Shown here piece after piece: positions 1 to 46,600 of a stretch of DNA of 46,600 bases (positions within the stretch are counted from its first letter, which is position 1; every line of letters begins with the position of its first letter). Both the position numbers and the translations under genes were made by a program. Source of the DNA: an uncultured Alphaproteobacteria bacterium (GTDB taxonomy: Bacteria > Pseudomonadota > Alphaproteobacteria > Rhizobiales > JACESI01); the NCBI GenBank assembly GCA_938034375.1, contig CALHLB010000128.1:1-46600 (forward strand), given 5' to 3'. Below the pieces are notes generated by a model, which was not told the origin of the DNA, did no database searches, and worked only from the letters and a program-made list of their open reading frames with translations.

Positions 1-627
1 AGAGACGATATTGATGAGGGCTTAATGGCTCTTCAGGCGATGGATCCCCGACTTATTGCGATTGTCGCAGAGGCTGGGGAGGTGCCTTTACGGCGCCGTG
101 AAGCTAACCTTTCCAACCTCTTTCGTATTGTTGTCTCTCAACAACTATCTGTGCAAAGTGCCGCTTCTATCTGGCAACGTTTTAATTCTTCCTTTGATAC
201 GCATAATGCAAAGGCACTTTTAGTGGCCGATGAAAAGGCGTTGCGCGGTGTTGGGCTTTCTCGTCCGAAAGTCAAAACGATTAGGGCAATTTGTGAGGCG
301 GTTTTTGAAGACAGGCTCGATTGTAGAACCCTTTCTGCTTTGTCGCGTGAGGATGTGGTTGAAAAGCTTACTTCCGTTCATGGTGTTGGGCCTTGGACAG
401 CTGAAATTTTTCTTTTATTCTGTATTGGCGATGCGGATATTTTTCCTCTTGGGGATATTGCCCTACAGCAAGCAGTGATGGATGGGTGGGGCCTTTCAGA
501 GCGTCCAAAAGGAGATGCTTTGAAAGCTATTTCTGATCAATGGTCACCATGGCGTGGGGTTGCAGCCCGTCTATTATGGGCTTATTACGGAAAAAAACGA
601 GAAAATAAAAATGTTTTGCCTGTTTGA
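1..627 (+). CDS. DNA-3-methyladenine glycosylase II (AlkA/HhH-GPD family), 5' end truncated by window edge
   Basis: Frame open to base 1 (RDDIDEGLMALQAMDPRL); HhH-GPD segment LTSVHGVGPWTAEIFLLF...D.FPLGDIALQQA. Confidence 0.88.
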   Translation, partial: RDDIDEGLMALQAMDPRLIAIVAEAGEVPLRRREANLSNLFRIVVSQQLSVQSAASIWQRFNSSFDTHNAKALLVADEKALRGVGLSRPKVKTIRAICEAVFEDRLDCRTLSALSREDVVEKLTSVHGVGPWTAEIFLLFCIGDADIFPLGDIALQQAVMDGWGLSERPKGDALKAISDQWSPWRGVAARLLWAYYGKKRENKNVLPV

Positions 628-653
628 TCTGTTCCATTGATTTGAAAGGAAAT

Positions 654-1328
654 ATGATGCCTCATGCCCCCCTTAAAGCTGTGCGATTAGAAGCAAAAGC
701 AGGTAAGACGCAAAGCCTTGTTATTTTGGCTCATGGTTATGGTGCTAATGGGGATGATTTGTTTGATTTGGCCCAACAATGGGCGCCAGATTTTCCCTTT
801 ACAACATTTTTAAGTGTGCATGCTCCGGAGGCGTGTCCCATGGCGCCTGGTGGTTTGCAATGGTTCCCACTTACGATTAATCAGGGTGGTTTGCGTAACC
901 CTGATGAATATTGGAACGGTGTATGCCATGCGGAAAAGGCGTTGCAAGATTTTATTGATAAAGAGCTGGCACATTATAATATTGATGAACGTTCATGTGT
1001 TCTTGTGGGCTTTTCGCAAGGCACAATGATGATGCTTCATTGTGGTTTGCGCCGTCTTAAAAAGCTTGCTGGTATTATTGGTTATAGTGGTGTTTTGGCC
1101 GGTTTTGAAAAACTGGGTGAGACATTAAGCAGTAAGCCGCCTATTTTACTTGTTCATGGGGCGATGGATCCTGTTGTTCCAGTTGAGGCCCTTCATCTTT
1201 CCAAAAAAGCAATGATAGAGCAAAATATTGAGGTTGAATGGCACATTAATGCTGATATTGGCCATACTATTGATCCGTTAGGCTTTTTATTGGGGCAAAA
1301 CTTTTTAAAGTGTGTTTTGATGAATTAA
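654..1328 (+). CDS. alpha/beta hydrolase, phospholipase/carboxylesterase family
   Basis: LVILAHGYGANGDDLFDLA, GFSQGTMMML nucleophile elbow, LLVHGAMDPVVPVEA, C-terminal GH; ATG at 654 preferred over the TTG at 624. Confidence 0.85.
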   Translation: MMPHAPLKAVRLEAKAGKTQSLVILAHGYGANGDDLFDLAQQWAPDFPFTTFLSVHAPEACPMAPGGLQWFPLTINQGGLRNPDEYWNGVCHAEKALQDFIDKELAHYNIDERSCVLVGFSQGTMMMLHCGLRRLKKLAGIIGYSGVLAGFEKLGETLSSKPPILLVHGAMDPVVPVEALHLSKKAMIEQNIEVEWHINADIGHTIDPLGFLLGQNFLKCVLMN

Positions 1329-1417
1329 AAGTCTTCTGTTTTAATTTGTGGAGCCTCTGACTTAAAAGCTTCACATCTTGCCGTTACCTCCTATTATTGT
1401 ATGAGGCTTATGCCTGA

Positions 1418-1996
1418 ATGACTTTATGGGAGAATATCTTGACGATACACGTCTCACCGGAAGCTCATCCAACCCTTGTACTCAATGCGGACTATCGTCC
1501 CTTGAGCTACTATCCCTTATCGCTTTGGTCTTGGCAGGATGCGATTAAGGCTGTTTTTCTTGATCGTGTTAATATTGTAAGTGAATATGATCTGGCTGTA
1601 AGAAGTCCTTCGCAATCTTTTCAAATTCCAAGCGTTGTTTCTTTAAAAAATTATGTGAAACCTGCTAAATATCCTTCTTTTACAAGGTTTAATGTTTTCT
1701 TACGAGACAAATTTGAATGCCAATATTGCGGCGCGTCTGCTGACTTGACTTTTGATCATTTGATACCCCGCTCAAAAGGAGGGCAGACAACATGGGAAAA
1801 TGTTATTACTGCCTGCTCGCCTTGTAATTTGAGAAAAGGAAATCATTTTGCTGAAGATATTGGGATGCCTCCGATGACAAGGCCATACCAGCCCACGGTA
1901 TTTGATTTGCACAATAATGGTCGGCTTTTCCCGCCGAATCACCTGCATGAAAGCTGGATGGATTATCTTTATTGGGACGCTGAGCTGGAGCCGTAA
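1418..1996 (+). CDS. HNH endonuclease
   Basis: FECQYCGASADLTFDHLIPRSKGGQTTWENVITACSPCNLRKGN: two CxxC pairs plus DH motif. Confidence 0.9.
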   Translation: MTLWENILTIHVSPEAHPTLVLNADYRPLSYYPLSLWSWQDAIKAVFLDRVNIVSEYDLAVRSPSQSFQIPSVVSLKNYVKPAKYPSFTRFNVFLRDKFECQYCGASADLTFDHLIPRSKGGQTTWENVITACSPCNLRKGNHFAEDIGMPPMTRPYQPTVFDLHNNGRLFPPNHLHESWMDYLYWDAELEP

Positions 1997-2012
1997 GGTA
2001 TTCTCTTGATTG

Positions 2013-2270
2013 TTATTGGGCGGTTATATTAAGTGCTAAAGCGTGAACGGTTTTTAACTCTTCGGTTAAAACTTCATTGACAGCGCGATGTTGAGCAAGG
2101 CGCGCTTTCCCTTTCAAGCTTGAGGCGGTCATTTTAACGCGAAAATGGCTTTCGCCTTCAGGTCGGTGGCCGGCATGGCCTGCATGAAGATGGGATTCGT
2201 CAATCACTTCCAATATTTCAGGCTTAAAGGTGTCTTGCAATCTTTGTTCAATTATTTGTTTCATCGACAT
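2013..2270 (-). CDS. BolA family protein
   Basis: IEQRLQDTFKPEILEVIDESHLHAGHAG...ESHFRVKMTASSLKGKARLAQHRAVNEVL. Confidence 0.9.
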   Translation of the reverse strand: MSMKQIIEQRLQDTFKPEILEVIDESHLHAGHAGHRPEGESHFRVKMTASSLKGKARLAQHRAVNEVLTEELKTVHALALNITAQ

Positions 2271-2425
2271 AGGGAATTCCTTGTTGTTCTTTTTGTATTT
2301 ATAAAACTACACATTTTGATGAAAGTGGCTATAATGTTGCGTCACTATTTGCAAGATTTGTTATTTAGGCCTATACCGTTTTTCTTGCAGAGATAACATT
2401 CTTAAATACAGGTTTATAATTCATC

Positions 2426-3049
2426 ATGCCAGCCAAGCCTTCCCTTTTTGATTCCATTCGCATTAAACCTCAGAAAGAGGCGGAAGCAGCGAAAAAGGGT
2501 GAAAGAATCTGTGAATGGGAAGGGTGTAGCAAAAAAGCAGAACATAAAGCGCCAAGAGGGCGTAATCGCGAAAATGATTATGTTTGGTATTGTGCTGAAC
2601 ATGTGCGGGAATATAACAAAAATTACAATTATTTTTCCGGTATGGATGATGATTCTATAGCAAAATACCAAAAAGCGTCTTCTACGGGGCATAGACCGAC
2701 ATGGGAAATGGGTGTCAATTCGTGGAGCGATAAGGTGAAAACGGCTAGTGGTGGTGTCCCTGGCAGTAAGCCATGGCTGCATAGGGCAAAAGATCCTCAT
2801 GGTGTTTTCTCAGAGCAGGAAAATGCACAAACAATACGCCGTCGCAAGTTAAAGCGCCTTGAAAAGCAGAGTCTTGATATGCTGAGTTTGCATGAAGAGG
2901 CGACATCAAAAGAAATTAAGTCCAAATATAAGCAGCTTGTTAAAATTCATCACCCAGATGCCAATGGTGGGGATAGATCATCTGAAGATCGTTTGCGAGA
3001 AATTATTCAGGCCTATAATTTTCTTAAATCTGCTGGCTTTACAGATTAG
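2426..3049 (+). CDS. J-domain protein with N-terminal Cys-containing segment and C-terminal DnaJ domain
   Basis: C-terminal YKQLVKIHHPDANGGDRSSEDRLREIIQAYNFLK with HPD; N-terminal CEWEGCSKKAEHK...WYCAEHVREYNKNYNYF. Confidence 0.88.
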   Translation: MPAKPSLFDSIRIKPQKEAEAAKKGERICEWEGCSKKAEHKAPRGRNRENDYVWYCAEHVREYNKNYNYFSGMDDDSIAKYQKASSTGHRPTWEMGVNSWSDKVKTASGGVPGSKPWLHRAKDPHGVFSEQENAQTIRRRKLKRLEKQSLDMLSLHEEATSKEIKSKYKQLVKIHHPDANGGDRSSEDRLREIIQAYNFLKSAGFTD

Positions 3050-3170
3050 TTTATTGTCGATAAACATTTTGCTGAATTGAGAGTGAAATGGCGATTTTAT
3101 GGGAGGCGTTGAAAAACTTCGTGACCAAGATTTGGGATTGAAATTTTTAAACGGCGATCGACTTTTTACA

Positions 3171-3221
3171 GATATAGTTAAACCACTTTAAAGTGATTAA
3201 GCGGTTTAACTATATCTTTTT
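3171..3221 (+). terminator. Rho-independent-terminator-like hairpin inside repeat copy A
   Basis: Perfect 14-bp arms GATATAGTTAAACC (3171-3184) / GGTTTAACTATATC (3203-3216) followed by TTTTT; downstream of the dnaJ-like CDS but AT-rich stem. Confidence 0.5.
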
Positions 3222-3290
3222 GTTTACGCTCATCTTTTCTTTTAAAATGAAGATCATTTTAAAAGGATTACGCTATATAACTATTGTAAC
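3171..3290 (-). repeat. Interspersed ~110-bp repeat, copy A (inverted orientation)
   Basis: Reverse complement TATATAGCGTAATCCTTTTAAAATGATCTTCATTTTAAAAGAAAAGATGAGCGTAAACAAAAAGATATAGTTAAACC...AATCACTTTAAAGTGGTTTAACTATATC; aligns with 16366 and 40228 copies. Confidence 0.88.
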
Positions 3291-3297
3291 ATGGACA

Positions 3298-3323
3298 GCT
3301 CCTTTAATTATAAGGAGCGGAGG
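3298..3323 (+). promoter_or_regulatory. Hairpin abutting the cobS Shine-Dalgarno
   Basis: GCTCCTT (3298-3304) TAATTAT AAGGAGC (3312-3318), then GGAGG (3319-3323), ATG at 3330. Confidence 0.55.
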
Positions 3324-3329
3324 TTGATA

Positions 3330-4316
3330 ATGAACGATATGACACCGTCTCAAACAGGTCTTCCAGATATTAAGGTTTCTGTGCGTGAGGTTTTTGGCTT
3401 CGATAGCGATATGATGGTTCCCGCTTACCGGGAAGTCAATGAATATGTTCCGGAAGTTGATCCTGATTATCTTTTTGATAAACAAACGACCCTTGCTATT
3501 CTGGCAGGTTTTGCCTTTAACCGCCGTGTTATGATTTCAGGGTTTCACGGGACAGGTAAATCCACCCATGTTGAACAAGTAGCCGCACGCCTTAACTGGC
3601 CTTTGGTGCGCGTTAATCTTGACAGTCACATCAGCCGCATTGACTTGATTGGCAAGGATGCCATTGTTTTGAAAGACGGTAAGCAAGTGACCGAATTCCG
3701 CGATGGTATTTTGCCATGGGCATTACAGAATAATGTTGCGATTGTTTTTGATGAATATGATGCAGGGCGCGCTGATGTTATGTTTGTCATCCAGCGTGTT
3801 TTGGAAAAATCCGGTAAATTAACACTGCTTGACCAAAACCGTGTTATCACACCGCATCCAGCCTTTAGAATTTTTGCAACGTCAAATACCATTGGCTTGG
3901 GGGATACGTCTGGCCTTTATCATGGCACCCAGCAATTAAACCAAGGCCAGATGGACCGCTGGTCAATTGTTACTACATTAAATTACCTTCCACATGATAA
4001 GGAAGTTGACATTATTCAGGCAAAATCTCCCCGCTATGGCTTTGAAGAAGAACGCGGGACTGTTTCAAAAATGGTACGGGTGGCTGATTTGACCCGTAAT
4101 GCCTTTATGAATGGGGATATTTCAACGGTTATGAGCCCGCGTACAGTTTTAACATGGGCGGAAAATGCTGAAATTTTCAATGATATCGGTTTTGCTTTCC
4201 GAATCACATTCCTAAATAAATGTGATGAGTTGGAACGACCTTATATTGCTGAATTCTATCAGCGTTGTTTTGGTGAGGAATTACCTGAATCTGCTGTTAA
4301 CCTTGTTATGGCATAG
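3330..4316 (+). CDS. cobS: cobaltochelatase AAA+ subunit CobS
   Basis: [40 protein letters not shown], Walker [42 protein letters not shown] at 3330 follows GGAGG. Confidence 0.95.
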
Positions 4317-4328
4317 GGGCCTTGCCCA

Positions 4329-6305
4329 ATGGCATATTCACCAAAACAAAAAACGCCTATGGGGCAAAAGCAAAAGGGCTTAAAAGGTGTTGCTCCAAAC
4401 GAGATTTTTAAAAAATCTGTTGCTGGATGTTTGCGCGCTATTTCAGGTGATGAAATGGATGTTAATTTCGCGCATGATCGCCCCTCCCTTTCAGGCGATA
4501 CTGCAAGATTGCCTGAACCACCGCGTAAAATGTCGGCAAAAGATATTGCTGTTACGCGAGGTCTTGCAGATTCCATGTCTCTTCGTAAAGCGTGCCATGA
4601 TGCAAAAATCCACCGGGCTAATAAGCCCCAAGGTCAAACAGGGCAAGCCGTTTTTGATGCTGTGGAACAGGCGCGCATTGAAACATTAGGTGCTGTGCGG
4701 ATGCCTGGCATGGTTCCAAACCTTAATGCGATGCTTGAAGAAAAGTATCAAAAAAGTGAACTTTCAGAAGTGCAATCTAGGGAAGATGCGCCACTGGAAG
4801 ATGCTTTAGCCCTTATTATGCGGGAACGGTTGAGTGGCATTGAAGTGCCTGAAAGTGCAAAACAGCTCGTTGATTTTTGGCGCCCACTTGTTGAAGAAAA
4901 GGCCGGCGAAACTCTTGATCAATTAGGTGCTTGTATTGACAATCAGTCAAAATTTGCAACGGGCGTGCGCGATTTGTTGATCTCGCTTGATATGGAAGAT
5001 GAGTTTGGGGAAGATGACAGCTCTTTTGATCAGGATAATGACGATGAGCAAGATGATATTGCAAACGAAAATAATGATGAGAATGATGGGCGTCAAGATC
5101 AGGCCGATGCAGAAGAGCAGGGGGAGCCTGAAGTAAGTGATGCAACGGGAGAGGAGCAAGATGCCGGTGAGACGGAAATGAGTGAAACCTATTCCGATGA
5201 TCTTTTTGATGAAGATTTTGGTGATTTTGATGAAAATGAAGGAGAGGCTCCACGTCCAGACCATAATTTTTCCAATGAACCACCAACTATAGATTATAAA
5301 ATCTATAGTGGTGAGTTTGATGAGACGATTGGTGCTGAAGAGCTTTGCGATGGGGAAGAATTGGACCGTTTGCGGGCCTTTCTTGATAAGCAATTAAACC
5401 AGATGCATGGTGTGGTGGCCAAATTGGCTAATCGTTTACAACGGCGCCTCCTTGCCCAGCAAAATCGGGGGTGGGATTTTGATCTGGAAGAAGGTGTTCT
5501 TGATACTGCGCGCTTAGTGCGGGTTGTGACAGATCCGATGCAGCCGCTTTCTTTTAAAGCTGAGCGGGATACAGAATTTCGCGATACTGTTGTAACATTA
5601 TTGCTTGATAATTCCGGTTCTATGCGGGGGCGTCCAATTACCGTTGCTGCCGTTTGTGCCGATATTTTGGCCCGTACACTTGAACGGTGTGGCGTTAAGG
5701 TTGAAATTTTGGGTTTCACTACAAAAGCATGGAAAGGCGGGCAAGCACGTGAAAAATGGTTGCAGGCTGGTAAGACAGCCTGCCCTGGACGCTTGAATGA
5801 CCTGCGCCATATTATTTATAAAGCAGCCGATGCCCCATGGCGGCGGGCAAGGAGCAATCTTAGTTTGATGATGCGGGAAGGCTTGCTTAAAGAAAATATT
5901 GATGGTGAGGCTCTTTTGTGGGCGCATAACCGGCTCATTGCAAGGCCTGAACACCGTAAAATATTGATGATGATTTCGGATGGCGCTCCGGTTGATGATT
6001 CAACCTTGTCGGTTAATCCTGGTAATTATCTTGAAAAGCATCTGCGCGCCGTAATTGAGGAGATTGAAGGCCGTTCACCGGTTGAGCTTTTGGCCATTGG
6101 TATTGGCCATGATGTGACACGGTATTACAAGCGGGCTGTTACGATTGTTGATGCAGAAGAACTTGCAGGCGCAATGACGGATAAACTAGCAGAATTATTT
6201 GAAGAAAGTAATGGTTTTGATGGTCGTCAAACGCGTTCGCCGATTGCTGTTCCCCCTTCTGGTGACGGCAAGGCAGCAACGATGAAAAGGCCTGCAAAAA
6301 CGTGA
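4329..6305 (+). CDS. cobT: cobaltochelatase subunit CobT
   Basis: Acidic linker ([16 protein letters not shown]...), C-terminal VWA domain [14 protein letters not shown] (MIDAS), directly downstream of cobS. Confidence 0.95.
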
Positions 6306-7327
6306 GGACGTTTTGTTACTTTTTATCGGCCCTTCTTTTTATCTTGACTGTTTCAGGTGGTTCAGGGGCTACACAGGCTGATGAAAGTGTTGTTTCTATT
6401 AAGGGAACATCGTTTAAAGATTTTTATCCGGCAGATGCAGCTAAACGGCAATTTGGTTCCCTTAATTTTAAAGGCGGAACTTATCTATTTTCTACTAACC
6501 GCCAATTTGGAGGGTTTTCAGGGCTTCATATTCTGGATGGGGGGAGGCGCTTGCTTGCCGTTTCTGATACGGGCAACTGGTTGAAGGCCGATATTAAGCG
6601 CGGTACGGATGGTGCTATCCATGGTCTTGATAACGGGAAAATGGGGCCACTTTATTCCGGTAAAGGTCCACGACATAAGGCACCTAAATATTTTGTTGAT
6701 GCAGAGGCCCTTGTCGTTTCAAAGGATGAAGCCTTTATTGCTTATGAATCGATAAACGAAATTGCACGTTATAACCTGAAGCATGAACAACCCTTTTTAC
6801 ATCCTGAACTTTTAAAACTTCCAAGTGGTGTGGATAAGGTAAGTTCAACCAAGGGCTTGGAAGCCTTGGCTCTTGGCAGAGAGAAAAGTGCTCTTTCGGG
6901 CCATCTTGTTGCAATATCCGAACGGGGTAAAAATCGGCGCGATGCCTCCTTTGGTTGGATTGTAAAACCTGATGGCCCTTCTGAAAAAGAAGGTTTTTTT
7001 CGTGTCGCACGCGATAATTTATTTGATATTACAGATGCTATTTTTTTAAAAAATGGTAATCTTCTTTTGCTTGAAAGACGGTTTACCATTGCTGATGGCG
7101 TGGCGATGCGGTTTCGTGAAATTGAAGCGCAAAATATCGTAAAAGGTGCTCATTTAAAGGGGAATATTATCATGCAAGCGGATTTTACCTATCGACTTGA
7201 TAATATGGAAGGTCTTTCTTTATATGAGAATGGGCAAGGTGAAATGATTTTGGCTGTTATATCCGATGACAATCATTCTCTTTTGCAGCGAACTATTTTA
7301 ATGGAATTTGTTCTGGAAAAAGAATAA
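6302..7327 (+). CDS. esterase-like activity of phytase family protein, secreted
   Basis: N-terminal signal peptide; [45 protein letters not shown]; 4-bp GTGA overlap with cobT. Confidence 0.75.
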
Positions 7328-7397
7328 TTTCAAAGCTTTTTTTCAGATTTGCTTTATCCTATTTTTGATAAAGTTTTGCAGCAAACGCTGGGTATGA

Positions 7398-8021
7398 ATG
7401 GAGAAAAAGATGCCTTTTTTGATTTTAGTCGTTTTCAGCCTGCTATTTAGTGTTCCCTCTTATGCTAACAGTCCACATCCGCGTGAAAATCCTCTTAAAT
7501 CTGAAGGAATAACATTAGGGCTTGCACAGGAGGCGACTGCAAATTTACAAAAAGAATTTACGCTTGAAGGTTTTTTTGCCGGTGAAACGATAGCTAAAGG
7601 ACAGATTTTTTCAAAATTGGCAGGAGCTGGCCGTTCTTTCCAGATGACAACAAAAGGCTCTTGGGACGGGGAAGTGCTCACTTTACAGGAAAAATACATT
7701 TATGCCAGCGGTGTTGAAAAGCGTCTTTGGTCTTTTAAAAAAATAGGTAAAAGCCGGTATCTTGTTGAAAGTGAAGAAATTTTGCAACCTTCAGAATTGA
7801 TTATTGAAGGGCGCGTTGCAAAGCTTGAATATAAAAAGAAAATTCCTCGTGGAGGGGGGAAGAAGCCCGTCAAGGTTACTTTTAAGGAAGAATGGATTTT
7901 CAAACCAAATGGTGTCCTTGAAAGTCGTACCGAGCTTAAAAAACTTTTTCGGGTGGGGCGGGAAGCGATTAATTTTGTACGTCTTGAAAATAAGGAAAGC
8001 CTGAAAGCACCAGGTTTTTAA
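7398..8021 (+). CDS. DUF3833-like exported protein
   Basis: Signal peptide followed by LEGFFAGETIAKGQIFSKLAGAGRSFQMTTKGSWDGEVLTLQEKYIYASG. Confidence 0.6.
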   Translation: MEKKMPFLILVVFSLLFSVPSYANSPHPRENPLKSEGITLGLAQEATANLQKEFTLEGFFAGETIAKGQIFSKLAGAGRSFQMTTKGSWDGEVLTLQEKYIYASGVEKRLWSFKKIGKSRYLVESEEILQPSELIIEGRVAKLEYKKKIPRGGGKKPVKVTFKEEWIFKPNGVLESRTELKKLFRVGREAINFVRLENKESLKAPGF

Positions 8022-8036
8022 AGCATAAATTCATAA

Positions 8037-9119
<1,083 letters not shown>

Positions 9120-10256
9120 ATGACGGATTTTTCAACTTTCAAACGGCTTGTCATAAAAGTGGGTTCTGCTCTTCTTGTGGATTATGAAAGCGGGACATTG
9201 AGGTCCAATTGGCTTTCTTCCCTCGTGGAAGATATTGCCAGATTAAAAAAACAGGGTCTTGATATAATAGTTGTTTCCAGTGGCTCCATTGCCCTTGGTC
9301 GCCAGATGCTTTCTCTTCCTCACGGTGTTTTGAAACTGGAAGAAAGCCAAGCAGCGGCCAGTGTTGGCCAAGTTGCCCTTGCGCCTGCATGGGCCAAATT
9401 TCTAGAATATCATGATATAAAGACCGGGCAAATTCTTCTAACGCTTGAAGATACAGAAGCAAGGCGGCGTTATTTAAATGCGCGTGCAACCCTTGAGACG
9501 CTTTTAAAATATGGAGCGGTGCCGGTTATTAATGAGAATGATACGGTTGCAACAGCTGAAATTCGTTACGGCGATAATGATAGGCTAGCTGCCCGTGTTG
9601 CGATGATGGCAGGAGCAGATTGTCTGGTTCTTCTTTCTGATATTGATGGGCTTTATGATTGCCCGCCATCACAAAATCCGGATGCTCGCCATATTGATAT
9701 TGTTGAAGCGATTACTCCGGAAATTGAGGCAATGGCAGGAATTAGCGGGACAACCTTTGCTTCTGGTGGTATGATTACAAAAATTGCGGCCGCTAAAATG
9801 GCCATTAAAAGTGGGACCTCCATGATAATTGCTTCAGGACGTGAGGATCACCCTTTATCTGCCATTCAAGAAGGCGCCCGCCATACACTGTTTTTAGCCA
9901 GTGAAAACCCTGTAGCTGCGCGTAAAAGGTGGATTTTAGGTCATCTTCAGGCAACTGGAACGCTTATTCTTGATGAAGGGGCTGTTCAAGCTTTATTGAA
10001 AGGCAATAGTCTTTTACCGGCAGGAGTTAGTCATATTGACGGTTTTTTTCAAAGGGGGGATGCGGTTTGTCTTTTAACTGCATCGGGTGAGGAAATTGGA
10101 CGAGGTCTTGTTTCTTATGATTTTAATGAAGCGCAAAAAATAATCGGGCAGAAATCATCTGATATTGAAAGCCTTTTGGGCTATGTTGGGCGTTCTGCCA
10201 TGGTACACCGCGATGATATGGCCTTACACGATAGAAATGATTATAATGCGCTTTGA
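9120..10256 (+). CDS. proB: glutamate 5-kinase
   Basis: KRLVIKVGSALLVD, VVSSGSIALGR, INENDTVAT.EIRYGDNDRLAARVA, C-terminal PUA-like region. Confidence 0.97.
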   Translation: MTDFSTFKRLVIKVGSALLVDYESGTLRSNWLSSLVEDIARLKKQGLDIIVVSSGSIALGRQMLSLPHGVLKLEESQAAASVGQVALAPAWAKFLEYHDIKTGQILLTLEDTEARRRYLNARATLETLLKYGAVPVINENDTVATAEIRYGDNDRLAARVAMMAGADCLVLLSDIDGLYDCPPSQNPDARHIDIVEAITPEIEAMAGISGTTFASGGMITKIAAAKMAIKSGTSMIIASGREDHPLSAIQEGARHTLFLASENPVAARKRWILGHLQATGTLILDEGAVQALLKGNSLLPAGVSHIDGFFQRGDAVCLLTASGEEIGRGLVSYDFNEAQKIIGQKSSDIESLLGYVGRSAMVHRDDMALHDRNDYNAL

Positions 10257-10277
10257 TGATAATAAAAGGTTTTTAAA

Positions 10278-11573
10278 ATGGTAGAACTTGCTGCACATCA
10301 GACCTATGGAAATGAAGTAAATGTTGCTGAAACTATGCAGGAAATGGGCAAGGTTGCACAACAAGCAGCCCGCATTTTGGCCACGGCAACCAGTGAGCAA
10401 AAAGATAAGGCACTGTTACAGGCGGCAAAAGCAATTCGTGAGCATGAAGAAGTCATTCTTAAAGCTAATCTTAAAGACCTTGAAGCTGGACAAGAAAAAA
10501 AACTTTCTGCCTCCTTTATAGACAGGCTTGAACTGAATACACAACGCTTGAAAAATATTGCCAAAGGTTTGGAAGATATTGCAAAACTGGATGATCCAGT
10601 TGGTACTTTTTTGGCCGAATGGGAGCGCCCCAATGGGCTTCAAATCAAGCGCATACGAACACCTTTAGGGGTTATTGGTGTTATTTTTGAAAGTCGCCCT
10701 AATGTTACGGCTGATGCAGGAGCGCTTTGTTTGAAAGCGGGCAATGCTGTTATTTTACGGAGCGGGTCTGATAGTTATCATTCGTCCCGCGCTATTCACG
10801 ATTGCCTTATTGCGGGCTTGAAAACAGCTGGTTTACCTGAGGGTGCAATACAAATTGTTCCCACAACGGATAGAGCCGCTGTAGGTGAGATGCTAACCGG
10901 ATTATCAGGGGCGATTGATGTGATTGTGCCGCGAGGCGGTAAAAGCCTTGTGGAGCGGGTGCAAAATGAAGCGCGGGTTCCCGTTTTTGCCCATCTTGAA
11001 GGGATTTGCCATATTTATGTTGATGGCGAAGCTGATTTGCAGAAGGCTATTGATATTGTCGTCAATTCAAAATTACGCCGTACAGGCATATGTGGTGCTG
11101 CTGAAACTTTGCTCATTGACAAGGCGCGAGAGGATTTTGTTGAGCCAATTTGTAAAGCGCTTGCAGATAAGGGCTGTGAAATTCGTGCCGATGAACGGGT
11201 ATCACGCCTGCTTTCTTTTGCCTCTCGTGCAGATGAGGAAGATTGGAAAACTGAATATTTGGAAGCAATTTTATCTGTTGCATTGGTGGATGGTATTTCG
11301 GGGGCGATTGACCATATTAACCGATATTCATCCAATCACACCGATGCTATTATTAGCGAAAATGAGGTAACAGCCCAACAGTTTTTCAATGAGGTTGATT
11401 CAGCGATCTTGCTACATAATGCCTCAACACAATTTGCCGATGGCGGTGAATTTGGTATGGGTGCTGAAATAGGCATTGCGACTGGAAAAATGCATGCGCG
11501 GGGGCCTGTGGGTGTTGAGCAATTGACAAGCTTTAAATATTGCGTTTCAGGTAACGGGCAAACAAGGGCCTGA
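10278..11573 (+). CDS. proA: glutamate-5-semialdehyde dehydrogenase
   Basis: [93 protein letters not shown]. Confidence 0.97.
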
Positions 11574-11580
11574 TTTCTAT

Positions 11581-12243
11581 ATGGTAAAAAGGCTTACTTC
11601 CTCTGCCTTTCAACAGGCCTTGAAGATACCGCATGTTGAAAATGGCATGTCGGTGGGCCTTTTTGGTGGATCGTTTAACCCCCCGCATGATGGCCATTGT
11701 CATGTTGCACAAACGGCATTAAAACGCTTGCAACTTGACCGTTTGTGGTGGATCGTTTCGCCTGGTAATCCGCATAAAAATAATCAGGTATTGCCTGAAT
11801 TAAAAGAACGCATTGCTCTTTCTCGCGCTTTAATGAGGCATCCCAAAGTAATGATTACTGGGCTGGAAGCACGTTTAAACACTCGCTTTTCAGCAGATTT
11901 GGTTTTTAAGCTTACCAAACGTTTTCCTTGTGTAAATTTTGTCTGGATTATGGGAGCGGATAATTTAACATCTTTCCATAAATGGGACCGGTGGCAGGAA
12001 ATTGCTGAAAATATGCCAATTTGCGTGATTGACCGACCAGGAGATACTTTGTCTACTCGTTCATCGCTTTCTGCAAAAAAGCTGATGCGTTATCGCCTTG
12101 ATGAGGCTGATGCGGCCATTTTAAAATATAAAACCGCACCTGCATGGACTTTTATCCATGCACCGCGCTCTTTTTCCTCTTCCACAGCATTGCGTGTAAC
12201 GCATGCAGAAAATAGTTCCGACCTTTCGGTGCCAAATAAATGA
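11581..12243 (+). CDS. nadD: nicotinate-nucleotide adenylyltransferase
   Basis: VGLFGGSFNPPHDGHCHVAQTAL; WIVSPGNPHK; IMGADNLTSFHKWDRWQEI. Confidence 0.95.
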   Translation: MVKRLTSSAFQQALKIPHVENGMSVGLFGGSFNPPHDGHCHVAQTALKRLQLDRLWWIVSPGNPHKNNQVLPELKERIALSRALMRHPKVMITGLEARLNTRFSADLVFKLTKRFPCVNFVWIMGADNLTSFHKWDRWQEIAENMPICVIDRPGDTLSTRSSLSAKKLMRYRLDEADAAILKYKTAPAWTFIHAPRSFSSSTALRVTHAENSSDLSVPNK

Positions 12244-13712
12244 CTATCAATTATATCCCTCGTTTTGTATTATTAGCTTTTGGAATAGTTTTATTTATTA
12301 CCCTTTTTAGAATAGCTATTCTCATCATAACACCAATGGAGCTTTTTTTTGATGAGGCGCAATATTGGGCATGGGGGCAGGCGCTTGATTTCGGGTATTT
12401 TTCCAAACCGCCCGTTTTGGCATGGTTGATTAGGCTTTTTACGGAATTATTCGGTCATGAAGATTATGCGATAAGGGTCTTGTCGCCTATTTTATATGGG
12501 GCAACAGCGCTTGTCGCTGGTCTTTTGGCAGCGCGTATGGCACCTCGATTTGAGGTTGATAAAGTACATGCTTTTTTATGGGTAAGTGTCCTTTTTGTCG
12601 TATTGCCAGGGGTTAGTTTTGCCACACGTCTGGTTTCAACCGATGCTCCCTTATTGTTATTTTTTGCATTGGCCCTCTATTTTTTAGATAGATTGCGTTT
12701 TGATAAGACTTATTTTAATGCCGCCTTTTTAGGGGGGGCGCTTGGTTTCGGTCTTATGGCCAAATATGCGATGGTCTATTTCGTGCTTTGTTTTTGCCTT
12801 TGGGCATTTATAAACAAAGAAGGGCGACATCTTTTATTTTCAAAATATTTTTCAATGTCGCTAATTTTAGCGTTTTTAATTCTATCACCCAATCTTTACT
12901 GGAATGCTTCACATGACTGGATAACTTTTCAACACACAAAAGATAATGGCAATTGGCAGAGCTTCCAGCTTCATTTCGATCATATGTTTGAATTTATTGG
13001 CGCCCAAATTGGCATTATGGGGCCTGTACTTTTTTTATTATTAATAATTGGTCTGTTCTTCAAACGTCAATTTTCTAATGACATTATTTTTCTTTTAGCT
13101 TTTTCTTTGCCAATACAGGTCTTGATGATTGTTCAGGCAACCCTTTCCCGCGCACATGCTAATTGGGCAGCGGTTTCTTTTATTGCTTTAAGTGTTTTGG
13201 CGGTTTTATGGGCTTTGAAATGGCGTTCTGTGCGACTTTTAATTGTTGCAGCGGCTCTTCATTTTACAACATTATTTGTTTTTGCTGGTGCTGATATTTA
13301 TGCAGATAAACTTGTTCATACACGATTTGGCGCTGCTTATAAGCGGGTTTTTGGCTGGCAGGCTTTATCTAGCCAAGTTGACGCTCTCGCCAAAAAGCAT
13401 GAGATTAAAACGCTTATTGCCGACCGGCGTAATATTGTTGCCCAGATGCTTTATCACCTGCGCGATGAGGAGGTGACTATTAATACCTGGTCTGCTGATG
13501 GGCGTGTGGGAAATTATTATGAAATGGTGTTGCCTTATAAAGGAGAGGGGGAAGCGCCTATTTTGATTTTATCTTCCTGTCAGGCAGCACGACAACTAGA
13601 TGGGGTAAGGGAACTTCCTAAGCTTAACGTTCCAGTAAGAAAAAACTATTCAATCAGTGTTTATCCTTATTTGACTAACAAAGTTGTGATTGAAAAAAAA
13701 GATGTTTGTTAA
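12240..13712 (+). CDS. GT39/ArnT-like membrane glycosyltransferase
   Basis: ELFFDEAQYWAWGQALDFGYFSKPPVLAWLIRL, multiple TM helices; ATGA overlap with nadD. Confidence 0.85.
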   Translation: MTINYIPRFVLLAFGIVLFITLFRIAILIITPMELFFDEAQYWAWGQALDFGYFSKPPVLAWLIRLFTELFGHEDYAIRVLSPILYGATALVAGLLAARMAPRFEVDKVHAFLWVSVLFVVLPGVSFATRLVSTDAPLLLFFALALYFLDRLRFDKTYFNAAFLGGALGFGLMAKYAMVYFVLCFCLWAFINKEGRHLLFSKYFSMSLILAFLILSPNLYWNASHDWITFQHTKDNGNWQSFQLHFDHMFEFIGAQIGIMGPVLFLLLIIGLFFKRQFSNDIIFLLAFSLPIQVLMIVQATLSRAHANWAAVSFIALSVLAVLWALKWRSVRLLIVAAALHFTTLFVFAGADIYADKLVHTRFGAAYKRVFGWQALSSQVDALAKKHEIKTLIADRRNIVAQMLYHLRDEEVTINTWSADGRVGNYYEMVLPYKGEGEAPILILSSCQAARQLDGVRELPKLNVPVRKNYSISVYPYLTNKVVIEKKDVC

Positions 13713-13790
13713 ATAGCTTTGTGATACTTGCAAATTCTATTCAATAATACATTATCCAACTCATGGATAATTAAATGGGTGAAATTTACA

Positions 13791-14582
13791 ATGAGATTGA
13801 AAGCTTTCTTTTTCTGTTTTCTTTGTTTTTTTCTAAATATCTCTTTTGTTAAAGCAGATCATCAACCTTATCTGGTTTTTGCAGCGGCCAGTTTGGAAGA
13901 CGCTTTGAAGCCTATTGGTAAACTTTTTGAAGAAGAGACCGGAAAAAAGGTGCGGTTTTCTTTTGCAGCTAGCTCTACACTTGCCCGCCAAATTGCTTCT
14001 GGTGCCCCAGCAGATATTTATATTTCGGCTGATATTGAATGGGCCGTTTGGTTAAAGACACAAAATCTTGTGGCACCGCAAACCCAAAAAATAATTGCGC
14101 AAAACCGTCTTGTTTTAGCAGCACCAAAACAAAGCCCTTATAATTCATCTTTGACGGTAAGTGAAATTTTGAAAGACTGGAAATTAAATACGACCGATAA
14201 ACTGGCTCTTGCAGATCCAGACCATGTGCCAGCGGGACGTTATGCACGTTCTGCGCTAAAATCGCTTGAGGCTGATATTGGTAAATACGATGATTTATCA
14301 AACCGTTTTGCGATTGCCAGTAATGTTCGTCTTGCTGCGCTTTTGATTGCACGCGCTGAAGTGCCTTTAGGCATAATTTATCATTCGGATGTTTCAAAAG
14401 ATGACCGGTTAAAAGAAATCTCTGCTTTTGCTTCGACCAGTCACGCACATATTGTCTATCCAGCAGTACGGCTTATGGGAGGGCGTGATGGTGCTCAAAA
14501 ATTCATGACCTTTCTTGAAACCCCCAATGCTCAAAAATTTTTAAAAGATGCTGGTTTGATATTACCAAGGCAAGGCCTATAG
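13791..14582 (+). CDS. modA: molybdate ABC transporter substrate-binding protein
   Basis: Signal peptide; LVFAAASLEDALKPIGKLFEEETGKKVRFSFAASSTLARQIASGAPADIYISAD; ATG at 13791 preferred. Confidence 0.93.
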   Translation: MRLKAFFFCFLCFFLNISFVKADHQPYLVFAAASLEDALKPIGKLFEEETGKKVRFSFAASSTLARQIASGAPADIYISADIEWAVWLKTQNLVAPQTQKIIAQNRLVLAAPKQSPYNSSLTVSEILKDWKLNTTDKLALADPDHVPAGRYARSALKSLEADIGKYDDLSNRFAIASNVRLAALLIARAEVPLGIIYHSDVSKDDRLKEISAFASTSHAHIVYPAVRLMGGRDGAQKFMTFLETPNAQKFLKDAGLILPRQGL

Positions 14583-14586
14583 TGCG

Positions 14587-15303
14587 GTGACGTTTTTTTC
14601 TTTTGTTGCTTTAAGTGATGGTGAAATCTCAGCTCTTTTCCTGTCAATTAAAGTAGCTGGTGTTGCGGTTTTATGGGGACTTCCTTTTGCCTATTTTGTA
14701 GCGCTTTTATTGGCGCGCGGGCATTTTTTGGGGCGTGGTTTTTTAAATTTACTCGTTCTCATGCCTCTGGTTTTACCACCTGTAGTAACCGGTTATATTC
14801 TTCTTATCGCTTTTGGAGGAAATGGTTTTTTTGGAAAATTTTTATCAGAAAATTTTGGTATTTCTTTTGCTTTTCATTGGACAGGTGCTGCCTTAGCTTC
14901 TGGCCTTATGGCTTTTCCCCTTATGGTGCGTCCGATCAGGCAGGTTCTTGAAAGTATTGATGAAAAGCTAATTGATGCAGCTAAAAGTCTTGGTGCTGGG
15001 TATTTTACCACATTTTGGTCGGTTATTCTTCCTCTTTCGGTACCTGGTATTTTGGTTGCTTCAATTTTAGGTTTTGCCAAGGCGCTTGGTGAATTTGGAG
15101 CAACGATAACCTTTGTTTCCAATATTCCAGAAGAGACAAGAACGATACCTTTGGCAATTTTTTCTTTTTTGCAATCCCCTAATAATGATTTGCAGCTTTG
15201 GCGTATGACGGTTTTGAGTATCTTTTTAGCTATTATTGCCGTTTTTTTATCGGAACTCTTTACCTATCGATCTAAAAATAATCAGAGGAAATATCATGAT
15301 TGA
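14587..15303 (+). CDS. modB: molybdate ABC transporter permease
   Basis: Multiple TM; LPLVLPPVVTGYILL; SLGAGYFTTFWSVILPLSVPGILVASILGFAKALGEFGATI. The bases before the annotated start read GTGACG (14584), so the exact start is uncertain. Confidence 0.92.
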   Translation: MTFFSFVALSDGEISALFLSIKVAGVAVLWGLPFAYFVALLLARGHFLGRGFLNLLVLMPLVLPPVVTGYILLIAFGGNGFFGKFLSENFGISFAFHWTGAALASGLMAFPLMVRPIRQVLESIDEKLIDAAKSLGAGYFTTFWSVILPLSVPGILVASILGFAKALGEFGATITFVSNIPEETRTIPLAIFSFLQSPNNDLQLWRMTVLSIFLAIIAVFLSELFTYRSKNNQRKYHD

Positions 15304-16369
15304 CATTGATATTTCCGGTAAGCGGGGGGGCTTTTCCTATCGGGTTGCTTTTCGCTCTTCAAAGCGTGTTACGGGTATTTTTGGTCGTTCTGGTGCTGGT
15401 AAATCAACAATCCTTGAAGCCGTATCGGGTGCATTGAAACCAGAAAAGGGGCATATTAATATTAATGGCGTATGTTATTGTGACCACTTAAAAGGGCATA
15501 ATCTTTCGCAACAAAAACGCAGAGTTGGGTATGTTTTTCAAGATGCACGGTTGTTCCCACATATTTCTGTTCAAAGCAATCTAACCTTTTCCAGATGGGC
15601 TGGCAGACGTTCTTCTGGTGATATTGCTTTTGATGATGTGGTTGCTCTTTTAGGGCTTGAAGATTTTTTAGAGAGGAAACCAGATAGTTTATCTGGTGGG
15701 GAAAAACAACGGGTTTCTATTGGTCGCGCTCTTCTTTCTAATCCGCATATTTTATTGATGGATGAACCACTTTCCGGTCTTGATTATCAGCGTAAAAGCG
15801 AGATTATGCCTTATCTTGAGGCGATGATTAAAAATTACGATTTACCTGTTTTATTTATTAGTCACGATTTAAATGAGATTGCACATTTGTGTAGTCATCT
15901 TGTTTTACTTGAAAAAGGCCGCGTTCAAAAATCTGATGATATTGGGATTGTTTTTCCTTTAATCGAAGGGCGCTTTGCGGGGAATTACCAGTTGCCAAGT
16001 GTTTTGATTAAAGCTTCTTTTCAAAAACAGGATGCTGTTTATTCTATTACATGGCTTAAAGTCGGAACTCAAAAAATTGTCGTTCCAGATCTTCTGCCTG
16101 AAAGTGAGGAAGACCATACACTCCGTATTGAAGCTGATAATGTTGCTTTGTGCCTTAGTAAGCCAGAAGGTCTTACTATACAAAATGTTTTAAAGGTCGA
16201 GGTTATGGATTTTAGGCGCGCTGGAGATTCTTCTGTTGATATTGTCTTGAATCTTGAAGGTCAATGCCTCATGGCGCGTATTACTCGCAAGGCTTTTGAA
16301 GACCTTGACCTTAAAAAAGGTCAAGATGTTTATAGCCTGATTAAATCTGTTGCTGTTGCTGTTTTATAG
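15296..16369 (+). CDS. modC: molybdate ABC transporter ATP-binding protein
   Basis: FGRSGAGKSTILEAVSG, LSGGEKQRVSIGRALL, ILLMDEPLSGLD, C-terminal TOBE-like domain; 8-bp overlap with modB. Confidence 0.94.
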   Translation: MIDIDISGKRGGFSYRVAFRSSKRVTGIFGRSGAGKSTILEAVSGALKPEKGHININGVCYCDHLKGHNLSQQKRRVGYVFQDARLFPHISVQSNLTFSRWAGRRSSGDIAFDDVVALLGLEDFLERKPDSLSGGEKQRVSIGRALLSNPHILLMDEPLSGLDYQRKSEIMPYLEAMIKNYDLPVLFISHDLNEIAHLCSHLVLLEKGRVQKSDDIGIVFPLIEGRFAGNYQLPSVLIKASFQKQDAVYSITWLKVGTQKIVVPDLLPESEEDHTLRIEADNVALCLSKPEGLTIQNVLKVEVMDFRRAGDSSVDIVLNLEGQCLMARITRKAFEDLDLKKGQDVYSLIKSVAVAVL

Positions 16370-16469
16370 TATAAGCCTTATAAAATGATGATTATTTATA
16401 AGAAAAGCTGAGCGTAAACAAAGATATATAGATAAAATATATAATCATTTATAGTACTTTAGCTATATA
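16366..16469 (+). repeat. Interspersed ~110-bp repeat, copy B
   Basis: TATAGTATAAGCCTTATAAAATGATGATTATTTATAAGAAAAGCTGAGCGTAAACAAAGATATATAGATAAA...TTTAGCTATATA. Confidence 0.85.
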
Positions 16470-16472
16470 ATT

Positions 16473-17651
16473 TCAATCGTTTAAAAACTCTTCAATCCTT
16501 ATTATGGCACGTTCAATATTTTCTAGAGAATTCGCGTAGGAAATACGTATATATCCTTCACCATAAAGGCCAAAATCCGGCCCGCTAATTAAGGCAACGC
16601 CTTTTTTTTCCAAAAGATCTGTGGCAAGTTGTTTTGCCTTCCAACCTGTTTTTTGAATATTTGGAAAAGCGTAAAACGCGCCTTTGGGCGCTATGCATGA
16701 AACCGTATCAATAGCGTTGAGTTTTTCTGTTACTTTTTTGCGCCGCCTATCAAATGCTTTGACCATTTTATCAACAGCGTCCTGCGGCCCTTGAAGGGCC
16801 GCTAAGGCTGCATATTGGGAAGTGGCATTCACACAGGACCAGCAGTTAACGGCTAATTTTCTAACCTTGTCATAAAGCACTTCCGGCCAAACAGAATAAC
16901 CCATGCGCCAGCCTGTCATAGCATATGTTTTTGACCATCCATTAAGCAGAATGAGCCTGTCTTGGATTTCAGGGTAGGCAGGGTAGGCGAGAAGAGAGAT
17001 ATGTTTTTCATTGTCATAAATGATACGATCGTAGATTTCATCTGATAGGATTGCCACATTCGGGAAATTTTCCAGGCCCTTAATCAATTTGTCAATTTCT
17101 TCTTTTGGGGTAACGCCACCGCAGGGGTTGGCCGGTGAATTAATGATGAGAAGGCGGGTTTTATCATTGATGAGGGAAAGAGTTTCTTCCGCTGAAAAGG
17201 CAAAATTGTTTTCTTCTTTTATCGGTACGGGTACTGGTTTGGCACCTGTAAATTCTATCATTGAGCGATAGATTGGAAAACCTGGGTCTGGATATAGGAT
17301 TTCCACGCCTGGTTCCCCAAAAAGTATTATTGCGGCATACATAGTCACCTTGCCGCCCGGCATAATCATTACTCTGTCGGGATGGACGGTAGTATTATAA
17401 CGGTCGTTCAAGTCCTTCGCAACGGCTTCACGCAGAGGTAAAATACCTGTTGCCGGTGTATAGCCGTGATGGCCATCTTTTAACGCTTTAATTGCAGCTT
17501 CCACAATGTGTTCCGGTGTTGGAAAATCGGGTTGACCTATACCAAGATTGATGACATCCAGCCCCTCTTGCATCAATGTGGTGGCGCGGGCAAGAACGGC
17601 AAAGGCGTTTTCCTCGCCAATACGGTTGAAGCTGGAAACGGGTTGAAGCAT
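16473..17651 (-). CDS. PLP-dependent class I/II aminotransferase
   Basis: INLGIGQPDFPTPEHIVEAA, LIINSPANPCGG, LSDEIYDRIIYD, LNGWSKTYAMTGWRMGY. Confidence 0.93.
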   Translation of the reverse strand: MLQPVSSFNRIGEENAFAVLARATTLMQEGLDVINLGIGQPDFPTPEHIVEAAIKALKDGHHGYTPATGILPLREAVAKDLNDRYNTTVHPDRVMIMPGGKVTMYAAIILFGEPGVEILYPDPGFPIYRSMIEFTGAKPVPVPIKEENNFAFSAEETLSLINDKTRLLIINSPANPCGGVTPKEEIDKLIKGLENFPNVAILSDEIYDRIIYDNEKHISLLAYPAYPEIQDRLILLNGWSKTYAMTGWRMGYSVWPEVLYDKVRKLAVNCWSCVNATSQYAALAALQGPQDAVDKMVKAFDRRRKKVTEKLNAIDTVSCIAPKGAFYAFPNIQKTGWKAKQLATDLLEKKGVALISGPDFGLYGEGYIRISYANSLENIERAIIRIEEFLND

Positions 17652-17801
17652 TTTATTCCTCCTGAAAGATGCAGGGGAGAAGCGTACTTAAAAAGAAGAA
17701 AGTTTTCTATTTCTTTTCAACAGTGCTCTCAAAAATCTTATTTGATGTGACATGTGTAAAATATTAGATTGACGATGGACCTGCTATAAGATGGGAAAAA
17801 A

Positions 17802-18629
17802 ATGCAGAAACTCGTTTTGAAGAAGATGGTTCTTTTCTTATTACTTTCTACTCTTTTTGGATTTTTATTTGCCCTCGACCATGCCCGCGCTGAATGCGGC
17901 GGAAAGGTTTCTTGCGCTGTTGATGGTCGTTCTTACCAGGCATTATTACCTGATGGGTATGATGGTAGAAAAGCTTTGCCGGTTTTAATTCATTTCCATG
18001 GTTGGGGTCGGACGGGATTGAATGTGATTAATAATCACAAAATTTCTGGGGCGACACGTGAAAATGGTGTGTTGCTTTTAGCGCCAAATGGGCTTGGAAA
18101 GTCATGGGATTTCTGGCGCTCGCCATCTAACGATGTACCTTTTGTTGAAAGAATAATTGAGGATGCGAGGCATCGTTTTTCTATAGATAGAAAACGACTT
18201 TATGTTTCAGGTTTTTCTTATGGTGGGGCGATGGCATGGCGCCTTGCTTGCGAAAGGGGTGCGGACTATGCAGCCTTTTTACCGATTGCTGGTAGTTTGT
18301 GGAACTTTAATGAGTTGAGTGAATGTTCATCACCAGTTACCCTTCGTCATGTACATGGGTTAAAAGATACTGTGATGGATTTACCTCGTGGTGAAGGGGG
18401 AGACCCTCTTTACAGCGTATCGCCCTGGATTGCCTTAAATGGTTGTGAAGAACGACCCAGTTACACTGAAAAGAGAACTATCTATCAATCATCACGATGG
18501 GATGCTTGTAAAAGTGGTCATGAGGTGGAATTGGAAACCCATCCTTATGGTCATATCATCCCAGAAAATTGGCTTTCATATCAACTCGGAAGGCTTCTTA
18601 GTGAAGAAGATGACGAAAAGGTCCATTAA
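17802..18629 (+). CDS. secreted PHB depolymerase/LpqC-like serine esterase
   Basis: Signal peptide; LPVLIHFHGWGRTG, LYVSGFSYGGAMAWRLACE (GxSxGG), C-terminal HPYGHIIPENW. Confidence 0.82.
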   Translation: MQKLVLKKMVLFLLLSTLFGFLFALDHARAECGGKVSCAVDGRSYQALLPDGYDGRKALPVLIHFHGWGRTGLNVINNHKISGATRENGVLLLAPNGLGKSWDFWRSPSNDVPFVERIIEDARHRFSIDRKRLYVSGFSYGGAMAWRLACERGADYAAFLPIAGSLWNFNELSECSSPVTLRHVHGLKDTVMDLPRGEGGDPLYSVSPWIALNGCEERPSYTEKRTIYQSSRWDACKSGHEVELETHPYGHIIPENWLSYQLGRLLSEEDDEKVH

Positions 18630-18712
18630 ATTATAGCGTAGGCCTTTTAAAATGAGTATCATTTTCAAATAAAAGCTGATCGCAAATAAAGAACTATAAC
18701 GTAAGCATTATA
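18630..18712 (+). repeat. Interspersed ~110-bp repeat, copy C (divergent/truncated 3' half)
   Basis: ATTATAGCGTAGGCCTTTTAAAATGAGTATCATTTTCAAATAAAAGCTGATCGCAAATAAAGAACTATAACGTAAGC. Confidence 0.75.
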
Positions 18713-18715
18713 GGA

Positions 18716-18943
18716 TTAACCTGTTTCGTAAAACTGGGTTTCAGTCACAGGTCCAACAATGCCATCGGCTTTTAGGCGTTGTCCACTTTGATAGAGCTTA
18801 ACAGCAAGGTGTGTTGCTGGCCCAAAGATTCCATCAATTTTTAAATCAAAATCCTGTCTTCGCAAGCGTTTTTGTAACAGGGTAATATGTGGCCCCTTAT
18901 CGCCTTTTTTTAAAACGGAAGAAGTGCTTTTTAATAAAGTCAT
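18716..18943 (-). CDS. small stand-alone peptidoglycan-binding domain protein
   Basis: 75 aa: LKKGDKGPHITLLQKRLRRQDFDLKIDGIFGPATHLAVKLYQSGQRLKADGIVGPVTETQF (PG_binding_1 pattern). Confidence 0.8.
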   Translation of the reverse strand: MTLLKSTSSVLKKGDKGPHITLLQKRLRRQDFDLKIDGIFGPATHLAVKLYQSGQRLKADGIVGPVTETQFYETG

Positions 18944-19095
18944 GCTATTTCATCTTAAAAAATTGTTCGACTTTGTTTTACCTTATCTCAGAGAAGGGGT
19001 GATAAGTTTCTACATATCCTCTTATAGTGTGAGGCTGTGCGTTTTCTATCCTTTCAAATCAATCTTTGAGGGCAAAATATTTAAAGGGGGCCATT

Positions 19096-20301
19096 GTGGC
19101 GAGAATAACTGATATTGTTCATGCTTTTACAGATCAACAATTTAAACAACTCCCCCAAGGGCAAAAAGGGGTTCTTTCAGGCTGTACTTTAGCTGTTAAG
19201 GATATTTTTGATGTGCGTGGTTATAAAACAGGGTGCGGCTCGCCAGAAAAAATGGCGCAAGCGCTCCCGGCCAAGGAAACCTCTTCTATGGTGCAGAAAT
19301 TATTGGATGCTGGCGCTGAGTTTGTTGGTAAAACTAAAACGGAAGAACTGGCTTTTAGTTTAAATGGAGATAATGCCCATTATTCAAGACCCATTAATTT
19401 TTGTGCGCCAGATCGATTGACGGGGGGATCTTCCAGTGGTTCTGCTGCGGCTGTTTGTGGTGGATTAGTGGATATTGCAACGGCATCAGATACAGCGGGG
19501 TCTGTGCGTTTGCCTGCAAGCTATTGCGGATTGATTGGGCTTCGCACCACCCATGGGCGTCTTGATCTTAGCCATATGATGCCTTTGGCTAGAAGCCTTG
19601 ATACATTTGGCTGGTTTGCAAGGAATGCTGAGATTTATGAAAAGGTAGGATCTGTTTTATTGGGGCAGGATACGGTCCCTTATATTCCAAAACGGGTTTT
19701 GATTGCCGATGATTGTTTAACGCTTTTAATGAATGTTGAAACGGTACGCGCGTTGGATGCGGCAGTTAATTATCTGGTTGATTATACCGTTTGTGAGGAT
19801 GTTGATGTTGTACAAGGGGCTTTTGATCATTGGTGCGAGACATTAAAAATAATTCAAGCTTATGAGGCTTGGCAAGAACATGGCAATTGGATTAAAGAAG
19901 TTCAGCCAAATCTTGGGCCTGGCGTTAAAGAACGCTTTGCTTTTGGTGAGACTATTGCACCGGCGCTTTATCAGGATGCATTAAAAAAACGCGTTGACAT
20001 CAGTCATCGACTTGAAAATTTTATCGGCCATGACGGTTTGCTGGTTCTTCCTACTGTGCCAAGTGTCGCGCCGCTTATTAATGAAGACTTTGAAGCACTC
20101 GGTGCTTTTAGAGATAGAGCCTTGCGGCTTTTGTGTTTATCATCCCTTTCAGGATTGCCGCAAATAACTTTACCGATGGCGCATTTGAATGGCATGCCAT
20201 TAGGGTTAAGCTTGATGGGGCCACGAGGGGCAGATAAACAATTAATGCGAGTGGGGCTTGAAATTCTGGATTGTTTTAAAAGCAATGAAAAGACCCATTG
20301 A
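19096..20301 (+). CDS. amidase (amidase signature family)
   Basis: LAVKDIFDVRGYKTGCGSPE; GKTKTEELAFSLNG; LTGGSSSGSAAAVCGGLVDIATASDTAGSVRLPASYCGLIGLRTTHG; GTG at 19096 preceded by AAAGGGGG. Confidence 0.9.
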   Translation: MARITDIVHAFTDQQFKQLPQGQKGVLSGCTLAVKDIFDVRGYKTGCGSPEKMAQALPAKETSSMVQKLLDAGAEFVGKTKTEELAFSLNGDNAHYSRPINFCAPDRLTGGSSSGSAAAVCGGLVDIATASDTAGSVRLPASYCGLIGLRTTHGRLDLSHMMPLARSLDTFGWFARNAEIYEKVGSVLLGQDTVPYIPKRVLIADDCLTLLMNVETVRALDAAVNYLVDYTVCEDVDVVQGAFDHWCETLKIIQAYEAWQEHGNWIKEVQPNLGPGVKERFAFGETIAPALYQDALKKRVDISHRLENFIGHDGLLVLPTVPSVAPLINEDFEALGAFRDRALRLLCLSSLSGLPQITLPMAHLNGMPLGLSLMGPRGADKQLMRVGLEILDCFKSNEKTH

Positions 20302-20322
20302 TTTAAGGTAGCAGGTCAAGAT

Positions 20323-20435
20323 GCGCTTTAGAGCGTGTTTCTCATAAGTGAATTAACTTATGAGATAAAAACTCGCGTAAGAATAAAGGCTTAGCGCATA
20401 ACAGATGAATTCATGAAAATGCATCATGCGCTAAG
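20323..20435. repeat. Intergenic palindrome cluster (REP-like)
   Basis: TCTCATAAGT(GAATTA)ACTTATGAGA perfect 10-bp arms at 20340-20365; CTTAGCGCAT...ATGCGCTAAG perfect 10-bp arms at 20390-20399/20426-20435. Confidence 0.7.
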
Positions 20436-20636
20436 TTGTTTATCGCTTTGGGCTTTGTGGTCTTGGTTTTGCCTGAATTACACTTATATGTGTCTAATGA
20501 GCTGAAATTTTAGGTGGTTGTGGATGTTTTGAAAGACTATATTGACCATGAACGATATGTCCATATTGTTTATTGATTATATAGCAAGATTTTATCTTAA
20601 TAATAAATGTACTTCTAACATTTTGGATGAAGCTTA

Positions 20637-21305
20637 ATGCGCTTTTTGCTCGCTATTTTTTTTCTGTGTTTCAGCTGCGTTTCAATAAACGCTCATCCCC
20701 ATGTTTGGCTCCAGGCCAAAGCAACGCTTGTTTTCAATGTTAATAACCATTTTGTTGGTGTTAAACATGTTTGGCAATTTGATGAAGGGTTTACCGCTTT
20801 TGCAACGCAAGGCCTGGATGAGAATGGTGATGGTGCTTTTAGCCGTGAAGAACTTTCTGAACTGGCACAAGTCAACATCGAATCTTTGAAAGATTTTGAA
20901 TATTTTACATTCGTTCAAATGGGTGAGAAAGACCCTGAATATGGTGTGCCAAATGACCAATATCTCGTCCATGAAAATGGCCTCTTAACATTGCATTTTA
21001 CTTTGCCAATGAAAGAACCCGTGAAACCGGATGACAAAAAAGGGTATCAAGATTTGACTGTTGAAGTTTTTGATGCCACTTTTTTTGTCGATGTCGCGTT
21101 TGTGGACAAAGAACCCATTAAAACGCAAATATCCGATGGCTCGCAATCAAGTTGTTCGGCTAATTTACAACGTCGTAAAGATTTAAACCCCATTCAAAAC
21201 CAGCTTTTATCTCAAATCGGACCGGATGAGGATATACCGGAAGATTTGCAGCCTGAAGTTGGTGACCTTTCCAATACTATTCGTGTTTCATGTCCTCTTT
21301 CGTGA
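20637..21305 (+). CDS. DUF1007 family exported protein
   Basis: Signal peptide then NAHPHVWLQAKATLVFN...VGVKHVWQFDEGFTAFATQGLDENGDGAFSREELSELAQVN; precedes NicO-type transporter. Confidence 0.87.
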   Translation: MRFLLAIFFLCFSCVSINAHPHVWLQAKATLVFNVNNHFVGVKHVWQFDEGFTAFATQGLDENGDGAFSREELSELAQVNIESLKDFEYFTFVQMGEKDPEYGVPNDQYLVHENGLLTLHFTLPMKEPVKPDDKKGYQDLTVEVFDATFFVDVAFVDKEPIKTQISDGSQSSCSANLQRRKDLNPIQNQLLSQIGPDEDIPEDLQPEVGDLSNTIRVSCPLS

Positions 21306-21313
21306 GAAATTAA

Positions 21314-22255
21314 ATGTCTTATTTTTTGATTTTTGTTTTTTTGATTTTATTTCCTAATCTAGCCGATGCTGCTTCCCCCTTTGGGGTTACTGCGCCACAA
21401 GCGCCTGTGCCTGTTGGGGGAGGTTTTTTACGGGAATATCTAAGCTGGATTTACCAATTACAAGCTGATTTTTATAAGGAATTGACAGGGCTTGTTCGCC
21501 AAGCAAAGGAAGAGGGATCTTCTGCTTTTGTGCTTATTGGATTTAGCTTTTTATATGGTATTTTTCATGCAGCAGGGCCTGGGCATGGCAAGGTCGTTAT
21601 TTCCACCTATATGCTGGCTAATGAAGAGAGTGCAAAACGTGGCATGATTATTTCATTTCTTGCAGCATTTTTGCAAGGAGGCGTTGCTGTTTTATTAGTA
21701 GGATCGGCTGTCTTCATTTTTAACCTTACCAGCTTTGCCTTAACAGAAGCTACACATTGGTTTGAGAGGGCTAGTTTTGCATTAATTGCCCTTTTAGGAC
21801 TTTATCTTTTATGGTCAAAATTTCCTAGAATAACATCGCTTAAAAAGAAGGTCAGTATTTCAAATCATGACCATCATGGTCACGGGCATAGTTGTGGATG
21901 TGGCGGTCATGCAGCTAAACCTGATGATTTGCGCCAGCCTTTAACTTTACGATCTGCATGGGCAGCAATTTTATCTGTTGGTTTAAGGCCATGTTCAGGC
22001 GCGCTTATTGTTCTGGTTTTTGCCGCTTCGCAAGAAATTTTCACAATCGGTGTTCTTTCTGCCTTTGCTATGGCACTGGGTACGGCAATAACCATTACCT
22101 CTTTGGCTGCTTTAGCTGTTGGGGCGAAAGAATTGGCTGTGCGCTATGCTTCCTTCGGGGCGGGAAGCTTTCTTTTTAAAGGTATTGAATTACTGGGTGC
22201 TTTGATTATTTTCCTTCTTGGCATAACGCTTTTTGCAGCTTCCTTTCAGGGATAA
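21314..22255 (+). CDS. nickel/cobalt-type (NicO/RcnA-like) membrane transporter
   Basis: FSFLYGIFHAAGPGHGKVVISTYMLANEESAKRGMIISFLAAFLQGGVAVLLV; His-rich loop; SVGLRPCSGALIVLVFA. Confidence 0.88.
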   Translation: MSYFLIFVFLILFPNLADAASPFGVTAPQAPVPVGGGFLREYLSWIYQLQADFYKELTGLVRQAKEEGSSAFVLIGFSFLYGIFHAAGPGHGKVVISTYMLANEESAKRGMIISFLAAFLQGGVAVLLVGSAVFIFNLTSFALTEATHWFERASFALIALLGLYLLWSKFPRITSLKKKVSISNHDHHGHGHSCGCGGHAAKPDDLRQPLTLRSAWAAILSVGLRPCSGALIVLVFAASQEIFTIGVLSAFAMALGTAITITSLAALAVGAKELAVRYASFGAGSFLFKGIELLGALIIFLLGITLFAASFQG

Positions 22256-22300
22256 ATTTGTTTGATAAAAATATTCTTATGGATTTAAGGCTGGCAACAG

Positions 22301-22317
22301 TTTAGAAGTACTCTAAA
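22301..22317. promoter_or_regulatory. Irr-box/ICE-like iron control element upstream of hemH
   Basis: TTTAGAA-GTA-CTCTAAA, one mismatch to TTTAGAA-N3-TTCTAAA; 51 bp between box end and hemH ATG. Confidence 0.6.
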
Positions 22318-22368
22318 TAATGAGTATCTTTTAACATTAAATATCCAGTTACGAATAGTTTTATTATC

Positions 22369-23415
22369 ATGTCTGAAGCCTCCCGTAATGCACTCCCGAA
22401 AGACCACCCTGAAGTTGCCTTTGGTAAAACCGGCGTTTTACTTGTAAATCTTGGAACGCCAGATGCGACTGATTATTGGTCGATGCGCCGTTATTTAAAA
22501 GAGTTTTTATCGGATCGAAGGGTGATAGAAACGCCTCGCATTTTATGGTGGTTCATTCTTAATTGTATTGTTTTAACAACAAGGCCTAAAAAATCGGGGG
22601 AAGCTTATGACCTTATCTGGAATAAGGAGCTGGATGAATCTCCTTTGCGTACCATTACCCGCGCGCAAGCCGATAAATTAACTGAAAAATTTAAAGCAGA
22701 ATATCCCGATTTAATGATTGATTGGGCCATGCGTTATGGCAATCCTTCCCTTCACTCTCGTCTCGATGCTTTAAGGGAAAAGGGCTGTGAACGCATTGTT
22801 ATTGTGCCACTTTATCCGCAATATGCGGCGGCAACAACGGCAACAGTTAATGATAAAGTTTTTGAATATTTGATGGAAAAACGCTGGCAACCGGCTATAA
22901 GAACAGCCGCTCCTTATGGTGATGATGCCCTTTATATTGAAGCAGTTTGTGAAAGCATGAAAGAAGAGATTGCCAAGCTGGATTTTGAACCTGATTTAGT
23001 ACTTGCTTCTTTTCATGGTGTGCCACTTAGTTATCTGCAAAAGGGCGATCCTTATCATTGTCAATGCCATAAAACTGCCCGCCTAATGCGCGAATATTTA
23101 GGATGGGGTGAAAATGGTGAAAAGCTTAAAATTACATTCCAATCGCGTTTCGGGCCTGAAGAATGGTTACAACCTTATACTGATAAAACTGTTGAGGAAC
23201 TTGCTAAAGCGGGCGTCAAAAAACTAACTGTCATAACGCCTGGTTTTTCAGCAGATTGTGTTGAAACTTTGGAAGAAATTGCAGGTGAAGCCGGTGAAAT
23301 TTTTGAAGAAAATGGCGGAGAGCATTTTGCTGCCATACCCTGCTTGAACGATAGCGAATGGGGTATGAAAGTCATAGAAAAGATTGTTCGTCGTGAAATT
23401 TCCGGGTGGGTGTAG
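22369..23415 (+). CDS. hemH: ferrochelatase
   Basis: GVLLVNLGTPDATDYWSMRRYLKEFLSDRRVIETPRILWWFILNCIVLTTRPKKSGEAY; LASFHGVPLSYLQKGDPYHCQCHKTARL; FGPEEWLQPYT. Confidence 0.97.
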   Translation: MSEASRNALPKDHPEVAFGKTGVLLVNLGTPDATDYWSMRRYLKEFLSDRRVIETPRILWWFILNCIVLTTRPKKSGEAYDLIWNKELDESPLRTITRAQADKLTEKFKAEYPDLMIDWAMRYGNPSLHSRLDALREKGCERIVIVPLYPQYAAATTATVNDKVFEYLMEKRWQPAIRTAAPYGDDALYIEAVCESMKEEIAKLDFEPDLVLASFHGVPLSYLQKGDPYHCQCHKTARLMREYLGWGENGEKLKITFQSRFGPEEWLQPYTDKTVEELAKAGVKKLTVITPGFSADCVETLEEIAGEAGEIFEENGGEHFAAIPCLNDSEWGMKVIEKIVRREISGWV

Positions 23416-23457
23416 ACTTTCATAAAAGTGTAAAAGAGCTTGTGTAAGGCTAGCTTT

Positions 23458-23736
23458 ATGACTTTCTTATGGGTTTTGTCTGCTTTCCTTCTTTTTGTAC
23501 TTGGGGTTTTGCTTTTGCCTTTACCTCTGCCGGTAGGACTGCCTTTTATTATTATCGCCTTGGGCATTTTACTTAAAAAAAGCATGCTTACAAAAAAAAT
23601 TATGCGTTCATTGCGGCGGCGCTCTGTGTGGTTTAATCGTCTTCTTTTAAAGCTTGAGAATAACTTGCCGCGTATGGCGGCAAGTCTTCTAAGAAGGACG
23701 CGTCCTTTTCAGCAAAAAAATAAATCGGACCTTTAA
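23458..23736 (+). CDS. small predicted membrane protein, unknown function
   Basis: MTFLWVLSAFLLFVLGVLLLPLPLPVGLPFIIIALGILLKKS two hydrophobic segments followed by a basic tail. Confidence 0.65.
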   Translation: MTFLWVLSAFLLFVLGVLLLPLPLPVGLPFIIIALGILLKKSMLTKKIMRSLRRRSVWFNRLLLKLENNLPRMAASLLRRTRPFQQKNKSDL

Positions 23737-24848
23737 ACGGGTTCGGTACTTTCAATTTCAATACCAAAACCATCCAGACCGACATAGTGTCGTTCTGTTG
23801 AAGATAAAAGTCGAATGGAATTGATGCCCAAATCCCGCAAAATCTGTGCGCCTAAACCAATTTCACGCCATTCATCTTTGCGTTTTTCAGAAGAAAGGTG
23901 TTCTTCTTCATCTTGTGGCGATAGGGTGGCAGTGCGATGATGGCGTTCTGATTTTTCCGCAACACCGACAGAACCTTCCCGCAAATAAATAACAACGCCG
24001 CGCCCTTCTTGTGCGACTTTCTTCAAAGCGCGGTCGAGCACATTATCAGCTCCAAATGTATCGCCTAAAACCGATTCGAGATGCAGGCGAACGGGTACGT
24101 GTTGGCCGTCCCTAATGTCGCCAAATACTATGGCGAGATGTTGCATGGGGTCAAAAGGGGTTTTGAAGGAGTAAGCAATTGCTTGGCCAACTTTGGTTTT
24201 AACTTTTTCTTCGCCCATTCGTTCAACCAAAGTATCGCGCCTTTGCCGATAGGCAATAATATCGGCAACGGAGACAACTTTAAGATCATGGTCTTTGGCA
24301 AATTCTTTGACATCCGGTCCACGTTTTACAGTGCCATCATCATTAACAAGCTCCGAAATCACGCCAACAGGATAAAGATCTGCAAGACGACATAAATCAA
24401 CGGCGGCTTCCGTATGGCCTGAACGCATTAACACACCGCCCTCGCGGGCGACTAAGGGGAAAATGTGGCCGGGGCGCACAAAGTCATCAGCTCCTGCATT
24501 AGGGTTTGCCAATGCGCGTACTGTTGAGCAGCGTTCAGCGGCTGAAATGCCTGTTGAGGTGTCATGGCGATAATCCACAGAGACAGTAAAAGCGGTTGTA
24601 TGCGGGCTATCATTATCAGAAACCATTGCATTCAGGTTTAATCTTTTTGCTTCTGACGCTGTCATGGGAGCGCAAACAATGCCGCTTGTATGGCGTATCA
24701 TGAAAGCCATTTTTTCAGGTGTTGTATGAACGGCTGCAACAATTAAGTCGCCTTCATTTTCACGGTCATTATCATCCATAACAACAACCATTTCCCCTGC
24801 CTCAAAGGCGCGAATGGCTTCAACAACGGATGTAAAATCTTTTTGCAT
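23733..24848 (-). CDS. ribB: 3,4-dihydroxy-2-butanone 4-phosphate synthase with a degenerate GTP cyclohydrolase II-like C-terminal domain
   Basis: VVMDDNDRENEGDLIVAAVHTTPEKMAFMIRHTSGIVCAPM; DFVRPGHIFPLVAREGGVLMRSGHTEAAVDLCRLA; start MQKDF chosen (longer ORF overlaps aroC). Confidence 0.93.
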   Translation of the reverse strand: MQKDFTSVVEAIRAFEAGEMVVVMDDNDRENEGDLIVAAVHTTPEKMAFMIRHTSGIVCAPMTASEAKRLNLNAMVSDNDSPHTTAFTVSVDYRHDTSTGISAAERCSTVRALANPNAGADDFVRPGHIFPLVAREGGVLMRSGHTEAAVDLCRLADLYPVGVISELVNDDGTVKRGPDVKEFAKDHDLKVVSVADIIAYRQRRDTLVERMGEEKVKTKVGQAIAYSFKTPFDPMQHLAIVFGDIRDGQHVPVRLHLESVLGDTFGADNVLDRALKKVAQEGRGVVIYLREGSVGVAEKSERHHRTATLSPQDEEEHLSSEKRKDEWREIGLGAQILRDLGINSIRLLSSTERHYVGLDGFGIEIESTEPV

Positions 24849-24868
24849 ATTTTGTCCTGTCTTATGAT

Positions 24869-25975
24869 TTAAACATCGCCCATTTGGCCACGGTGTCGCA
24901 AATAATGATCTGCTATGACAAGGGCCATCATGGCCTCGCCAATTGGGACCGCGCGAATGCCCACACATGGATCGTGGCGCCCTTTGGTCATGACGTCTAC
25001 TTCTTCTCTTGATCGGGTAATGCTTTTTGTTGGTGTTAGAATTGAGCTGGTTGGTTTAATTGCAAAGCGTGCAAGAACAGGTTCACCTGTTGAGATGCCC
25101 CCCAAAATACCGCCAGCATTATTAGATAAAAACTTTGGCTTATTTTTATTGCCTGCTTTATCAGATAAGCGCATTTCATCGGCATTTTCTTCCCCTGTTA
25201 GGCTGGCTGCTTCAAAACCATTGCCAATTTCGACACCTTTAACAGCATTAATGGACATCATGGCAGAGGCGATATCCTGGTCTAGCTTGGCATAAACAGG
25301 GGCGCCAAGGCCTGCAGGAACACCTTCGGCAATAACATCAATAACGGCGCCAACAGAAGAACCATTTTTACGAATTTCATCCAGATATGTTTCCCATTGG
25401 GCAGCCATGGATTTGTCGGGGCAAAAAAACGGGTTTTGGTCAACTTCATCCCAGTCCCAATTATTATAATTGATTTTATGCGGTCCCATCTGTGTTAAGG
25501 CGGCACGTATTGTTACATTTGGTATAACTTTTCTGGCAATTGCACCTGCTGCCACACGGGCTGCTGTTTCGCGAGCTGAAGAGCGTCCACCACCACGGTA
25601 ATCACGAATACCGTATTTGACATCATAGGTATAATCGGCATGACCCGGGCGATAGCGTTCTTTTATTTCTGAATAATCTTTTGAACGCTGGTCGGTATTT
25701 TCAATTAACAGGGAAATGGGTGTGCCTGTTGTTAAAAGCTTGCCTGTTACATCATCAACCATTGTGCCTGAAAGGATTTTCACCTTATCGGCTTCACGGC
25801 GCTGGGTGGTGAATCTGGATTGACCTGGTTTACGCTTATCAAGAAATGTTTGAATTTCTGCTTCAGAAATTTCAATTCTTGGTGGGCATCCATCAACAAC
25901 ACAGCCAAGCGCGGGGCCATGGCTTTCCCCCCATGTTGTAAAGCGAAATAGATGACCAAACGAGTTATGCGACAT
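24869..25975 (-). CDS. aroC: chorismate synthase
   Basis: [110 protein letters not shown]. Confidence 0.97.
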
Positions 25976-26033
25976 TAAAGAGTTCTTTCAATAATGAATT
26001 TTCTAACGGTCATAAGCCCGATTGCTGTTTTGG

Positions 26034-26612
26034 TCAAATCCAATCAAGCTTTCCATCGTTAATGAGCATAATTTGATCTTGCGGAACAGGGGTTGCTGCC
26101 AATTCTTGTAGGTTATTATTTGTTATCAGTGCTTGTAGTGCGCGGTTTACGCCACCATGTGCGACAACAATGGTCGATTGATTAAGCTCTTCCAACCAGG
26201 GTTTGATCCGATATTTCAAATCATCGTATGATTCGCCATTTGGTGGTTTAAAAAACCATTTGTCGTTTTGGCGCTCCTGCCAACGGTCTGGTTCTTTTTC
26301 TTCCAATTCGTGAATAGTATGCCCTTCCCAGTCTCCAAATGATAATTCGCGCAGGCGATCATCGCAATCATATTGTTTTGCATTTAACCCCATGGTTTGG
26401 CGTATTATTTCCATAGTTTCACGTGTACGGGACAGGGGGCTGGTCAGAAAATGAAAGTCTTCAGACTGGATAAGGTTTTTAAGAATAGAACCATTGCGCT
26501 GTGCCTGCATACGCCCTTTATCGTTCAAAGCAATATCCTGGCGCCCCTGAAAGCGTAGTTCAGCATTCCAGTCTGTTTCGCCATGGCGAATGAAATAAAT
26601 AAGAGGCATCAT
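26034..26612 (-). CDS. histidine phosphatase family protein (phosphoglycerate-mutase-like)
   Basis: IYFIRHGETDWNAELRFQGRQDIALNDKGRMQA (RHG motif); VVAHGGVNRALQALI. Confidence 0.92.
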   Translation of the reverse strand: MMPLIYFIRHGETDWNAELRFQGRQDIALNDKGRMQAQRNGSILKNLIQSEDFHFLTSPLSRTRETMEIIRQTMGLNAKQYDCDDRLRELSFGDWEGHTIHELEEKEPDRWQERQNDKWFFKPPNGESYDDLKYRIKPWLEELNQSTIVVAHGGVNRALQALITNNNLQELAATPVPQDQIMLINDGKLDWI

Positions 26613-26687
26613 AGATTTTAGTCCTTTTTTACAAGAACGAAACCTAGAAGTGTTTTATGACAATTTAAAGCAGAAAGACTTTAAAAC

Positions 26688-27533
26688 TTAATCTTTAACA
26701 ACAGAAATATCAGGTGCATCAACGGCTTTCATACCGATTGTATGATAACCAGAATCAACATGGTGTATTTCACCGGTAACGCCGCGTGATAAATCGGAGA
26801 GAAGATATAACGCAGAATCGCCAACTTCCTGAATGGAAACTGTGCGGCGCATTGGCGCATTATATTCATTCCATTTCAAGATGTACCGGAAATCGCCAAT
26901 ACCGGATGCGGCCAATGTTTTTATAGGACCTGCTGAAATAGCATTTACACGAATGTTTTTTGGTCCCAAATCAACGGCAAGATATTTAACGCTTGCTTCC
27001 AGGGCGGCTTTTGCAACGCCCATGACATTGTAATGCGGCATAACTTTTTCCGCGCCATAATAAGTCAACGTAATAATGGAGCCGCCTTCAGTCATTAGTT
27101 TTTCAGCACGTTGGGTAATGGCTGTGAGGGAATAACACGAAATATTCATTGTGCGGTCAAAATTTGCTTCCGTTGTATCCACATAGCGTCCGGTTAGCTC
27201 TTCCTTGTCTGAAAAAGCTATAGCATGCACAACGAAATCAATTTTTTCCCATTCCTGTTCGACTTTGTCAAAAACGGCATCAATAGAGGCGGCATCCGTT
27301 ACATCACAATGACCGAAAACTTTCCCGCCTAAATCTTTTGCCAATGGTTCAACACGTTTTTTCAAAGCATCGCCTTGATAGGTTAGACCAATTTCCGCAC
27401 CATTATCGGCGCAGGCCTTGGCTATACCCCAAGCAATTGAGCGATTATTGGCAATACCGAGAATAAGGCCTTTTTTCCCGGCCATGAGGCCAATTTTGTT
27501 TAATGTTGTTGCAGCCACGTCTGTTTCTAACAT
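26688..27533 (-). CDS. fabI: enoyl-[ACP] reductase (NADH), FabI type
   Basis: GKKGLILGIANNRSIAWGIAKACADNGAEIGLTYQG; LTYYGAEKVMPHYNVMGVAKAALEASVKYLAVDLGPKNIRVNAISAGPIKTLAASGI; start at 27533 or further in. Confidence 0.95.
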   Translation of the reverse strand: MLETDVAATTLNKIGLMAGKKGLILGIANNRSIAWGIAKACADNGAEIGLTYQGDALKKRVEPLAKDLGGKVFGHCDVTDAASIDAVFDKVEQEWEKIDFVVHAIAFSDKEELTGRYVDTTEANFDRTMNISCYSLTAITQRAEKLMTEGGSIITLTYYGAEKVMPHYNVMGVAKAALEASVKYLAVDLGPKNIRVNAISAGPIKTLAASGIGDFRYILKWNEYNAPMRRTVSIQEVGDSALYLLSDLSRGVTGEIHHVDSGYHTIGMKAVDAPDISVVKD

Positions 27534-27671
27534 ATAAGCCCCGTATGAAGTCGTGAGAGATTGTCGTTTCCTATGGCATAGCGTTAAAAACACTTCAAGC
27601 GCTGTTAAGCCTTTGGAGTTAAAAGATGCTAGAAATAAGACGTTAAAAGTGGAAAAGTCGGGTCACATTTT

Positions 27672-29090
27672 ATGACGAATAAGAAATATTCATCAGCAAT
27701 ACTCCTTTTTGAGCGTGTTTTGGATCAAAACGGGCTTTTAACTTCTCCAGCCGACATGGCGCCTTATCTGAGAGAATGGCGCGATAAATATCAGGGTAAA
27801 GCGGCAGGTATTTTACGCCCTTCCACAACGAAAGAGGTTGTGGAAATTGTTAAAATTGCAGCGCAACATACCATAAAGATCGTCCCTCAAGGTGGTAATA
27901 CGGGCCTTGTTGGCGGGCAAATTGCGTTTGATGAAGAGCATTTTGTCCTTAACCTTGCGCGTCTTAATCGTGTGCGTGATGTTGATCTTGCAGGTAATAC
28001 AATCACGGTTGAGGCGGGCATGATCTTACAAAATATCCAAAATCTGGCTGATGAGAATGATAAACTTTTTCCGCTTTCCCTTGGGGCTGAAGGGTCTTGC
28101 CAGATTGGGGGCAATATATCTTCCAATGCTGGGGGGACCTCTGTTTTGGCTTATGGGAATTGTCGTGATCTTGTTTTGGGGCTTGAGGTTGTGTTGCCGA
28201 ATGGGGAGGTTTTAAATGGCCTTAATCGACTAAAGAAAGACAATACGGGCTATGATCTAAAAAATCTGTTTATTGGTGCAGAAGGTACACTTGGTGTTGT
28301 AACGGCTGCAGCATTAAAGCTTTTTCCAAAACCTCGTGGGCAGGAAGTTGCTATACTTGGGTTTAGCAGTTTGAAAGATGTTGCCTCATTCTTCAATATA
28401 TCCCAAAGCCTTGCTACAACGGCCCTAACAGCTTTTGAAATTATGCCAAGACTTGCACTTGATTTTCTTATTAAACATTTTGAAGGTATTAAAGATCCTT
28501 TGGAAGCACCTTATGATTGGTATATTCTTGCGGAGATTTCATCGGGGCAATCAGCGGATCACGCACAAGATTTAATGATGGGTCTTTTGGAAGAAGGTAT
28601 GGAACAAGGCTGGATAAAAGATGGCGTTATAGCTCAGTCGGAAACCCATAGAAAAGCCTTTTGGCATATGCGCCATGAACTTTCTGCCTGCCAGAAACCG
28701 GAGGGAGGGTCCATCAAGCATGATGTTTCTGTGCCTATTGCCTGTCTGCCTGCCTTCATTGAGGAGGCTGTTAAAGTAGCCCAAGAATTAATACCGGAGT
28801 GTAGACCCGTACCTTTTGGCCATTGGGGAGATGGGAATATTCATTTTAATATTAGCCAGCCTATTTCTATGGATAAACAGGTTTTCCTTAATCAATGGGA
28901 AGAAATGAACAATATTATTCATGATGTCGTTTTACGTTATGATGGCTCAATATCTGCCGAACACGGTATTGGCGTTATGAAACGTGAAAAACTTTCCAAG
29001 GTGAAAGATCCAACAGCCCTTTTTCTAATGCGTGAAATAAAAAAGACGCTTGATCCAGAAGCAATTATGAACCCGGGTAAAGTTCTTTAA
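27672..29090 (+). CDS. FAD-binding oxidase (D-2-hydroxyacid dehydrogenase/GlcD-like)
   Basis: VVPQGGNTGLVGGQIAFDEEHFVLNLARLNRVRDVD; GSCQIGGNISSNAGGTSVLAYGNCRDLVLGLEVVLPNGEV; FGHWGDGNIHFN; AEHGIGVMKREKL. Confidence 0.94.
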   Translation: MTNKKYSSAILLFERVLDQNGLLTSPADMAPYLREWRDKYQGKAAGILRPSTTKEVVEIVKIAAQHTIKIVPQGGNTGLVGGQIAFDEEHFVLNLARLNRVRDVDLAGNTITVEAGMILQNIQNLADENDKLFPLSLGAEGSCQIGGNISSNAGGTSVLAYGNCRDLVLGLEVVLPNGEVLNGLNRLKKDNTGYDLKNLFIGAEGTLGVVTAAALKLFPKPRGQEVAILGFSSLKDVASFFNISQSLATTALTAFEIMPRLALDFLIKHFEGIKDPLEAPYDWYILAEISSGQSADHAQDLMMGLLEEGMEQGWIKDGVIAQSETHRKAFWHMRHELSACQKPEGGSIKHDVSVPIACLPAFIEEAVKVAQELIPECRPVPFGHWGDGNIHFNISQPISMDKQVFLNQWEEMNNIIHDVVLRYDGSISAEHGIGVMKREKLSKVKDPTALFLMREIKKTLDPEAIMNPGKVL

Positions 29091-30589
29091 CGCGGGTTAT
29101 AATATTGGTCTGCAAGTTTGGCTAAGAAGGGTAGTTTGGGCCTGTATATACATCCGTCAATAACTTCCAGAGTGCCTGCCTTGTTAAGGGTATGTACTTT
29201 TCTACCAGGCCAATGTGGCTTTTCAGGATAGAGTGTATGGATAATTTCTTGGGAGAAGCTTTGTTCATCCAATGTGTTGATTTTTGCAAGACTTAAGGCT
29301 GCGCCATAGCCGTTGCCGCAATTTTGAACAGGTCGCCATAATGTGTTTTCTTTAAGAACCATGGCGCCGGCTGGCCTTGCTGTTTCAGGATCTACAATAA
29401 TAGGGTTGAGAGGATGTCCGTTATAAGGCCCGAAAAGTGTAGTGGCATAAAACAGGTGCAAACTATCTGAATATCCCCCCACGCCATCACGTATGACAGC
29501 AAAAAGCCACCATTTGCCTTGATGCTTTATCAAGGTGGCATCTGCCGCCTCAACATTGCTGAGCAAAGTGGCAAAGCGTTCCCATTTATCGGGAAAGCGG
29601 GTGGCGCGATATAAAACCACTTCGCCGCTCAACGAACTTTCTGGCATCATATAGATTTCGCCATCATGTTCTATCAAAAAGGGATAGGAAAGGTGCGTTG
29701 CTTCTTCCAGTATCATAGTTGCTTTTTGAGCTGGACCATGTTCATCAAAAGGAACATATGATATAACGCCCTTGCCGTGATGGTGGTCTAAATCTTCAAA
29801 GAAAAGATAGTTTTTTCCTTTGTGAAGAAAAGGAAAAGGGTCTGCATAAAAATGATCGGCAGGATGATCTAAAACTTGCCATGCTGGTCCCTTTAAATTC
29901 AGATTTTCCAAAACACCGGCATCGTTAATAAAACGCCAGCCAATGCGCCAGTGGGATGGATAGCAGCACAAATGATAAATTTGTTTGAGAGTGTTCTTTA
30001 CAAGGTTTTTTAAGGCATATGGCCCTGCGCGCTTAAATGTAACGGTATGCTCTTTATCAGAGTGTGTAAAGTTTCTTTGGTGATGGTTTGTTTTAAGGGC
30101 TTTAACCAGTAAAGTTGCAACACGGGAATAGAGCGCCTCCATAGCCCCTCCCAGACCGTTAGCCGCTTCTAACGAGGCTTTTCCTTGCACAAGAACACAG
30201 TTTTTTTGTAAATCTACGATTTCAATAATCGGGTTTTGTCCTTCTAATAAAAGTGCAGCCAGACTTTCAAATCCAAAACAGCCATTGAAGCTAGGCGCTA
30301 AACCGTTAGGACTTTTTCCTTCATATGTTAGATCAATCAAAATGCTTTTATCTGTTGCATTTGGTAAATTAAGGTCACCTTTTAAAATTCTGTCTGCCCC
30401 ACAGATTTGGTTTTTTCTCAAAAGTTGTTTTTCAACCATTAAAAGGGATGAAAGGGCGGATGAAGGGGGTGCGATTTTGTCATAAATAAGCGTTGTTTGG
30501 GCTTTATCTATATGTTTTTCAAGTTGGCATGCCAAGTATCGCATATAATGCTTTTCACCGGCCTGATTAATTTTGAGCGCTATTTCCAT
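29087..30589 (-). CDS. two-domain protein: N-terminal region of unclear fold plus C-terminal beta-propeller resembling the glucosamine inositolphosphorylceramide transferase N-terminal domain family
   Basis: ADPFPFLHKGKNYLFFEDLDHHHGKGVISYV...HLSYPFLIEHDGEIYMMPESSLSGEVVLYRATRFPDKWER...DATLIKHQGKWWLFAVIRDG; lies in the EPS cluster. Confidence 0.65.
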   Translation of the reverse strand: MEIALKINQAGEKHYMRYLACQLEKHIDKAQTTLIYDKIAPPSSALSSLLMVEKQLLRKNQICGADRILKGDLNLPNATDKSILIDLTYEGKSPNGLAPSFNGCFGFESLAALLLEGQNPIIEIVDLQKNCVLVQGKASLEAANGLGGAMEALYSRVATLLVKALKTNHHQRNFTHSDKEHTVTFKRAGPYALKNLVKNTLKQIYHLCCYPSHWRIGWRFINDAGVLENLNLKGPAWQVLDHPADHFYADPFPFLHKGKNYLFFEDLDHHHGKGVISYVPFDEHGPAQKATMILEEATHLSYPFLIEHDGEIYMMPESSLSGEVVLYRATRFPDKWERFATLLSNVEAADATLIKHQGKWWLFAVIRDGVGGYSDSLHLFYATTLFGPYNGHPLNPIIVDPETARPAGAMVLKENTLWRPVQNCGNGYGAALSLAKINTLDEQSFSQEIIHTLYPEKPHWPGRKVHTLNKAGTLEVIDGCIYRPKLPFLAKLADQYYNPR

Positions 30590-31719
30590 TCTGTTATTTT
30601 CCACTGCTCAAGCGGTTTTTTTAAAGCGATGGCTTCATAGGCATCAACCATTTTGGTCAATGAATATTTGTCACGTAGTTTCAGGCCGGCATTAATTAAA
30701 CGATTGCGTTTATTATGGTTTTGCAAGACGGAGAGCAAAGCTTTTTCAAAATTATTCTTTTGTTTGACATCAACAAAAAGGGCTGCTTTTTCTCCTTCCG
30801 TTTGCAGAACCTCTTGTAAAACCGGCAAATCATTGGCCACAACAGGGATGCCGGCCTGCGCGGCTTCGACAGCGGCAAGGCCAAATGTTTCTGCCATGGA
30901 TGGAAAGACAAAGACATCCAGACTTTTAAGAAAAATACCAATATTTTTGGGAGCTATCTCGCCTAGAAAAAATACTCTTTCTGCGACTTTCTGGTGCGTT
31001 GCGTGGTCTTTCAGGCGTTGTTCATCTGGCCCTTGGCCTGCAATTGCCAGGTGCCAATCTGGTTGTTTTTTCAAAAGATCAATTACCAGATCAATCTGTT
31101 TCATAGGGTTCAGGCGGGCTGCGGTGCCAAGTAACGTGATCTGCGTTGGAAGTTTTAAGGCGATGCGGGCTTCCTGCTTGGTTATGGGGACGCTTTTATC
31201 TTCAAATCCATGGGGTACCAAAAGCATCTTCCTTAGATAGGTTTTAGGATATTTCTCATAATCTTTTTTTAAATCATCAGAATTAACGGTGATTGTTTGG
31301 TAAATAAAGCTAAGGCCCAATAATAAATCCAACCCTCTTAAAACCGGATGAATGGTTTCTCTTGCTGATACCTGATTAGCGATAATGCAATTGTGACCTG
31401 CCATCTTAGCTGCAAGAGCGCCAATAACATTTCCAAAATGCTGGAAAGTAAAAATACAGTCTGGATTAAGGTTCTTAATCTCTTTTATTAATTGATAATA
31501 AAATTGACAAAATGAAATAAGAGAAGAAGGCCGTTTCGCGCTAATAATTTTGGTATTAAGTGGCGCGTTGAAGGTTTCACTTTTTTTATAAAAGAAAAAA
31601 TGATGCACTTCATGCCCGCGTTTCTCCAGTCCTTCGCCTAAAAGACGTGAAATTTCCTGTGCGCCTGCATTTTCAGCCTGTGTTTGAATGAACAAAATGC
31701 GCTTCTTCTTATCTTGCAT
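30580..31719 (-). CDS. glycosyltransferase family 4
   Basis: RILFIQTQAENAGAQEISRLLGEGLEKRGHEVHHFFFY; GTAARLNPMKQIDLVIDLLKKQPDWHLAIAGQGPDEQRLKD; DVFVFPSMAETFGLAAVEAAQAGIPVVAND; start MQDKKK preferred. Confidence 0.9.
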   Translation of the reverse strand: MQDKKKRILFIQTQAENAGAQEISRLLGEGLEKRGHEVHHFFFYKKSETFNAPLNTKIISAKRPSSLISFCQFYYQLIKEIKNLNPDCIFTFQHFGNVIGALAAKMAGHNCIIANQVSARETIHPVLRGLDLLLGLSFIYQTITVNSDDLKKDYEKYPKTYLRKMLLVPHGFEDKSVPITKQEARIALKLPTQITLLGTAARLNPMKQIDLVIDLLKKQPDWHLAIAGQGPDEQRLKDHATHQKVAERVFFLGEIAPKNIGIFLKSLDVFVFPSMAETFGLAAVEAAQAGIPVVANDLPVLQEVLQTEGEKAALFVDVKQKNNFEKALLSVLQNHNKRNRLINAGLKLRDKYSLTKMVDAYEAIALKKPLEQWKITEWK

Positions 31720-31720
31720 G

Positions 31721-33070
31721 TCACATTTCAACTTGTTTTTGCTTTGGAATATGAGGAGTTCCAGACAGGCGTAGAATGGAGGGATCATGACCGGTATGCA
31801 TGCGCGATGAAAGTGTCACAAAAACAGCAATCAAGACGAGGGATAAGGCATTGGCGAAAGCTGCCCCATAAATTTCAAATTCAGGTATAAGCAAATAAAA
31901 GCCTAAAATACGCACTCCGACACTTGTCGTCATGATTGTTAGATAACGGCCCTCATGGCCGGTTAGCATTAACATTTGCGTGGCAGGACCAGCAGCAGCA
32001 AGACAGACTGTGCCGAGCGACAAAATAATTAAAACCCAATAATAATCCTTATAAGTCTCATTAAAAAGACCAAGGATGAAGGTGCCGCCAATACTAAAGA
32101 TAAAAAGGCCAGCCCCAATAACCAATAGTGTCATCAGTGCCATTGTTTTTAAAAGAGATGCAAGATCTATGTGGCGTTCATTATAATATAAATCTGGAAT
32201 ATGTTTTGAGCCAAACATGTTAAAGGCGTCTGCAGCTGTAGAGAAGGCATTGGCAAGGCGTGTAGCAACAAAATAAATGCCAGCTGCCATGGGGTTGAGA
32301 AGAATGCCGATTAACACGACTTCCAGATATTGGTTTGATGTTTCAAGGAGCGTTACAAACCAGAGCTTCAGGGAAGGGGGCATCCAGGCTTTTAAATCAA
32401 AAGCGGCTTTTGTCTTGTATGAGCTAAAAGGCGATTCTTTAATGTGGTGATAGATAGCGTAAAGTTGAAAACCCAACGCCACAAGACAACCCAATGTTAA
32501 GAGCCAGAAAATTGTTTCAAGTGTTGTTTGAAAGCTTAAAATAAAACATGTAAAAAGATAGAGATTTAATAAAAGTGGTTGGGTTATATCGCGGTGGCCA
32601 TCGGCAATAATCACGCCTGCGACAGCACGGCAAAAATGTGAAAAAAATAAAATCAACGTATAGAAAAAAATAAAAACGGCAGCAGCTAAGGCTAAATCCT
32701 TGTGATCATTTTTGTATAAATAAAGGCCGAAACCAATAGACGACAAAAGTCCTAGAAGGACACAAATGCCCGCTCCGAATATAATTGCTCCTTTAAGAAG
32801 GCCAAAATGTTTTTTTGCCCCATATTCATTCCATAATCGCATAATCAGCATTTCTTGCCCGAAGGCTGCAAAAACCGCTATCATGGAGGCAAGGGAAAAT
32901 AAAATAGTCAATTCCCCGAACGTGCTTTCATCAAGCACCCGCGCGGCCAATAAAAACATCAAAAACATCATGCCGGCGGAGATGATTTTTACTCCAACGG
33001 AACCCATAATGCCCTGGAAATTGGTTTGCATAACAAATTTACGCAAATGTTTGATTGTCTGTTTTATCAA
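31721..33070 (-). CDS. oligosaccharide flippase family protein (Wzx-like)
   Basis: ~12 hydrophobic segments; VGVKIISAGMMFLMFLLAARVLDESTFGELTILFSLASMIAVFAAFGQEMLIMRLW; alternative start at 33031. Confidence 0.82.
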   Translation of the reverse strand: MIKQTIKHLRKFVMQTNFQGIMGSVGVKIISAGMMFLMFLLAARVLDESTFGELTILFSLASMIAVFAAFGQEMLIMRLWNEYGAKKHFGLLKGAIIFGAGICVLLGLLSSIGFGLYLYKNDHKDLALAAAVFIFFYTLILFFSHFCRAVAGVIIADGHRDITQPLLLNLYLFTCFILSFQTTLETIFWLLTLGCLVALGFQLYAIYHHIKESPFSSYKTKAAFDLKAWMPPSLKLWFVTLLETSNQYLEVVLIGILLNPMAAGIYFVATRLANAFSTAADAFNMFGSKHIPDLYYNERHIDLASLLKTMALMTLLVIGAGLFIFSIGGTFILGLFNETYKDYYWVLIILSLGTVCLAAAGPATQMLMLTGHEGRYLTIMTTSVGVRILGFYLLIPEFEIYGAAFANALSLVLIAVFVTLSSRMHTGHDPSILRLSGTPHIPKQKQVEM

Positions 33071-34586
33071 AATCCAACGCGCCTGTTCTAATTGCTGCCC
33101 CTAAAATTATGCCATTGAGTGCCATAAAAAGCCCCAGAGCGGAAGGTGAGAATAAAGCTTCTTCTTGAAAAACTCCGTTTACAAGAATGGTTATTAATCC
33201 AAAACCTGCAATAGAATGAAGGGAAAAGCCGGTTCTGGCGCCAAGTGAAATGGTTTTTAAAGCAATCCATATTACTACGGCAAAATAGAAAAAGGCAGCG
33301 ATACCCATTTGAAAAAGCATGACGCCTACGGCACTTTCAACCGCGATGGGAGTGCGTCCTGCTGCTTGATAATCAGACCAATCGAGATCTGAAAAGTTTG
33401 TTGAAAGATTGCCACCAGACCCAAGGCCATGGCCAAGGGGGTTTCCTAAAAAGTTATGAACACCACCCATAAAGCCCAAAACATGAAAATCACCAATTTT
33501 AAGGCCAATTATTATACCGGCCACTATATAAAGGGTTAATATGGCGAAAAGGCTTATAATGGCAAAGCGCGTGCCAAAAAACCTTAGGGCAAACCATGCG
33601 CCGCTTACAAGAAGCAAGACGATAACGGCGCCTTTCGCATTGGTTAATAAAAGTAGAGGTAGAAGTAGGGAAGTCATTAAAAAAGCCCCGCGATATAATG
33701 AAAATATTAGGAAAAAGCCGAGGGCATAAGCATAACTGATTGCATGAAAATTTGGTCCTAAAAGACGGACGATCTGAATTTTGAAGGCGTCTAATAATGG
33801 TGTATTAAAAAGATCAATCGTTATGGAATCAATAAAACCTTTAACAACAATGCCTGTCTCGCGCGCTTGCTTGTCCCAAATACTCGATTCGCGCTGTTTA
33901 GTTGTACTTAAGTCCCAGAAGGCTTGGCCGTTTGTTAGATCCATCCATTCTGTGCGGTAGAAGAATTCAATATAGCCTAATATGGCCAGAGTGAAGGCCA
34001 AAAATGAGAGGATATGCGTTAGACGAATAGCGTGAAGGGTAAAAAATACGAGACCGATTTGAAAAAACATAAATGCAGAGCCGATGCTGCGTAAATAGAT
34101 GATAGAACCCAGTGGATTTTGAATGAATCCAAAAAGAAAATAAAAGCCGATTAGAAAAAATACCATGGTTGTTATTTTCATCAATCGGTCCAATATCTGG
34201 TTTTTACCATAGAAAGCAAAGAGCCAGGTTAGAAAGGCAACGAGCCAAACTGCGCTTAAGATGATGAAACTATATCCCCGCGCAATGTTAAAATCTGTTT
34301 CGGATTTTAAGTCTGGTGAAATAAGAGAAACAAACAGATTTTGAAAGACAGCGGCAAAGATGATTAAAACAAACGCCATGCCAGGGGCTTTCCACGCAGC
34401 AAGAAATGAGAGGCTAAAGCAGACTAATATCGCAAAGAATGGGTTTAAAATATGGGAAAAAATGGAAAGTGCGGTAACGCAAAGTGCAAGGCCAAAAGCA
34501 CATAGTGACCATAGAAGATCATTGCCCAGTTTTTTCAAAGTGGGGTCATAGATATTATTTTCATAGCCAATTGTCTTTAAGGTCAC
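33039..34586 (-). CDS. O-antigen ligase/polymerase-like membrane protein (Wzy-like)
   Basis: Multiple TM; VHNFLGNPLGHGLGSGGNLSTNF...AVESAVGVMLFQMGIAAFFYFA periplasmic loop typical of Wzy/WaaL proteins; EPS context. Confidence 0.75.
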   Translation of the reverse strand: MTLKTIGYENNIYDPTLKKLGNDLLWSLCAFGLALCVTALSIFSHILNPFFAILVCFSLSFLAAWKAPGMAFVLIIFAAVFQNLFVSLISPDLKSETDFNIARGYSFIILSAVWLVAFLTWLFAFYGKNQILDRLMKITTMVFFLIGFYFLFGFIQNPLGSIIYLRSIGSAFMFFQIGLVFFTLHAIRLTHILSFLAFTLAILGYIEFFYRTEWMDLTNGQAFWDLSTTKQRESSIWDKQARETGIVVKGFIDSITIDLFNTPLLDAFKIQIVRLLGPNFHAISYAYALGFFLIFSLYRGAFLMTSLLLPLLLLTNAKGAVIVLLLVSGAWFALRFFGTRFAIISLFAILTLYIVAGIIIGLKIGDFHVLGFMGGVHNFLGNPLGHGLGSGGNLSTNFSDLDWSDYQAAGRTPIAVESAVGVMLFQMGIAAFFYFAVVIWIALKTISLGARTGFSLHSIAGFGLITILVNGVFQEEALFSPSALGLFMALNGIILGAAIRTGALDFDKTDNQTFA

Positions 34587-34754
34587 AACGCACCATTAAT
34601 TTTCTAGGATGGTTATTAAATGAGATTATAAACACGATCCATTAACGATTTAACAACCATAATAGCGCCTAACTCAAATCAATTTATTGCACTTGCACTT
34701 GCGCTTGAGGCGATCAGCCCCATTTAACACAGGAGAACGATTAGGTTATCATTC

Positions 34755-37061
34755 ATGAATAGTTGGGATAACCCCGTTGTAAAAAATTCTGGCTTTAAAG
34801 TAGGGCAGACGGGGCAGGTAAGACATAAAGGACATGAGTTTAAAAAGCAGGCCACTTTGCCGGAAGATGGCCTTCTGGACCCTTTTGCTTTTTTGATGTT
34901 TCTTTTTAAAAATAGTCTTAAAATACTTATTTTAACGGCTCTTCTAACCCTTCTTGGCTTTTTCATTTTTACGTCCCTGCCTTTTCCCTATAAGGCTACG
35001 GCAATTATTCTTGTTGATCCGCGTGAGAAGGGCATTACTGTTTCAGAACAGGTTATTGCCAATATTGATGGCGATGCAGCCGTTTTGGAAAGCATTGTTG
35101 AACTTGTGCAATCGGATGCTTTTATCAAACCCCTCCTTGAAACGTTGAATGTTATGAATGATCCTCAATTTTATGGGGAAGCTCGTTTTGCGCGGCAAGG
35201 GGATGATCGAGCGCTTTTAAATAGCTTTAAAAGAGGGCTTCAGGTTTTAAGACTTGGTGCGACCTATGTTGTGGAGGTTAATTATACAGCAGATAGTTCT
35301 GAGAAAGCAGCCTTTTATGCCAATGGCATCGCTAGGGCTTTTGTTGAAGAGCAGGCCTCTTCTCAACTTTCTGCGACATCCAATGCCGCTTCATCTTTGG
35401 CGGACCGGCTGGCAGAATTAAGCAAGGTTTTGCAACAATCTGAAAAAGCTGTTGCTGATTATAGAAGGCAGCAAAATATTGTGAGTATCGATGGGGCAAG
35501 CACTCTTTTGCAACGTGAGTTATCGGCGCTTAGCCAGGAAGTTGCGGAGGCTAAATCAAATACAGAAGTTTGGCGCGCCCAATATGATCAAGTGCGGACA
35601 AATAACGATGTGAATTTCAACACTTTGGGAGATCAGGCTGAAACACAGACATTACAAAATCTGAATCAGCAAAAGGCGCAGATTAGTCAAAATCTTGCTC
35701 AGCTTAATTTAACTTTTGGCACACGCCACCCGCGCATAACAGCAGAGCGCAGCCGTTTAATTGCTATTGATCAACAAATAGACGTTGAAAAGCAACGCCT
35801 TGTTGGGTTGAGTAAAAAGCGCCTTGATGCCGCTATTGCAACACAAAATGCCCTCCAATCTGAATTGGATTTATTACGTGATAAGGCTGGAGAGACTGAA
35901 ACAGCGCTTGTGCGGCTTGGCGAATTGGAACGGGAAGCGGCCGCGAATAGAGAAATCTATGAAGATTTTCTGTCGCGTTTCAAATCAGCAAAAGAGCAGC
36001 GGGGGTTTCAAAACCGTGAAGCGCGCCTTGCCTCACCCGCCAGTGAGCCACTTTATTCGACAAGGCCCAGTAAGGCTCTTGCGGGTGGCGTAATCTTCCT
36101 TTTAAGCCTGATTATATCAACGTTGTTGGTTCTTGGCTTGGAAATATTGCGTGGGAAAAGGCCTGCTTTCAATAGAAAGCGCTCTTCTTTTTCTCAAAAT
36201 CAGGATTTTGAACGAGATCCACCAAATCCTGTGCAGGGGAATTTAGATAGCCGTTTTGAAAATGCATTTTCCCGCCCATCGTCTCCTCACTTTGAGGAAA
36301 TGCAACCTTTTAAAAAGCCGGTTGCGCGCAATTGGAATGAGCGGTTTTTTGTGCCAAAAAAGAAGAGAGGTACCGTTCAACGTGATAGGGTTTCGGGCAA
36401 TTCTGGCTTCAATCACGCAGCTTCTTCACGCTTAGATGAAAAGAGGACGTTTGTTGATCATCAGCCTTCTTATCAAGATAATTTTCCTGTTAGTACAATT
36501 ACCCATATATCGCGTTCCAGGCTGCGTCATGAAGTAGATTTGGAACGGGCTATTGCTTACCAGCTCAAGCAGGATAGGGAATTCCTGCCAAGTCGTCATG
36601 GTTATATTGTTTTGGTAACATCATGGTCTGCAAATGAGGGTAAGACAACCCTTGCACAGTCCATGGCTACTCTTGGTTATGAAAGTAATCTTGAAACGAT
36701 ATTAATTAAAACGCCCGCCAATGCCCAAATTGAAATGGGCCGTGGGTTATCGTCCTCTCAGTTGAGGCGCCCTTATACAATATTTGATGCTTCTCGTGAG
36801 AGGGTGGGCAGAACGTTAGCCCATCATCGCTCTTTTAGAGCTTTTGAAGCGATCATAGAAGAATGTCGATCTTCTTTCGATTATGCGGTGATTGATGCAT
36901 CATCAATTGGGAGTGAGCGCTATATTGATAGTTTATCTCGACTGGTCGATAAAACCGTTGTTGTATTTAATCGGCCTGATGGACATGAAATCAATATTAT
37001 GGCAGATAAAACAACGCGAGCAGAATTTCATAATCTTCATATTATATTGAATAATATTTGA
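34755..37061 (+). CDS. Wzz/Wzc-type exopolysaccharide chain-length/transport protein with degenerate C-terminal BY-kinase-like domain
   Basis: N-terminal TM plus Wzz domain (PFPYKATAIILVDPREKGIT), coiled coil, second TM, C-terminal VLVTSWSANEGKTTLAQSMATLGYE. Confidence 0.88.
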   Translation: MNSWDNPVVKNSGFKVGQTGQVRHKGHEFKKQATLPEDGLLDPFAFLMFLFKNSLKILILTALLTLLGFFIFTSLPFPYKATAIILVDPREKGITVSEQVIANIDGDAAVLESIVELVQSDAFIKPLLETLNVMNDPQFYGEARFARQGDDRALLNSFKRGLQVLRLGATYVVEVNYTADSSEKAAFYANGIARAFVEEQASSQLSATSNAASSLADRLAELSKVLQQSEKAVADYRRQQNIVSIDGASTLLQRELSALSQEVAEAKSNTEVWRAQYDQVRTNNDVNFNTLGDQAETQTLQNLNQQKAQISQNLAQLNLTFGTRHPRITAERSRLIAIDQQIDVEKQRLVGLSKKRLDAAIATQNALQSELDLLRDKAGETETALVRLGELEREAAANREIYEDFLSRFKSAKEQRGFQNREARLASPASEPLYSTRPSKALAGGVIFLLSLIISTLLVLGLEILRGKRPAFNRKRSSFSQNQDFERDPPNPVQGNLDSRFENAFSRPSSPHFEEMQPFKKPVARNWNERFFVPKKKRGTVQRDRVSGNSGFNHAASSRLDEKRTFVDHQPSYQDNFPVSTITHISRSRLRHEVDLERAIAYQLKQDREFLPSRHGYIVLVTSWSANEGKTTLAQSMATLGYESNLETILIKTPANAQIEMGRGLSSSQLRRPYTIFDASRERVGRTLAHHRSFRAFEAIIEECRSSFDYAVIDASSIGSERYIDSLSRLVDKTVVVFNRPDGHEINIMADKTTRAEFHNLHIILNNI

Positions 37062-37179
37062 TTGAGGCAATGGACTATTAATTCTGTTAGCAAAAATCTG
37101 TAAGGCTTTTGATCTTGGGTGGCATAATTTAATATCTGGATTACACTTAAAAACTCTTTTAATTATGGGCTGAAATGGA

Positions 37180-37980
37180 GTGAGACATTTGCTTGAAGAT
37201 AGAGAATATATGCCTTTCTCAGGTGATATGCCTCATTGGCCAACACGCCTTTTAGGGGGAATGGATATTACGATTGCCAGTCGTAATCAGGTTGCAGAGG
37301 GATTTATATCCCATGCTCTTTTTCATCGAGATCTTGATGTGAGGCCATTTTATTCTTCATCAGCGAATGGTCAGGTTTTGACCATGTGCGATGGTGATAA
37401 AGATTTGCATGAAGAATTTTCCAAAGCAGACCAAATTGTTGCTGATGGAATGCCAATGGTGCTTTATTCAAAAATATTTGGCCTTTCTCTGCCTGAACGG
37501 GTGGCAACAACCGACCTTTATCATGATGTTGCAAAACGGGCAGAAAAAGAAGGGTTAAGCTTTTTTCTTCTTGGCGGGGAAGAAAACATTAATGCGCTTG
37601 CGGTGGAAAACACCAAAAAATTATACCCTGATTTAAAGATTGCAGGTCGTAGAAATGGCTATTTCAATCAGAAGGATGAAGAAGATATAATCGCTTTAAT
37701 TAATGATGTTGAACCCGATTTTTTATGGGTTGGTATGGGTGTGCCAAGGGAGCAATATTTTATTTCCCGCAATCTTGAAAAGTTAAATAATGTTGGTGTT
37801 ATTAAAACATCAGGTGGGTTGTTTGATTTTTTATCCCAAAAACGTTCACGTGCGCCAGTCTGGATGCAGAAAATAGGTTTTGAGTGGGTGTACCGCGCAC
37901 TTTTGGAACCAAGAAGGTTGGGGTACCGCTATTTAAAAACCAATCCAAAAGCCCTTTGCCTTTTATTTCGTCAATCATGA
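37180..37980 (+). CDS. WecG/TagA/CpsF family glycosyltransferase
   Basis: ADGMPMVLYSKIFGLSLPERVATTDLYHDV; FFLLGGEENI; ALINDVEPDFLWVGMGVPREQYFI; SRAPVWMQKIGFEWVYRALLEPRRLGYRYL; GTG start. Confidence 0.93.
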   Translation: MRHLLEDREYMPFSGDMPHWPTRLLGGMDITIASRNQVAEGFISHALFHRDLDVRPFYSSSANGQVLTMCDGDKDLHEEFSKADQIVADGMPMVLYSKIFGLSLPERVATTDLYHDVAKRAEKEGLSFFLLGGEENINALAVENTKKLYPDLKIAGRRNGYFNQKDEEDIIALINDVEPDFLWVGMGVPREQYFISRNLEKLNNVGVIKTSGGLFDFLSQKRSRAPVWMQKIGFEWVYRALLEPRRLGYRYLKTNPKALCLLFRQS

Positions 37981-39134
37981 AGCGTCTTCAGGCTTTTCTT
38001 TTTTTATGCAGCTTACTCTTTTTTTCTTTACCATCACTTGTTTTTGGCAATGAGACGAAGGTTTGTAACTATAAGGCTCTATTTCCAAATTTTCCAAGGC
38101 CGCATTTACTTTCAGCCATGAGGGCCGGGTTTAACTTACCGAATTGGGATGCTGCGCTCTCTGCAAAACGGCCCAAAATAAAAACGCTGAAAGCTTTAAA
38201 AAAAGAAGGCTTCCACCATATTCGATTGCCATTTTTTCATGAAAAGTTTGAGCAGGCGCCTTTAAGGGAAATGACTTTTCTGCCTTATTTGGAAAATGTA
38301 ATAAAAGAAACGGAAAAACTGGTAGCATTGGGATTTAGTGTTTCTCTTGATTTGCACCCCAGTTCTTCTTTTAATGCGCTTTATAAAGGAAATACTGAAC
38401 GTTATTATGAGCATTTTGCCGGCCTTTGGCTAATCCTTGCCAGGCATTTCAAATCGCTTGACCCTAATTGGGTTGCCATTGAGCTTTTAAATGAACCAGT
38501 AGTGGGGGCAGAAATTTGGCAAAATCATCAGGGTGACCTTGTAAAGCGTATGCGGGAAGTTTTGCCAAATCATACGCTTGTTGTTTCACCTGGCGGATCG
38601 CAGCGCCATGAAGCTTTATCTCACATGGTCCTGCTTGATGATGATAATGTAATTTATGCTGTTCACTTTTATGATCCGTTTTTCTTTACCCATCAAGGGG
38701 CAGATTGGTTATCTGATCATGCGCCGGAACGCATGTTAAAAAATATTCCTTTCCCAGCACGATTTGATGATTTTACGGTTAAGAGAATTTATGAAAATCT
38801 GCTTATGAAAGAAAAAGATAAAACCGCAGCATTTTTAAAAGAGCAGCTCTTTCAACCTTGGGGATATCAGGATTTAGAAGATGCCTTTAATTTGATGTTT
38901 CAATGGTCCAGGCGCTATCAGCAACCTGTTATTATAAATGAATTTGGTGTACTTTCCTATCATGCGCCTCGCTTGTCCCGCTTGTCTTGGTTGCGCGCTT
39001 TTGCAAAAGGAGCAAGCAAAAGATGCCTTTTATGGGCGCATTGGGATTTTTCAGATGGCTTTGGTTTTGTTGATCCTGTTACGGGAAATTACGACAAAGC
39101 CATCGTTAATCTTTTGCTTGAAAAAGGGGATTAG
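37977..39134 (+). CDS. secreted glycoside hydrolase family 5 (cellulase-like) protein
   Basis: Signal peptide; MRAGFNLPNWD, HHIRLPF, AIELLNEPVV (acid/base), INEFGV (nucleophile); ATGA overlap with the WecG-like CDS. Confidence 0.88.
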   Translation: MKRLQAFLFLCSLLFFSLPSLVFGNETKVCNYKALFPNFPRPHLLSAMRAGFNLPNWDAALSAKRPKIKTLKALKKEGFHHIRLPFFHEKFEQAPLREMTFLPYLENVIKETEKLVALGFSVSLDLHPSSSFNALYKGNTERYYEHFAGLWLILARHFKSLDPNWVAIELLNEPVVGAEIWQNHQGDLVKRMREVLPNHTLVVSPGGSQRHEALSHMVLLDDDNVIYAVHFYDPFFFTHQGADWLSDHAPERMLKNIPFPARFDDFTVKRIYENLLMKEKDKTAAFLKEQLFQPWGYQDLEDAFNLMFQWSRRYQQPVIINEFGVLSYHAPRLSRLSWLRAFAKGASKRCLLWAHWDFSDGFGFVDPVTGNYDKAIVNLLLEKGD

Positions 39135-40072
39135 GCTGCTTTTTCATAAGGTGCTATATCTACCATGCCTTTTTCGGCGCCCAGATCTACACGAAAATCA
39201 ACCTTATGGCTGAACTGGTTCCTTTGATCCAATTTCAATTTTTTCCATAACAGGGCTGCAGCTGCTTTTGGATAAATGTGAAAACCACTTGAATTTTGTG
39301 ACAAGTTTTTAAACCCTAATGTGCGGCGTAAAACCCCATTACCATAATTAACGGCATAGGCATTCCATATATCGCGTGTCCAGTGTTCTGTTGTGATGGA
39401 TATATTGAGACAATCATAATTCTCAACCCTATGGGGGGCATAAAGTGGCCAATGCGCCATTTGACCTGGTTCAAGGTCGTAAATTTCAGCATAGTCGTCA
39501 AACCACGGCTCATAGGGAACTTCTTCCTCTGTTTCTCTTAAAAGAATTTTCTCCAGTGATTTTGCAGAAAGAAAGGTTTCAGTTGGCGGATAGACATAGA
39601 CGCGCTTGCGACCTGAAAGTTGCCACAGACTTTGCCCTTGAATATCCGCATGATAATAAACTTGAATATTTGGTGATGATATGAGGAGGGTCATATTGCG
39701 TTTGAATGTTTTCAGATTTGGGACCTTTTCTTCAAGCTCATCAAAAATATTGTCGAGTACCCGTTTATATTCCAGATCCCGTTCCATAATACGGTGAAGG
39801 TTCATCCACATGCGCCCTTTACGAATGGCTTCAATAACCTGTTTGCCTGTAAGGTCGCCAATTTCTCCTGCCCGCCATTCGAGCAAGTTTTTATCATATC
39901 CCATTGTATTAATGTTGTAATGCTGAGGTTCACATCGATCAATTAATTGAGCAAGGGCGTCTTCGGTAAAAAGGCCTGTTTGATTGAGTTTATGTGTTAA
40001 AAGAATCGTGTGATTATCAAATAATTTGGCATGTTTATCCTGCCAATTGGTGAGAAGTGATTGTTCTAGCAT
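39131..40072 (-). CDS. cupin/JmjC-like protein
   Basis: QVYYHADIQGQSLWQLSGRKRVYVYPP...LEPGQMAHWPLYAPHRVENYDCLNISI (HxD...H). Confidence 0.68.
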   Translation of the reverse strand: MLEQSLLTNWQDKHAKLFDNHTILLTHKLNQTGLFTEDALAQLIDRCEPQHYNINTMGYDKNLLEWRAGEIGDLTGKQVIEAIRKGRMWMNLHRIMERDLEYKRVLDNIFDELEEKVPNLKTFKRNMTLLISSPNIQVYYHADIQGQSLWQLSGRKRVYVYPPTETFLSAKSLEKILLRETEEEVPYEPWFDDYAEIYDLEPGQMAHWPLYAPHRVENYDCLNISITTEHWTRDIWNAYAVNYGNGVLRRTLGFKNLSQNSSGFHIYPKAAAALLWKKLKLDQRNQFSHKVDFRVDLGAEKGMVDIAPYEKAA

Positions 40073-40227
40073 TTTCAGGCTCCGCTATTTTTCTTTCAGC
40101 AGACTGGTATTATCGTATCTTTGATGTACAAAAATCTTACCAGTTTTCTAAATTTGAAAAAATCTAGCACGAAAATTGAAAAATATACTCATTTAACCGT
40201 GACGTGGTAAATGAAACTTTTGCCATA

Positions 40228-40332
40228 TTATAGCGTAAGCCTTTTAAAATGATGATCATTTTAAAAGAAAAGGTGAGTGAAAAAAAGATATAGCTAAATT
40301 GTAATATCACTTTAAAGTCGTTTGGCCATATA
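40228..40332 (+). repeat. Interspersed ~110-bp repeat, copy D
   Basis: TTATAGCGTAAGCCTTTTAAAATGATGATCATTTTAAAAGAAAAGGTGAGTGAAAAAAAGATATAGCTAAATTGTAATATCACTTTAAAGTCGTTTGGCCATATA. Confidence 0.88.
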
Positions 40333-40377
40333 TGGAATTTAATTAACAGATCCTGCGACTAGATGTCGCAAAAGTCT

Positions 40378-41637
40378 TTAAAGCGCGCGCCAGCCAATAT
40401 CCTTGCGATAAAAACCGTTTTCCCATTTGATTTTTGAAATTACTTCATAGGCTTTTTCTTGTGCTTGGCGTACATTGTCGCCTTCAGCGGTAACATTTAA
40501 TACACGCCCACCCGTGGCCACAAGTTTTCCATCCACTATGGTAGTGCCTGCATGGAATATCTCAACGGTTTTGTCATTTTCTACGTTTTCAAGGTCAATT
40601 GGTGTATTTTTTTGATAGGAAGAAGGATAGCCCTTTGATGCCATGACAACTGTCAAGGCAGGTTTTTCAGACCAGCTTGCCGAGACTTCATCAAGCGTGC
40701 CGTTAACGCATGCATTTAAAAGATCAAGAAGGTCGCTTTTTAAGCGCATCATTAAAACTTGACATTCAGGATCGCCAAACCGGCAATTATGTTCAATCAG
40801 TTTTGGACCATCTTTTGTTATCATCAAGCCAGCAAACAAAACCCCTTGATAAGGATGCCCTTTATCATTCATTGCCTTGATGGTTGGCTTTATAATTTTC
40901 TCAATGACTTCATTGGTTGTTTTCTCATCCATAATGGGGGCTGGGGAATATGCGCCCATACCGCCTGTATTGGGACCTTTATCACCTTCTCCAACGCGTT
41001 TATGGTCTTGTGCAGATGCAAGGGGTAAAATATTTTTTCCATCTGATAGGGCAAAAAAGCTTGCTTCTTCCCCTTCAAGGAATTCTTCAATAACCACTTC
41101 TTGACCGGCTTGACCAAACCCACCTTGAAAACATTTTTCAACGGCGTTTAAGGCTTCTTCTTCATTCATTGCAATGATTACGCCCTTACCAGCTGCAAGC
41201 CCATCGGCCTTTACCACAATCGGGCAGCCTTGTTGTTTAATATAGTTTTTTGCTTCATCTTCTTTATTAAAACGACCATAAGCGGCGGTTGGAATATCAT
41301 ATTCGCGGCAAATATCTTTCGTAAAACCTTTGGAACCTTCCAATTGAGCCGCGCCTTTTGTGGGACCGAATGCACGAATTTCTGCCTTTGAAAGATCATC
41401 AACAAGCCCTTCAACAAGGGGTGCTTCTGGCCCGATAACGACAAGATCAATTTCTTTATTTCGGCAAAAGCGGATGATCTCTTCATGATTTCCAATATCC
41501 AGAAGAACGATTTCCCCTAGACTTATCATTCCGGCATTACCTGGTGCTATAAAAAGTTTGGCAAGTTTATATGATTTTGAAACGGCATAGGCCAGTGCGT
41601 GTTCACGGCCACCAGAACCAAGAAGTAATACATTCAT
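40378..41637 (-). CDS. purD: phosphoribosylamine--glycine ligase
   Basis: [85 protein letters not shown]. Confidence 0.98.
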
Positions 41638-41789
41638 AAATTTCTCACATTAGACGAAGATTTTCTGGCAGCGGGTCTAACACGACTTTATAAAAAGCGC
41701 CAGCATTGATATTTATTTTCAATAAATGTGCTGGTCATCAATGAGGAGGCAGGCTAAAAACGGGCATTCAATAATGGCGAGAGACTACA

Positions 41790-42716
41790 ATGGTTAAAAC
41801 AAACGATAAGGTTGCAGATGCCGCAAAAAGCCATTGGGTCTATCATCTGTTGCCTCGCTTTGCCCGGCCTTATGCACAGCTTGCCCGCTTTGATAGGCCG
41901 ATTGGCTGGTGGCTTTTATTTTTACCGTGTTTGTGGTCTCTTTCTCTGGCTCATATACACCATCAAGAAACGGCTTTTCCCTATTTTTATGCTTTTTTGT
42001 TTTTTATCGGCTGTGTTGTTATGCGTGGAGCGGGGTGTACCTATAATGATATTATTGATCGTAATATTGACGGAAAAATTGAACGAACAAGATCCAGGCC
42101 CATTCCAAGTGGCCGTATCAGTTCTAAAAAAGCTGCCCTTTTTATGCTTTTCCAATGTTTTGTTGGATTGATTGTTCTTTTGCAATTCAATATGTTCAGT
42201 ATTCTTCTTGGGGTTTCTTCTTTGGCAATTGTTGCCGTTTATCCTTTTATGAAACGGATTACATATTGGCCGCAAATTGTTTTAGGTTTTGCTTTTTCAT
42301 GGGGCGCGCTTATGGGCTGGTCTTCCCTTGAAGGCAGCCTTTCTCTAGCGCCTCTTTTTTTATATCTGGGGACCGTTTTATGGACAATTGGATATGATAC
42401 AATTTATGCCCATCAGGATAGGGAAGATGACGCCCTTGTTGGTGTTAAGTCCACAGCGCTTTTATTGGGTGAAAAAACAGGCATTTGGCTGATTGGATTT
42501 TATAGTAGTGCAACATTACTTTTTGTAATGGCACTTTTTTCGAGTGGTGCTGGTCTGCCAGCCTATATAGGGCTGGCTTTAGGGGGCCTGCACATGTTTT
42601 ACCAAACCCTCATGCTTGATATTGAAAATGGCGAGCAATGCCTAAAGCTTTTTAGATCAAACAGGGGATATGGTCTGATCTTTTTTGCAGGCCTTTTTTG
42701 GGATGGTTTTTTTTAA
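41790..42716 (+). CDS. ubiA: UbiA family polyprenyltransferase (4-hydroxybenzoate octaprenyltransferase)
   Basis: RFDRPIGWWLLFLPCLWSL; GCTYNDIIDRNIDGKIERTRSRPIPSGRIS; GYDTIYAHQDREDDALVGVKSTAL. Confidence 0.95.
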   Translation: MVKTNDKVADAAKSHWVYHLLPRFARPYAQLARFDRPIGWWLLFLPCLWSLSLAHIHHQETAFPYFYAFLFFIGCVVMRGAGCTYNDIIDRNIDGKIERTRSRPIPSGRISSKKAALFMLFQCFVGLIVLLQFNMFSILLGVSSLAIVAVYPFMKRITYWPQIVLGFAFSWGALMGWSSLEGSLSLAPLFLYLGTVLWTIGYDTIYAHQDREDDALVGVKSTALLLGEKTGIWLIGFYSSATLLFVMALFSSGAGLPAYIGLALGGLHMFYQTLMLDIENGEQCLKLFRSNRGYGLIFFAGLFWDGFF

Positions 42717-42757
42717 AAAAAACTATACCGTAATCCCTATCAAAAAATTTAGTCCTA

Positions 42758-43363
42758 TTATCTGGCGCGGGCAAATATTTCGCGCCCTTCTATTTTCTTG
42801 TTAATCGGGAAAGCGCCTGTTTTGCGATTTTTCAAAAAGCGGGGACGGCGCAAGACAAATTGCGTATTGGCTCTTCGAGGTGTTGCAGGGGCGAGCGAGA
42901 CGCCGCCAAGGCGATTTGAAATCATTTGTTCTGTGCCATCAAGTTCTATTAAAACAAGAGGAAGATTAAAACGGTTGGCCCACATTTGCCAATCGGCGGC
43001 AAGTTCTTCCATTGTGTCATGACGCGCAACTGGAATATTGAGCGCTGAATCACGGTTTAAAAGAACAAGTTCGGCCAAGACTTCATCGTGTGGTGAAAGG
43101 CTTAGACGCGCTGCGATAGCACGAAATGAGGTGGTTTTGCAGGTTAATTTTGCAGCAATACCACAATGGAGAGTGCCTGAAATCTTCCACTCCTCATTAA
43201 AGGAAATATCAACCAACTCTCTAAAACGTGACTTATCCAGTGCAGTTTTAAACTGAAAAGATTCTGCAAAAGGATCTAGCCTGAAGTGATCTTGACCATG
43301 AATTTTTGTGCCGTGAGGAGGTTGTGGCTCCATCCATTCTGTTTGACGCATACTATTTCCCAT
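42758..43363 (-). CDS. DUF6101 family protein
   Basis: Conserved Hyphomicrobiales-type protein next to ubiA: RLDPFAESFQFKTALDKSRFRELVDISFNEEWKISGTLHCGIAAKLTCK..GGVSLAPATPRRANTQFVLRRPRFLKNRKTG. Confidence 0.65.
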   Translation of the reverse strand: MGNSMRQTEWMEPQPPHGTKIHGQDHFRLDPFAESFQFKTALDKSRFRELVDISFNEEWKISGTLHCGIAAKLTCKTTSFRAIAARLSLSPHDEVLAELVLLNRDSALNIPVARHDTMEELAADWQMWANRFNLPLVLIELDGTEQMISNRLGGVSLAPATPRRANTQFVLRRPRFLKNRKTGAFPINKKIEGREIFARAR

Positions 43364-43772
43364 AAGCTTTATTAAAATTCTTGTTTGATAGCTCTTTGAG
43401 AAAAATAGTATCAGTCTGGTTTTTTGAACTGCTTAAGCTTCTTGGTTAAGAAAATATGGATTAAAAATACGGTTATCGATATGTGAATCCTGTAATACTG
43501 AATTCCAGTTAAAGAATTTATTTGTGCTTAAGAAATATTAGGATGCATTACCGAATTGGAAATTGGGCTTACATCTTAGTCCATATTGTCAGAAATCAGG
43601 AATAAAAAAGTCACTACTTTGTTTACCAAAAATTAAGGTTAAAAAACGCTTTTGAAAGTTGTACAAAATTAACCTTGTTTTTTAGTGATATTTTATCCGC
43701 TTAACCATATCATCTCATTTGGGGAAAGGTGTTTTCGCCTTTTGAAAATAAAGACACTCATGGTGGTGGGTT

Positions 43773-44543
43773 ATGGATTTAGCGACATTAATTGGTATTC
43801 TTGCAGGTTTTGGTATTATCGTTGCCGCTATTGTTGTTGGCGGAGATCTTGGTACTTTTGTCGATGTTCCCTCTGTATTGATTGTTATAGGCGGTGGTAT
43901 GGCTGCCACGCTTATTCGTTTTCCATTAGCAGGTATTATTGGTGCTTTTGCCTTGGGCGGTAAAATTGCTTTTGTTCACAAGAAAACCGTTCCAGCTGAA
44001 ATTATTGAAAAATTGGCTGAAATGTCAGAAGTTATTCGTAAGGAAGGCCCGCTTGGCCTTGAAAACGTTGAAATTCAAGATGAAACCATCGCAAAAGGCG
44101 CACAATATGTTGCAGATGGATATGATGAAGATTTCATCAAAGATGCCATGGAACGTGAGGCTGAACTAGGTTTGGAACGTCTGGAAGAAGGCCAGCGCGT
44201 TTTTAAAGCTTTAGGTGATGCCGCACCTGCTTTTGGTATGATCGGGACTCTGGTTGGTTTGGTGCAGATGTTGGCCACTATGGATGACCCGGCAACTATT
44301 GGTCCGTCTATGGCGATTGCCCTTCTAACAACCATGTATGGTGCGGTGGTTTCCAACCTTATTTGTTTACCTATGGCTGATAAGATGGATGCGAAATTCA
44401 AAGTTGATCAAATGAAAAATGCGTTGATTATTGACGGTATTTTACAGTTGCGAGCCAATAAAAGTCCAGCTGTCATGAAAGAGATGTTGATTGCTTATCT
44501 CCCGGAAAAACAACGCGGTCCATTTATTGAAGAAATCGCTTAA
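43773..44543 (+). CDS. MotA/PomA-type flagellar stator subunit
   Basis: MDLATLIGILAGFGIIVAAIVVGGDLGTFVDVPSVLIVIGGGMAATLI; ALGDAAPAFGMIGTLVGLVQMLATMDDPATIGPSMAIALLTTMYGAVVSNLICLPMADK. Confidence 0.9.
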   Translation: MDLATLIGILAGFGIIVAAIVVGGDLGTFVDVPSVLIVIGGGMAATLIRFPLAGIIGAFALGGKIAFVHKKTVPAEIIEKLAEMSEVIRKEGPLGLENVEIQDETIAKGAQYVADGYDEDFIKDAMEREAELGLERLEEGQRVFKALGDAAPAFGMIGTLVGLVQMLATMDDPATIGPSMAIALLTTMYGAVVSNLICLPMADKMDAKFKVDQMKNALIIDGILQLRANKSPAVMKEMLIAYLPEKQRGPFIEEIA

Positions 44544-44558
44544 GAAGCAGGAAAAAAG

Positions 44559-45419
44559 ATGGCAGAGAAATGTAAATGTCCCCCGCAAGAAGCTGGAGCA
44601 CCGGCATGGATGGTTACCTTTGCCGACCTAATGTCCCTTCTTGTGTGTTTCTTTGTGCTTATTGTTTCCTTTTCCATTCAGGATAAAGTCAAATTGCAAG
44701 TTGTTGCCGGTTCCTTGAAGGAGGCCTTTGGTGTTGTTGATGAGCAACGCAAAAACGGTGTTATTGAGGTGGAGGGTAAACCGGTGCGGGAATGGCTTAA
44801 ACAGATTGCCATTCAAGATAATGAAAATGATGCGGATTTTGACCCCATACGGCAAGACGATTCTCGTAAGCAGGGGCCAGAAGCTAATACCCACTCATAT
44901 GAAAAGGCAGATATTTCACGTCCTCGTCAATTTGCAACAGCCGCGGCCTCTTTGCGACAGGCATGGCAGGACTTACCTGAAATTGCGGAACTTTCCAAAA
45001 ACGTACTTATTGAGGAAACACCAGAAGGTTTAAACCTTTCATTTGTTGACCAAGATGGTCGTTCTATGTTTCCGGAAGGATCCAGCCGGCCTTATGAAAC
45101 AACAGAACGTCTTTTGGAAGCAGCTGCCCCGATTTTGCGCCAAATGCCCAATCGCATACAAATTAGTGGTCATACGACTTCTGGCACGATTACGGCTGAT
45201 CCAACTTACACGAATTGGGAATTATCCTCTGATAGGGCCAATGCTATTCGGGCAATTTTAGCACGTTCTGGTCTTGGTAATGATCGCTTTTTTGGCATTA
45301 TGGGAAAAGGGGATACAGAACCTCTTTTCCCAAATGATCCGTTTTTAGCTTCAAATCGGCGTATAGAAATTCTTCTAATGCATGAAGAACCTCCTATTCC
45401 CGCTGATCATAAATTATAG
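44559..45419 (+). CDS. MotB/PomB-type stator subunit with OmpA-like domain
   Basis: APAWMVTFADLMSLLVCFFVLIVSFSIQD; C-terminal NRIQISGHTTSGT..NWELSSDRANAIRAILARSGL...SNRRIEILL. Confidence 0.9.
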   Translation: MAEKCKCPPQEAGAPAWMVTFADLMSLLVCFFVLIVSFSIQDKVKLQVVAGSLKEAFGVVDEQRKNGVIEVEGKPVREWLKQIAIQDNENDADFDPIRQDDSRKQGPEANTHSYEKADISRPRQFATAAASLRQAWQDLPEIAELSKNVLIEETPEGLNLSFVDQDGRSMFPEGSSRPYETTERLLEAAAPILRQMPNRIQISGHTTSGTITADPTYTNWELSSDRANAIRAILARSGLGNDRFFGIMGKGDTEPLFPNDPFLASNRRIEILLMHEEPPIPADHKL

Positions 45420-45441
45420 TCTTAGAGTAGATAAAAGAAGG

Positions 45442-45891
45442 TCAGGCTTTTTCAATAATTAAAACGGAGCCTTCCGCTTTTATAACGTTGACTTTCTCGC
45501 CCTTGTTTAAATTTTCAGAGCATCTCACAATCCATAAACTATCGCCAATTTTGACACGTCCTTTGCCGTCTTCAATGGTTTCTTCCAATGTAAAAGTTTG
45601 GCCGATATAATGGCTGCCTCGATCATTCAATGTTCTGGCATTATCCATTTTACCAAATTTATGGTTTAACCGCCGGCCTAAAAGAGCGAAAATAAGGCCG
45701 AGAAAAGCAAAGCCGATCAATTGTACTTGCCAATCTAGTGGCACAAGCAAAGCGACTGTTCCCACAACCAAAGCTGCAAGGCCGACCCATAAGAAGAAAA
45801 TACCAGGCAGTATAATTTCAAGCACAAGGAAGGCTAATCCTAAAGCCCACCAAGACCAGGCACCCAATTCAAGAATTATCTTCTCAAGCAT
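45442..45891 (-). CDS. NfeD family membrane protein
   Basis: WSWWALGLAFLVLEIILPGIFFLWVGLAALVVGTVALLVPLDW; C-terminal OB-like region with GRVKIGDSLW. Confidence 0.9.
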   Translation of the reverse strand: MLEKIILELGAWSWWALGLAFLVLEIILPGIFFLWVGLAALVVGTVALLVPLDWQVQLIGFAFLGLIFALLGRRLNHKFGKMDNARTLNDRGSHYIGQTFTLEETIEDGKGRVKIGDSLWIVRCSENLNKGEKVNVIKAEGSVLIIEKA

Positions 45892-45896
45892 AGGCG

Positions 45897-46600
45897 TTAC
45901 CGATCTTCACCAGTTGGAGGAACGGCAGAGGCAGGCCTTATTCTGTTTTCTTTATTGGCCTTATCGCCAAAGGCTTCTTTTGCAATTTCACCAATACCGG
46001 AAAGGGAACCTAAAAGCGCTGTTGCTTCAACGGGTAGCATAAGCACTTTTTGATTTTTTGCTGTTGCAAGACTTTCAATGGCGCCAACATATTTGTTGGC
46101 AACAAAATAATTAACGGCTTGCATATCGCCATTGGCAATTGCATCAGAGACAACAGCGGTTGCCTTTGCTTCAGCTTCAGCTTCTCTTTCACGTGCCTCC
46201 GCATCACGAAATGCTGCCTCTCTGCGGCCTTCTGCTTCAAGGATTAAACTTTGTTTTTCCCCTTCTGCTTTCAAAATATCAGCTTGTCGTAAGCCTTCTG
46301 CTTCAAGGATTGATGCGCGTTTTTCACGTTCAGCTTTCATTTGGCGGGCCATGGAATCGACCAAATCACGCGGAGGGTTAATATCCTTGATTTCAATGCG
46401 TGTAATCTTAACACCCCATGGTTGGGCTGCTTGATCAACAACGTTTAAAAGGCGGGCGCTAATCTCATCTCTATTGGATAAAAGATTGTCTAAATCCATC
46501 GAACCCATAACGGTTCTAAGGTTGGTCATGGTGAGATTTAAAATCGCATTTTCCAGATTATTAACTTCATATGCTGCGGCTGGAGCATCAAGAATTTGAT
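45897..46600 (-). CDS. SPFH/band 7 (stomatin/QmcA-like) protein, N-terminus beyond window
   Basis: [48 protein letters not shown]; frame stays open to 46600 ([31 protein letters not shown]). Confidence 0.93.

Follow-up and report, generated by a model that had tools for sequence, protein, structure and literature searches.

Few intergenic sequences of rhizobia, Brucella and their relatives are as common as repeats of the RIME1, Bru-RS and CIR type. The CcrM-associated intergenic repeats (CIR) of Caulobacter are about 110 bp long and consist of two arms and a linker, with TA at the ends (PMC2229807, summarizing Chen & Shapiro 2003). In its CIR entry that review scores terminal inverted repeats (TIRs) as "-" and the target-site duplication (TSD) as "?"; it calls the two-arm-plus-linker anatomy peculiar to CIR and states that more information is needed on CIR mobility. 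Bru-RS1 and Bru-RS2 of Brucella measure 103 and 106 bp (PMC10800456; originally Halling & Bricker 1994). RIME1, the Rhizobium-specific intergenic mosaic element, is listed with "unknown function" (Osteras et al. 1995, cited in PMC2573895). The RUP element of Streptococcus pneumoniae is 107 bp long and present in 108 copies, and its mobilization by IS630-Spn1 has been proposed (PMC2229807). REPs are 20-40 bp long and carry GTAG or CGTC tags (PMC3733652). A 2024 review of MITEs mentions CIR and leaves IS630, Brucella and RIME unmentioned (PMC10969869).

Here we describe an AT-rich repeat from an alphaproteobacterial draft genome (2.51 Mb, 179 contigs, completeness 98.4%). To judge from its sequence, the repeat is very probably a non-autonomous MITE of the IS630 (Tc1/mariner-type) family and an AT-rich branch of the RIME1/Bru-RS/CIR repeats. 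The window, the whole stretch of 46,600 nucleotides that was analysed, is contig C128 of this genome. A sequence-only reading of the window had proposed four dispersed copies of a two-hairpin repeat. All four were found, each within a few bases of where they had been placed (Table 1).

Table 1. Repeat copies and hairpins in the window.
Feature	Position	Strand	Structure and context
Copy A	3173..3277	-	Full-length type I (TCC/GATG); DnaJ-domain gene on one side, cobS on the other
Copy B	16365..16467	+	Full-length type II (GCC/GCTG, CTTATAAAA arms); converging ABC-transporter ATPase and aminotransferase genes
Copy C	18632..18713	+	Chimeric/truncated: 5' half of the element joined to what remains of a short, divergent hairpin
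Fifth repeat	20329..20433	+	Type III sister subfamily (TTAGAGCGTGTTT...GCGCTAA); top window match of model R2
Copy D	40229..40330	+	Full-length, linker minus 3 nt; the copy reported by the sequence-only reading
Hairpin 1 of copy D	40242..40267	+	Arms CTTTTAAAATGA / TCATTTTAAAAG
Hairpin 2 of copy D	40284..40331	+	Closing arm GTCGTTTGGCCATA = right terminal inverted repeat

Two of the four copies needed correction, and one relative had been overlooked. Copy A had been extended to 3290, which overshoots its end by about 13 bp. Copy C is correctly located but is not a whole member, since only its first ~65 bp are family sequence. The fifth repeat in Table 1 is a diverged relative. In an unfiltered covariance scan with model R1, which was built from 27 copies of this genome including A, B and D but not C, the E values were 1.4e-20 for A, 1.8e-14 for D, 1.6e-11 for B and 2.5e-8 for C. 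Copy D sits downstream of the minus-strand gene purD. At copy B the stop codon of the ATPase gene (TAG, 16367-16369) falls within the first bases of the element; the ATPase proteins of congeners terminate a few residues differently from the window ATPase. Elsewhere in the window, at 46227-46339 on the minus strand, an ORF contains three imperfect repeats with a spacing of 33 bp.

The genome holds far more copies than the window. A first BLAST search gave 51 matching pieces in about 40 distinct places, and R1, the genome-wide covariance scan that had been suggested as a check, finds 111 matches at E<=1e-3 in the 2.5 Mb. The 13-bp left end TATAGCGTAANCC, with at most one mismatch, matches the genome 127 times, compared to 11 times for a reversed control pattern. 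The earlier view that this is a dispersed repeat and not chance AT-richness thus holds. Full-length copies are 76-96% identical (mean 86% in the first alignment), whereas their flanks are only 27-29% identical; hence the element has sharp boundaries. Conservation ends abruptly at TATAGC on the left and GCTATA on the right, and TA dinucleotides border the copies. Among 71 full-length copies 68 are intergenic, three overlap the end of an ORF and none lies within one. The genes around copies are arranged in tandem (35), convergently (13) or divergently (8), with no strand preference.

The element is about 105 bp long and TA-bounded, with the order TATAGCGTAA(T/G)CC / hairpin 1 / GAAAAGNTGAGCG / TAAACAAA / hairpin 2 / GCTATA. 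Hairpin 1 has the form CTT(T/A)TAAAATGA-N3-5-TCATTTTA(A/T)AAG. It is followed by GAAAAG(A/C)TGAGCG, then by the linker TAAACAAA and then by hairpin 2, whose 3' arm, GG(T/C)TTAGCTATA or AGCTTGGCTATA, forms the right end of the element. Left and right end form an imperfect inverted repeat of about 26 bp (TATAGCGTAATCCTTTTAAAATGATC versus TATAGCTAAACCATTTTAAAATGATT) with the pattern TA-TAGC...TA(A)AATGAT.

Copies fall into subfamilies. Type I carries the signature TCC...GATG. Type II carries GCC...GCTG, often together with CTTATAAAA arms and a right half CCAAAATTCAT...ATGAGCTTGG, and mosaics of types I and II occur. Type III has the form TTAGAGCGTGTTTCCCATAAGTGAATTCACTTATGGG...GCGCTAA (TTAGAGC...GCGCTAA); it is represented in the window by the fifth repeat and in the genome by about 35 matches of model R2 (E<=1), which is described below. 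There are also 34-bp end-to-end deletions (L042, L058), tandem and chimeric copies, and solo palindromes of 36 and 51 bp, in which the left end is paired with a reverse-complemented version of itself (L161, L162, L033, L060). Three type I copies near contig ends (L025, L028, L030) share the internal position, after GATATAGCTAAA, where their similarity breaks off.

The evidence for mobility comes from the ends of the element and from its insertion sites. A search of the genome found a single DDE_3 (PF13358) gene, carried on contig C167 by an IS630-type element of 874 bp with TATAGC ends (L031 1099-1972). Its frame is split, its domains are PF13358 and PF01710 (HTH_Tnp_IS630), and a copy of the MITE ends about 17 bp away. 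The left end of this IS630 matches the type II left end with a score of 18.5, compared to a maximum of 13 among 2000 shuffles that keep TATAGC (0/2000). For the right end, 15 of 2000 shuffles did as well, a modest agreement between AT-rich sequences (p about 0.01-0.02). No intact partner transposase was found among the 179 contigs of the draft genome. Decisive here is another alphaproteobacterium (G638), which carries an intact IS630 of 870 bp with a single ORF of 275 amino acids and the same two domains, PF13358 DDE_3 and PF01710 HTH_Tnp_IS630. Of the 30 bases at the right end of this IS630, 28 agree with the right end of a MITE copy (best of 71 copies for shuffles: mean 17.7, maximum 24); at its left end 22 of 30 bases agree with the left end of a MITE copy (shuffle maximum 21). 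A related IS630 transposase element in a third genome (G097) bears TATAGCCAAACC ends; for a second G097 insertion sequence (L178) the comparison of ends gave no significance beyond TATAGC. A cognate transposase with matching ends, one of the checks proposed for a MITE-like element, can therefore be named.

The same holds for the target-site duplication. In one locus (L156, contig C98 8907-9140; ~208-440) a type III copy has inserted at TA within one of type II. The layout is AAAAAGA-TA[GAGCG...GCGC]TA-GCGCTAAAATTC, and when the flanks are joined with a single TA the type II arm is restored. The duplication of TA is thus read from one clean nested case in the sister subfamily, together with the TA borders of copies elsewhere. 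At the site of copy B the ATPase and aminotransferase genes are adjacent and the element is absent in two congeners (G001, G003); with a DNA identity of 66-71%, congeners are too diverged to give an exact empty site. A different element lies at contig ends (L031 2530-2641; flank of L013), with the end GGCTCAGGACCTATTAAT and the transposase start MSDLFWLSDRQLSLIEPYFP; one of its copies interrupts a MITE copy. It seems to be of the IS5/IS427 type.

We propose that an IS630 transposase bound the MITE ends and excised a unit of about 103 bp, which would then have reinserted at TA in intergenic DNA, so that about 110 copies accumulated. Activity probably ceased with the break-up of the one IS630 transposase gene that the draft genome was found to contain, in keeping with the observation that no two aligned copies are identical. 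The copies are old, and what the element records is past mobility. The palindromes were probably kept either because a folded or cruciform form aided transposition or as harmless hairpins near gene ends, although this is a guess.

The sequence-only reading took a compensatory swap in the arms of hairpin 1 (CTTTTAAAA/TTTTAAAAG versus CTTATAAAA/TTTATAAG) as a sign of selection on a fold or of a palindromic (MITE/REP-like) element. The swap is genuine: the pair is T-A in 55 copies and A-T in 9, so that 64 of 71 copies are paired compared to 49.2 +/- 2.3 when the arms are dealt at random. An outer helix, P1, had been overlooked. The T or G of TAATCC/TAAGCC pairs with the A or C of GATG/GCTG, as T-A in 33 and G-C in 28 copies (63/71 paired versus 33.8 +/- 4.1 shuffled). 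Pairs of hairpin 2 also covary in the 71 full-length copies of all subtypes. These counts ignore kinship: the subfamilies share ancestry, and few independent events underlie the covariation in this genome. Within type I, the commonest subtype, covariation is not above that of shuffled controls. Covariation above that of shuffles is seen across the subfamilies and, as shown below, across the order, but not within type I. Selection acting on the fold is plausible, and arm-to-arm copying between the palindromes could mimic it; transposition could also give rise to the covariation, and so could common descent or the repair of quasi-palindromes by template switching.

The strongest alternative concerns the origin of the complementarity. 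Template switching during replication could copy changes from one arm of a quasi-palindrome to the other, and the arms would then match by mutation instead of selection. Arm copying predicts near-perfect palindromes such as the 36- and 51-bp solo forms of the left end (L161, L162, L033), and the compensatory changes are few and common to subfamilies. Yet the P1 pair spans hairpin 1, its bases are about 35 nt apart, and it still covaries between 33 and 28 copies; the GC-rich relatives moreover show several independent forms of P1 around an unchanged hairpin 1. We regard template switching as a possible but rather unlikely source of the complementarity.

Less likely still is that the repeat is a structured RNA or DNA element selected at many loci for a regulatory role (small RNA, mRNA 3' stabilizer, terminator or protein-binding site), with mobility being only its means of spread. 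The covariation of P1, hairpin 1 and hairpin 2 and the changes on both sides of pairs in the GC-rich relatives would fit such a role. So would the matches of one GC-rich relative (L088) to the Brucella small RNA families RF02600 and RF02599, both below the gathering cut-offs. However, the whole window has no Rfam match at gathering cut-offs, and type I on its own covaries no more than shuffles. The position relative to genes is not conserved, truncated, chimeric and tandem copies are numerous, and copy D persists despite the deletion in its linker. A regulatory RNA at fixed gene positions is rejected, as the copies show no orientation bias.

The repeat had also been likened to MITEs or REPs. 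The MITE half of this comparison stands, with imperfect TIRs, TA duplication and a cognate IS630. The REP half does not. REP-type palindromes moved by a RAYT (Y1-HuH) transposase, or palindromic elements like the RPEs of Rickettsia, are likewise short, intergenic and present in many copies, but we consider either identity highly improbable. REPs of 20-40 bp with GTAG/CGTC tags, as characterized in the REP literature cited above (PMC3733652), differ from a TA-bounded element of ~105 bp with TATAGC ends, TA duplication and IS630-like termini; wrong size and wrong ends reject a REP/RAYT identity. In contrast to RPEs, no full-length copy lies inside an ORF. Finally, AT-rich palindromes arising by chance, which a GC content of about 26% in the element against 42% in the window might suggest, are refuted by the copy number (111 collinear copies here and none in three congeners with the same model) and by the excess of left-end matches, and can be dismissed with near certainty.

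We return to the IS630-mobilized MITE and its relatives across the order. Model R1 has no match in the three congeners and finds four copies in a genome of another family (G010). Its weak matches in three further genomes (G005, G017, G054) are GC-rich CTAGAGC...GCTCTAG elements. In plasmid and phage collections the AT-rich type gave only short, chance-like matches. In a collection of genome contigs, from which the source genome was possibly excluded, the linker core gave five single matches in unrelated MAGs, not far from the roughly two expected by our own estimate. Within the sample, hardly any copies of the AT-rich type lie outside the source genome.

Among 150 genomes of the order, by comparison, 49 carry GC-rich CTAGAGC...GCTCTAG repeats. 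Named plasmids that carry them come nearly all from Hyphomicrobiales (one is labelled Roseateles), with Sinorhizobium, Bradyrhizobium, Rhizobium, Bartonella, Mesorhizobium, Ochrobactrum and Shinella as hosts. The bacterium that carries the AT-rich element is accordingly a presumed member of Hyphomicrobiales. The plasmid copies of Sinorhizobium, Rhizobium, Mesorhizobium and Bradyrhizobium are presumably RIME1.

Model R2 was trained on 18 GC-rich copies, all of them foreign to the source genome, and the window was scanned unfiltered. The fifth repeat (20328-20434) ranks first in the window at 7.6e-8, followed by copies A (1.9e-4), C (0.002) and D (0.006). R2 aligns type I and type II copies in register from end to end, and reciprocally R1 detects the type III fifth repeat at 7.7e-4. 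The anatomy of P1, hairpin 1, AAACAAA linker and hairpin 2 is common to the AT-rich element and the GC-rich repeats. Because this internal order is shared, we class the element as an AT-rich branch whose ends are altered (TATAGC for TAGAGC). P1 takes several forms in the GC-rich relatives (GCATGATC/GATCATGC, GCGTATTC/GAATACGC, GCACTTC/GAAGTGC and others), and of the 34 pairs in their complete fold 22 are changed on both sides (0/500 shuffles).

The GC-rich type may have moved in the same way. In GC-rich genomes TAGAGC/GCTCTA brackets 13 of 29 IS630 loci, compared to a mean of 1.26 for permuted 6-mers; hence IS630 probably accounts for the GC-rich repeats as well. A broader proposition is that all RIME1/Bru-RS/CIR repeats are MITEs mobilized by IS630, with ends that track their own IS630 clade (TAGAGC or TATAGC) and a fold kept by compensation. 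For this proposition we find the case evenly balanced. If it were true, and the fold had been kept across the whole order, the fold would have a conserved role in mobility or for the host.

By anatomy, with published descriptions as the basis of comparison, the repeat appears to belong with CIR, RIME1 and Bru-RS. The earlier reading, which had not recognized it as a named family, needs amending: the repeat is an AT-rich relative that has diverged from these families, yet it is not CIR proper. Like CIR, it is an alphaproteobacterial, strictly intergenic repeat of about 110 bp with two long inverted-repeat arms, a linker and TA termini. Unlike CIR, it has a GANTC site in the loop in only 7 of 71 copies, where shuffling predicts 16.6. 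Twelve of the 18 GC-rich relatives have GANTC, ten of them in the same loop, and neither of two type III copies checked has it. Since this hallmark is missing, we class the repeat as an AT-rich variant. The anatomy seems to outlast the sequence of the ends as well as the GANTC site, and CcrM methylation is therefore an unlikely purpose of the fold in the AT-rich branch. A further difference from the CIR entry in PMC2229807, as far as that entry goes ("-" for TIR, "?" for TSD), is that for the present element we can show TIRs, a duplicated TA and a partner in the IS630 family.

The repeat resembles the Bru-RS elements, as these are described, in its size, palindromic halves, intergenic position and high copy number; it differs in being AT-rich and in its ends, TATAGC instead of the CTAGAGC that L088 has. 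With RIME1 it shares the character of an order-wide intergenic palindromic repeat of rhizobia, but not the sequence of ends and arms. From the IS630 family (PF13358 and PF01710), with which it has the TA target and terminal repeats in common, it is set apart as a MITE without transposase, in which palindromes and linker, about 50 bp in all, fill the space between the ends.

The mechanism is an ordinary one, and the repeat represents a largely species-confined, AT-rich burst of a known class of repeats, with direct evidence on how the class moves. The ends of the element, a nested insertion at TA and an intact autonomous relative now link one branch of this class to a particular IS630 clade and provide a concrete pair of transposase and ends. 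The host is unrelated to that of RUP, and we claim no relation in sequence. In mechanism, however, the element is like RUP and IS630-Spn1: a MITE of about 105 bp in about 110 copies, with TA targets and ends shared with IS630.
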